NCBI RefSeq assembly: GCF_001619985.1
Contig: NW_017264205.1
Coordinates: 434,001-498,000, forward strand
Direction of reading: 5' to 3'
DNA length: 64,000 nt
From: Xylona heveae TC161
Taxonomy: Eukaryota; Ascomycota; Xylonomycetes; Xylonales; Xylonaceae
Shown: positions 1 through 64,000 of the stretch, in pieces
Layout: each line of letters opens with the position of its first letter
Numbering within the stretch: the stretch's first letter is position 1
Program-made: the position numbers and the translations under genes
Notes under the pieces: generated by a model
The model's input: only the letters and a program-made list of their open reading frames with translations
The model's database searches: none
What the model was told of the DNA's origin: nothing

Positions 1-3000
1 TCAAATTGCGTCCCAAGGAAACAAACGATGTTCAAATAGAGGGGAAAAGGCCCAAGTCGAGCCGTCAAGAAACGACATATACCGGTAAGTCCTCCGAAAA
101 AACGTTATTTTCACATCTGCGATATCATTGTTTAATACCCAGATATCCGTAAATATCATTTTGCACACATTGTCTTTCGATTGATGATTCTTAAATCCTG
201 ATGTATTCCTTACTGAGCCTATGGTTTCCTATACACATTGCTCCCATCAGTTGTCTCGCGCTCGATACGTGCGGACCTGCGAGCAGTAAACCTTTCCTTT
301 CTTGCTTGCAAACTTCTCAATTAATATTTCTGCTGAATCATTGCTTTCAGACTCTGTGTTGAGCGGGGATATTCTTGAAGCACGTCATGCCCTGATCAAG
401 CCTTCTCCAGGCAGAGTTTCGGACTTGGTCACCGCTGCTGAAGCCCGGGATTCTAGCCCGGGCAGAAAAACAGAGCTGTTTACGCAGAGTGAAAGAATGC
501 CGGTGACTAATCCTGGTCTCGATGCCACCAGCCTAACAGACGAACCCTTGATATTTTCTACCAATGCTGGGATAGACATCAGTGCGGCAGCCGGCGCTTT
601 TCTGTCTGAGCCTGCAGAGTCTAGACTGAAACGGAGACGCACTTCAATTGGCTTTGGCGATGACAACCAACTCCACAAGATCGAACGGGCAAACAAACCT
701 CGCAGGAGAAATAGTGAAATTGGGCTGGGAAGATCGAACTTTCCGCCTAGTAAACATGCCCAATCTCAAGAGTTGCCGGACATTTGGGAATTTCCTAGTA
801 GCGGCGAGTCGAACGATCCATTACACGAAAAGCATGAGTCGCAAACTTGCCATGGTAGCAAAGCCAGCATTTTCAAGCTCGACAAGAAAGGCCATTGCCA
901 TGGTGCAATAAGTCCTCACAAGCGACGCCGGCGATCCCCAGCAGAAGGTGCTGCTTGCAATAAAATTAATTCAGCGGAGACAGCTGCCGTGGCAGCGCCG
1001 CTAGAGTATCATTCTATCAACTTCAAATTTTCCCCAGCCTCGAATGGCCTCCGGGGAAGAAACATTATCACAGAAAATGATGACGGAAGTGAACGTATTC
1101 CATTGGAAAATCCACATGACATCTCCTCTTCTTTACCACCAACGACTACTTCAATGAGTACTGATACTTCACATATCTCTCCCTTACCACGTCCATTGCT
1201 AGCAGAACAATTGAAAACACAACCTCGCATAAAGGACCATCTCAGCTCTAACCCCGAAACGTATGCTCCAGCGGACCTCTTTGAACGTCTTCCTGGCGAG
1301 TCAAGCACTCTTCCAAATACCACTCCAAGCCAGTCAATATCCAAGGATACCAAGATCGGCAAGGAAAGCAATTCTCTAGACACTCCGGCTAGTCAATTCT
1401 CTAGGCCTATGCCGAGTAGCCCGCCGTCAAAATCTGTCGAACCGAACTCAAATTCAGACCGCGGAATATCTCCGCCCAGGCAGACAAGCATCCAAGTCAG
1501 GATCCCGGGCAATAAAATGTCCACGAATGACTTCCCGGACGAGATCTCAATGCTTTCACGGCCGCGCATTCGAAGGAAACGCCGCACAAAAACTAGCATG
1601 GGTTTCACGCTGCCACCTCGTGAGATGTCTGATTCGGAAGACGAGGATTTTGCGCCGAAGGCGGCTTCAAAAGACAAACCAATCTTTAATGATGATGACA
1701 AGGATCATAGCGATGTCTTAGAGGCAGATGAGCTGGAGGCAGACGGCTACGGTATCAGGGATAGCGGCCTCCCACGGGAGCATTATAGACCACGGCCTAG
1801 CCGGTCACGCGCAAGCAAGATCGAGTTTGACTACCCAATTGACTTTTCAAAGCGCCCAGAAGCCCAACTGAAGGCTCGGCGCCGAAAGAGCAGGGCTTCG
1901 GACAAAGAAAATGAGGCGACAGAAGACGCCCAATCTGGCATTCAATCGCTCCGTCCGGAAAATGTGGGGGTCAAACATGATATCAGGGATCCTCATCAGG
2001 AGGATATACTGGGTGAAAGGGTGACAGTCAAAAGCCAGAATAGGCAATCCGCTTCAGGGCCTTCGGCCAAGGGTGTGGATGGGGTGGATGGAGTGAACAA
2101 GGCTGACAAAAAGCGCCGAGTATCAACCAAGCCGACGGCAGGGGTGGGTGATGAGATTGATAATGGAAAATTAGGAGCGGCCCGAGACGGGCCGCGTATG
2201 TCTGAAGAAATGTTGGTGAAAGGAAAGAGACGGAAATCCAATCAGGAGGGCGATATTTCAGTTCATGTACCTCGTGCTCCTACCCCTGTCACAGATGCCG
2301 AAGCCGACAGGGGTAGAGAACATGTCAAGGCTCGCTTTGCAAGCGAAGCGTCAAGCTACAAAGGCGCCGATCAAAATGCAAGCACGGCTCGACATGGCCA
2401 GCTCGATCATGCAGGGTCTCCTGCAAGGTCGTACGAGAGCGTGACATTAGATCGAACAGATTTCGACATTACAGATCGCCCTTTGGATGACCCCTGCAAT
2501 GGCCTGGCGCGCCAATCCATCTCATCCCTTGGCCAAGGAGAAGATGATGCTCCTAATTCGGAAAAGAGTCCAAAACTAGACTTGGATCTGAGTGAGCAGA
2601 CTGATCGCGATCTTGCAATTGAATCGGCCACTGCCAAAGCCAATGCGCGCCAATCTAGGACCGTCTCCAAGCCAAAGGACAGGGTGCACTCACTTTCTAA
2701 TTCCACATCTAGATCTCGCTCCCGCCCAGGCGATGATCAGCCAGAAAATTGGTCACGTCCTGCCTACATGGAGAAGGACCATGAGACTATTCCGCCTAGC
2801 TCGATCAATAATACACATACTATGACCATCAGCAATTCGACGGCTAATTCAGCCAGGAAAACGCCACCGCCGGAGTTAGGACCGACAGTATCAAAACGGA
2901 AGAAAATGCCTCAACGAGCCGAGCCTTCTTTCATCACCGCGGTTGAAAGTGCAGAACTAGCTGGTGATTCTTATGCAGATGAACTAGGGCCTGCAGGAAC

Positions 3001-3193
3001 CAAGGCTACTGAAAAGGAGAAGGTTCAAGACCAGCAGCATGCCGCTGAACCCTCTGACACTGCCACCAGCGGGACAGGATCCAAGGGTCCAAGTCAGCAT
3101 AGCCCCATTCGCGGCAGCCATGTCCCGTACCGCGTCGGCCTGAGTCGAAGAGCGCGTATCCAGCCCTTGTTACGGGTTGTTCGAAAGCAGTAA
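1..3193 (+). CDS. Large basic Ser-rich nuclear-type protein, 3' part
   Basis: Two exons are visible. Exon 1-84 (enters from outside the window, codons start at base 3) and exon 351-3193, joined across an intron at 85-350 (donor GTAAGT, acceptor TTTCAG). The phase fits: the split codon becomes Asp, then SVLSGDILEARHAL. About 975 residues are seen, ending at a TAA at 3191. The protein is hydrophilic and mostly disordered, with many basic clusters that look like nuclear localisation signals (KRRRTSIGFG, HKRRRRSPAE, RIRRKRRTKTSMGF, KARRRKSRASDKENE). It ends in a basic motif, VPYRVGLSRRARIQPLLRVV, which looks like the conserved part. No catalytic domain is visible. I half-remember similar C-termini in fungal proteins labelled AT DNA-binding, but cannot confirm it. 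A chromatin-associated role is inference from composition only. The N-terminus, where any structured domain may lie, is missing. Confidence 0.7.
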
Positions 3194-3879
3194 TCCAGGC
3201 CTCCTTTTCGTTTTCTCTTCATTCTTTATTCCTTTTTCCTTTTTTTTTATTTTTTATTATTTCTTTGTTTTTAATTTCTTTGTATTGTTTTTTTGTTTTC
3301 CTCTAGCAGCACACATTGTCGCCTCACACATTCATGAGCATTGCTGACCATTATCTATCCAACTTTACCCGAATATCCCTCTGTTGCCAACCAATTGGAA
3401 AATCCCAATAGGAAATTGCCTGAAGCGCTTGAGCAATGGTTTTATTTTCTCTTTCCCTTTCACTTGTTGTTTGATGCTTCTCGGGGCAGAGCATCGATTC
3501 CACATCTTCGCTATGGATATAAAGAGCGCATGGCATATGGCATATGGTCAAATAGCACGTACTCCGCGATAAACATTGGCATAGCGGATCTTAGCTAGTA
3601 GAAACTATGTAATGAATTAAATGAGAAACGAATATTATTTTTTTACTTCATTGTCTTGTATCTTCTCTGTCCTCTGTTTCGTGTCTTCCTTTTTTTATCT
3701 TGTCTTCTCCTCTCTCGTTCTTTTTTTTTTTTTTTTTCTTACCGGTCTATTTTATCTCAAATTTTTTTGTTGGGTTTTTCTCCGCTCCTTTTGTTCTTTT
3801 TACCTTCCCCGTCTATTTTATCCTATTTTATCCTATTTATTTTCTTTCTCTTTTCTCCCTATTTTATTCTTCTTTGCTT

Positions 3880-3914
<35 letters not shown>

Positions 3915-3922
3915 CTGTGTGT
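3880..3922. repeat. (CT)n followed by (GT)n microsatellite
   Basis: About ten CT units run directly into about ten GT units, with one interruption (GTCTGT). The tract sits inside the T-rich spacer downstream of the left gene. Confidence 0.9.
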
Positions 3923-4380
3923 TTTACATCCCTTCTACTTTCTTTTTTTTCCCTCCCTATTTTGTTCTTATTGTTACTCTTATATATATTGTTACAAGTC
4001 ATAGACTCATGCCATGAGTCAATGAGTTGGTAAGTCCTTGAGTCTGTAAGTCTGTAACTCTGTAACTCTATAAGTCCATGACCAACTAGTTCTAAATAAA
4101 AGAAGAAGTAGAGACCAAGAAGAGATGTCAAGACAGGACAAGAAAAGAAAATCATAATGCATTTTAAACCCTCTCAAAGGCACTGTACAACTGTGGTCTA
4201 TGGTCTACCTTGCTCTGAAAAAGGTAAGTGGTGAGTCGTGACTGGTGATGGGACAGAAAAGTATATCATGCATACCACGCAGTACTGCAGAATATCATAT
4301 ATCACCCATGGGTTACGAGTCTACGACAGATCCCGAGAGCCCACGAGGGTTCGTCAGTCGTCAGTCCTCAGTCGTCATTC

Positions 4381-4466
4381 ATGGAGTCGTGGAGTCGTGG
4401 AGTCGTGGAGTCGTGGAGTCGTGGAGTCGTGGAGTCGTGGAGTCGTGGAGTCATGGAGTTGTGGAG
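4381..4466. repeat. 8-bp minisatellite, unit GTGGAGTC
   Basis: About ten head-to-tail copies of GTGGAGTC. The central copies are perfect; the last ones carry single changes (ATGGAGTT). A unit of eight is not a multiple of three, so the array does not encode a protein repeat. It is non-coding and probably length-variable between strains (inference). Confidence 0.92.
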
Positions 4467-5085
4467 AACAGAAAGAGATTAGAAAGAGAACAGAATGAAA
4501 ATAAAAAAGAGAAGAGAAAGAGAATAGAAAGGTCATGCATAATGCAATTTACCCGGCCGGACCAAAATGTATAATAAGTCCGAAGTCCGGCAATAATGAA
4601 GAGGACTTGATAAACCAAATCACTCAATGGAATGCAATAAACTAGATGACACAAATGCGGAGAGACTAATAGAGGTTGAAAATATATTGAGGAGTATATC
4701 AATGGATGATCTGATGGTTTTTAAATAAAGGTCCCAAAAAAGGAAAGAGAGAAAGAAAGAAAGAAAGAAAAGACAAGAAAAAAAAATAAAATAAAATAAA
4801 GACCATGAAGCGCCTCGATTCCACAAATATGATGCAAATATAAGAAAAATATAACGTAGTAAAGGCTTTTGATAAGGCTAAGAAAGGCGCGCGTTCCGCG
4901 TTGAAGGTTGCCCTATTGACTTCTTGTGGACAAACGGTAAACCAAAAAGGGAGGGGGGAAAAACAAAAATAGGACAAAGTAGTATGTATGTATATATGTA
5001 TGTGCGGGAATTTTGGAAAGGAAAAGGTAGTATGCAAACTCGGGAAAAAAGCAAGAGGAGGAAAGAGTCGAAAGTTGGAAAAATG

Positions 5086-5177
5086 TAAAATGGAAAGGAA
5101 AATGGAAAGGAAAATGGAAAGGAAAATGGAAAGGAAAATGGAAAGGAAAATGGAAAGGAAAATGGAAAGGAAAATGG
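5086..5177. repeat. 12-bp minisatellite, unit AAAATGGAAAGG
   Basis: Seven nearly perfect head-to-tail copies of AAAATGGAAAGG. If read in frame the array would give a repeating Met-Glu-Arg-Lys peptide, but the surrounding open frame is short and has no other support. I treat it as a non-coding minisatellite about 280 bp downstream of the GDE1 stop codon. Confidence 0.92.
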
Positions 5178-5459
5178 ACATGGAGATTGAAAGAAAGATG
5201 AACAAAAGTTACCCCTAAATGAATATACACCATACATAGTTGAATGACTGAAAATCCCGTTTTTTCAGCAATTCCATAAAGCTCGAAAAGAATACTGCCG
5301 CAACAGCGTAAATTCCCACAATTCCTAACAGACCAAAACCCAATTGTCATAGATACATAACTAAGAATGAACAGCTCCTCGAGTGATGATAATGTCTCTC
5401 CAGCAAATCCTTACCCATTGACAAAATCCTGCGTGGCATTTGTGCCATGAGGACTAAGA

Positions 5460-8400
5460 CTAATGGGACCCAGTACCGTTGATTGCGCCATTCAATGAAG
5501 AGATAGTGGAAGTTGGGACCTTGGGCGGACCATGACCCCCACTGTTAACGGGCGTTGCTGCTCCAGAAGGAGCGGCGCTTGCAGGCTTACTCGGGGCTGC
5601 AGAGGCAGTGCCTTGGCCGGTCAGACCTTGACGGATGGCGAGTACGCTGTCGACGATGACGGCATCAATGCCTTCCCTGACTTGCAGCTGTTTAATAGTT
5701 AGTATAGTTCAGAGAAATGACATAATATCCCAGCACCCTTCAGTAGACATACCTTGACCTTTTCTGGGTCATTGTTGACGGCGCCGTATGAAACACACAC
5801 CAAACCAGATTCCTTAACTACCTTGACCAATCGTGGGCTAATTACGAGAGGCTCAGCCGCAGAGACAACGCCGAGCAAGTTCCATCGCGAGGCGAAACGA
5901 ATAGCTTCTTGGAGACTGCTGGCGCGGATGTCGCCGACAGGAGACGTGCCCGCGTCAGTGAGGAACAAGATCGGAATTGAAGGCTGCTTGAATGAGAGCA
6001 GCAGGCAAATGTCAGGATTGAAGCTCGAAAAGATCATCTTGCGCTTCTTGCCGAGATCATAGACCTGTGTGAGAATAGTATCGACAAAGGAGTTGAGCTC
6101 GACAGCATAAGTGTCCATTTCGTGCTCCTCACTTTCATAAAGCATGGGATATTCTAGCATGTTTGTCAGTGATCAAGTTACATGCCCAGTCCGAGGAGTG
6201 TTGACATACTCAGCTCAATGTTGAAGCCAATCGACTCTGGCAGTTTCTTGAACATTTCTTCCAGAGTAGTAAAAGGAGCCTGGATAAAGTGGCCACGGCT
6301 GTTGCCCTTGTAGCCCTTCTCCTTGAAATCCCGCGTGTGCTTCATTCGCTCGCTCATATCAGAGACTGAGTCATGATGACTGCCGCCTCCAACTGACATG
6401 GAGCGTTGGGCTCGCCGGGCAAGACCAGCAATATCATCCCTTGCCTGGTTGGCGGAATCTGCAGATCCCTCCTTGCGCAGCTTCGGCTTCTGGGTATCAC
6501 TGACGTGTAAGAACTGAGGGAGGGGTTAGCCAAAATGGTGAAACAACTGCAGATTCAAAGAGAAACTTTACCTGCTCCAGAGTAAGAGTGTGCACAGGAG
6601 CATCGATTCCTGTCTCGCTGACGAGGAAATCATGGTAGATGACCGGCACGTGGTCTTTGGTCAATTGCACATCTAGGGTTGTTAGGATGAAGCCAGAACG
6701 GAAGACGGATGAAAAGCATACCAAACTATAAAACATGTTAGCATAATGAATACAGAAAAACCTAAAATAGATTGTACTCACCTCAACATATGATGCTCCT
6801 AGGTTGGCCGCAGCAATGAAAGACTACGATCGTCAGCTTTTGAGTCATCAAGCTGCATTTAGCTCACACCCACCTGTAGTGTATTTTCTCCAAGCTGCAA
6901 AGACTTCCGAGCAGTCATATTCTTGCCGAGACCTGTAATGGAGTTAGGGACACCCCCGGACGGAGAGAAGAGCAAAAATTGTATTCACCTCTGTGGCCAA
7001 TGACCATTGTTGAAGCCATACTCTTCCAGTACATTTGCTCTGTAATGGACATTTTCGGATGCGTAAATGGCGTGATGATCAAAAAGTTGAAATTGACGGT
7101 TCCAATGACCTCCAGAGTATCAGCCGCAACAATCGGTACACTGAGATCTCCCTGCAGCGAAATACGCTTTGAACCGATGCTAGGCTTAATGCTCGAAAGC
7201 ATAGCCACACCACGGCCCACAATGCGGTCTTTGGACCCCGCGTAGGTAGGGACAATGTCGAAAAGTACCTTGACTTTCGTGGCGTCGTGCGTCGTGAACG
7301 TCACTGGATCGGTGCTGACATTGTCCTGTACCGGGAGATCAATCACGCTTGGATCTCCAGTGGCGCCGACAGCGGAAATTACAACGGACAAAGCCGTGTC
7401 GAGCTGTGTTGCGTGGGCATTCGACAACGGAATTTGATCCAGCTGAACAGCTTGCACGTCCTTTCGCATATCCATACTGCCCAGACTAACGAGAACCATA
7501 CTCTGATCGGCTAGGTAACGGTGACCAAACGTCTTGAAGGATTCAGCCATTTTGGCGCCTTCTCGCGCCTCTTTGCTTACACCAGACCTTCTATCTTCCA
7601 AAGACGCAGAGGCGGCGGCGGCAGCGGCGGCGGCGGCGGGTGACGAAGTAGAAGCTACAGTGGACGTCTCAGAATCAGAAACATCAGGCGCCGAAGTGAC
7701 TTCGGCGAGGCGCTTGGCGATGTCCATGTGGCCACGCAGCGCAGCGTGTTCCTTGGCTGTCCACCCGGAAGAATCAGCCTTTTCAAGGTCCGCACCGGCT
7801 TCAATCAATATTTCGACGACTCCCAAATGACCATCAACGCAGGCGATGAAAAGCGGAGTCCAAGAAAATGTATTCTCGACCAATTCTGTATTGGCACGTT
7901 GCGCGGATGAGCCCTTGACTAGAGCACGCGCACATTTTTCATGGCCAAAGCGGGCTGCGACATGTAACGCCGATTCACCCTGTTCATCCTGATAGTTGAT
8001 GTCCACGCCGGCCTCGACAAGCATCTCGACAATGACATGAAAGTTTGACTTTGTGGCCAAGGAAAGCACCGCACCTGACTTAGATACCGCTTTCCGCGCC
8101 GCCGCCTTGTTGTCGCTCGAGCCCTTCCAGTTCTCTGCCTCGAGCAGAGTTTTGGTGGTCAGGGGGTGCCCACCAAGTACACTCAAGTGCAACGGCGCCC
8201 ACCCATCGTTGTCTTGCCAAACAGCCGAGTCAATTCCTTCGCTGACGTCGAATTGGCCCCACTCCTGCATGTACTTTATCACAGTCTGGCAGATGATGAC
8301 GAAGCCAAATTGGGCGGCATAGTGGAGCGGCATTCGGCCAAATAAATCCTTTGCTTTGAGCGCCGGCTGCTGTCGCTCACGCAAATGGTCTAGCAGAAAA

Positions 8401-9533
8401 CGCAGAAAGATCACAGACTCATCGTCAGGACCCAACATCTTGGTGTCATCCAATTCCTTGTTCGTCCAATTTGGCGGAGCCATCGCTGGAGGCGCGGCCG
8501 GCAAAATGTAATTGGTTCCATTGGCCGCAAGGTTGGAGGAAAGACCTTCTTCCTGTTCAGCCCCAGTTGTCTTGGAACGGCCAATTGCGATGACAAGCCG
8601 GTGCAAGCAATTACGATGATTGATGTCGCGCTCCTCCTCTAGTGTATCAATCATGTCCAACATGGCGTCGACACACAACTTTGAGCGACACGAGATGGCG
8701 CGTTGTAAGAGGTTAAGCAATAGCCGCTGGAAGTTTAACTCTCGGGGGTCTTCCATCTCGTCGTGGGCCTCCATGAGCTGCTCGACGAGCGTCGTCGAAT
8801 CATCCGAGCGAATGGCGTTATCAATTGACTCGAGCATCGCCGTCGGCAAGTTCAGCCTTGACCGCGACGAAACATGGCGCAGAGACGTGGTCGAGCGTAC
8901 TGAACTGGCGTCGTTGAAGATGTTGTGGTCTCCAAACTTGGATAACCAGTCATTGACATTGTTCAATGCTTCTGACAGACCCAAATTGGTCGCAAAAGGC
9001 TTGGGGTCGACCCGCGACTCCAAAAAGAGCCGCTGAGAGCGCGTGTTCGGGAGCTTTTTGTCAAGCTTCTTGGTAATCTTTACGAACCCGCGCCGATTCA
9101 CTTCGGCATACCAGGACAATTGTCGCATCTTGCCGCGAAGCTCAAGCAAAGCAGCCATTAGCTCTTCAATCTCGTCTCGGTCAATACCGTTGGGTACTCC
9201 GATTGACCCGCCATAGCGGTCATGGAGCAGCTTCAGGCGTCTTGCCAGCTCAGCATTTTTCTTATTGTAAAATCCATCCACGTCCTCGAGGTTCCGGTCG
9301 AGCGCGTAAAAGAAACCTTGAATAGCGCGCGGCAGAAGTCAGTGGGGGCCCTGCGGAGGCCAGCGGACGGATCACAATCACCGCTGGTGCCACTCACCGG
9401 TCAGGTCAGCTTTGCCTCCATTTCGAACAGTCTCGACAGCGGCCTTGATGAGCTTCTTTAAGCCCTTGTAGTCAATGTACGCCGACGACCACTCCGGAAC
9501 CTGATTCCGGGCAAGATTCCGCCCAAACTTCAT
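5460..9533 (-). CDS. GDE1: Glycerophosphocholine phosphodiesterase GDE1 (SPX-ankyrin-GDPD)
   Basis: Exons (minus strand): 9533-9398, 9316-6989, 6932-6874, 6823-6782, 6725-6722, 6672-6572, 6513-6210, 6153-5753, 5687-5460; total 3603 nt, 1200 aa. The family hydrolyses glycerophosphocholine to choline and glycerol-3-phosphate and is linked to phosphate supply through its SPX domain. The N-terminus is a SPX domain (MKFGRNLARNQVPEW, then FFYALDRNLEDVDGFYNKK), followed by ankyrin repeats in roughly the middle third (DLFGRMPLHYAAQFG, GESALHVAARFGHEKCARAL, WTPLFIACVDGHLGVVEILI). The C-terminal GDPD domain starts at GHRG (about 818-821) and carries VEFDVQL (Glu855, Asp857) and the IYHDF histidine. The start is chosen at the Met of MKFGR because SPX domains begin there. 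The exon joining Glu855 to Asp857 is only 4 nt long (see findings). The last about 60 residues are Ala/Pro/Ser-rich and look disordered. Confidence 0.93.
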
Positions 9534-10540
9534 TTCGCGTGGTAATCCAGAGAAGTCACAATACCGAAGCAAATAAACTTCCCGCCGCAAGAGGATGAAG
9601 TCTCCTCCAAATGACTATGAAATGAAGACAACAATGTGTTGGAAACTATTCCGCACGGGAGGCGCACTTCAAATGTTCCCACGTAGCTTCACTCTACAGG
9701 GACCGATAGCAGAAGCGTGTACTCGGATAGTAGATAAGGTATAAGCCATCCGATCGCCCAAGAGCAGGGTAGCGTGCCGCAATCCACTTTCAGGATTCGT
9801 TGAATTTTGCGGGAGTTGCGGGTAGTTGAAATATATGGAGAGTTATAATGTTCGAAACAGAGGGACTTCGGAGGCCGTGTGCTGGATCTGCAGCTTCCCG
9901 TTGGTCAATTTGATCCAAAGATGTATCCACCTCAGGTCTCAAATTCAGGTCCCGAGGTCTCTAGCGCATCTAACCGTCAGCTTCATTGTGCCATTTCCCC
10001 CCGGAGCTCCCGTCACGGCTCTCCGCAATCCACAGAACAGACCAAACGTGGTCAAGTGTGTTCGAAGCGAGTCAAGGGCTGAGCTTACTTTGGGAGCGAG
10101 AGGAGAAGGCCCTAGCAATGGTCAAGCGTAAGCGCCACAGGGGAACAGAAATGCCACACCGGTGAAACCAGAGCTTGAAGGTAAAGTTGCGAGAGCGGTG
10201 CCAGGCAGTTTATGTTCTGGAGCAAAGCTTTTCGAAAAGTCTGTCTTGAGCAAGGGAATGCGGGTAGATCGGATTGCTGGCGGGGCAGAACGGAGCAGAA
10301 TTCACCCCATGGTATCTTGCAGATAATCGTAGTGCGTGTGTGAGCGAGCGAATGCTGGGAATCGAGGGAATGGTGACGAAATCGCTGGTCGCTTGCAAGG
10401 AACGGCAAACAAACCTTGTCTTCTATTTGCGTTTTCTTTCACGCAAGTCTTCATAACAAGCCTGCAGTTCCTCGACAAAGATAATTGTGAAGGAGACTTT
10501 TTCCTTCTCTTTAAAATTCTGCCCGAGCAAGCTTTACTGG

Positions 10541-10580
<40 letters not shown>

Positions 10581-11760
10581 GAGAAGCAAATCGAATCGAA
10601 ATGTACTCCGGTAGCTTTATCGTAGGCTATTGTTAGCGATAACGACGACGACGATCCTAGGCTCGCGTGGCTGGTGAGCTTGCCTAACTGCGTAAACTGT
10701 TCCCGCTCAGGAATGGAATCCTTCAGATCTCGTGCCGACGTAGCGCTGTAATGACCCTTGAATTCCCGTGAGATAATTACCTCTTGTCAATTGAATCCTT
10801 GAATCAAGTCGGAGGAATCTGACGTGCTAAAAAAAATAATCGGTTTGCATGGAACGGTAAGTGAGAGAGGAAGCAAGGACAGGGAGATGAGCAGATTCAT
10901 TGCCTTGCACTGAGCTTCTATTGTATCATCAGACGCACGGGACCGACTTGCGGGATTGGTTGTAACTGGCTCGTGCCCCGGTGCATATGAGCAGCGTTCC
11001 TAAAAAAAAAAAAGGGTGTCATTTGACCATTGAGCGGTCTGAGGACTTCTGGTTGAACACGAGAGTAGGCATAGCAAATGGCGTGAGGTTGACAGCTGTT
11101 AGTGTATGTGATAGAGATGTCACAGCTGAAACATAATTGGGGCGTTCACCTGGCAGTGGGATTTGCCTCCCCATCAATTGCTGCACTGTGGCCATGGTCG
11201 AAGCCTAAATAGCTATCAACCACGAGCCGGTGCGAGTATCGCCTTTTCTTAAATATCACATTTCATCCTGTCCTATTTCCTCTTTTGCAGACCAAGCAAA
11301 GCCGCAAACGACAGTAAACATTATAACTTTCTTTCCCATAGAATCCAGTAAATTTCAGCGTAGACAACGTTTTACAGACATCAAAATCATCACTAGGTTA
11401 AGGTGCTTTTTAAAATCCTCCTAAGCATCCTTAGACCCAGAGTTAGCTACCATGCCAGGAAGGGGTATCCCCGATCAGAATATATGATAGAAGGAATTTT
11501 CATTCGATACCGATTAGAACAAGGGATATACACCGGTATCGTTGGTGTTAAGGAAACTATATAGACAAGAACATGAGATATACAAAATGAAAAGGTACAT
11601 AGAAGTAAGCCAAAGCAATCTGGGACAGGACGGGCCCAATCCACACGTCAAACAAAACAGTGAAAATCCCACCACCTTGCTCAAAATTCCCAGTCAACCC
11701 AAACGCCAATGACGCAACGCCATAGAGAATATTCACATCAGAGAGCAGTGCACCCCAAGC
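9534..11760. other. 2.2-kb spacer upstream of GDE1
   Basis: The interval lies between the GDE1 start and the end of the PPR-like gene. It should contain the GDE1 promoter and leader. Short open frames on both strands have no recognisable content. The only obvious structure is a long A run (listed separately). I see no RNA gene or mobile element here. Confidence 0.6.
10541..10579. repeat. Poly(A) tract of 39 bases
   Basis: An uninterrupted run of 39 A on the + strand (T on the minus strand), ending in CGAGAAGC. No target-site duplication or SINE/LINE-like body is visible next to it, so I call it a simple mononucleotide tract rather than a retroposon tail. Confidence 0.9.
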
Positions 11761-13629
11761 TCAACATGCACTGGCCATGTAGACAGGACGACGATGCTCC
11801 TCATAATCAATATCGTGATACGCTTCCTCTGAACGGAAGTGGCGCGGCGATGAAACCTGAGGAGCCACCTCTTCTTGTTCCGGCAGCTCTGAAGACTCAA
11901 TGGCTTCTATGGCTCGAGCTGGATTCGCAGCTTCCCCGATAGAAACGCGTAGGTTTTGCTGCTTGCGCAGCTTGTACCTTGCCGTCTTGTCCATGACTGG
12001 CGAATGAACAACTCGCTTATGCGAAAAGCCATTTGCAATTGCTTCTCGCAGAATTCGTTGGTACTCCTGAGTCTCGCTGCATGCCTTGCACAGCTTGAGC
12101 ATCCAGTAGTAAGCGAAATCATCTATCCTTTGCTGCTCGTCGGAAAGGGGACTGGAAGCCTTGGCGTTAAATGCCTGAAGAGATTTCCAGACCAGCCGGC
12201 CGGCTTCCCAATTCTCGGTGTTGGCGCAGTGTCGAAGAAGTGTTGTAAGAATTTCCACATTGGCGCTCCAGCCTTCCTCAATCATGCGTTCGTACCAATG
12301 CAGCGCCTTCTCTAAGCCAAAAAACTTGCATGCGCCGTTGATTAGAGCCCCGAACACGATCTGATTGCGTGGCGCTTTCTGGAAAATTTTGCCTCCGCGA
12401 GCTACAAGGCGATCATTCCCAGCCGAGACCTTGATGCCAGGACGAGCGAGCGCGGTACCGCCTTTGAGACCATCTAATTTCGCGAGGTAGTCCTTGAATC
12501 CAAACTTGTTGTTGGTCACAGTGTAAAATTTGAGGCGCGACGAGACGGATCTCTCATTTGGTCGCATATGGCTCTCATCAAAGGAATTGAGGACCATCTT
12601 TACCAAGTTGCTTTCCTTGAATCGGCTGAAGTAGATGACGAGGAGATTGTAAGTTTCAGTGTTCGGAGGCGTCGGCGATGCCAGTAAATTGAAGCAGATC
12701 TTGCCGAGCATAACCTGAAGGGGGGACTGTCCACGCCGATAGTCATTGAGTACGTCCATGATTGACGTATTTAATGCCAGTTCGCTCTCACGTCGTTCGT
12801 GATAGGGCAGGGACTGATATGTCGGGTATTGCGGTGAGCCAAATCCACCTTCTGTAAAGGCCTCCGGGCTATATCGCAGCATGCGCAATCGACGATCCAT
12901 CTCCTGAAGCCTAGAAACCAGTTCATCCTGTTGTCTTTGCACGGCAGCCTCAGAGCTTTTATCAATATGATCCTCTTCATGTCTTACGGACGAATGAATA
13001 AGGAGGCGTATGGCGAGCTTGGCAATTGAGAATTCTTGGACGAGGATCTTCCGCTCGCTCTGAGGTCTCGGTGGGCGAGCTCGACCAATATTATCCCCCC
13101 TTCTTTCCAGCGAGTCAAATGCATGTGTTGACTTTGCTGGATGGCTACTGACCGAGGACCCGGAGAGCATATCCGAAAGTCGATCTACCAATGCTTCTTG
13201 TCCTTTATCCGACATATAAGTGTTGTTTCGTGTCATCCCGGTGCTGCGCGTATTGAAGAGATATGGACGGAGAATCTGAGTAATATCCCACCCAGGGATT
13301 GAAAGTCTAGGTACGCCTTTGAGCGAATATCCTGACCCATTAGCGGCTTTCAGAGCACTGCCAAGCTCAGTAGCCTCTTGTATGTCCAACGCAAGCAACT
13401 TTTCTTTCACATCCTTAATGGCATCATCCAGATTCCTTCGACGGGTATCCTTGACTTTGGCATCAACAACTGCTGCTGTCGCAAACATGCATGAATAGAA
13501 AAGAGTGAAGGCATCGCCAGGGCGGAGTCGGGGTCGTGGAATTGCCGCACGACGTCGGGCAAGAGCAGACAGGCCGGACCCGTAACGGCCTAGATTGCTC
13601 TGGGCCGTCCGAGTCCAGGCGCGCTGCAT
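11761..13629 (-). CDS. Mitochondrial PPR-like protein
   Basis: Single exon, 622 aa, ATG at 13629. The N-terminus (MQRAWTRTAQSNLGRYG, then ALARRRAAIPRPRLRPG) is rich in Arg, Ser and Ala and lacks acidic residues, typical of a mitochondrial presequence. The second half has helix-turn-helix units that fit degenerate pentatricopeptide repeats: NTETYNLLVIYFSRFKESNL, and NQIVFGALINGACKFFGLEK followed by ALHWYERMIEEGWSANVEIL. Fungal proteins of this type usually act in mitochondrial RNA stability, processing or translation; the specific target cannot be told from sequence. It is divergent from the CZIB gene with a 337-bp shared upstream region. Family assignment is fair, function is inference. Confidence 0.8.
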   Translation of the reverse strand: MQRAWTRTAQSNLGRYGSGLSALARRRAAIPRPRLRPGDAFTLFYSCMFATAAVVDAKVKDTRRRNLDDAIKDVKEKLLALDIQEATELGSALKAANGSGYSLKGVPRLSIPGWDITQILRPYLFNTRSTGMTRNNTYMSDKGQEALVDRLSDMLSGSSVSSHPAKSTHAFDSLERRGDNIGRARPPRPQSERKILVQEFSIAKLAIRLLIHSSVRHEEDHIDKSSEAAVQRQQDELVSRLQEMDRRLRMLRYSPEAFTEGGFGSPQYPTYQSLPYHERRESELALNTSIMDVLNDYRRGQSPLQVMLGKICFNLLASPTPPNTETYNLLVIYFSRFKESNLVKMVLNSFDESHMRPNERSVSSRLKFYTVTNNKFGFKDYLAKLDGLKGGTALARPGIKVSAGNDRLVARGGKIFQKAPRNQIVFGALINGACKFFGLEKALHWYERMIEEGWSANVEILTTLLRHCANTENWEAGRLVWKSLQAFNAKASSPLSDEQQRIDDFAYYWMLKLCKACSETQEYQRILREAIANGFSHKRVVHSPVMDKTARYKLRKQQNLRVSIGEAANPARAIEAIESSELPEQEEVAPQVSSPRHFRSEEAYHDIDYEEHRRPVYMASAC

Positions 13630-13966
13630 ATTGGAGAGTCAATTAAAGTCGCCCGGGGCCGTCGACGATTAATTGACCTCCTGGGGTCCTCGTGAGAAGC
13701 AGGAGCGTGCGTTAGAGAATATCTGCCGGTGACGATCTTCTGGTGATGATTATCGTTTGGAGGTCCCGGTAGCATTTGCTTGGAAATTAGCTAGTGCCGT
13801 TTCGGGTAAGGTGCCGGCCGATGCAAATAGTGCAAACATGACGAGATGGACATCCAGTGAAGAAACACCCCGCCATGGTCGACAACAGACAAAAACAACA
13901 ATTTGTTGCTTGTGTATCCTTTGAGTGTGCTAATTCACTCACTCCAAATTCCAAAGTAATTCTAGT
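13630..13966. promoter_or_regulatory. Shared divergent promoter region (PPR-like / CZIB)
   Basis: A 337-bp interval separates the two start codons, which point away from each other, so both core promoters must lie here or overlap the leaders. No TATA box or well-defined motif is obvious to me. Confidence 0.55.
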
Positions 13967-14750
13967 ATGTTATCTCTGACATTAACAGCAGAGTTGCAAG
14001 GGTAAGCTATTCTGTCACTACAAGCTTTCGATTTCTTTCTAACGACTGACTACCCCACGCAAGCAAACAGTGTAACAGACCTTCGCCCTGATGACACCGA
14101 AGAAGATCCTTACTACTACACTTTCAAGGTGCAATGTACCTCATGTCGGGAAACACATGCAAATTGGGTAAACGTGAGCCGTTTTGTAAGTTATCTTGAA
14201 CCAAAAAAAAAAGTCACCTGACTTTTAATTTTTATCATATTAACCGTCGAAATAGGAGTCCAATGAGCTCTCAGGTAGCAGAGGCGAAGCAAACTTTGTT
14301 TGGAAATGCAGAAATTGCAAGGTATATGAGATTGAACATTCCTGGACATTTCTTGCTGAATTGTTTATCATTGACCCATTTTGTGTCCATCTAGAGAGAA
14401 GCCTCTGCAACCATCAAAGCCGCTCCTGCCTCTTACCAGTATAACTCGCCCCCGACTCGGCAAAAGGTAATCGAGTTTGACTGCCGCGGCCTTGAGTTCA
14501 CTGATTTCAAGCCAGATGTAAGTTTAGCTGCAACGAACCGTCTTTTTTCCATACAAAACGTGTGGAGTAGAGTTCGTGAATAGTCTGTTGACGTCGATGG
14601 GTCTAGGGCGAATGGGTTGCACAAGGGTTAGACTCAGGCACCAAGTTTGCTGGTATCGACCTTTCTGAAGGCGAATGGTTCGATTACGATGAAAAAGCAG
14701 GAGAAGAAGTTAGCATTCAGGAGTTGAAGTGGGAGATTCGGCGAGCATAA
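13967..14750 (+). CDS. CXXC zinc-binding protein, DUF866/CZIB family
   Basis: Exons: 13967-14001, 14071-14185, 14256-14321, 14395-14517, 14607-14750; 483 nt, 160 aa. This equals the usual length of the human homologue CZIB (C1orf123). The family is a small soluble eukaryotic zinc protein of poorly known function; some reports link the human protein to heavy-metal-associated-like folds. Two CXXC pairs are visible: VQCTSCRETHANW (about 33-45) and WKCRNCKREASATIKAAP (about 67-84), expected to bind one zinc ion. Further conserved parts are VIEFDCRGLEFTDFKPDGEW and SEGEWFDYDEKAGEEVSIQE. The start MLSLTLTAELQGVTDLRP matches the family's N-terminal strand. All five introns and exons are in phase. 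The small exons kept it from appearing as a single open frame. Confidence 0.93.
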
Positions 14751-15022
14751 ATGCGTGAAAACTTTAGCGTGGCGTTGCAACATAAATCTACGGAGGTGGT
14801 TGACTTTTCTTTCTCCAAGGGAAATTGATTTGTTGCAAAGAAAAATGGAGTCGAGGAGCGGGGAGATTCAAATTTTAAGAACTCTCAACAATTACCAAAA
14901 AAGAGAGCAAAAATAACTTCATTGCAGTTGAAATTAAGGAACCAAAGTGCTGCGAGCTAGGCAGGCGCGTCCACAGCAGAGAGGATTCGACAACATGCAG
15001 TCTATCAACTCATTCCCCTCCT

Positions 15023-15325
15023 TTACTTCTCAGATCTTGCAAATGCGAGCAAAGCTGGACTCATCTTTGAGATTTCGATCTCTTTGAGCTCATACTTGGC
15101 AACACCAGGCATAATTGGATCGGTGTCCATGATTTCCTTCATAGCTTCCTCCGACTCTGCAACGCCGATATTGATCGCACCGAGCTCGTTTATCGTTCGG
15201 GCAATAGACAGCAGATTTCCAGAGGAAAAGTGCTTTTGAAGCCATTCAAGATGCGCTGGGAAGACCTTTTGAACATGGTCATGTGGAGCTGTCACCGTGA
15301 CGATGATGACAAATAGCTTGCTCAT
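15023..15325 (-). CDS. YCII-related small protein
   Basis: A 100-aa single-exon frame, start MSKLFVIIVTVTAPHDHVQK. The pattern is that of the YCII/dimeric alpha-beta barrel family: a first strand ending in Lys-Leu-Phe-Val-Ile, then R/HPAHLEWLQKHFSSGNLLS, a GAINIGVAESEEAMKEIMDTDP segment matching the YCII G-A/D-P motif region, and a final PGVAKYELKEIEI strand. Family members are small and often of unknown or accessory enzymatic function. The frame stays open upstream for 22 codons to an acceptor-like TTTCAG, so a leader intron or an extended N-terminus is possible. I prefer the Met at 15325 because it matches the family start. Confidence 0.8.
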   Translation of the reverse strand: MSKLFVIIVTVTAPHDHVQKVFPAHLEWLQKHFSSGNLLSIARTINELGAINIGVAESEEAMKEIMDTDPIMPGVAKYELKEIEISKMSPALLAFARSEK

Positions 15326-16478
15326 GGTGTCGAAATATGCTTTCCCGAGTGACGGATAGGCCTGAAATGAAGTAATTAGGAGTCTGATCAAGGATTTATG
15401 GCCGGAATGTGTAATATTACCAAAAATCTGATTTCCTCAAAAGGTTTGTTTAAATGTGTTGAGAATGTTATGATGTATGGTCAAATATCACCAAAGCAGT
15501 AAGAATATTTTTCTGTTCCGTGCAAATGACGAGTAGGACACTTGACATCAAGACATGTGTATCAAAAGAATAACTAGATCAGCGCATGACTATGGAATGA
15601 GACGTCTTATAAACTTCACTGTGGAAACAGCTGTGCTCGCTCTTTCGGACTTTCGGAGACGCCCGGATGCGCTTAAGCACGCGAGTCGGGATGCATTCAA
15701 GTATGACGGCCAATGAGTAATCGAAGGAGAATGTTTGCTTATAAACATAACAAAGGAGAATGATTGCTTATAAATATACAGAGAACTAAATTATATAGCC
15801 ATAAGGAACCTTTTAGAAGGGTGTCTTTTGGTGTTATAGAGATAGTGCCTTCTTGAAGAAGCTTGTAGATTAGAAGGTACCCTTGGTACTTACCTAGACT
15901 TGCTAAGTGTTCTTGCAGCAAAATAGCATCCTGTGATTACAGTAAACCCGTCCTGTCCAAATCAAGGCCCTAAACATATTGAACAAATGCAAAGTAAATT
16001 CGTGGCCAAGAAAATGATCAGCTGGTTTCGTAATGGCAAAATAACGTCGGTGTGTCGAAGTCAAAGGGGTAGCCTTTTGAGCTGAAGAGGCACGCCGTCA
16101 CGATGTTGAAAGGGTCCGTTGCCAATGTTAACCAGTGCCCATCACAGCATGATGTTTCGAACAAATGATGAAGTCGAAAGCGAAGACAGGGAATATTCTT
16201 TAAATCTAGAGTACATCAATAGTCATCAAATGCTGAAAAAAGTTCTTCTGACACGAAATAATATCCGCTGCTGGCAGGGAACGAGACGTCGGAGCAACAC
16301 CGCCGTTCCTAATCCCCAGACTCGAGCAAGCGAGAGCGATCTAAGCCGCAACCTTAATTTTCGTCTTCGACATCAACCACTACGACGTGATTGCGCATCA
16401 TCAATCCACCATACTTGCGTGTCACTTTCTCCTTCCTCTTCCACTTTCTCTTTTTCCTCCCTTATCCGATCGAACAAT
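15326..16478. other. Spacer with AT-rich segment
   Basis: No gene model could be supported. The part at about 15720-15930 is clearly more AT-rich than the surroundings and contains a local 26-bp direct duplication. A 60-codon frame on the minus strand there (LASLGKYQGYLLIYKLLQEG) has a compact amphipathic look, and the segment could be an old decayed repeat, but I cannot name a family. The right end should hold the SmF promoter. Confidence 0.5.
15724..15778. repeat. 26-bp tandem duplication
   Basis: Two copies of a 26-bp word (AAGGAGAATG, then T/A, then TTGCTTATAAA, then C/T, then ATA) start at 15724 and 15753, period 29. They differ at two positions. Confidence 0.85.
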
Positions 16479-17050
16479 ATGAGTGTAAGCTCCCTTCTCT
16501 CTTTTGCGCGTTCCCTGCGCGTCTCTTTGTTAGCTCACTTCGGAGCTCAGAAAGCTAACTTCATCTGCGCAGTTCATTCCTCTTAACCCGCGGCCCATGC
16601 TGCAGAACCTGTACGTCTTTCTACTGTGCCTGTAACATTCCATGCGATCCTTTATACTGCATCAATTCAATCGTCTTTTCGCGAATTTCCTTAATCTCCG
16701 TACCATCGGATAACTCTGCATGTCCGCAATCAGCTAACAAATGCTGTAGCGTCAACGACGATGTCATTGTCCGCCTAAAGTGGGGTCAGACCGAATACAA
16801 GGGCCGTCTAGTCAGCGTTGATTCGTACATGAACATCCAGCTGAGCGGTACGGAAGAATTTATCGATGGCAAGAGCACTGGCACGCTGGGCGAGGTTCTG
16901 ATCCGGTAAGTCTGCGCCTGAACGCTGACAGAGGTGAAGAAGTTAGAGCATAAGTCAAAATCTAACGCGCGCGCCAGTTGCAACAATGTCCTATGGATAT
17001 CCGCTGCAAAGGGCAAAAAGGAGGAGGCCGACGTTAAGATGGAAGGATAA
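16479..17050 (+). CDS. SMX3: Small nuclear ribonucleoprotein SmF
   Basis: Exons: 16479-16484, 16573-16610, 16750-16905, 16978-17050; 273 nt, 90 aa. SmF is one of seven Sm core proteins that form the ring on U1, U2, U4 and U5 snRNAs, essential for splicing. The product reads [18 protein letters not shown], then the Sm1 motif ([33 protein letters not shown]) and the Sm2 motif ([15 protein letters not shown]), then a short acidic/basic tail. Length and motif order match yeast and human SmF. The first coding exon is only 6 nt (ATG AGT), which is certain because the downstream exon continues with the family's [10 protein letters not shown] start and carries no earlier Met. The gene is convergent with RTP1. 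Confidence 0.95.
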
Positions 17051-17421
17051 ACACCGGATGATGGGCAATGCGATGCGAACAAGACCTGCAGCATTGCCGG
17101 GGTCAAGGACCACTCTGAGCCTGCGAGAAAGGCCTAGCACGACGTATGGATACGGATAAGCGGAGGAAAGACGAAGTACAGAGCCGCATTCTGGCTGTGA
17201 CAGGTTCGATTACGCCGCGGTGTATCCATCAAACGCAGGCCGAGTAAGCTTGAAAGCGGAGAATACGAAGAGAAAACGGGAAAGATATATCATTTGGCAT
17301 CGGCGCTCTAGGCTACGGGATTTATATTTGTATAAAAGAGTCGTTGGAGTATTCTTCTTAGAATCAAAACTTTTCCTTCACGATAAATCTACATGTCATT
17401 AATTTCGACTGCGTCAGAATC
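17051..17421. other. Convergent 3' spacer (SmF / RTP1)
   Basis: 371 bp between two facing stop codons. It must hold both 3' UTRs and polyadenylation sites. No other structure is visible. Confidence 0.6.
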
Positions 17422-20400
17422 TTACTCTATCTCCTCAATCCTGGGCCTCGTTCTCTGTTGACTCTCAGGATTGATCGCCAGCCCAGCTATCCCTACTCCT
17501 TGTTCTCCAAATGCGTTCCCAGCCCCGAGACCAACTTCAGTAATTTCTCCAGCTTCATGACCAGGACCAATGCCTTGCGTACCGAAAATCCCCAAACTCT
17601 TGCCCTGCCAGACTTCCATCTCCTCCACCACAGTTCTCGCGTGGCCCACCACAATCTCATCTCTATCCGTTGCCTCAATGTACTTCAGGACGCGAATCAC
17701 CTCTGCTAGGTTCTCCCCTGCCAATCCGAAACCCAACTTGATACCTTGCTCCTGCGCCTTATCCAAAGCCCTGAGCAGGCTCATAACCAGCAACACTGCT
17801 GCTCGTCTTAGGATAATTTTCTCATCAGCCGTCTCTAGCGTCAGCACGGCAATCGCCAGATCCACCGCAGAAGATGTCAACAACGATCCTAGCCCTGCGA
17901 CATTTGTCTCGATCGCCGCGCCGAGAATCGACAACGCGGACGTACGGACCCGGACGTCATCGGAATCTCTGGTGCCTTGCCATCCTTCGATGATCTGGGC
18001 AAGGTGTTGGTCGATCTCGCGCTGACGGCGTTGATCACTGTCCTCATTACCCTCGTCATGATCATCCTCGCCAAATTGCGGGACTTCTCCGCCCCAAGCA
18101 TCTTCTGCTTCCCGTTTCATATCGTCTTCTTTCTTTATCTTCTTTTCGCGCTCTTCGTGCGCTTTTACCCGTCGGCCTCGTCGTCCAGCCACAGCCAGCG
18201 TTGCCTCGCCTACCATTTTCGCAGTTTCTCCTACCAGGCCGCCAGCTAGGCCCTCGACGGTTTTCAGCAATGCTTCGCCTAGTCGGAGACGCTGGTCGAG
18301 ACTGAGCTCCTCGTCGCGGTCAACGTAGCGTTCCAAGAGCGTTTTAATGACCGTTCGGGAATGGGTTTGTGAGAGCAGAGAAAGAGACTTGATTGCATTC
18401 AGGTAGATGTATTCGTCTTCGTCTTGGAGTAGGCCCAGCAAGAGGATCGTAGTAACGGGGATATCAAGCGTAGGGGAGCGTGAAGATATAAGGCCAGTGA
18501 GCAGAGAAAGACCTTGTGCTCGGACGGGCGGGACAGGGTCGGTGAGGTATGTAAGTGCTAGTTGGTGCGTTTTGCGGTCTTCTGCGTGCGGGTCTACGGT
18601 TGGAGCAGCGGTAGGCTGCGGAAGGGAGGCATGCAAGGATATGAGGGAGGAGAGGTTCGTGGCTGCCATGGACAGAGATGACGGAATGGATGGAATGCTA
18701 GAGAGGTAGGCGAGAGATGGGAGGATGTTGGAGAGCAGAGACATGTCTCGTGCAGAAGGGGAGAATCCGGGCGATGACAAGATGGTGGAGAGGAGACTTA
18801 GTGCGATGGATGCAATTTCTGAAGGATCCTCGGATTGAGAAGAGGAGATGCCGGGGGCAGCGGAGTCCGATTCTGGCTGGACAATGGAGCTGAGGCCAGA
18901 AATTGAGGGTTTGCTTTGAGCTTCGATTCTCTGGCGTTTAGCCTTGTCGTTTTCGATAAAGGTTTCGAGAAGTTGCTGTACTAGCTCGAAAAGCTGACCC
19001 GGACTTTCGGCAAGTTTGTCCTTGAGTTTTATGAGCATTGTCTGAACGAGTTTGGCATTGGCTAGCATTTTGAGAGAGTTTGGTAAGTCGGTTGAATTGT
19101 CAGGCCCAAGCTCAAGCTGGTTCGGTGTGGCGGCTGGGGCTTTCAGAGGATCGAGAAGCCATCGTCGTGTGATGGCGAGGAAGATAGTGCTGAAACGGTC
19201 CTTGTCACTGTCGTCTGAGCAGACGAGTCGGATATATTCATCGACCCGCTTGTCCAGTTGTTCGACATATTGAACCATGTTGCGGGAGGCAGATTGGTTA
19301 TCATTCCTTGATATCACAGCGATTTCGCCGCTCGGCTGGGCTTCATATGTCCACCAGGATCGGCCGTCGTACATGATGTCTTCGGATAATTCAATCATCT
19401 GAGGCGTCCCTGCGGAGACTTTGAAATATGCATACAGAAGAGAGCTGGCGTAAGAATAGGCGGTCTTGTCCGTATCTCTGGCTGAGCAGAGGAGTGCCCA
19501 TAAGGGCAGCTTTACTGGCGTGAGCAACCTCTTGGTCAACCCTGGGTTTGGATGAGACGTGAGCAATGTCGACAGTCTTTGAAGGGCAAGTTTGAGTTCG
19601 CTCTCGGAAACGAGGACAGTAACTTCGTTTTGGAGGGACGGGATCGATGATTCCGTGATAAACGTATTCAGTCCAGGATCAACTTTTCCTAAGACTGGCT
19701 CGACGAAGCATTTCCAACCAATGGTCCTAGGCGCACCGTATATGCGTCTTCCAAGGATACCGCCGCCAATAATCACGCCCGCGGCTTTGCTCATTTCTGG
19801 GCCGTCCTCGCCGTCTAGAAGGCTCAGCAATTGCGGTGCTATCTGACTGAAATAAGCTTCTGCAGTCATCATCTTTGGAACTGATGACAGTAACTTCGAA
19901 GCTTGCGTTATTGCTTCTAGCGGCAATGGTGGACCTCGCGATGGAATTGATTCGTCCTTTTTGTTCGCAGGAGGCGGCGGTGGAGGGGCGGTAGAGGCCA
20001 GAAACTCTATGGTATGCCGCACGCCGCGTGGACGAAGAGGTAGTAGAGATAACGGTGTAGATAGACGCGGACGCAGCCATTCTGGGGTAGTAGGCTGAAG
20101 AAGAGAGGTGAGGATGGGAAGGAGGGAGGATGTAGGGGTACTGATAGCATAATATTAGTCCAGGCCAGGGAATGGAAGCAGTTTGATTGTAGAAAGAACG
20201 TTCCTCAAAGATAGGATTACGCAAAAGAGGAATGTCAAAGACATACTTGGCCAGGAGACGCTTAAATATAGTGTCATATTTCTCTTTGTTTGATCCTATA
20301 CTGCTAGGACCATATGCTAGTTCCGCGGCGCCGCAGATCAAGTCAACTAGGGTCCTATCCCGCAGAAGAGGTTCGAGCCCCTTTCTATCATCCTGAGCAA

Positions 20401-20934
20401 TTTGAATCAGGGCATCAATACTGTCTTGTAGATCCCGTATTGCCTCAGAATTAGGCTCGGTCTGAACATCGCGGGCAACAGGCTTTGCCACCACCCCTGC
20501 TGGCAGAACAGACTTTACACGTCTTTCAACAGGTATGCCCACTCCTGGAGATAGTGAGGGATAGATACCCTCGAGGGATATCAAATCGAAGAGTCCATTG
20601 ACTATTCTCCGTCTTTTTGGTTCATAAAGATATTCATCTGCTTTTTGTCCGGAAGTATCATTTTCGTAAATGAGAGCTTTATGTATTGCGACTAGTAAAG
20701 AGCTTGCTTTTTTCAAGACTCTGGTTTTAGGTGATAATTGAGCATTTTCATCTGCATTCAATCCCGTGGATAATCGCTCAATAAAAGACTGAGCGCGCAC
20801 TTGCTCCAGGGATTCTGAGGCCCATCAGCTTCATGTGACATTCCTAGAGAATATTTATGCTCACTTCGAGAGAATACGGGGGCCAGAAACGCTTCTGCAG
20901 CCTCAAGTGAAGCATCCGCCCTATTTACTGTCAT
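17422..20934 (-). CDS. RTP1: RTP1-type RNA polymerase II assembly factor (TANGO6/Rtp1 family)
   Basis: Exons: 20934-20865, 20814-20247, 20140-17422; 3357 nt, 1118 aa. Yeast Rtp1 is a cytoplasmic HEAT-repeat protein needed for assembly and nuclear import of RNA polymerase II. The N-terminus MTVNRADASLEAAEAFLAPV is joined in phase to KSLEQVRAQSFIERLSTGLN; the second junction gives LLANTPTSSLLPILTSLLQP followed by TTPEWLRPRLS and RGVRHTIEFLAS. The C-terminal half carries the Rtp1 signature repeat YLTDPVPPVRAQGLSLLTGL and DEDEYIYLNAIKSLSLLSQT, followed by an acidic/basic linker and a last helical part (SALSILGAAIETNVAGLGSL). Helical repeats are present throughout; there is no catalytic site. The family assignment rests on these C-terminal motifs; the exact biochemical role is carried over from yeast. 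Confidence 0.85.
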
Positions 20935-23900
20935 TTTACATTTGTCTATGACTTCAACATTAGTTGATTTATTTGGTTCTAGAATATCGTCACAAATGTT
21001 CTTGAAATTAATTTGTGATAATCTTTGCTACGTCAAAGGTGAGAGGAGAAATAATTTCATCACGTGATGTCGTGATAAGCGCGTCGCTGCTCCTTCCTCA
21101 TCGCGTCGCCAACCATCTCGCGATGATGATGATGTTGATGTTGTTGTTGTTGCTTCCTCTCCTCTCTTCTCTTCTTTTCCTCTTCACTCCGATCTTCATC
21201 AGCCAAACGGCTCTCGTTGTATTTGCTTTATCACTTTGTTTCATTTGTCTTCCTATTTTTTTCATCTTCATCTGATGGTTTTATCCGATTTTCAGCGTCT
21301 TCCCCGTCCTTGCACCTAAACGGCGACCCCTCGGCCTGTGCGATGTTCAACATATACCGTGCCCTCTTGGTAGCGGGTCTCTCGCCCATCTTCTGGGCAT
21401 CACATAACCCAAATGCAGTGCTCCCTCCATATAGTTTTAGTTCTTTCATCTTTCTGTCTCGTTACGGAGAGATAAGGGTCTAGAACTTAACCCTAAGTAC
21501 ATCAGTCGGAAGAGTCTTCAAGGAAGACTAAGTTTCGTGGCCTTACAAGTCTGTCACTTCCCCAACGAGGCCCACTGACCCTCTGGGTCGCACCTTTACG
21601 GGGAAAGCTCATGGTCTTTGGTAACCGAGGGGGGGATCGTGGCAACCAGAGTCCTTCGGGACGGCAAAGAGGAAGATCTCCATGGGTCGGTCATGATAAG
21701 TTCCGCAACGGGCACCTATCGAGAAATTCCTGCTGGCAGCACTTCGGTCATATGGGCTGCTTCTGCAATGCGGAACGTCTAGAGAGTGGACGAGGAGAGC
21801 GAAGATGGGTTATGCCGAGCGAGATTGAGATTTCAAACGCTATTAGGTTCTTCACATTCTGCGCTGTCATATTTTCTGCCCTCGATCTGATTTTGTTTCT
21901 CTTGCAATTCCCTGCTTTGGTTTCTTTGAGAGTTGGCGATGAGCACTTGTTTTTGTTCCATTTCTACCGACTGTCTTTTCGCAGGTCACGCGAAACGCGA
22001 TTCTTGCTGGCACTCCCTGTTTACTTCCTGTCGTGGTCATCAGAGCACAGTGAAAATCATCTTTGGTGATTTCTTCGGCTTACAAACAAATGCATGTCCG
22101 GGCAAAATTTCGGCCACTGGCAGCAGACTACAGGCGCGAATCGTCCACTCGTCGGAATCGCGTCTAGGCGTGAAGCGAGGCGTGTGTGTCCTGTAGGACT
22201 GTCTTTGCGTCTTTGCGACCTTGCATCCACTCGTCAGAAAGATGCCCTGCGGTGCTGGCACGCAGCGAGATGCCTTCATCATTGCTCAGTATCGATGTCC
22301 ACATCATTCGTTTGTATGGGTGTCTCCATCTCTACTTATGAACCGATGGTTCTGTCTTTACTTGCTTTGATGGACTCTCCCTCGTGTTCAACGGTGACCA
22401 GCAGGTTGTGGCATCAGCGAGGTGCAAACGCTAGATACAGAAATTTGTCCATTGCATTCACGTATGCTTTATGCATCGTGGACTTGCCTTACTGTCTTGC
22501 TCCAGATGATACCACTATGGAACACTGGGCCCCCGGCATTTTTTGCTGACGTGAGACTTAATGATATACAACAAGGACCAGTATATTTGTGAAAGGGCGT
22601 CAGAAATGGAAGGAACAAGTATTTGGGCTCATCGACAATGCGTCTCAGAAATCCGGGACTTCTGAGGGAGGCAAATTCAGTAATCGCATGTTTGCAGAAG
22701 GTATCCAGCAAGGAGAAGACGACCTGAGCATAACCTCCACACCAAACGTGTTTTATGGAGACTAACACTGGGCTCTTTTCTCCAACCTCTCCTCTCTGAC
22801 TGGAGATTACTCCCGCTTGCAAAGCCTTCGTCACGGCAACAGCCAATGACGTTGTCACCCTCTTTTGGGTGTGGTCCGACCAGCCGCGTTAATCATCTCC
22901 CATTTGGATGTGCTTGTCACATCCTGCGCGGGAATAGAGAGCGCTGACAGCTAAGAGGTATACCAGGATATACACGATACCCCCCAAGTTCGGAGGGATC
23001 TGAGAGGGGGAAGGAGACGGTTTTCCATCGGTGCCTGTGTCCGTTTCTATAATGCCACCCACGTTGTACCTCTGTGCTTGCTTCACTTCGGTGATCAAGC
23101 TCAAGTCTTGTTGGGGAGGAATCAAAAGGCGACCACTGAGGGTGCTGCACATACAAACAGAGAGACACCTTACCCAAGGCAGCTCCTCGAGGAATCACAG
23201 AGAATATGTTGACTCGCACGCGGCTCTGGGATCTCGTCGGCAAGCGACGGCGATGCTTGAAAAGGCGACGATAAATGCCGAAAGGTGACTGGGATGGAAA
23301 ATTTAGGGTCTGACGTGGCAAGGCGAGGAGACGATCCGAGAGTTGGCAAGAGAATCGTTTCCCTTGATCAAGTTACGCTTTCACCTGTTGCTGACACCTG
23401 AAGCAGAAGTCTATTCTATCCTTAACACTGACCAAGCTCCAATTTTTCTGTTGTCCAAACAGGGCGTATGCTAGCTACGAGCCTTGTGCCCGACATTTAA
23501 CATCCTCGATACCCCCAGTGTTTGGCACTTGGTCTTGTCTGACAGACCGGCTTCTGCTGCGAATATACAGGTAGTTCCCTGGATGGGTGAAGGGTCTAAA
23601 CAGATATGAACGGCGGGACTTCTCTCGAGTGGAGTCAAAGCTTAGTGCTTGTCTGTCCTAGTATCTGCCCTTTGGCTCATGTGGGGAGTGGCCCCAGCTC
23701 TAGCTTACCACTGGCAGACAAGCCAAGACCGCTGGCACTGATGGTACCTGAGGAGTGATTGATTGGTAAGGAACTGTGGTGTTTGAACATACGCTTTGTG
23801 TTTGCAACGATGGAGCGCGGCTGGGGATAAGTGATGTTTGCATGGAAGCTCTTGTGGATTGGCAGGCTGACCGTTCTCGTAACGATGTCTTGTCGAGAGT

Positions 23901-24441
23901 TCTCTTGTGGCTGGTGGGGGTCGGGGTCACAGCGCGCTGTGGGGGAACTGGGCCGAGGAGGCAACACACTGCCCCCTTTACCTCTAGGGAGGAGGGGGGG
24001 CACCCAATTTTTTTATACGTCTCCCTCACCCCATATCTTCTTTTTTATTGTATCACAGCTAACTACCGACATAGGTATCACAGCCAATTATGACGGAAGG
24101 GCGCGGTTAGAAGACTTGGTGGTGGTTTGTGTTGTAGAACTGGCACCGGAGAACGGTGGATATGACAGCCCACTTGTGGCATGAATATAAATGATACTTT
24201 GAAAGGGAGCAATCCGAATCACATTGGGCCAGCTATTCAAAATGATAAAACTGTTCAAGCATGGGATGCAATTGTGTCTCATCATCCGCATTGATTGTCC
24301 AGAACTTAATTTTTCCACCCTTACATGCTAAATGCATGACCTTCCTCACAATAGTCCAAATAGATTCCTGTTTTTCTCAGAATCAAACAAATTTATCCGC
24401 CATGTGCTTTTCCCTTTCCAACTCTCGCTAAGAGACGATTT
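20935..24441. other. 3.5-kb gene-free interval between RTP1 and PRMT5
   Basis: No reading frame here shows a domain, yet the sequence from about 21,300 to 24,100 is not low-complexity and has a balanced base composition, unlike other spacers in the window. The left edge (20935-21,250) is the RTP1 upstream region with a GAT/GTT trinucleotide stretch at 21,120-21,160; the right edge is the PRMT5 3' side. The middle part holds the candidate telomerase RNA described separately. Confidence 0.6.
21300..23826 (+). ncRNA. Candidate telomerase RNA (tentative)
   Basis: Seen: a 9-nt word TAACCCTAA at 21488-21496, which is exactly 1.5 copies of the complement of the TTAGGG telomere repeat, the usual template length. 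A perfect 7-bp hairpin (AGTCTTC / GAAGACT, loop of 3) follows 16 nt later at 21513-21529, and other hairpins lie nearby. At 23827 there is ATAAGT, followed by a CTAAC branch-site-like word at 24059 and an AG at 24073-24074. Known: telomerase RNAs of Pezizomycotina are long (about 2 kb), Pol II-made, and their 3' end is cut by the spliceosome at an unusual ATAAGT donor. An alternative shorter 3' end could follow the Sm-like ATTTTTTG at 22538-22545. Not found: a convincing pseudoknot or P6/P6.1 domain, and no Sm site just before 23826. One upstream AGGGT could pair with the template. Both ends given are guesses. Confidence 0.3.
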
Positions 24442-24913
24442 CTACATCAAACAACCATTCTTCTTACTCGAATGCAGATCCGAAACGCCCAACCTAACTC
24501 TCTTCTCGCCCAAAAGAACAAAAGCCTCTACCATCCACTCGTACCAAACTTTTCGATCATCCGTTTGACGCCAAATAGAGACGTCTAGCTCTGAATGATC
24601 TGGGAAATAAATCGGTGCCTGGGCAGTGAGAAGCGTTAGTTTCGGTTTGCTTAGACTTCATTTCTCCTGTTTTCCCCTCTCTTCTCGCGCGGCTTAGACG
24701 AGATGGGATCGGGCCCCCCTTCCTTCTCGTCTCTTCTTGTGTGACAAGAGATTGAGTTTGAGAGATGGGGATAGCGGAATCACGCTTCCGGAATTTTTAA
24801 GTCGCGATAAAGAACGAACGGAATAATAGCACCTCATCGATGAATGCAATAGGAAGAAGAAGGGAAAAAAGAAAGAAAGGAAAGGAAAAGAAAAGAAAGA
24901 AGGAAGGAAGAAA

Positions 24914-25007
<94 letters not shown>

Positions 25008-27670
25008 AAAGAGACATACCTTCAAAGGAAAATAAATCGGAAACCAACTAATCATATCCTTGCTCTTATGCGCCATGGATACGGGATTCGTACTCAGCTC
25101 GACATCATCATACAAGACGGTTTCAAAATACCCGCCGAGACCATGACACACGCCACGATCTTTACAGCGGAACGAGAGTTTTGCGAATCGGGCATTATGT
25201 TCGTTTGCGCCATCACCGCCAGCGAGACCTCCTCCGCCACTCTGGATGCCGCCGCCTTTGCGCAATTGGCTAAAGAGCAGGGTATTAGTGGGCGCGGGGT
25301 GCTCGAATTCCCAAGCGATTTTGATGTTTGGTTGGAATGTTGTTGTAGTTCCGCTACCGGCCGATGCATTAAGAGCTGGGGGGATGGAAGGAGTGCCTGT
25401 GCCTTCTGCTTCTTGTGCAGCTGTTGGCTCGGTGGCTACGGCAGTTGTCGATAAGAAATCAATCGCATGTAGCATGACGACGTAGGGCGTTTCGGGGGCA
25501 GACGAGTCGGCGGGGGTGCGAAGAGCAATGTCTGCGTGTAGTTTTGGCGCGGAAATGGGAGTTAAATGCGCAGTGTACGAAGATGGGATACTGATGCCGT
25601 GCATGGGGTTCAGGACATGCTGTACGCCGTCGAGACACTCAGGGCTGAGCTCGTTGTCGGCAAAGGAACCAAGGAGCTCGCTGACGAGGATGTCGACGAC
25701 GCCGAAACCGCTGCTGCCAGCTAGGCTTAGGTCGTCTTCGTCGAGTTCGGGCTCTTCTGGAATGGAACTTGAGGTTGTGCCTCTTTCCTCCTGAAGCTCG
25801 GATTCATCCCACCAGGGTCCTTTCCATGCGCGCATGTCTGATTTGACGACGTGGACACATCCGCCCCAGTCTTCTTCGTTATGTCTTTGCAGGAGAACGT
25901 ATGCGTTCTGGTTCTTCTCAACGGCCCAGACGTCGACGGGGACGCGAGCGGCTTCGCTGGCTCTTAATGCGCGAGTGACTAAGGGTCCACGTCCTGCACC
26001 GACGACGGCGATGACGACTGATCTGCCCCGCGGCCCGGACATGGGTTTCTTGTAATCTACCCAGTCCCGCAGAGCCCGAGTGATTGCTCGCTCGTACCAT
26101 TCGTATTTGATAGGATCCTTTTCAAAGACTTCGTAAGTGATGCTTTCTAGGTTGTCGGCCAGAGGCTGGAGGGGCGCTTGGAGGTAGTCCTGGTATCCTG
26201 CGCCAAAACGCTCAATGGGCGTTTTAGCAGGTTGGTTTCGCTGCAAGTGTCGCATGTAGCTTAGGTGGGGAGTAGGGTCTTTGGAGCGTTTTGAGGCCTC
26301 TGCAGACTGCTGTGTCGCGGCTGCAGCCTCAGCAGGAGTCGGTGACGATGCGCCTGGTGATGGTGATTTGCTGACTCCGCCTGCGGCATCAGCTGTTGCG
26401 CTGGGACTAAGAAAACCCGCTGCTGATGCGGCCGCGGCCGCGGTTGCTTGCGGGTTGTTGTTCAGCTCAAACCCTGGGATGGGGCCCACGTCACTGAGTA
26501 GGAACCATGGCGGAGTCCGGAGTCGCATGAAGCGTGTGATGATGTTTTGATTGGCTTTAGAGAGGACCGGATAGCCTTTACTGTTTTTAAGGAAACTGTT
26601 TTGGTGGATTGAAATGATGCGGACTGGCTCCGAAAGCCACCTCGACTGGACTGCTGCCGGAGGATGATGACGCGGCAGGTTGAGTACTATTAGCACCAAC
26701 TGTTAGTTTGCGATGTTGATGATCATAGGCCGTAAATGAGAATTTGGAAATGGGAACATATGCATAATTGGAGAATCTTGAATTTTGAACGGCAAAAATG
26801 AACGCAGCACTAGGAGGATGGTATGGGGGGTAATATGGACAGCATGCTGCCAAGACCTCTATTCTTACCTACGGACAACCGCGAATTGTATTTACACATT
26901 GTTCTGATAATGTGCCACGCATCCCATGTGCCGAACATGTCTACCTTCTTGCTTCCAGGTTTGCTGCTTCCCAACGTGCTTTGAGAGGTGTATTGATCCC
27001 GCGCAAACGGTGCTAAGCTGCCCATCACATCCTCATCCAGCTCCGCATCAATCTGGTCAACCATAGGGAGGTTTATCAGAACCTGCAGAAATGGCCCCGC
27101 AGCAAGGGCCTCCTGCACAGCGCGAGCATATTGTGCGATGCCTTCTCCAGTATTTCTACCCTGGTGGTGCAGGCGCGGCCCTGGAATAACAATGTTTCCA
27201 ACGCCACAAAAAGCTGCGTATGCCATTTCCAAATTTAAAACTTGTCTTGAGATGTTCGCGATCAGCGGGTCCGGAGATGCCAGATCAATCCAAGAGCTTG
27301 CGCACGCGATGATTTGCGAGATAGTATCATTGGGTGTCAGCGGAGTGTCCACAGGACTCAGAGAAGGTATGACGGGGGCTGGAGGCTCTGACTTCGGCGG
27401 CCTAACATCGGATAGGTTGCTCGGAAGTGTATTGCTGCTTGACAGCGTGAGGTCGTCACCAGACAGACTCGAAAGCTCCGATAAATAGTTAGAAAGAAGG
27501 GTTAGCACGCGCGAGTGAAAGTACGGCGTCGTGATTGGCGTGGTAAGCATATCATAATTCCATGCTTGCGCTTGACGGAGTATCTCATCCGTGACAGGCA
27601 GGGAGCGCTGGGTCTCATGCTGCCCAATGTAAAACGTGGGGTAATGCTCATCGTACCCTGCGGACGCCAT
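24442..27670 (-). CDS. PRMT5: Protein arginine methyltransferase PRMT5 (Skb1/Hsl7)
   Basis: Exons: 27670-26869, 26686-25020, 24618-24442; 2646 nt, 881 aa. This type II enzyme makes symmetric dimethylarginine on Sm proteins and histones. The N-terminal TIM-barrel region (MASAGYDEHYPTFYIGQHET to CKYNSRLSVVLNLPRHHPPA) is followed by RWLSEPVRIISI and NSKGYPVLSK. The SAM site is VVGAGRGPLVTRAL (about 497-502); the PRMT5-specific Phe lies in YEVFEKDPIKYEWYERAI. The double-Glu loop reads SELLGSFADNELSPECLDG, and the C-terminal barrel ends APIYFPDHSELDVSIWRQTD. Length is above the usual 640-850 because of an Ala/Ser/Pro-rich insert at about 345-405 between barrel and Rossmann domains and another near FLSTTAVATEP. 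The start is the Met of MASAGYDE, which follows no conserved sequence. Intron 2 (25019-24619) is unusually long and holds a GAAA microsatellite. Confidence 0.93.
24914..25009. repeat. (GAAA)n microsatellite inside PRMT5 intron 2
   Basis: Over 20 uninterrupted GAAA units on the + strand (TTTC on the transcript), preceded by imperfect GGAA/GAAA units from about 24850. The tract starts about 10 nt after the donor of the last PRMT5 intron and so forms a long pyrimidine run in the pre-mRNA. Confidence 0.95.
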
Positions 27671-28343
27671 TTTCTTGAGAATTGTGTTGGTTAAAGAATA
27701 TAGCTCAAAGCGGTATCCTGACAAAGCAAATGAGGTGCCCTTAGAGCAACAGTAATTCCGAATTGGAAGTGAAGAAGACGTGAAGAAGCACTGGCCACAA
27801 GATCAATCAAGTATGCAGGATAAGCAAACCATGCGCTTGAAGTGAGCGTCAAACAAGGCCTTGTTTTCAGAGACGCAATGTGCAGCAGGATAGGCTGATA
27901 CTCAAACCAGATTTTTTGAAAAGCCTTGTGTTTCAAAATTCTCGTCAGCAGCAAGGGGACCAAGGGTTGGGTCCTCAGCTTGAGCTCGTAACTGGCAAAC
28001 CCCTTGGTAAAGTGTTGACTTGTGATTTTGGTGTTGAAGGGTCCCGCCATAAAAGTTTCCTAATTGGGAATTTTCTCTGGTAGCAGTAGCTTCTTTTCAT
28101 TTCAGCCAATGAAAATCCATGAAAATTAAGATTTTACTAATTACATAAGCAAAGGCGGTGGGCGATTAGTGCGGTGGCAATATTAACCAAAGATGCAGAT
28201 CGGATCCGATAATTTTCAAAGCAAAAGAAACACCCTTACTATTCATCTCCAACCACATTCACCGGAGTCCAACCTCCTTCCCTTCCTTTCTTTTCACCTC
28301 CGCACAATCCTTTGGTTAGACGTCTTTTCTTCCGTTAGTACTC
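27671..28343. promoter_or_regulatory. Divergent promoter region (PRMT5 / PRP43)
   Basis: 673 bp between two start codons facing away from each other. A minus-strand frame of 119 codons (28050-27691) runs through the likely PRMT5 leader but has no family features and is not conserved-looking; I treat it as non-coding leader. A pyrimidine-rich stretch (TCCAACCTCCTTCCCTTCC) lies just before the PRP43 start. Confidence 0.55.
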
Positions 28344-30857
<2,514 letters not shown>

Positions 30858-31767
30858 AATTCTTGTCGTCTCTTTTCCCTGGTCTCGTCTCCCTGGTCTA
30901 TTATGCGTTTCATACTCTGCGATCTAGCTCTTCTTTCCTTTTTTCCCCTCTCGTGTTGGACAATTTCATTGTTCGTTGAAATTCTTTTGGTGCAAAACTC
31001 GGGCATTTATCGTTGAGGGTCTGCCTTCTATTCTCACTTGATCCTTTTCCTTTTTTTTCCCTTTATTTTTGCCACCTCTTTATATCTCTTTCTCTTGTGT
31101 TTCTTTAAGGCGTTAATAGAATATAGAATCCAGGTTTGGCGTTCGTCAATCCATAAAAGACGCATCGTCACTACTTTACCCTTTTACTACACTGCTAGCT
31201 TTGCATTTCATACAACAGATCCAATTTTCTTTTCACATCTTCTCGTTTGTCACTTTTTTTTTAAAAGAATATCAATTTTTTTAAAAGAAGATATTCGATG
31301 CACTTGCTGAATTTGTGAAGTTTAAACATCGTGACATTGTCGTATTTGAATTCTTGGCGATACCGCTAACGTTACCATCAACATCCAGTGCATCAGATCC
31401 GGTTTAGAATAAAAACTCCCGCAGATTCAAATCGATTGATATATGTCGCCTGCTGAAAAAGAAAGCGAAGAAAGCGAAGAAAAGCGAATATTGTAAATTC
31501 CCGAAAAGAGAGGAGAAAAGGAAAGGAACGGAAAGGAAAAGAAACAAGGGCCATGTAAAGAAGGCCAGACAGTCTGAGCGAAGATCGTAAAAAAAAGTAC
31601 AGCACCCGCGTACCACGTTAAAAGCGAAAAGCTTATATAAAAAGCAAGATATTACTCCTTTCCTATCCTTGCCGCAGAGCGCATCCCGTAAAACAATGTA
31701 GCAAATGAAAATGAAGAAAAGAGAAAAACAACAGAACGGAGGAAATAAATGTGCTCCCCTCGGGAGT
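30858..31767. other. Convergent 3' spacer (PRP43 / UNC-45)
   Basis: 910 bp between facing stop codons, T-rich on the left and A-rich on the right of the + strand, in keeping with two 3' UTRs. Low-complexity Phe/Leu frames only. Nothing else seen. Confidence 0.65.
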
Positions 31768-34321
31768 TTACATCCGACTTCCGCCTGCCACGAGACCCTT
31801 GAGAGCTTCGACAAGAGGTTCGAGAATGTCCGGGTTATTCGCCGTGGCAAGGACCTGCTTGAGGACCTCGACGCCGCCTTCTGCGCGGACTTTTTCTGTG
31901 CCGAGGTCGCCTGCAGGATGCGGCGCGCAGACGAGGTTGCGGATGCAGACGACACCGCGGTGCACGAGTTCGTCGGATTCTTCTTCGCAGAGGGAGAGCA
32001 GGATACGGACGCCACGCTCGCGCTTGAGGACAGCAGTGACGGCTGCGTCCCATTCGGTGAGCATGGCGAGGGCGCCGCCAGCGGCGCGGCGGGTAGCGAA
32101 GTCGTCGACATCGGCGAGGGCAAGGAGGATGTGCAGCCGGTTGCTGGCTGCGGGGCTGCCGTCTGCGAAATGGGCCACGCCTGCGGGGGAGGCCATGAGG
32201 TTGCAGACGAGCTCGACGGCGGCGCGCTGGATGAAGGTGTTGTCTGCGAGAAGGAGGTTCTCGATGGCGGGCCAGCCGAGTCGGAGAAGGGATTCGCGGG
32301 TGGAATCGTCGGTGGAGGCGAGGTTGGTGAGTGCGAGGAGGGATTCGAAGACGGGGAGAAGGTCGCGTTGCTCGGCAGAGTGGTCGTCCTCAAGGAGAAG
32401 GAGGAGAGGACGAACGGCGGAAGATGCGGATAAGGCGCCCGAGGAAGGGAAGATGAGGAAAGGGTTGACGGAGATGAGGACCCGGGCGAGCGCGTGGGCA
32501 GCGACGCGGCGGGATTGAATGTCTGCGGTGGTGTCTCCGGTGATGGAGGCGTATGCTTGGAGAAGAAGCCGGACGGCGCCTTGCTGCGCGAGTTGGCCGC
32601 GGTGTTTGGGGCCCTTGGAGATGGAAAGGAGGATGAATAGAGTGAGTTGGAGACTGGCTGGCGAGACCTTTTTGCTGATGGCTACGAGCAGGGGCACGGT
32701 GTTGGCGTCAAGGACGGCTTTGCATCGAGCAGTGACTTTGTCTTCGGAGTCGAGAGGGTCTGGTTCGAGTTTGGGCTTGGAGACGTTGGCGTAGGCTTTG
32801 AGCTGCGACATGCGCTTTTGTTCTTCGGAGAAGTTGGGCAAGAAGCGAGTAAGGTTTGCGAAAATGGTGAGACCGCCAAAGATGAGGTTAGGGTCGTCGG
32901 GATGTTCAGACATTGTTCGGACAAGATGCGTGAGGAATGCTTTGTCGTTTGCTAATTCTTCCTTGGTGGCTGGCTGGAGAGAACTATATGCGAGACCCTC
33001 AATCGAGCTCTGTGTTGTTGAAGTGTCCTCTGTGACAATCATCTTTTTGAACATGTCGACGAGCTCAGCCGTCTCTTTGCCCACCTCTTGCACCTTGGGT
33101 TCTTCCTTTTGAGCAGGCTGGTCAAGGGCTCCGGGACCGCGAATCTTTGCCAGGATCACGGCGGCGACAGCGGACTCTTGTACTGCTCCGTCTTCTACTA
33201 CGTCTTCCAGCCACTCCGTGCAGTGCTTTGCAATAAGTTCTCGGCATGCTCGGTCAATGCAGGCTGCGCTTAACAAGTCAAGTGCAGCTCGCTCTGCCTT
33301 TCTGCTCTTTGCCTTTTTGTTCAAAACGGGGACGAGTGATGAAACAAATCCTTCGTTGAGGAAGAGTCCAATGCAAACGGCAGACGCGACCGGAAAGACT
33401 GCAGCCGCGGCGGAGAAGGCAACAATCAAGTCGTCATTCTTTTGCTTTGCCAATCTGGAAAGCACAAATTTGTTGAGGTGGCGTTGACCATCGTCTGGCG
33501 ACGCTTCGATGAATTTGGCTGCAGCTAATGTTGCTTGGGTTCGGAGATCGGCAGGTAATCGATTGTCGAGAGAAGTTAACATGACATCAAAGGTATCTTC
33601 GTCCACGCGGCCCTTGACGTTCTCGGCGTCGGCGGCAAGAAGTCGCGCGACTACTCTCATTGCGCGACTCGGATGGTCCTGGCCAGCTTCGATGAGCTTG
33701 GCTTCTAGAAGGTGAAAGACGTCGCCCTCGCAGCGGATGCGCGAGGTGTGCGACGTCCATGCCTGGGGGTCGAGGAGCACCGCTGACAGCGCATCTGTCG
33801 CCTGGTCTCCAATCATCCACAGGTCCTCGAATATGCCGATTATCTTTGTCTCCAGTTGGTATGCGACTTCAGCTCTTGCGCCAACATTCTGCCGTAAAAG
33901 CGCCGCAACGAGCTCATCCACCAGAGGTGTATAGGTCACCTTGGATCTATCCAACAGGAGCTTGACGCATTCCTCGCCGATGCTCCTGGGCACACTGGCG
34001 CCGTATCGCGCAAGGAAGTGAATGGCCTCGCGGCCAGCAGAGTCGTCTCGGTCGTTTACGAAGCGGCGACACAGAATCCACAAAGGATCTCTATTTTGGT
34101 CATTTTGTAGCTCATCAAAAGCTCGTTTGACATCTGCGTTATCGGGGTCTATTGAAACGGCCTCTCGTACGGCCCGCGCTCCGGCCTACTCAAAATTAGA
34201 TTATTGAAGAGAAATTATCTGGCCAAGAGAAAATTACCTCTATCTTCCCGGCGGCCACCAACTCCAGTGCGTTCTTGGCCAGGTAACTTGCGCGCGCCTC
34301 TCCGCCATCGACGATTGACAT
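31768..34321 (-). CDS. SHE4: UNC-45/Cro1/She4 myosin chaperone
   Basis: Exons: 34321-34238 and 34185-31768; 2502 nt, 833 aa. UCS proteins bind myosin heads, fold and stabilise them together with Hsp90, and in fungi affect actin organisation, endocytosis and cytokinesis. The first exon gives MSIVDGGEARASYLAKNALE, joined in phase to AGARAVREAVSIDPDNADVK, which resembles the end of a TPR-like helical hairpin; no full TPR domain is present, as in yeast She4. The rest is armadillo-like: IHFLARYGASVPRSIGEECV, a central segment with LNEGFVSSLVPVLNKKAK and RAALDLLSAACIDRACRELI, and the UCS domain (NLIFGGLTIFANLTRFLPNF, TLFILLSISKGPKHRGQLAQ, AVELVCNLMASPAGVAHFAD, NRLHILLALADVDDFATRRA). The gene is more GC-rich in its 3' half than its neighbours. 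Confidence 0.88.
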
Positions 34322-34980
34322 ATTAGTGCACAGATCAGTCGGGCGTTATCATTCATCGAGCGGCGTAATCACAGCCCTCGATGGGACGGGGGTAGAGCGG
34401 GCGCTTCGGAGAACAAATAAATAGTCGAAACGAGTGAGAAGCTCAACTAAGAAAGAATGCGGAGGGGGAATGAGAAAACGCCGAGGGATTAATAGAATGA
34501 TAAATCTCTCTCTCTCTTTCTCTCTTTTTCTTTGTCCCCGTAATGATAAGCAGCAGTAGTAATACGTAGTGCTCTCCGCGGGATCGGAAGGGGTCCAAAT
34601 TTATTTGCTTTTTTTCCCGGGGGTTGAGTGAGCCAAGAGTCAGACCAGCAGTCCCCGAAAATCAGACGGCCAGTCATGACATTTCCCGCGTCTTCAACAT
34701 TCGACTCAACCGTCCCATTGGGGGGCCGATCCTCTTACGTAAGCAATTATTTATTCTTCTCCCGTCACGGAATAAGCCGATCCTCAAGCTCTCTTTCATC
34801 ATCTTTCCCTATAGCTCCGTGACTGCTTTTGAATCCATCTGGGCAAAATTATTCTTGCTCGAATTCGATCATTGCACGGAGAATCACAAGCAAGTCGTTG
34901 GAAAGTTCCACTTGTGACAATACATACTTGCTCGCAGCAAGCTCTGTTCATGAGATGTGGTCGAGCTATTCGCATCCAGC
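34322..34980. promoter_or_regulatory. Divergent promoter region (UNC-45 / TFB4)
   Basis: 659 bp between two diverging start codons. It contains a CT-rich stretch near 34,500-34,535 and an A/T-rich part near 34,740. No defined binding site was recognised. Confidence 0.5.
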
Positions 34981-36418
34981 ATGAACGCCGTTGACGGCTC
35001 TGAGCACTATGAGAAGGACTGGAACGGTAATGAGCTCTTTGGAAACAGCGCTGAGCTTTGATTGACTTTATACTGACATGTGCTTCTTCCCTGGATAGTA
35101 CCACCTCCATCGCTTCTGACTATAGTCCTTGATACAAACCCTCACGCCTGGTCCTTGCTCTCTTCGACGCTACCGCTTTCCAAGGCTATTGCGAACATCC
35201 TGGTATTCATCAATGCTCATCTTGCATTCAACTACGCCAACAAGGTCGCTGTAATCGCAAGCCACTCTCAGCGGGCGCAATGGCTCTATCCCACGCCGTC
35301 AAAACCACATGGCGGGACTGCGCATCAGGATGCGCCCCAGCAGACCGCCATGACTGGAGAAGATACAGACATTGACATGTCTGGTACAGACGCAACGCCC
35401 GCCCCCAAGCCCAAGCTTCTTTTGCATGGTCCGAAGCGCCAGAATGATGCAAACAATGTTACAAGTGCTCCTCAGGAGGCACCTCGAAAATCCGACGATG
35501 CCAACAAATACCGGCCGTTTGCGTTGGTTGAGGATGAAGTCATGACGAATCTGCGCGCTCTTTTTGATAATACGACCGAGGCCGATATCAAGAATTCCAA
35601 CTACACTATGATGGCCGGCGCATTGACACTGGCACTTGCATACATAAATCGACAGCAGATAGAATATAGTGAAACCACGGGCGGTGGTGTTCCTAGCGAC
35701 CAGGCCGGCAACGACGGTCGCGAGCCCGACAAGCGGCCGACCCTACAGAGTCGGATTTTGGTCATAAGCGTATCTGGCGATTTAGCGTTTCAATATATTC
35801 CTATTATGAATTGCATTTTTGCAGCTCAGCGAAAGGTAGGTTCTCTGGTCGCGTTACCATTGCCGTCTCCCTTGACTTACACCAATCCAGCGCGTACCGA
35901 TTGACATTTGCAAAATTGCCGGCGACACTGTATTTTTGCAGCAAGCCTCGGACGCTACCCGTGGAGTATACATGTCATTGTCCAATCCGCAAGGACTACT
36001 GCAGTATCTCATGATGGCATTTTTGCCCGACCAGACCAGCAGACGACATCTTGTCCTCCCAACTCAAGTCAACGTCGACTTTCGCGCGGCTTGTTTCTGC
36101 CACAAGCGCGTCGTGGACATTGGTTTCGTCTGCTCAATCTGCCTCAGCAGTAAGTTGATCATCACCTGCCCTTGCTCACACCTTTTTATTAAATCGATAC
36201 TTACAAGACTGTCAGTATTCTGCTCTCCTCCCGAAGGAGCCATATGTCTTACATGTGGCACACATCTCCAACTGGGCGATTACGGCGGCAAGCCTGCCGT
36301 AGTGCCGCGGAAAAAGAAGAAGAAGAAGAACCGTCTCGTCGATGGCTCAAGAGGCACTCCTTTATCGACAGCCGCAACGCCAACGCCAGGCGGCACCCCA
36401 ACCCCCGGGGCATCATAA
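34981..36418 (+). CDS. TFB4: TFIIH core subunit Tfb4 (p34)
   Basis: Exons: 34981-35026, 35099-35835, 35891-36149, 36216-36418; 1245 nt, 414 aa. Tfb4 is a structural subunit of TFIIH, used in Pol II initiation and nucleotide excision repair. The N-terminal von Willebrand-A-like domain is clear: SLLTIVLDTNPHAWSLL, KAIANILVFINAHLAFNYAN, KVAVIASHS, QSRILVISVSGDLAFQYIPI and RVPIDICKIAGDTVFLQQAS. The C-terminal C4 zinc ribbon reads CFCHKRVVDIGFVCSICLS joined to IFCSPPEGAICLTCGTHL. A low-complexity insert follows residue 85 (PTPSKPHGGTAHQDAPQQ) and the end is a Lys run plus Thr/Pro repeats. The last intron (66 nt) has no in-frame stop, see findings. Longer than human p34 because of the insert and tail. 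Confidence 0.93.
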
Positions 36419-37528
36419 ATGAATAGCATTCTTCATTTATTTTCATAACCGCTTTATACCCTCTTCTCAGCAGACCCTACATTCTCAATCCGAGCAACGA
36501 CTTGCTCAGCCATCTCCTTGATTAATATCATCATGACTAAAACGATTTTTATCATACACCATGTATTCCAAGCCTTTGTCTATCAGATCTCGGACTTTTA
36601 CTGTCGGCCATATGAATGGCATGATATCATGTACATTTCTCTTGTTTACATACAAATCACTTTAGCTCTTTCTCTCCGTGAGAATTTAGGATTCTGGAAT
36701 CCTTGGCGATTTTTTTTCTTTTTCCCTTTTCCTTTTTTTTTATTGAATTTTCCATTCAATTTTCCAAATCTACTAGGCCCAGCACTTTTCCATTGTCAAT
36801 TGCATTTTTGCATCGTCTTCCAAGCCCACTTTCTATATTCGAAAGTGCAGCACGGGATAAATTGTATTATACCAGCCAAACGAGATTTTGACATTCTCGT
36901 CTTCAAAATTCAACTCATTTGAAATAAAATATGATCTATCGCTTTCCATCTGTTTCCCTTCTTATCCATGTCATCCCCTTCTCATCTTGACATGGATCTT
37001 TTTGAGTCTTGGCCCATACCCTTGCACGTAAGGTAGTTACTCGGACGGACCACTTACATGATACACTACTGCACCGGTACGACCCTCCCGTAAGGCCGTC
37101 GGCCGGAGATTTAATGTCGTAATCTCGGATGCTCGGCAGCGTGCGTTTAGTCTATCGTCTTACTATCTTATTCCTTCTGTCTTTTTCGTCTTATTCGTCC
37201 GGCTTTTTCGTTTTATTTCTACCGTATTTGGTCACGTCATTTTTGTCTTATTTTACTTGTCTTTTTCGTCTTGTTTTTCCCGTCTTATTTGACGCGTCAT
37301 TTTTTCCGTCTTTCATGGCTATATCCAGTCGAAGCGGTGAATCGCAAGGCTGGAGACACCTTACGTACACTCCTGTCTGTCTGTCTGTCATGTCTGTCCT
37401 ATCGTCTCCCCGTCTTCCATGTCATATACTCGTTTGGCCAGTCATTTGCCCCACCGTGGGTATGTAGTCTTGCTGGTCTGTACTCTGTAATTTATTCTTC
37501 TGTCAGCTTCTCAGCTTGTTGACTTGCT

Positions 37529-38575
37529 GGTTTGTCGGTTTGTCGGTTTGTCGGTTTTCTCACTGTCATTGTACCTTCAAATGTCGGTGTAGTCTTAGTT
37601 TACCACTCTGTCCTGTATGTCCCGGTCCCTATGTCCGTGTCCTGTATGGACTTGTACGTCGTTTACAAACATGTACGTTTACAAGTATATCGTTTGAACG
37701 TTTGCAAATCTCAACTTCCACCTGGCCAAGCCATGCCAAGCCACAAGATAGATATTCCCGATGTCTTTGTCGCTGTCGGTGTCCGAAATAAAACAGCGCC
37801 CAACACCCAACTCGGGGGCATCCGGCGTGCACCCTACATACCTACCTACATATTCTATATAGTACTGCGGTGGTCAACGGGTTGTGGCTTTTATTTTATT
37901 TTTTTTTTATTTAGTCGTTTATTCATTTATTCATTTTATTTTATTTCTATTTATTTCTTTATTTATTCTATAGTGTTTAAAACGAAAATATATATATATA
38001 TATAATGTGAGAATTGCAATCGTGACTCAAACTCTCAAAATTGCTAAACTACTTTATTACTCGATATATACGTTAATACGTACGGCATGCTTTAAAATAA
38101 GAATAAAGTCATACCGCACTCGTAGCTCTTCTTTCTGAAGTGTGGAATCATACGGGATTCATGCTTTATGTTTCATATATTACCATGGCAAACGATCCCT
38201 GTTCCCGTCCCGAGTTCCCGAGACAAGAGATAGACCGCTAGTTTACTTAACTGTACCTTTCCACTGATCTCTTGGTCCATCTGCACCTCTGTACGAGCGA
38301 GGGTAGGTATTGGGATACTTGGGTGCTTAAGTAAAACGCAAACCAAATCTAAATCCTAGTTATATCTTAAATGCTAAATGGTAGCGACAGCACCAGGGCA
38401 CCAGGGCACCAGGGAGACCGGGGACCGGACCGTATCCTGTTTCCCCGATCAACGATCAACGATCAAACAAGATCAGATCCTCCCTTCCCCGCCTTCTTTT
38501 TGAACACTAAAATTTAAAGTCAGTTCTAGATTGAAGTATGCCATACACTTCGTACAAGTGTACAAGTGTACAAGT
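37529..38575. repeat. Cluster of triplicated 7-8-bp units
   Basis: Within one kilobase four independent words occur three times head-to-tail: GTTTGTCG at 37529-37556, CACCAGGG at 38390-38415, GATCAAC at 38447-38466 and GTACAAGT at 38552-38575. A further one, TTGTCCAGCG with small changes, is at 40630-40660. None is part of a longer repeat. Confidence 0.85.
37987..38004. repeat. (TA)n microsatellite
   Basis: About nine TA units in an AT-rich stretch that starts near 37,890 (TTTATTTAT words). Confidence 0.85.
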
Positions 38576-39993
38576 CTACTTTAAATCAGTTTCTGCCAAG
38601 TTATAACTACCTTGTTTCTTTGTTCTTTGTTCTTTGACCCAGAGTCTCTCCTCTTAGCGCGTTGCACCGACGGGCCGACGGACGGACAAGCCTTGTACTG
38701 TGGCTCTAGGCTAAACTCAACTTACAAGATACATCTGTAAGTTAGAAGACTATGAGGAGAACTAGACTCGGACAATTCACAATTCACAATTCGCCTCTCA
38801 CATTTCACATTGCATTTCCCCAGATTCTCACGTTCTTTATCCTGTTTATCCCCGATTCCCCGCTTCTCCGCATTCTATGCCCGTCAGTACATGTGCCTAA
38901 GGTAGGTGCCTTAGCGCCTTAGCGCCTTTGTATCTTAGTAGCTTAGAACTTAGGATCTTGGGATCTTAGACTCAACCTTGGAGTCTTGGACTTTTCGAGC
39001 CCTTTGGGCTTCGGAGCGCTCGGGGTTCGGGGCTATTCGAACGTTTGTGATTCTGGGACGTCGGGGCATAGGGATCTTGCACGTCTGCAGTAGTATACTA
39101 TACTCGTCCACATATTTTGAGACTGGGATAGAAACCTGGGGTTATTATGTGCCTTGGCGACCTACCGTAGGTGAATTAGAGACTAGAGACTCGAGACCAG
39201 TTACTACGTTCTTCAGATCTAGACTACACTACTATCTTGACAAGAAAAGAATCTGAGATTAAGTTTGACTGAAATGAGAGTAGGGAATAATAAGAGTACA
39301 TTCCGTGACATTTACATACTAGGTAGCCCTCGGTGACGGTCGTGGCGTAGGGATACAGTATTCGAGCACGACTACTCGAGACGTGGTGTAGACGTGGTCG
39401 ATGGATTTGAGACGCTGAGGCTGAGCCTGGAAAATAATATCGGATTTGATGTTGAGGCCGAGGCCAAGGCCAAAGCTGAACAATGAGAGATTGCCTCACG
39501 TGCAGATAAGTCTAGCATGGCAAGTTACTCTGAGGCTTGAAGCTCGAGAGGAGGGCATGGCGGAGGCCAGATGAAGCCACAGACCAAAAGTCAAGCCACG
39601 AGTCTCCCTATGGCTAGACCTGTGGCTATGCCCAGATGCCCACCGTACGAGTTTGTGGCTGACAGCATATTCTCCACATCTCCACATCTCCACACTCTCC
39701 ACATTTACACGAACTCTACGGCGTCCTCTCTCTTGCATACCACCATATCCACTTACACACTCACAGGTCCCTCTAGGCCTTGTATAACATGAGACAAACA
39801 CGACAAATACATCTAGCCTCAACTGCAAGTCCATGACGTTGGAATCTCTCTTCGACGTCCCTATCTGACGTAGATTCCTGATCGTCACCCTTCGACCACG
39901 GTGTCGAATTTTTAAATGAATAGTGTGTTCTAGAATGTAGATCCGGCCGATCTAAATCGTATTGTCTATCTAATGAGTTGATTTACGTCATTT

Positions 39994-40080
39994 AGATCGT
40001 GGATCGTGATCGTGGATTATGATCGTGGATCTCAAATTGTGGGTCGGGGTCATGGATCGTGGATCGCGAATCACGGATAG
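39994..40080. repeat. Degenerate GATCGTGGAT repeats
   Basis: Five or more overlapping, imperfect copies of GATCGTGGAT are packed in about 85 bp (variants GATCGTGATC, GTCATGGATC, GATCGCGAAT). They lie in the gene desert and have no coding sense. Confidence 0.8.
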
Positions 40081-40280
40081 TAAATTGTAAATTGTAAATT
40101 GGGGTACTCTAATCAAACACGTAGCATCATATCCTGCTCTATCACGTAGTCGCCATTTGTAAATTAAATTTGTAAAATATAATCCCGATGACGTCGTACT
40201 AGTGATTTTTACTCTGGGGCACAGCGACTTTTGTGCTGGGATGTACCCAGTCTGGGATGACGATGTATTCAAGGAACAAT

Positions 40281-40350
40281 GTCAACAATGGGAATGAGCT
40301 CGAAAAATGTGAATTAGGTCAATAATGGGAAACGGTGTCAATGATGGGAA
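40281..40350. repeat. Three copies of GTCAAYAATGGGAA
   Basis: Copies at 40281-40294, 40318-40331 and 40337-40350. They differ at one or two positions and are separated by 37 and 19 bp. Uneven spacing argues against simple slippage; a protein-binding cluster is possible but unproven. Confidence 0.7.
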
Positions 40351-43300
40351 AAGCATGTATAGTACAGTCGAATGGATATGGCAATGTTTAAGATTTAAAT
40401 AGATTTGTCTGAGATGTCTCTGTATCTAATTAAACAGACACAAAAGGTGGTTTTTGTGGATTGATCGAGACATGTTTCGGCTGTGGATACAGGTGGAATG
40501 GGTTTGGTTTGGTATGAGTGAGGTACTGTATGTTGGGGAAGTGTAGTTATGCGTCGCTTGTATTCCTACCTGTAGTACACTGGTTGGCGGTGGGGTTTGG
40601 GTTATTCGGTGAGGTACAGTAGTGAGCTTGTTGTCCAGCGGTTGTCCAGCGCTTGTCCAGTTTACTAAGACTGTAAAACATACTTCAAAAGATTATTTAC
40701 TGGTTCTTTGTTATTAAATTTCTTGGATTCTTGCAATTGATATCTGTGCGCATGTCTTTATGCAATATAATTCGTAAGTAACGTGTATAATGAAATGCTC
40801 TACATGGGGAACGAGAAGCCCGTGGGTCTCAGCTTATCCATCTACTAATCCTGTGCAATATCATCCCTGTGACCTGACGATAAGCAGGCAATAATTACGT
40901 CCACCTGACCAAATGGCTCAACTACAGAGCCTTAGAGCCTCAGAGGTGACAGCGGGACTGGCGCGCATCAGACAACATAATTTTTGTCAGCAGTATTAGT
41001 CTACCCCGTACCCCACGCAGTAAGACGGTACTCCGTAGGGTAGTTAGTGTCGGGAACTAATCGGTAACTAAATTACGGCCAACCAACGTCGAAATCCGGG
41101 GTAACTTTACTACTTACCAATATGACGACCCTGACAGCACTGCGCCGTCATCAGAAAGTAAGACGGGTAATTAGACAGACACGCAGATAGGTCGGTGACC
41201 TTGAAGACAACCAGCCGCTTCAAGTGTCAGATTTAGTCTCGAGTGTCAGACCGCATATTGTCCACACAACAACACTACAGTGGTAGAAGAACAAAGTGAA
41301 GAATGCATCAGCGGAAAGAGTGTACTGTACCCCACACGGAGTATACCCCATAAAGAGTAATAACGTAAGACGGAAAATATCTTCATTCACAACGGCTATT
41401 CATGTTAGAGGCAAGGTAATAGTGGCGATGACGGGTAATATCAGTGCGTAATCATGGAAACACTCCATTCGACTCATCGGGTACTCCGTAGACATACCAT
41501 AAAGCATGGACACCATCATCCCCTCGGCCGAAGGGAAAAGGGAGCGATCGTCATGATGATCTTCGTCAAGCTTGGACATCATGTTCGCGAGTGACGGCAG
41601 ACACCAGCCCTACTTGTGTATCCACCACGATGCTCTTCAGCCCGGGCCCTTTCTCAGGTCTATCTTCTTTTGTTCGTTCAGCCTTATTTTCAGGTCGGAT
41701 AATTCTTCGTGTTATGATATGATGCAACAATGATAGTGACATTGACAGTAACACTCCACTTTGTAATGTGTAGAGTACTTAGCCTGTTCAATAGTGGTTC
41801 TTGTTGCAGTACAACCAAATACTCAAAATGACGTCCATTAACTAGCAATAAACTTGAGAATGACAGACCCAGAAAATTGAAATGTGGTCGTTATCGAACG
41901 ACGATGACAGCGAGGCAGTGCAGTGAGTCCAGGTAGACGTCATATGTGTAAGGTAAATTACCTGTTCTGAGGATTATTTCCTGTGCTAGCTGAGCTTTGA
42001 GGTCCAGCGGTACAAGAGCAATACTTGTGGAAATTGGGATAATTGGCTTTGAGACAGATGATTTAATATGACTGAGATCGGTGCACAGTAGAGTACAAAT
42101 ATTTACTTGGGAGGAAACCACCAGAATGTTTCACTTTCAGCACAGTACAACGCCATGTTCACTGGATATTTGCTGAGGCTGGCTTGACTGACACATGCTT
42201 ATCAACTGTCAAGCTGAGAGGGTACGCAAAGGTACTTTGCCAAGTGCAGAGGATGATTAATGGATCAGTAATACAGCGATGCAACGTAGTGGACATTGTG
42301 GCTGACGATACGGTGTAGCATATCAGTGAGCCAGTTGGGTGCGCCGCTGTAATTGGGCTCGGTTATAGCCATAGCTGTAGGTTTCCACTGACACGTCGGT
42401 AAGCCGCCATCGATACTGTCCTGTACGCTACGAGACTCGAAGCCAAGGCAAAGACAGCTCAGTTGAACAACAGGATTTCAATTAAGTTTGAAGTGTCAGA
42501 GAAGCGGTATCATCCCTATTGGCACTGCTTCCATGCCCAACTATAAAATATCAATAAATGCAGTGAAATGTAATGTTCTTGGGCGCCTTTATTGCTTGTG
42601 ACCGTGGACAACACATCAGGTTTTACTCCCCGATATCGGCCACCATTACCGTACTGTGGGATTGGATATACCTAATAGAGTAGGTCTAACAGCTTGTGAT
42701 TTCCATTGCATTGCAGGGCGCCACGGTTGTCCATGGACCACAACAGCTTGCCAGACAGCATGGTGGCTTATCGGATGGATGCCGGATAAGTTGCCGTTCA
42801 TGCATGGCAGGATAGCACAAAGTTAAATTATTGATCCCATGCTTAGATTTCCCTTTCAAAGCATGGCAATGCGTGGCGGATGCGGACGCACTGCCAGATC
42901 AGAGGAAAGGATTGACTTAGAGTTTGTTGGGTGAAGTTTGGTCGCTTGGCTTTACCTCAGCCCGCGTTGTCTGTAGCGGGTATAGAGTTAGGCGGTCAGT
43001 AACTTACCTTACCTACAGTGTATACTTGGCAAAGATCTGGCCGAGAAAACCCTGGCAGACTAAAGTTAAGTAAAGTTCAACTAATGTAGCTCACTTCGGC
43101 CCGTTCGCTACCCGTGGGTCTAGTTATACTAATCAACTTAACTTTTCGCTTCCCGTAGAATTAGTCTCTTAGGTAGTTCTAGCCCCCCAGGTCCCCCGCA
43201 AATTAAGTTGACCCTTTGTGATAGCCGGTCACCTGTAGTTAAATACCTAGACAATTAACCAGTCAATACTGCGGTGCTACTATATAGCAAGAACACTACC

Positions 43301-46300
43301 GACAGTTTGGATCCCCGAAATAAAAGTTGCAAAAGGCATGTATATCTCAAATTGTAGAGCATGGCGACACAGGCGGTGAGTCAAGGCATTTGACCCGATA
43401 TATCAATTCCCACGACACTGGGTCCAGATTACACTGCATGCGATGGGACTGTCCTTGCTGTCCTATAGATTGCTAGTATACCACCACGCGTAACATGGTC
43501 GCTACCCATACCATCCCATACCGTCCCTCTTATCTCGCGTTGCCCAGATAGCGATGCAGTGGAGATCATAATACTCAAGAGGCTTGCTGAACTGAATCAG
43601 ACGTCTAATTCAATCGTCAGCCCGTGGTACCGCAACGTGCCTGAGTTTTCTATTTCCATATCGTATACTACAAACCATCGTATTCTTGATATCCTATCAA
43701 ACATAGGGACATATATAGTATAAGACAATCACATCACCATCACATACACACTGGGTTATGCAATCTACTGGTCAAAATTCGATACGTTTCTCAAACCAGG
43801 CGCGCCAAGTGGCGTTTTCATGGCATTAGGGCGTTCCTGGCCCGCTGGCCCGCTGGATCCGCGACTAGGGGCCTAGTAAACTCGTAGACTAACGTTAGAC
43901 CCATACAAGGGGGGAAATAGTGATAGCCAGACGGGTAGAGATCTGATCTTTTGTGGAATACCAGTAGTACGTAGTGCGCTCCACATGGTCCGTGGCTACT
44001 ACGTACTGTTAATTAGACAAAGCCACCACGATGGAACTTATGCAGAGCGGCTGGATCCCCGAAGCAGGCTTGATCAAGTTTCGCACTGTGGCGTTTGACA
44101 TTTGTGTTTGGCGTTTGGCGGCTGGCGTTCTGGCGTGGACCCTCGTCAGCTGGCGTTCTGGTTTTGTGCTCTTTTGCTCTTTGGGCTTCGAGCTTTGGGC
44201 TTTGGGCTGTCAAGTTGTCGCTGCATACGGAACACTGGCGACGGGATGGCTGACAGGGTCGGAGGGCCCGGATGGATGCCGTAGTACGCGTACGCGTTGG
44301 CAGTGGCTTTGGCGGAACTCTGTATGTTTTGAGGCGTACGGTGTCCTGTAGCATATTTGCTTTGCTTTTGTTTTTATCGTTACTTTTAGTTCCTCGATAT
44401 CCTGTCATAGTGTATTATCACCTCCATATAATCAATATCTTCTAATATACTATTATTACCATGTACGAGATGACTGTGTTCTTCAATGATTTCACTGTCT
44501 CGGACACGGTATTGTCGTACCGTTACTGCATGTAATATGTTGTAGTCGTATAAATTATGCCGTATCCGTATGAGAAAAGTAGAGCATGTATTGCTCTTTT
44601 ATCCCCATTGTCTCCTCGTCAGCCAAGTATCCAAAAGTATCTCAGTATCTCAGGTAAAGTTAGTGCAAGTACCATACCTACCATACCTCAGTTCAGCTAC
44701 CCCGAAAACCCCACGGGTATGTTACAGGACTCTTAATTCAGGGTCCAGGTGGTCCGGAAATCTCATCCGGTTCTTGGAAATTCTGAAATTCTGGGGTCTA
44801 GTCTCCATCCAGCCACCCCCCTCATGTCTGACCTTTTCTTTTTCTTTTCTTTGTCTGAGTTGCTCTGTGCTCACCCACACACACATCACCGGTGTCCCGT
44901 TTGCCCCGTGTTTCGGTCCCGAGAGCGGGTACACATGTTCATCTTGTTTTGTAGGTAGTATCTTAATGCCTGCCACGGTAGGAGCTTTACAGGATTTACA
45001 GCATTCAAGGATTACCAACGCTTACAATCTGACTAGAGTTTATCTGCACTGTGGCACACCATGCGACCCCAATCCCACAGGAAACCATATCACACACACT
45101 CTCTCTCATTCACCGAGACCCCAATAAACCCCACGGGGGGTTTGGTCAAGTGTAGCACTACCTCCGTACCGATTGATCCAACCCACTGGACCCGGATTCT
45201 CGGGGACAGCGGAGAGGCGTCGGGGGCTGACCAAGATCCTAGGCAGGTTACAGGTTGCATGTTGCATTTTGCATGACATTTTTTTTGTCGGTGTGAGATT
45301 TACTCGCGGTGCTGTTCGCTGTTTTTGCTGCCTACCTAGTTTCGCTGAGTCAAACAGTTCAATCCAATCCAATCCACCGTACCGTATCATTTGTCGTTTT
45401 TCCTTTTGTGCCCCAGCTCAAGACTTGGCACACAGTAATCCAAGGGATTAAGATTTCCATTCAGACAGGGGGACGGGGGGGAGAGGGCCAGGTCAGGGTC
45501 CGTGTGAAAGTGGCGGCGGCGCGATGGCGGCGTTGGGCGGTGGGCAATCTCTGTGAATCACACACACGGGCCTTGGAAATAATAACACCCACACATTGTT
45601 GTACAGTACAGTACATTACATGTAAGCTGTAATAAAGAAAAAAAGACAGCAAAAAAGCACACACGCACACAAGCCCCGGACCAGACCCTTTGTATGCTCA
45701 CGGACTGGACTGGACCGGGGGGGAGCAGTAAGTATTGCAAAGCAAAGCAACACGCAAACACAAAAAAACTATAAAGAACTCCGAGGGGGGGCGGCGCAGG
45801 ACACGGTAAACATAAAATCTCACCGTGATCCTCCTTTTTCCTTCCCCTTTACAGCCGTTCATCCTATATTTGACTTTTCCGTTCGTTTCCGCTCGCCCAG
45901 AGTCAAGAGTGCAAAAAGCTCAGAGTCAAAGAATTTAATATAATATCCCGGCAGCACAAACGGATTTGGGAGCTGATCTTCGCTCCCATTGTCGTCATTT
46001 GTTTTTGGACAACATACATACCGTACACATCCACATCCCCACCGCACATACATACATACATAAGTTACAGCGAGTCGGTGTCCGAAAATAAAAGGAGTCC
46101 AGCCTTACACAACACACTATATACTGTGGGCATATATTATTACGAACGCTACGATATCAACAGCGACAATCAACATCAGAATTTACGACTACAAAAAAAA
46201 TTCGACCCACATTTTTTTCAAATTACAATATAATTTATCTGTGATTACTTACCATTTGTATATCAACATACGATTTAATTATTCGGACCTATTCGTTTAG

Positions 46301-46653
46301 CTTGGATCACTCAAGTGACTCACACCACATCACACGCCATACACTGTACACGCTACAAACCATCCGTTGACGATATTCCGATAATCCCTCAAACCCCTCA
46401 AAAGTCGCGCGCGCGCATACACAAATACACGCGCTACGCAGAGGCCAGGGTGACTCTACCGCCATTGCCGTCATCCAGTCCAAGGCAACAAAATAAGGGG
46501 GAAACAAAAAAAAATATAATCTCGTCGCTGTCCTCAAACGCCTGGCTTCTTCACCTACTGCTTCAACAGGTAAATCGCGTACTGTGATCCAGTAACGCGA
46601 CAAATAATTCGACAGACTACCGAAAAAATAAATAAATAAAAGAGAACAACAAA

Positions 46654-47079
46654 ATGCCATTCACCGATTCTCCATCAAGTTCGCCCATCTCCTTTTACAA
46701 GCGATCTCCCGGGTCTTCGCCAGTAGATTCGCTCGTCGATCTTACTCCGCGGCCATCGTCAACAAGTTCGCAGCGCTCTTGCGCACACCCGTCGTGGCCC
46801 CGACGCAGCTCGCTCTCGGAGGTACCCTCCAGTGAGCCCAGCGCGTACATTTCAGACGCAGATCTGTTTCCAGACGTCTTCGACACGGATGCCGAGCCTT
46901 CTTCCCCAAGAACATCCAGCGGCATGATTGACGTCAACGTGCTTGCGCTCAACCCGCTTCCGTGGTGCTCCGGTCAACAACAGCAACAGCCGGAGAAGAA
47001 GCGCCGACGGAGCTCGAGCTCTCGCAAGCATCGCAGACCTTCCAAGCCCATGACTCCCATTTCGGAGATCCCAGAGTGA
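46654..47079 (+). CDS. Small Ser-rich fungal protein of unknown function
   Basis: A 141-aa single-exon frame, MPFTDSPSSSPISFYKRSPG to PMTPISEIPE. The composition is Ser/Pro-rich with a strongly basic segment near the C-terminus (KKRRRSSSSRKHRRPSKPMT), a likely nuclear localisation signal. The ordered elements WPRRSSLSE, SEPSAYISDADLFPD and RKHRRPSKPMTPISE match, to my memory, a family of short Pezizomycotina proteins with the same start, a YxSDxDLFP motif and this tail; I do not know a function. The start has a clean A-rich context (ACAACAAAATGCC). A possible 46-nt leader intron lies just upstream (46570-46615: GTAAAT donor, GACAG acceptor). It stands alone, with 10 kb of gene-free DNA upstream and 3 kb downstream. 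Confidence 0.72.
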   Translation: MPFTDSPSSSPISFYKRSPGSSPVDSLVDLTPRPSSTSSQRSCAHPSWPRRSSLSEVPSSEPSAYISDADLFPDVFDTDAEPSSPRTSSGMIDVNVLALNPLPWCSGQQQQQPEKKRRRSSSSRKHRRPSKPMTPISEIPE

Positions 47080-50000
47080 GAGGGACATGGAGAGGCCATT
47101 GGAGCAGAGTGAAGTAATTGCTCGTGTTTCAGGTTAGTTGCTCTGACGACTGGTATTCGAGGTCAATGTACTAATGTCAATGTACTTCCTTAGACACGAT
47201 ATGATTCATGGCGAATCGCAGAATAGAGAAAAGAAAAGACTCATGCTCTTCCGCACAAGACAGTACGGCAAAGCACAGCGTGATGTCGCTCATATCACGA
47301 GCCTCGCCGCTGTCGCCGGCATCAGGATGGACGCCACAGATGGCAGCCACTAAAGCCAGTCACTTTGCTAAGAAATGACTGGCATAAAGAGAATCGAGTC
47401 TCTGTTTCGAATCAGGGCTAGGACCTTGTGCTGAGGCACAAGGTTCAGTCATCAAGAAACGGCTCTGTGTGGCGTCCAGGCACCATGTACGGATCGACAT
47501 GGAGTGACAGTGATGGCTCATATTATCGCTGCTTCTCTTATCACCAGTTATGGTGTCCGTTGGGGAAATGAGAGAAAACGGCTCAGCGAGAGAAATAAAT
47601 GACGAGCTTGGACGGGGTTGGCCGGATGGGCCGAAGTCACGGTCCACGGCCTGGGTGGGCCGCATTTTAGCGCGGGCGCGTAAATTGGGCCGAGGAAACG
47701 ATTCGGCATCATCATCACAAGGTGTGATGAGAAAGTCACGTCCTCTTGTACCCAATCATTTTCTGTTTTTTTGCTGTCGCAAATGATACCCTTGTTGGAG
47801 TTTTTGATTGGAATCTGAATTTTGATTTGGCAAATGATTGGAGTTAAGCAGAGACGGTTTAAATCGTCCATGGGATACCCTTGCTTGGCTTTTTTTCCAT
47901 TTTCGGGTCTGTTTTTGGACATGTCGTGGCATCTCGCCCTCTCGCCCGCGTGCTTTTGATCGCATTGGTTGCCTTGAGGAGGTACCTAGATAATGAGGCG
48001 CGCATCTTCTAGAATCTTTCGGAGCGGTGTTCAGACGCTCAAGTCAGCAATAGTAAATTAATGTTAATTTTATGTTCGGATAAACTCCTCGCAATAGAGT
48101 GCTGTGCTGTGCAGAGCCTTGACCTTAGTACTGATAAGTGATACAAGTGGTCTGTGATCGTCTGAGAGAAGGGTTCAGATGTGAAGAGGAGGACTTGGTC
48201 GCATTGGACCCACATCTCCACATGGACAAGGCAGATGTCGGAACGGGACAACGGGAGGGTCCCGTACTGTCCACGGGACGAAAGACGGCGGTCAGCAATG
48301 GCGCGGTGACGGAGATTCCTTAAGCAGTTAGCCTATGGGGCAAAACGACGATTCAGCAGCTTTGCTGAGTGTTTGAACCATTCTGATCGTCGTTACGCTA
48401 TTCCAGCGAAGAGACCACTCTCTGCTGCGTGCACTAATCAAACGAACAAATTTTTTTGGAGAATTTGATCGATGCATCGCTGGATGCTCTGAGTTGTACC
48501 TACATTTCAATTCCTGCAGTGCTCGCCATTCAGAGGTTACAGCACATCGTGCTCCATTTCCTTCGGCAAGGGCGAGTGTTTGATGTGTGACAACGTGACC
48601 TGCGATGATACCGAGAGAGCGGGCCTCGCCTCGAGCAGCGCCTGATAGCTCTTGGAGCCCAAGGATACTGCGGTGTAAAGCTGATGCATAGCTATCCTCA
48701 TCTTACTTGTCAGAAGTAGAAATGAAAATGCAGAAAGGGCACGAGAAATGTCCTGCTACTGAACCCATTCCTAGGTGTGCTGTGCCCGCGCTTATTTCCA
48801 AAATTCGAGGTTAAAAGCTGAGCGCGGCAGACAATGAGGTGAGACCTGCGTCTAAGATAGAGGAAACTTCAAGCAGGTCACAAAAATAGGGACAAGACTT
48901 TGGTTTGGAAGTTACAAATATGCAGCCAAAGTAATTTCCCAGCCAGGTCAGAAAGGGACCAAGGGCTGAAGGACTTTATCGCGAGGAAATTCTTGTGACG
49001 GAGGGCAATTGGAACCCGATAGCGATGAGCAAAGAAAGAGGGGCGTTTTGCAACAGGGTCGCTAGTCTATCCAGGTTAGAGACCGATTTGGCCGCCCGTA
49101 GTTCGTCCCCCCGCAGACCCAATGATTGACCCTAATACAGCATTTTCCCCATCCATGCCCCTTTCGTCAAACTCGGCGGACCCGTGTCATTGGGTTTCCT
49201 GATTGATTATCGACGTCCCTGACCTGCCGGTCTGTCAATTGATCACACCCGCCCCCCATGCTTGTTCTGAACCAACATCGTCCAGTACACTCAAGGTCCC
49301 ATGTCAACATGAGACCTGTAGTACTGGTCTCGATGCCTATCCTCGGCAAAGATCCAGTTTGACAATAGATTCCGTCCTGACCTCCCCTTTTCAAAAACGA
49401 GTTCTGGTTGGCTCCTTGCAAAGCCTGGATGTTTCTTGCTCGTATGCACAATCTTCCATTTAGAAGCGGAGGGCTACCATACCTCCTCTTCTTTCCGCCG
49501 TTTGTGTTGGTCTGGGGGCCGCCACTCGAGCTCCAGAGTAGGTTTCCAGACTTTCAGTTCATCTGATATTATGTTGCACTGGTTGGATTTGAAGCTTTAA
49601 TGTTCGGTCTGCTTGGCCTGTTCAGCATAAAACGAATTTGCTGTTGTTAAGTATTGCCCAGGTTATTGGCTTTGGCCGGATATCTCCTCTTATCGTACCA
49701 TATGCATCAAGGTTCGTACTGCATGGCTAATTCCTCCCACGCAGCCACACTGGTGCACTCCACCTCAGTGGTGCGGCGCTTAGTTGTGCCGAATATGGCG
49801 GCTCAGGCTTCCTGCCACCCCTAAATAAGCTGCAGTGCTATGTATAACCTGTGCTGAGTGTTCGACACAGGCGCATCTCGTGCCGTTCCACGCAGTCCGC
49901 GCAGAGTACGCAGTCTTAGTTCAAGCTTTTTTGGAGCCTTTCTCACCGAATGTTTCTGAGGTAGGTGGCCAAAAGTCGCATCTTCAGGAAGATTGAATCT

Positions 50001-50104
50001 CTTCCTGTACTGCTTATGTGGAGTTCAATGAGCTATACCTTTCGTTTGCTGTCGGCAATCTGACAGATTTCAGGCGCCTCCACGATTGAGCCTTTGTCGA
50101 CGAC
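47080..50104. other. 3.0-kb spacer, no gene seen
   Basis: Between the small Ser-rich gene and the WD40 gene. The longest frames (about 130 codons, minus strand near 47,360-47,920) have no recognisable domain and no plausible exon partners. Base composition is even and no repeats stand out. The last few hundred bases should carry the WD40 gene promoter and leader. Confidence 0.6.
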
Positions 50105-53100
50105 ATGTCTGCGGAGGAGTTGATCAGGCATCGGTCTGCCTCGCAAGGCTCGCATAATTCGGTGAAAAAGCTAGCACCAAGTCGGTCGAAACTACGATCT
50201 AAAAGCGTCCTCGGAATCTGCGCTGCAACGGGTTCTCTATTCCTTTTCACTCGAGGGCCTACTGTGGTGTGTCTGCATCATGACACTCTCGCTGTTGAGA
50301 GGTACTTCGAAAACCATCGCGAAGACATCTTGTTACTCTCGGTAGATAATGCCAGTGCTCAAGGCGGTGGCAGACTGGCCGTAACTTATGATGTTGGGCA
50401 AACTGCAATTGTCTGGGATATGCATACCGGACAAGAAATTGCACGGTTTGCCTCGTTCGAGCATATCAATGTCGCAAATTGGATGCGAAATGGCAACGTT
50501 GCCTTTGGTATGCTGTCTCCTTCTGTCACCAGTATCCTTTTGCATCACTAATAGATTTCAGGCAACTCCAAGGGCAATATCATTTTGTTCGAACCGTCCA
50601 CCTCCGAGCATCTCTCTACTCGTACAATTTTCGATCCTATAACAGCGCTGGCTCCGTCATCCGACTGCAAAACATTTGCCATTGGGTTTGAGTCACTCAC
50701 TGAACTTCTTTTAATGCGATTGCTAATTTATATCCAGCTATATGAACGGTTCCATCTTGATCGCTACAGTCCAGCCAACTTTCACCATTCTTCACACACT
50801 TACAACCTCTCGAGCTCCCTCGCCACTAGTTCATCTAGCATGGCATGCATCATCTTCCAAGCAAAAGGCCTCAATGCTTGCTTCACAAACAATGGATGGA
50901 GACCTTCGCGTTTGGAGCATTCCAAAGCAGCCGTCGAGCGAGTCTCCCCGAGTCATCCGTGCACTGACTCGGCCAGAATCTTGTCAGCCAGGGCGTCATT
51001 GGCTGGGCTGGTCTAAGAACGGCAGAATTGTCCAATTCTCAGAAGGGTAAGTAGACACTAATGCTGGCCCCGACACACTTGCAATATTTCCATTGGGGCT
51101 CTCTGACGCAGATTGCAGTGAAGTGGTGGTTTGGGACGTTCGGACAAAGCATGTCACATACGAAACCGTTCCGATTGCAGGTGACGTCTGTGGAATAACA
51201 AATTACGGGCCTACCGCGACACTTTTTACCCTGAGTCGGGATGATACGGTTCAACAATATGAGTTAAGCCCTCCTACATTGGTTGCAAGCGTTCGACATC
51301 TCCCAGCAACTGTTCCTGCCCCGCCTCGCTTTGGATCGACCGGCAGGGGCCATTCAAGCACAGGTCTTTCCGGGAACACACCCGTGACAGCACTGAGAAG
51401 TGAACCCGAGAGCGAAGAGGATTCTGCAGCGTTGACCCCTTTGCAGAAAATTGTGCAGGAAATGGCAGAGATGGAAGCCGACCGGAAGAATCGCATTGAT
51501 ACGACTAGCTCAATGTCATCCGCCCTGAGCCGTACTGGGTCTGCCAGTTCAAGATCTTCAGGGGGTCGCTACCGGCCGGGCTACCCTTCCAAATCATCCA
51601 TTTCGGCGAAGTCGAGTGACGTTACTTTTCTCTCTAATGGAACAATGTCCTATGGCGGTGCCGACAGTGTTTCCATCAGCAGCTCATCTTCTTTTGCCTC
51701 TTCTCATCGCATCAAACGGCCCGGTTCACGTCTTAAGCACGAACTTCTCCGAAGCCCGGAGGCCAACAAAGTCGTTGATATATTCAGTTATACAAAGAGT
51801 AAATTGGAAGAAGTCCCATATACGATTCCCTCGTGCCGAGACGAGAGTCACCTAACTCCTGACGATCTTCGACGGCAAACACTGCGTGTAGTATTTGGGT
51901 GGCACGGTGATATTGAAGACTTGATAAAAGATGAATGTAAGTGTAAAATCTGAAAAAGTGACTTGTTCATCCTCTTACTCTATGCAGTGACCCATCAGCC
52001 GCCTGGCTCGCCTGCTGCTGTACTCCTTTCTAAGTGGATCACGGACGTTGATGAGCAGATGATGAAGACAATGGTTGGGTCTGAGTCAATGACTGCATCT
52101 GACTGGATGCTGCTGGCCTTGAGCCAAATCGGTGGCCAGGCATCAACAAAGAAAGTTGGCCAGGCCTTTGTACAGCGTTTGTTAGAGAAAGGCGACGTTC
52201 ATTCCTCTGTCACAATTTTACTTGGTCTCGGGGATCAGGAGGACGCGGTTGAGGTCTATGTTTCACGGAACTACTTCTTGTAAGTTTTCTTCTACTTTCC
52301 AGATATCATTACTAATGATAAACTTAGAGAGGCAGTTCTCTTGACCTGCCTTATTTTCCCCACAGATTGGCAACGCTTGTCTCATTTGCTTAGACGTTGG
52401 GGAGAATATGCAATCACAAGCTCTCAGCAGCAGCTTGCATTGAGATGGTAAGCTCAAAGCACTCCTGATACTTAAGATTAAAATCTCATAAGCAGTAGTT
52501 TCTCGTGCACTAGCATAGGTCCATGTGAATCCTGGACGCCGCCAACACGCAGGCAGTCAATATCTAAATCATCGAATATACAACATTTGTCAGCAAATGG
52601 CCATCATCACCACAGTCATAACCACGAGTCATCGTTGAAATCACCGGCATTAGCAAATCAATCCTTGAGCCCAACCCAAGTTGGTCAGGTTCCCAAAGGG
52701 GTGCGAGCCCCTGGAGTGCCGCCAGTTCCTATCATTACTGGTCCACCTCTGTCGCCTCCCGGAACAGGGAATCCGAATCGATTAACAACTAAAAATGCTG
52801 CGTTGAAAGTTATCACGTCCTTTCCTTCCAACCAGGTTGCACCTGGCTCATATTTCTCGGCTATTACGTCCGATGATCGCACGCCAATGAACAATATTGG
52901 AGTCACTCCCATAGCTGATACAGCACTCTCTAACTCTCCCGGAGCTTGGCTTCGCCCTCACGGCCGAGGGAGCAATCCATCTTCAGCCCGGCGGACGCCA
53001 GGCGGATATGGCAGAAAACGGCTGCCTTCCATTGGCGAGACTCCTGTAGATGTCACGCCTCATCCATTTGCAAAGCCGACTTCACTAGCTACGATTGTTG

Positions 53101-55772
53101 ACTCATTATCTGCGAAGGAAAAGCAGAAGGGCAATGGCGTGAAGTCAGGTCAACAGGACTCTCGAGCTACTCTGAGTGCGACCAAGTATGATCCGAAAAC
53201 AAAGGACCCTCGTTCCCAAACTTCCCCAAGTCACAAGCTCTACTCCCCTGTACAAGGTTCCTTTGCGAATCCGAACGGAGAGCGGCGAGATGGGCCACGC
53301 AATATGAAGGGAGAGGAAGTGCAAGTTCAATGGCCACCGATCGAATCAATTCTTACGGGAGATTATATATCCACAACCAGTGCCCGCTCATCTGATGCTT
53401 ATGCATCTAACCGTGGAAATAATTTTTCGTCCGCCAATTCGACACCCTCAATCTCTTCACGACATGAAATGCGAAGTAGAAGCATCGATCAATTTATAAG
53501 CAGCCTTGAAGAAGCAAATTATTATTCTCGGCGGTATCGGAGTGGAAGTCGACATCGACAAGAAAGCCGTGATCGAAAACCGCGATTGAACATTAAAGCT
53601 CCGTCTGATGCTCGAATGCAGAGTCAGGATAGGCAGACTGAATTTTCCGAAGGTCGTGGGCGGAGAGATGTGAGATACATGAGGCCTAAAAAATCTCCGT
53701 CTTCACCCGTACCAATGTCTCCAGAGGATCTCAAGCTATACCCGAGGTGTGAAACTGCTGACGCAGAGAAGTACTATCGGTCCACTTCCCCGAATGCAGA
53801 CGCTAGCCAGCGTTCGCAACGCAGCCAGCAAAAGTCGCATTCAAAAACTCGTTCCAAGGCATCTGCAACCTCCAACCGAAACGCTCATGAACAGTCACAA
53901 GAGAGAAGAGCGGAGAGTCAAAATGCCGGTAAACGAGCAGGGAGTGCACAGCGAAAAGCCGGAATCCATCAAGAGAATTCTATGGCTCATCCTCCTAAGG
54001 GTGATCGGGGTCGATCCAGGTCCAGAGGAAAGGGGAAACCGTCAAGATCTCCTTCGTCACCTGTACCAATGTCCACGGAGCCGAACGACATGACCCAGGC
54101 CGCATTGACAAGTACGGATGAAGTTTCAATGTCTAGCGACTACCTTTCTCCTGCCCGACGGTACAGAAGCGGTAGCAGGCAAAAAAACGAACGAGGCTCA
54201 AGTGCCCGACGAGATCCGTCGCCTGACCGCCGGCGGCGCTATAATCGCTCGCAAAGCCGCCAGGCTCGAGAGGATGAAGCGTTCTCTCGTGTAGCTATTG
54301 GCGGATCTTCGGCGGAACAACACCGGCACGGGAATCGTACAGATGAGTCGGACTTATGGGACAGTGATGCTGATCTCAAACGTCAAATGGCTGCACAAGA
54401 GCTTGAAGACCGCCGTAAGTCACTGTCGCGCCGTCCTTCTGTCCCTTTCATTCCACATCCAGAAGAACTTGCCAAATCGAGACCTCCCGTTGTGGAGATA
54501 TGCTCGGCGCAAGACATCAGAGATAATCCGAACGCCTGGATCATGATGTCTCGCTGGGGCATCGGCGAGCCAAGACGAAGCAAATCCGTCTCTTCGCAAA
54601 GAAGGCCGACGTTTTTTGATCCGAATAGTAGTATTGCTATCGGGATCGGCCTGCCGCCCACTCCAAAGGCTATGCCTCATCCTTTGCACTCTAACAAAGT
54701 TGCAGGCGGAAGCAGCCATGAATTTTATATTCCTGACGTACCTGATAACTTATCAATGTTGCCGTCCGCCTTCAGCGAGGAAGGAACTGGCGAATTTCCG
54801 AACCACCTCAAGGCAGGGATTCCGGACGATATAATGGGTCGTTCCATGTCAGCCCCCATCCCTGATAGGCCTTTATCCCCGGGTCCCCTGCCATCCAGCT
54901 TCCCAACGCATCCGGCCTTTCTTCACAATCTCCCACCTAGCAAAGGACAAGCCTCAGGACAGCAGGGACACGCTGTCAGGAAGATTGCCCCAGGCGAATC
55001 TGAGCCCGGACAGTTAGGTTTTGGTGCAGCCGCAGCCCTTGCAAACGCTGCGCTAAATGGGCTTGATGCTGACGAGGCGGCACAGGCCGCAAATAATACA
55101 TTGAAGCCAGAGGACACCAATCGAGTCCCATCAGCTCCGCCTTTGCTGGCCGAACTGCAGCATCTCAAGAAAAAGGCACCGCCGTCTCTTCCGCTACCTC
55201 CGCCACCGCCTCCAGTGCCTCCCAAGCCGGCCGAGTATTCCCAAGATCGTTCGGTTCCGGACAAAGCTGGCAATGCGGTCGGAGTGATTAACATTGCTAT
55301 GGAAGACAAAGAGGCCGGAATTCCAACAGAAGAAGAAGCTTCGAAATCGGCCACTGCGCCAGCCGTAAAGCTCCCGCAATCCCAATCCCAATCCCAGCTT
55401 CAACACGACGCCCCAGCGCCACCTCAACTTCAAATCTCTACCCAGATTCCGCCAGCGGCCGCGAATCATACGTTGAGGTCGCCGCATCGCAGAGGGCAGA
55501 GTACACAAGAAGCGACGCTTTCGAGCAAAATGAAGAATGTAAGCGAACATCCGCGAAGTGGTAGTCGAGGCCGGAGGGAGAAGAGGCCCCCTGAAGCCTC
55601 ACCTTCCTCAGCGCAGCAAGAAAAGTCTTCCCCTTACGACAACTATTCTGGAGTAACACTTGAACAGGCTCTTTCACAGCCTCTCCCAAGAGGAAATCCC
55701 CCCTTGATGTACAAGACCGGAAGACGCCCACGAGAATTTGCCGCAGCGATGCATGAAGGCGGTATGATCTGA
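50105..55772 (+). CDS. WD40-repeat protein with long SR-rich disordered tail
   Basis: Exons: 50105-50507, 50562-50685, 50738-51046, 51119-51936, 51988-52279, 52328-52447, 52496-55772; 5343 nt, 1780 aa. Residues 60-390 form a beta-propeller (HHDTLAVERYFENH, RLAVTYDVGQTAIVWDMHTG, GNSKGNIILFEPS, MDGDLRVWSIPK, EVVVWDVRTKHVTYET). Residues about 520-690 are helical (LTPDDLRRQTLRVVFGWHGD, DWMLLALSQIGGQASTKKVG, EAVLLTCLIFPTDWQRLSHL). The last 1090 residues are disordered: His-rich start (NGHHHHSHNHES), RYRSGSR twice, SPSSPVPM twice, Arg/Ser stretches, and a polyproline run (PSLPLPPPPPPVPPKPAEY). The order is that of a large Pezizomycotina WD-repeat family, which some classifications place near Gemin5; that name is tentative. 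The intron-2 donor GTTTGA is weak, but only it keeps the phase. SR content suggests an RNA-linked role (inference). Confidence 0.88.
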
Positions 55773-56811
55773 GCTTGTCTCATCCGTCCATTCATATAAG
55801 ACCGAAACCAAAAATATGTTAGCCCTTCCTTTGCCAGAACGATACCGTTTACGAGCCACCTTATGAACCTTTTGACGATGTTAAGAGCCATTCCACAGAG
55901 GGCCGATCTGAACAGCCTTTTGAGTCCGTTGCATTCTCTCCTTTTTTTTTCTTTTTTTTTTCTCTCTCTCTTTTCTTCTGTCTCATCACATAATCATCAA
56001 CGACGATACCCTGCCATACAACTGCCATGCATGCGAGATATCTGTATCCTCCCTCGCAGCACCCACAGTCATGTTGGTACCTGAGCACTGAGCATTGAGC
56101 AGCATCTTGCCTGGAAGCCCCCAGTTCTGAAGGGGAGCTGTATAAGTACTTACTAGTTGAATTGTGATATTTATTTCATTTTATTTTATTTTTTTCCCTT
56201 TTAGGCGTTTTCTAAACCCCTCTCTTTTTCCACCCTTTTTTTTTCTTGATTATTTTTTTATTCTGAATCTTTTCCTTTTATATCCTATACTTTAGCGAAT
56301 TTTTATCTCCATCTCCAATTTCATCTTCCAATGAATACCAATCAAATGAGATAATCCAGATTCTCCTCGAGCTTATGCACCTTATGTTGTCAGACATTCC
56401 GTTGACAGCTGTTAAACTGGCTGATAATCTCGACATGTACTTTAGTTAGACAGTGTTACGGCACAATCGATAAGTTAAGTAGTAATTGTGTTTCGCGTGT
56501 TATTCAGATTTCGTCAGTTCTGTCTAGACTTTAGCCAAGCACACTTTTTTTTGCTGTTTTATATACAATATGACTTTGACTGTTCGCTGGACTTTGCCCT
56601 ATGATAGCTCCCAAAAGAGAAAATAAAGGAAATAAAACCTTTCGCATAAAAGTAGAGTGGTAAGTATAATAAATGGAAAGTCGTCAAAATGCCAAACTTT
56701 AGACCTTCAGACCCTGAATCCTCCAAACAGATTCTCAGAATACAAGAGAACCCCTAACAACAAAAAAATCCCTAAACAGTTAAAGGAACCCGTGAGAAAC
56801 GAGACCTAGCT
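55773..56811. other. Convergent 3' spacer (WD40 / membrane protein)
   Basis: 1.04 kb between two facing stop codons. It is T-rich at about 55,940-55,975 and 56,170-56,290, in line with 3' UTR ends. No gene seen. Confidence 0.65.
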
Positions 56812-58323
56812 TCACCATCTGCGCCATCCTTTCCCAGCCCCATCCGGCTGGGACGACGAAAAGTCACCGCCCTGTCGCTCGCGCTCAAGACGCTGGTCGA
56901 AATCGCGCTGTGCTTCATTCTGGGCAAGTTGTCGGTCTTCGTCTGTCGACGAGAACGTGAAACTATCGCCTGCGCCTGAGGAAGAAGAGGAGGTAGAATC
57001 AGAACCACCAGCACCGCCGGATAAACTGCTTAGTCGTCGTTGAGCCCAGGTGTTTGTTGCAGGCTGGCGATCTGCGGGAGGATACTCGTCAGGGTTGGGC
57101 TCGCTGGTCCGCGAAGCCCCTGCGGCTGCTGCTGCTCTGGACCATGCGCCGCGTTGGTGGCCTGCGTCGGGATGCGCAGACTCGCGGCGGATGCGGTCCC
57201 ATACGGATCCACTAGTTGCGTCAGCGGCTCCTGCGGGAGGTCGGCGCTGTGTGTTTGCAGTGGGACTCATGTCGTCGTCGTCTTCGTCGTAATTAGAGGT
57301 GGATGCGTAGTTGTAGTCGGCGTGGTCGCGGGGATCGTCGTCGAAGAAAGTAGTGCCGCGATTGGTGGAGGATGAGGACGAGGAGGTTGGAGATTGTTCA
57401 GATGGAGGAGGAGAAGAAGAAGAATATCTGTTTGCGCGCATCTTGTCGACCGTGGCTTGTCGCTGGGTCTGGAGACCTTGCATTTGCTGGTCTGACATGA
57501 CAGAGGTATCTTGGCTCTTGGATAATGCGGCCACGTCAGAATACGTGGTATCGTCGCCGAATCCTCCTGCTGTAGGGCTCGCGTCATCGTCGCTGCTCAT
57601 ACCCGCCGCAGGAGCTGATGATCCAGATTGCGGTCGTGGATAGCCGGGATGCTGCTGGGATGGAAATCCTCGGGGTTCGTTCTGATGATGATGATGATGG
57701 TCAGTCGGTGGGGTTCGCAGTGGGCCATGTTGTCGGACGCGTTCCGCAATGGCATTAATCAAGTCTGTTAGACGTGGGTCTCGCTGCTCGCCGACGGCTG
57801 CGACGGTTGCGGCGTAGGATCCTACGACAATACCGCCGAACCAAACGCCTAATACGCTGTAGCAGCCTACTCGGAGTGCATTCCACAGCATCCGCGCTTG
57901 CTCGCCCTTGATGCCAAAGTAGAATTGGTACCTGTTGAATTCGGGATTCGGTTTGATAAACGGGAACCGGAACTGTTCGGCCGTGCGGTATGCTTGGATC
58001 CAACCTGCCGCTAGACCGACTGGGCGGCCCCATGAGGCTATGGATTGCATCTTTCCACTCCAAAATGCCAGTGCTTCGGATTCATCCTGTGTGGTTGGCC
58101 TCTTGAGGACCTTGGACGCAGCGCGGATGCGGTTTTCAATAGTATGCGCGAGGTAAGTCTGGTTGTACCCGAATAACGGGCCTAAAATGGGGACCGGTTT
58201 TGGGATCTTGCTTGTGTCGATTTGTATCGAGGATGTAGCAGAATTGGAGGAGGAAGAGGAGTAGGGGTCGCGATCAGAAGGCGGAGAAGAGTCCGGCGAA
58301 AAGCCGGCGTCGTTGAGAACCAT
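56812..58323 (-). CDS. Conserved fungal protein with one membrane segment
   Basis: Single exon, 503 aa. The N-terminal 35 residues are Ser-rich; the conserved core (about 38-180) reads KIPKPVPILGPLFGYNQTYL, HTIENRIRAASKVLKRPT, MQSIASWGRPVGLAAGWIQA and ends with a hydrophobic stretch at about 150-176 (VGCYSVLGVWFGGIVVGSYA). A shorter amphipathic part lies at about 97-112. The remaining two thirds are low-complexity: His run, Asp runs (YDEDDDDMSP), Ser runs and a Gln/Glu/Arg-rich end. Homologues are, as I recall, annotated in some fungi as a beta-glucanase-like protein, but no glycosidase motif is visible here and I do not accept that name. Membrane location is supported by the hydrophobic stretch; function unknown. 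Confidence 0.8.
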   Translation of the reverse strand: MVLNDAGFSPDSSPPSDRDPYSSSSSNSATSSIQIDTSKIPKPVPILGPLFGYNQTYLAHTIENRIRAASKVLKRPTTQDESEALAFWSGKMQSIASWGRPVGLAAGWIQAYRTAEQFRFPFIKPNPEFNRYQFYFGIKGEQARMLWNALRVGCYSVLGVWFGGIVVGSYAATVAAVGEQRDPRLTDLINAIAERVRQHGPLRTPPTDHHHHHQNEPRGFPSQQHPGYPRPQSGSSAPAAGMSSDDDASPTAGGFGDDTTYSDVAALSKSQDTSVMSDQQMQGLQTQRQATVDKMRANRYSSSSPPPSEQSPTSSSSSSTNRGTTFFDDDPRDHADYNYASTSNYDEDDDDMSPTANTQRRPPAGAADATSGSVWDRIRRESAHPDAGHQRGAWSRAAAAAGASRTSEPNPDEYPPADRQPATNTWAQRRLSSLSGGAGGSDSTSSSSSGAGDSFTFSSTDEDRQLAQNEAQRDFDQRLERERQGGDFSSSQPDGAGKGWRRW

Positions 58324-58739
58324 GATGCTGATTTGTGGAAAAGGGACGCTTTAGATTTATGTATATGTTGATCCGGTATCTCTAATGACTGTGTAGATGC
58401 TCCATTGAGCTCAGAAGAAAGATGTCAAATGCTTTCAACTGGGGCAATGACGAAGAGTTGTGGGGTTGGGTGAGTATATGCAAGTGCTTTGTGTTTGACC
58501 CGAGGAACCGACATCCTGACATGGTGACGTTAAGGCAGGGTCTCGCTGTGGTCAGAGCTTGTACGGCAACCACCTAAGTCCAGTATGGCAAGAATATCTT
58601 CATAAACCAAAAAATGCATATTTTTGTCTATTCTCAGCTAAAGGATATAAAAGTGACATGACCTCGTAGTCTAATTATGTTAAAAAGGAAAAAAAAAAAT
58701 TGCTGCACAAATGATGACTGCTTTTCAGACACCCTATAT
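58324..58739. other. Spacer between membrane protein gene and THR4
   Basis: 416 bp, upstream of the 58323 start and downstream of the THR4 stop, so it contains a promoter and a 3' UTR. No gene or repeat seen. Confidence 0.55.
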
Positions 58740-60591
58740 TTACGCAAGACCCATCTCCTTGGCAACTTCTTTCCGGACAATCTCCCGGATGCCTTGCCAA
58801 CCAGAACCTTCCTCCACATCAATGACTCTCTTCTCCTTTTGCTCCAGACCCTCAAACTCCTTGGGGATCGCAGCACTGAAGCTGAAGCCCTGCACGTCTC
58901 TCAGAGAAAGGTCGACTGCTTGCACAAATTTGGCCGGGTGAGCGGTAGAGAGCGAGATGTGGTGGGTGTTGGGGGAAGCGAGGCGCTCAATGAAGCGGAG
59001 AGAAGCCTGAACACCGACGGCGGAGTGAGGGTCAAGGATGTAGCCACCCTTGTGACGAGTGCCATCTTCGGCCTTTGCATCGCTGTGGGCTGCCGTAGGG
59101 GGGTGTGAAGTGTAGAGCTGCTTGATGGTCTCAACAGTGGCCTTGTCTGACACACGCTCACTGTCAAAGTCGCGCTTAGCGCCCTCGAGAATGGCAGGCT
59201 CGACGCCGAAGCCGCCATTCGTCTTCAGATCATCAAGCCACTGCTTGACCTTCTGTCCAGCAATCTTTCGCTGCTCGGTCTCGTCACCCTTGCCGTAAAC
59301 CTCCTTGGCAAGGTACCACAGCAAACGTTCAAAGTTGCTGCTGACCAGAATGTCCATGGCCGGGCTGAGCGTCTCCTTGACACCTTCAACCTGTGCCTTT
59401 GCGCCATCCTCCTTAAGGCCATCGAGAGCCTCACGGCCCTTGGCAGCCTTCTTCTCGTAGTAGCCAGTCTTCCAGAAACGGTTCAGAATGTCATTCTCAT
59501 TGGTCGCGACAATGAGTTTCTCGGCAGGGAGACCCATGCGCTTGGCAAAGTAACCGGCCAAGATGTCGCCAAAGTTTCCAGTGGGGACAGTCCATCGGAC
59601 CTTGGAGCCGGGAGCGAACTTGCCGGAGCGGAGGAGGGAGAAGTAGGAGTGGAAGTAGTAGGTGGTCTGGGCAAGAATACGAGCCCAGTTGATAGAGTTG
59701 ACGGCGGCAAGGTTGTGCGTGGCATTGATCTCAGGGTCAGCAAAAAGTGCTTTGACAGCGTCCTGGAAATGTTTCTGTTAGCACAACGAATGCGCATCAT
59801 TGAGGTGTCAGCGCAGGGCATTTCCTACCTGGCAGTCATCAAAGGTGCCCTTGACAGCCAAGTTGTGAACATTGGCATCGAGGACAGTGGTCATCTGAGC
59901 CTCCTGAATGGGGCTGACCTTGCCCTTGGGGTGCAGAATGAACACGGAAACGTCCGTCTTGCCGCGCAGGCCGTAGATGGCGGCGGAACCAGTGTCACCG
60001 CTGGTAGCACCAACAACGGTCAAGTGGTGTCGGTCCTTGCCAGTCTTGCCCTTGTTCCGGCGGATGAGGAAGAATTCGAAGAGGTTGCCAAGCAGCTGGA
60101 GGGCAACGTCCTTGAAGGCGAAAGTCGGGCCGTGGAAAAGCTCAAGAAGGTGCAGCTTCTTCTCTTCGTCCAGAGTGACAATAGGAGTCACATCGCGAGT
60201 GCGGAAGGTGGCATAGCTTTTCCGGATAATGTTCTTGAGGTCTTCTGAAGGAATCTCGGCGGTGGAAATGTAGAGCGACATGATCTCAAATGCAAGATCC
60301 TCGAATGAGTGGTTCTTCCATTTCGTTTCCCAGTCAGCAGGCAGACTGGGGATCTCCTCGGGGATGAAGAGACCTCCGTCAGAGGCAAGACCCTTGAGGA
60401 CTACATCCTCAAAAGACAACTAATGTTTGACATGTGAAGTTAGCATGACTCCATCCCCAAATTGTCTTGACTCCTGACGCCCTCAAATCACGCAAGAGTG
60501 CAAAATAACACCAATCAACAATAGGAAAGCGTACATCGTAGGAGCCTCCGCGAGTGCTCAAATATCTTTGCGACGGTGTGAAAGAAGGCAT
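58740..60591 (-). CDS. THR4: Threonine synthase
   Basis: Exons: 60591-60535, 60419-59829, 59762-58740; 1671 nt, 556 aa. It converts O-phosphohomoserine to threonine and phosphate, with pyridoxal phosphate, in the cytosol. The N-terminus MPSFTPSQRYLSTRGGSYD joins in phase to LSFEDVVLKGLASDGGLFIP, the classic threonine synthase start. The PLP lysine is in GPTFAFKDVALQ (Lys122) and the phosphate loop is VVGATSGDTGSAAIYGLRG. Later conserved parts are VNSINWARILAQTTYY and VPTGNFGDILAGYFAKRMGL, then a C-terminal domain ending in VRKEVAKEMGLA. It is slightly longer than the yeast enzyme (514 aa), with extra residues mainly in the C-terminal half. Two TGACTC sites upstream point to general amino acid control. 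Confidence 0.96.
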
Positions 60592-61785
60592 GATGATGCG
60601 TGAATTTTACAGGTTCAATTGCTCCTGGGTCATCCAAAACAATTAAACTGATGAGCAATAAAGTTACAAAAGTAGAGTCAATTGGCGGGCCGATAAACGG
60701 AGAGTCAGTCGACAGCAACGAATGAGCGTTCGGCTTATCTGATCTTAACAGAGACTTCCCGGCATCTTTGCTGTGAGCCCCTCCGGGCCTGGAGACCAAT
60801 AATTGCCCCACCATGGACCACACTCTCACTGACTACGGTACGTACTTTTGGCCACCCGCGAAAAAAAGTCAACGGGAGTGAAGGAACTGTCACCCCCTGC
60901 ACCGGACCGAGATGACCGGCATCTGCCGGGTAACACCGTGACGGCTTCCCATTCTGGTCTCGTAACAGAAATTTTTCTTCAGGTCTTGGCAGCCCTAAGC
61001 GAGACCCTGCCAAACAGCATAAATAGAGCTCTCCCTTTCCAACTCTTTTCTTTTCTCTTTAGTCGACTTTACTTCGTGAGTCTCCCCCCCCTAAAGAGTG
61101 CAAATCAACACTCTTTGCTCTACTCTGCTCTTTATGCAGTTGTGCATTTTGAAATGAATCGATTGCTAACGTGCGTCTTCGCAATCTACAGATAGAATCA
61201 ATTCTATAGTAAACGTCCTCTTCTGAGCTCCTTACCAGAGCCACAGAATCTCCAACCTGGCTGATGATCGTATTTCCCCGGTGCCCTAGAGTGAAGCCTT
61301 TTACTCTCGCCTTTGTTCAGATCTGACTTTGTCGGTGACGAATTAGAGAGTGGTGATGATCTCGACCCTCTTTCGACTTAGACTTCGGTCGGCCGAGGAG
61401 GGTGGGTGCTGGTGGAGGTCTGACAGGCTTGCTTTTGCAAATTCTTTTTGGAGACAATGGGCAATGGTGGGGCGGGAAGATTTTGATAGAAATGAATATT
61501 ATTCCTTTACAAATAATTTTGTTACAGTTTCCGTGTAATGTGACATCAATGTATTCTCGAGTGTGTTGTTTTCGTAGCGAGACAAAGTCCGATCTATACA
61601 AGGCCATAAGACTAAAATATCGGGTAGCTCATGTTGTTCTTCATACTTATGATCGTCAAGTGGTACCCGTCGTTCGAAAATCAGTGTGGTATCATTGGAT
61701 GCCTTATGCGGCAATGGTAAAATATGTTCTGAGTACCTGTCATATTACTATGGAGTTATTCATGTGTTGCACATGCTCAAGCTGG
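60592..61785. other. Spacer between THR4 and UPF3
   Basis: 1.19 kb holding the THR4 promoter and leader on the left and the UPF3 3' side on the right. CT-rich patches occur at 61,030-61,140. Short frames have no recognisable domain. Confidence 0.6.
60675..60707 (-). promoter_or_regulatory. Two GCRE-like TGACTC sites upstream of THR4
   Basis: GAGTCA on the + strand (TGACTC in the THR4 direction) occurs at 60675-60680 and 60702-60707, 84 and 111 bp before the start codon. TGACTC is the core of the element bound by Gcn4/CpcA bZIP activators, which induce amino acid genes under starvation. A TGACTA variant lies further up near 60,831. The assignment is by motif and gene identity only. Confidence 0.5.
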
Positions 61786-63605
61786 CTACGCTGTGGATGC
61801 GTCGCCTGCATTCCCAGATCCTCTTCCTGCGCCGCCGCCTCCGCGTCCTCGACCTCGTCCACCTTTTGCTGGTATCGCTCCTGAATTTCCTCCTGCATGT
61901 CCCAAGCTACGGCCCTCACTTTTGCCTCCTTTGGCACTTGGTGTCGAACGAGCCTGAGGTTTTCGTTCAACAATAGTGACTTGACCTTGACCGATGCTGA
62001 CTGGACTGGCCTTAACGGCGGCTTGTAAGCCTTGAGCATCGGCAAAGTCAACATATGCAAATCCCTTGCGCTTATCCATCTCGACCTTTGTGACTTTTCC
62101 GTATGCGCTCATAGATGTAGTTACCAATGGCTCCGTGATACCTTGTGAGACATTTGCATGTTTTAGGAATGCTTGCGTAGGACCGGCAGAAGTTGATTGC
62201 GTAGGAGCGTTGGAAGAAGCTGTGTTTGCTGAACTTCCCTTCGATGCCGGCCGAGATGCTGCTTGTCCCCCTCCGGGTTTTCCAGAACCCGGCTTCTTCA
62301 AAAGAGTGGGAGCTGGAGAGGGTGTCTGTGAAGGAGTAGTAGACGAGACTCCACTCTTTTCCGTCTTCTTCTCTCCACGTGCGCGCTTTCCTTCGCCTTT
62401 GGGAGCCCTCGTGCTAGTGGATGCTCCCTTTTCCGTTGGCGCTGGCGAGCTAGGTTTTGTCGCTGGTTCATCTTGCTTGGAGGAGCTCTGCGCTCTAGAT
62501 GATGTTCCGGCCGAAGTAGTCTCGGTGCTTGTTTCCCGCTTTGATCCACGTCTGCCACTGCCACTTCCAAGCCCCAAATCCCTTTGCAGTATCTTTGCAG
62601 CGGCGCTTGCATTTCCGCGCTCTCGTTTCCTCTCTGTCTCTTTGGACGGAGCCGCGGCAACAGTCGGGGATGAGGGTTGGCTTCTCTTACTAGGGGTTGA
62701 GGCCTCCCTGCTTAGAACCTTGATAGGGTCCTTGGCACCCCTCTCCGCTCGTGCTTCGCGCGAACCCTTCTTCTCTTGGCTGGAGGCAGCGTCCTTGCTA
62801 CTCTTTGTGAGGATTCTCTTTTCCGAAACTCGCTCGCTTCTGGATTCTTTCGATCCCCTAGAAGTAGTACTTGGCTCCTTGGTTTTCGCGGCTTTCTTCT
62901 CTTTAATGTATTGAACAAGCGGCGTAGTCGTGGCCGCCTCTTCCTTTTTTGAGGTCGATTCGGGCAAATTATCAACATTCGGTGGCTTCTGAATTGGGTT
63001 TGTGAGACTTTCGAGAAAGTCGATAAATTCGGGATCCTGATCTATTGTGCCCTGTCGAGCATCATTTCGACGACGGCCGTTCGGGATTCGTCCGTACGGA
63101 GCAAATTCTGCTGTAGGTGGCGCTAATAAACAAGGGTCTCTGAATGTGCCTTTTGCATCGTGAAAAGTAGTATTGCGCACAAGTTCTGAAAGCGCATTGA
63201 GATGAGTCGTGTCGGTCAAGTGGAGGTAAGCTCGAGAAGGGCGTGAAGGTTTTGCCGGACTGTAGATTTGACATCAGCGCTGCATCTTTTCTGGAAGTGC
63301 TTAGAATGGTATCTGTACTCTTTGGAGACCTTGCCAGGCCGGTATTGCGCCCAGTCAATCTTTCCTGCTCCTACTTTCCACTCATCGCCCAAAGCAGTAT
63401 CGAGTTCCGTAGCGCTAAATGCTGGTGGAAGCCTCCTAATTATCACCTTTAATCGGGGCGCATTCGATCTGCTAGAGCTTGTCTTTGGTGTATTGCCCGC
63501 CGATGTACCTTTCTGGATCGCCGAGGGGTTCACTGCAAGAATCCCGTTGACTGGGCCATCAGCAGAAGGTTTCGCTATCGAAATAGGCGCACCAGCGGCA
63601 GCCAT
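61786..63605 (-). CDS. UPF3: Nonsense-mediated decay factor Upf3
   Basis: Exons: 63605-63319 and 63259-61786; 1761 nt, 586 aa. Upf3 links Upf2 and the ribosome or exon junction complex in nonsense-mediated mRNA decay and shuttles to the nucleus. The Smg4/Upf3 domain (about 50-195) is clear: RLKVIIRRLPPAFSATELDT, IDWAQYRPGKVSK joined in phase to DPAKPSRPSRAYLHLTDT, then AKGTFRDPCLLAPPTAEFAP and DPEFIDFLESLTNP. The 59-nt intron has a GTACAG donor and CTACAG acceptor. A long Lys/Arg/Ser/Thr-rich disordered middle follows. Unusually, a second RRM-like domain lies near 470-540 (VTTSMSAYGKVTKVEMDKRK, GFAYVDFADAQGLQAAVKAS) and the end is an RGG-type tail (GGRGRGRGGGGAGRGSG). The start is the Met of MAAAGAPISIAKPSADG. 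Confidence 0.9.
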
Positions 63606-64000
63606 ACTGATCCCGGACCAGAAATGTGCCAGCTGATGGTGTTCCTTTGCCGGGTAAAAAGGAATAGACAATTGAAAAGTCAAATTCCAAATATGAGGCA
63701 AAAGTTGCTGATATCTTCAATTCACAGGATAGCTTACCGTTGATGGTTCAGACCAGATGTGCAGTTTGGCTGCCGTAGTGGATATGTGTACAGTAAGCGA
63801 TAACGGAGATCCGGGAACAAAGTACCTGGGACCTCCGCGAGGATTTCGAGGGCGAGTGGACTTGGTCATGAGTTGCCATGCGACGCCAGGGTCTTGACGT
63901 CTCATATGATAATTACACTTGACCGGAATATACTGTGATCACTCATCTAATCTCTAGCTGTACCATTTCCCCCTTGTATGTCCTGCACCCTTTGCAATTC
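63606..64000. other. Region upstream of UPF3 to window end
   Basis: 395 bp expected to hold the UPF3 leader and promoter. On the minus strand a GTAAGC donor at about 63,737 could start a leader intron ending before the UPF3 ATG; this is uncertain. A 62-codon minus-strand frame (63905-63717) has no recognisable content. Confidence 0.45.

What the first reader, a model, noticed from the sequence alone, without database searches (positions are those of the whole stretch)
21300..24075. Candidate telomerase RNA gene in a 3.5-kb coding gap
TAACCCTAA (21488-21496) is a 1.5-repeat template for TTAGGG, followed at once by a strong hairpin (21513-21529), in the only long spacer here that is not low-complexity. 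About 2.3 kb downstream is ATAAGT (23827), with a CTAAC branch word (24059) and AG (24073-24074). This matches the unusual ATAAGT first-step splicing signal known to release the 3' end of Pezizomycotina telomerase RNAs. Weak points: a 9-mer can arise by chance, an upstream AGGGT could pair with the template, and I could not fold the pseudoknot or P6/P6.1.
Basis: partly seen in the sequence, partly recalled or inferred. Interest (0 to 1): 0.75.

Follow-up and report, generated by a model that had tools for sequence, protein, structure and literature searches.

The report
Telomerase RNA gene of Xylona heveae
This stretch is very probably the gene for the RNA that a rubber-tree endophytic fungus uses as the template for rebuilding its chromosome ends; it is a new member of a known kind, and its 3' end probably lies at a different place from the one first proposed.

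Summary
The window is from Xylona heveae TC161 (Xylonomycetes): the PRMT5 neighbour is 99% identical to a Xylona protein whose contig has the same length. Rfam's Ascomycota telomerase RNA model matches 23558-23650 + above its gathering score (33.0 vs 30 bits). It is the only match found in the 24.28-Mb genome (E 3.4e-7) and covers P6/P6.1. Telomeres are TTAGGG and a TERT gene is present. The 9-mer 21488-21496 is a template directly abutted by a strong boundary hairpin (21433-21487; 0 of 200 shuffles fold as well). That combination occurs once in the genome, here (reversed-pattern control also 1). AUACGU is the A. nidulans form of the signal that stops splicing after step one. The RNA would be about 2.6-3.1 kb, unusually long. 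The pseudoknot could not be told from chance, and no transcript data were available.

The parts
21080..21110 (+). Possible promoter words CGCGTCGCT (21080-21088) and CGCGTCGCC (21102-21110), each one mismatch from the Aspergilli TER upstream word CRCGDCGCG
   Evidence: Weak; 54 sites with at most one mismatch in 64 kb on both strands. The word and its 39-48 nt distance to the 5' end come from PMC3603654.
21433..21487 (+). Template boundary element: 8-bp helix AGUUUUAG (21433-21440) / CUAGAACU (21480-21487) closing an inner hairpin, directly 5' of the template
   Evidence: -21.3 kcal/mol, z -4.79, 0 of 200 shuffles; for coordinates; for background rates.
21488..21496 (+). Template UAACCCUAA: one TTAGGG repeat plus a UAA alignment word
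   Evidence: telomere repeat TTAGGG.
22192..22245 (+). Best-scoring pseudoknot candidate (UGUAGG-ACUGUCUUU-GCGUCUUU ... CUUGCA ... AAAGAUGC); unproven
   Evidence: score 33.8, equalled or exceeded in 11 of 60 shuffles; 1 candidate against 0.725 expected. Not above chance.
23541..23657 (+). Activation domain (CR4/5-like): P6 23617-23636, P6.1 23638-23650; P5 is either 23541-23547 or 23600-23605 paired with 23651-23657/23656
   Evidence: RF02462 hit 23558-23650, 33.0 bits; fold with the far P5 is -37.2 against -37.6 kcal/mol unconstrained; with the near P5 -15.0 against -19.1.
24003..24014 (+). Sm-like site CCCAAUUUUUUU; predicted mature 3' end in or at the end of this tract
   Evidence: Sequence; comparison with CGGC3-5U7-12 of Aspergilli in PMC3603654.
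24015..24020 (+). Non-canonical 5' splice site AUACGU
   Evidence: AUACGU is the A. nidulans form.
24058..24064 (+). Branch site GCUAACU (branch A 24062)
24072..24074 (+). 3' splice site UAG

Best explanation
A single-copy telomerase RNA gene on the + strand, transcribed away from the TANGO6/RTP1-like gene (inferred). TERT binds the P5/P6/P6.1 domain around 23541-23657 and copies UAACCCUAA (21488-21496) into TTAGGG; the helix at 21433-21487 stops copying at the template's 5' end; the repeated UAA lets the enzyme realign. The precursor runs past an intron-like stretch of 60 nt. The spliceosome cuts before AUACGU (24015) by first-step attack from the branch A at 24062, and the A at intron position 1 blocks exon joining. 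This leaves a non-polyadenylated RNA ending in the Sm-like U tract at about 24014. Shown here: the sequence elements, their order, the covariance-model match, the telomere repeat and a TERT gene. Inferred: transcription, cleavage and protein binding.
For: RF02462 match above gathering score, only one found in the genome, E 3.4e-7, 0 of 14 control genomes ring. TTAGGG repeats at the ends of 5 contigs. TERT with Telomerase_RBD and RVT_1 domains. Template abutted by a boundary hairpin, 0 of 200 shuffles as stable; 28 of 2000 random 55-mers are as stable and an 8-bp helix ends at 1643 of 63800 positions. T6-ATAMGT-N25-55-GCTAAC once in 24.28 Mb, about 360 nt past the covariance hit. The 60-nt ATACGT-to-TAG span lies within the 56-120 nt of 13 intron-like matches with GT starts in the window. 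Element order and sequence agree with Aspergilli TERs (PMC3603654 parts 1-4 of 6 read; PMC4299874 section 6).
Against: No RNA data. Pseudoknot not above chance. RF02462 aligns over 98 of its 1858 positions only, and finds nothing in 21350-22700 at E 10. The genome search scored 2 of 2932 first-look candidates. P5 is ambiguous, and the near-P5 domain folds no better than shuffles (z -1.31, 20 of 200 as good). The reversed 3'-end pattern also occurs once in the genome, and reversed T6-ATAMGT is commoner (24) than the real one (10), so uniqueness alone means little; the position does. No relatives' DNA, so no covariation test.
Confidence: 0.95

Rival explanations
1. Not a telomerase RNA: the gap is protein-coding or neutral spacer with coincidental motifs.
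For: Open frames of 152 and 151 codons on the + strand; the second has a weak L6_membrane match below cut-off (19.8 against 30 bits). The template 9-mer alone is expected 0.26 times per window.
Against: The first frame has no homologue at E <= 1 (the second was not searched there). 4 of 5 frames had no Pfam match and the fifth was below cut-off. The covariance hit is E 3.4e-7 for the genome, with the 3' block at the right place and the boundary hairpin abutting the template.
Confidence: 0.03
2. A telomerase RNA as in the best explanation, but with the 3' end at the reader's ATAAGT (23827), using the branch site at 24059 or another one.
For: ATAAGT is the commoner form in Aspergilli and lies downstream of the activation domain.
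Against: No Sm-like tract before it; 235 nt to the branch A; the ATACGT at 24015 has both an adjacent T run and a 47-nt spacing.
Confidence: 0.05
3. A decayed or second, non-functional copy, the working telomerase RNA being elsewhere or missing from the assembly.
For: The pseudoknot was not found and only a small part of RF02462 aligns.
Against: No second match in the genome; template, boundary, P6/P6.1 and 3' block are all intact.
Confidence: 0.02

Closest known systems
Aspergilli telomerase RNAs (A. nidulans, A. carbonarius, A. oryzae; PMC3603654), members of Rfam RF02462-type Pezizomycotina TER
   Same: UAA-CCC-UAA template as reported for A. carbonarius; boundary helix of 8 bp beside the template; P6/P6.1 domain; Sm-like U tract, AUA(A/C)GU, GCUAACU; intergenic, single locus.
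   Different: Longer (at least 2582 nt from boundary helix to 24014, against 2035 nt by RACE in A. oryzae); boundary helix abuts the template, mostly 2 nt away in Aspergilli; different neighbours; pseudoknot not recognised here.
Schizosaccharomyces pombe TER1
   Same: 3' end made by the first step of splicing beside an Sm site (PMC4299874 section 6 and passages, PMC5199203 passages).
   Different: S. pombe slows step two partly by a 22-nt branch-to-3' splice-site distance; here that distance is about 12 nt, so the block is expected to come from A at intron position 1.
Vertebrate telomerase RNA
   Same: TTAGGG template and a P6/P6.1 (CR4/5) domain.
   Different: About 440-450 nt, H/ACA 3' end rather than an Sm site (PMC5199203 passages; PMC6115765 passages).

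Membership tests
Pezizomycotina telomerase RNA | Template complementary to the telomere repeat, more than one and less than two repeats | tested here: met
   UAACCCUAA at 21488-21496; TTAGGG telomeres.
Pezizomycotina telomerase RNA | Template boundary helix 5' of the template | tested here: met
   21433-21487, z -4.79. Single sequence, no covariation.
Pezizomycotina telomerase RNA | P6/P6.1 (CR4/5, three-way junction) domain | tested here: met
   RF02462 33.0 bits, above the gathering score. P5 strand ambiguous.
Pezizomycotina telomerase RNA | Pseudoknot with U-A.U triples | tested here: inconclusive
   Two scans at chance level.
Pezizomycotina telomerase RNA | Sm-like tract followed by AUA(A/C)GU, branch and 3' splice site | tested here: met
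   24003-24074; cleavage itself not tested.
Pezizomycotina telomerase RNA | TERT gene in the same genome | tested here: met
   C1:2714673-2715141 -.
Pezizomycotina telomerase RNA | Transcribed, non-polyadenylated, bound to TERT | not testable with these tools
   No RNA or biochemical data.
Aspergilli TER locus (synteny; not a defining feature, A. nidulans lacks it) | ZPR1 and TATA-binding-interacting protein as neighbours | tested here: not met
   15 of the 19 ORFs of 230 or more codons in the window scanned with Pfam; neither family among the matches.

The most novel reading that the evidence does not exclude
A telomerase RNA of about 2.6-3.1 kb, among the longest known, in which the template and the activation domain lie about 2 kb apart and the core pseudoknot has diverged beyond, or been replaced by something other than, the Pezizomycotina form.
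Probability: 0.12. Interest if true: 0.6.

Novelty: new member of a known kind. Interest (0 to 1): 0.42.

Why it matters
Telomerase RNAs evolve so fast that most must be found one by one. This may be the first from Xylonomycetes: a full-text search for Xylona heveae with telomerase returned 0 papers, though the main Pezizomycotina survey (Qi et al. 2013) was not held. It gives a divergent data point for structure-based models, suggests that the AUACGU first-step signal is not confined to A. nidulans, and offers a long RNA in which to ask how far template and activation domain can drift apart.

Tried and rejected
Two pseudoknot scans, strict and relaxed, against dinucleotide shuffles (40 and 60): at chance. 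A by-eye pairing UGAUUUU 21888-21894 / AAAAUCA 22053-22059 was located but not pursued. Rfam searches restricted to 21350-22700 and 23652-24120 at E 10 gave no telomerase match. Promoter word: two near-matches, uninformative because 54 sites with at most one mismatch occur in 64 kb on both strands. A protein reading of the frame 21611-22069: no homologue at E 1. C/D snoRNA-like match on the - strand 22233-22310: below its gathering score (24.7 against 40 bits), not pursued. Rfam on the TERT locus L011: no match.

Full report
Where the window lies. The genome is held without a name (24,276,669 bases, 17 contigs). The PRMT5 open frame beside the finding is 99% identical, over 90% of the query, to a Xylona heveae TC161 protein on a contig of 733,607 bases. 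The window's contig C13 is also 733,607 bases. The host is therefore almost certainly Xylona heveae, class Xylonomycetes, not a Eurotiomycete.

Surroundings. The finding sits in a gap of about 3.5 kb. On the left is a - strand gene with TANGO6_N and RTP1_C1/C2 domains (ORFs within 17422-20800, and a further short ATG frame to 20934). On the right is the - strand PRMT5 gene, whose last exon matches 24621-24445. Open frames inside the gap have no convincing protein match: the 152-codon frame has no homologue at E 1, and of five frames scanned one gives a sub-threshold Pfam match. The 151-codon frame was not searched against the large protein set. Two predicted ORFs also overlap the P. chrysogenum TER.

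The observation. TAACCCTAA is at 21488-21496 and is the only copy in the window, but alone it is not significant (23 of 100 shuffles contain one). ATAAGT 23827, CTAAC 24059 and AG 24073 are as stated.

Independent evidence. Rfam RF02462 (Ascomycota telomerase RNA) matches 23558-23650 on the + strand at 33.0 bits, gathering score 30. It is the only match found in the whole genome, E 3.4e-7, and 0 of 14 control genomes ring; that search scored 2 of its 2932 first-look candidates. The structured part of the alignment is P6 (23617-23636) and P6.1 (23638-23650); the names P6 and P6.1 for these model helices rest on recall and on PMC3603654. The genome has TTAGGG repeats at the ends of C3, C6, C7, C10 and C13 and encodes a TERT with Telomerase_RBD and RVT_1 domains.

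Template and boundary. The 9-mer gives one TTAGGG repeat plus a UAA alignment word, the layout reported for A. carbonarius (PMC3603654, parts 1-4 of 6 of the main text read). The 55 nt directly before it fold into an 8-bp helix closing a hairpin: -21.3 kcal/mol, z -4.79, 0 of 200 shuffles as stable. Of 2000 random 55-mers in the window 28 are as stable, of 679 in the gap 6, and an 8-bp helix (loop 4-59) ends at 1643 of 63,800 positions. In Aspergilli the boundary is nearly always 8 bp and mostly 2 nt from the template (figure legend); here it abuts. The upstream AGGG is held inside this hairpin in 6 of 6 folds. Template bases are 0.76-0.94 unpaired in a fold of 21140-24014, but 0.07-0.99 in a 1.46-kb context.

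The 3' end. In Aspergilli an Sm-like U tract is followed directly by AUAAGU (AUACGU in A. nidulans) and then GCUAACU. A. niger's element supports first-step cleavage in S. pombe, with 3' ends inside the Sm site, and A1G turns cleavage into splicing (PMC4299874, section 6 read; other passages). Here CCCAATTTTTTT (24003-24014) runs into ATACGT (24015-24020), then GCTAACT (24058-24064; branch A 24062) and TAG (24072-24074). The pattern T6-ATAMGT-N25-55-GCTAAC occurs once in the genome, here; the reversed pattern also occurs once, so about one chance match per genome is to be expected. T6-ATAMGT alone is at 10 places, the reversed word at 24. What carries weight is the place: the one complete block starts about 360 nt past the end of the only covariance hit, same strand, which by chance would be of the order of 1e-5 (inference from these counts). 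The 60-nt span from ATACGT to TAG fits the 56-120 nt of 13 GT-starting intron-like matches in the window, 7 of them with CTAAC (consensus matches, not proven introns).

Length. Template to 24014 is 2527 nt; from the boundary helix 2582 nt. With a 5' end anywhere between the left gene (20934) and the boundary helix the RNA is about 2.6-3.1 kb, and about 2.86 kb if the weak promoter words are right. Lengths I read elsewhere: 2035 nt (A. oryzae, by RACE), 1930-2130 nt (other Aspergilli, estimates), 1584 nt (A. nidulans) and about 2030 nt (C. glabrata). An unrecognised intron inside the RNA is not excluded, and Qi et al. 2013 (the main survey) was not held, so 'longest' is not claimed.

What is not shown. 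The pseudoknot was not found above chance: strict scan 1 candidate against 0.725 in 40 shuffles, relaxed scan 4 against 3.1 in 60 shuffles with 11 of 60 tops at least as good. RF02462 aligns over 98 of 1858 positions and finds nothing in 21350-22700 at E 10. The P5 strand is ambiguous: with the far strand (23541-23547) the fold is within 0.4 kcal/mol of the optimum but encloses an extra hairpin; with the near strand (23600-23605) it is 4.1 kcal/mol above the optimum, and that 61-nt piece folds no better than shuffles (z -1.31, 20 of 200). Neighbours differ from the Aspergilli TER locus, as they do in A. nidulans. No relatives' DNA was available, so no covariation could be tested, and there are no RNA data.

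Verdict. Telomerase RNA gene, probability about 0.95. 3' end at about 24014, probability about 0.9. New member of a known kind, from a class for which the library search found no telomerase paper.

Noticed in passing
window 61184-61428 +: U3 snoRNA gene (Rfam Fungi_U3, 149.9 bits).
   Followed up: no
window 28737-30707 +: Prp43-type DEAH helicase (best solved-structure matches are PRP43, 1128.8 bits), next to PRMT5. Prp22 and Prp43 release stalled spliceosomes from S. pombe TER1 (PMC5199203 passages), so the neighbourhood is suggestive, but it may be coincidence.
   Followed up: partly
window 22233-22310 -: Antisense match to an archaeal C/D-box sRNA family (sR5, 24.7 bits against a gathering score of 40); C/D-like boxes, probably chance.
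   Followed up: no
window 24694-25047: Low-complexity run giving long FFLS (-) and KERK (+) open frames beside PRMT5, over an apparent intron of that gene.
   Followed up: no
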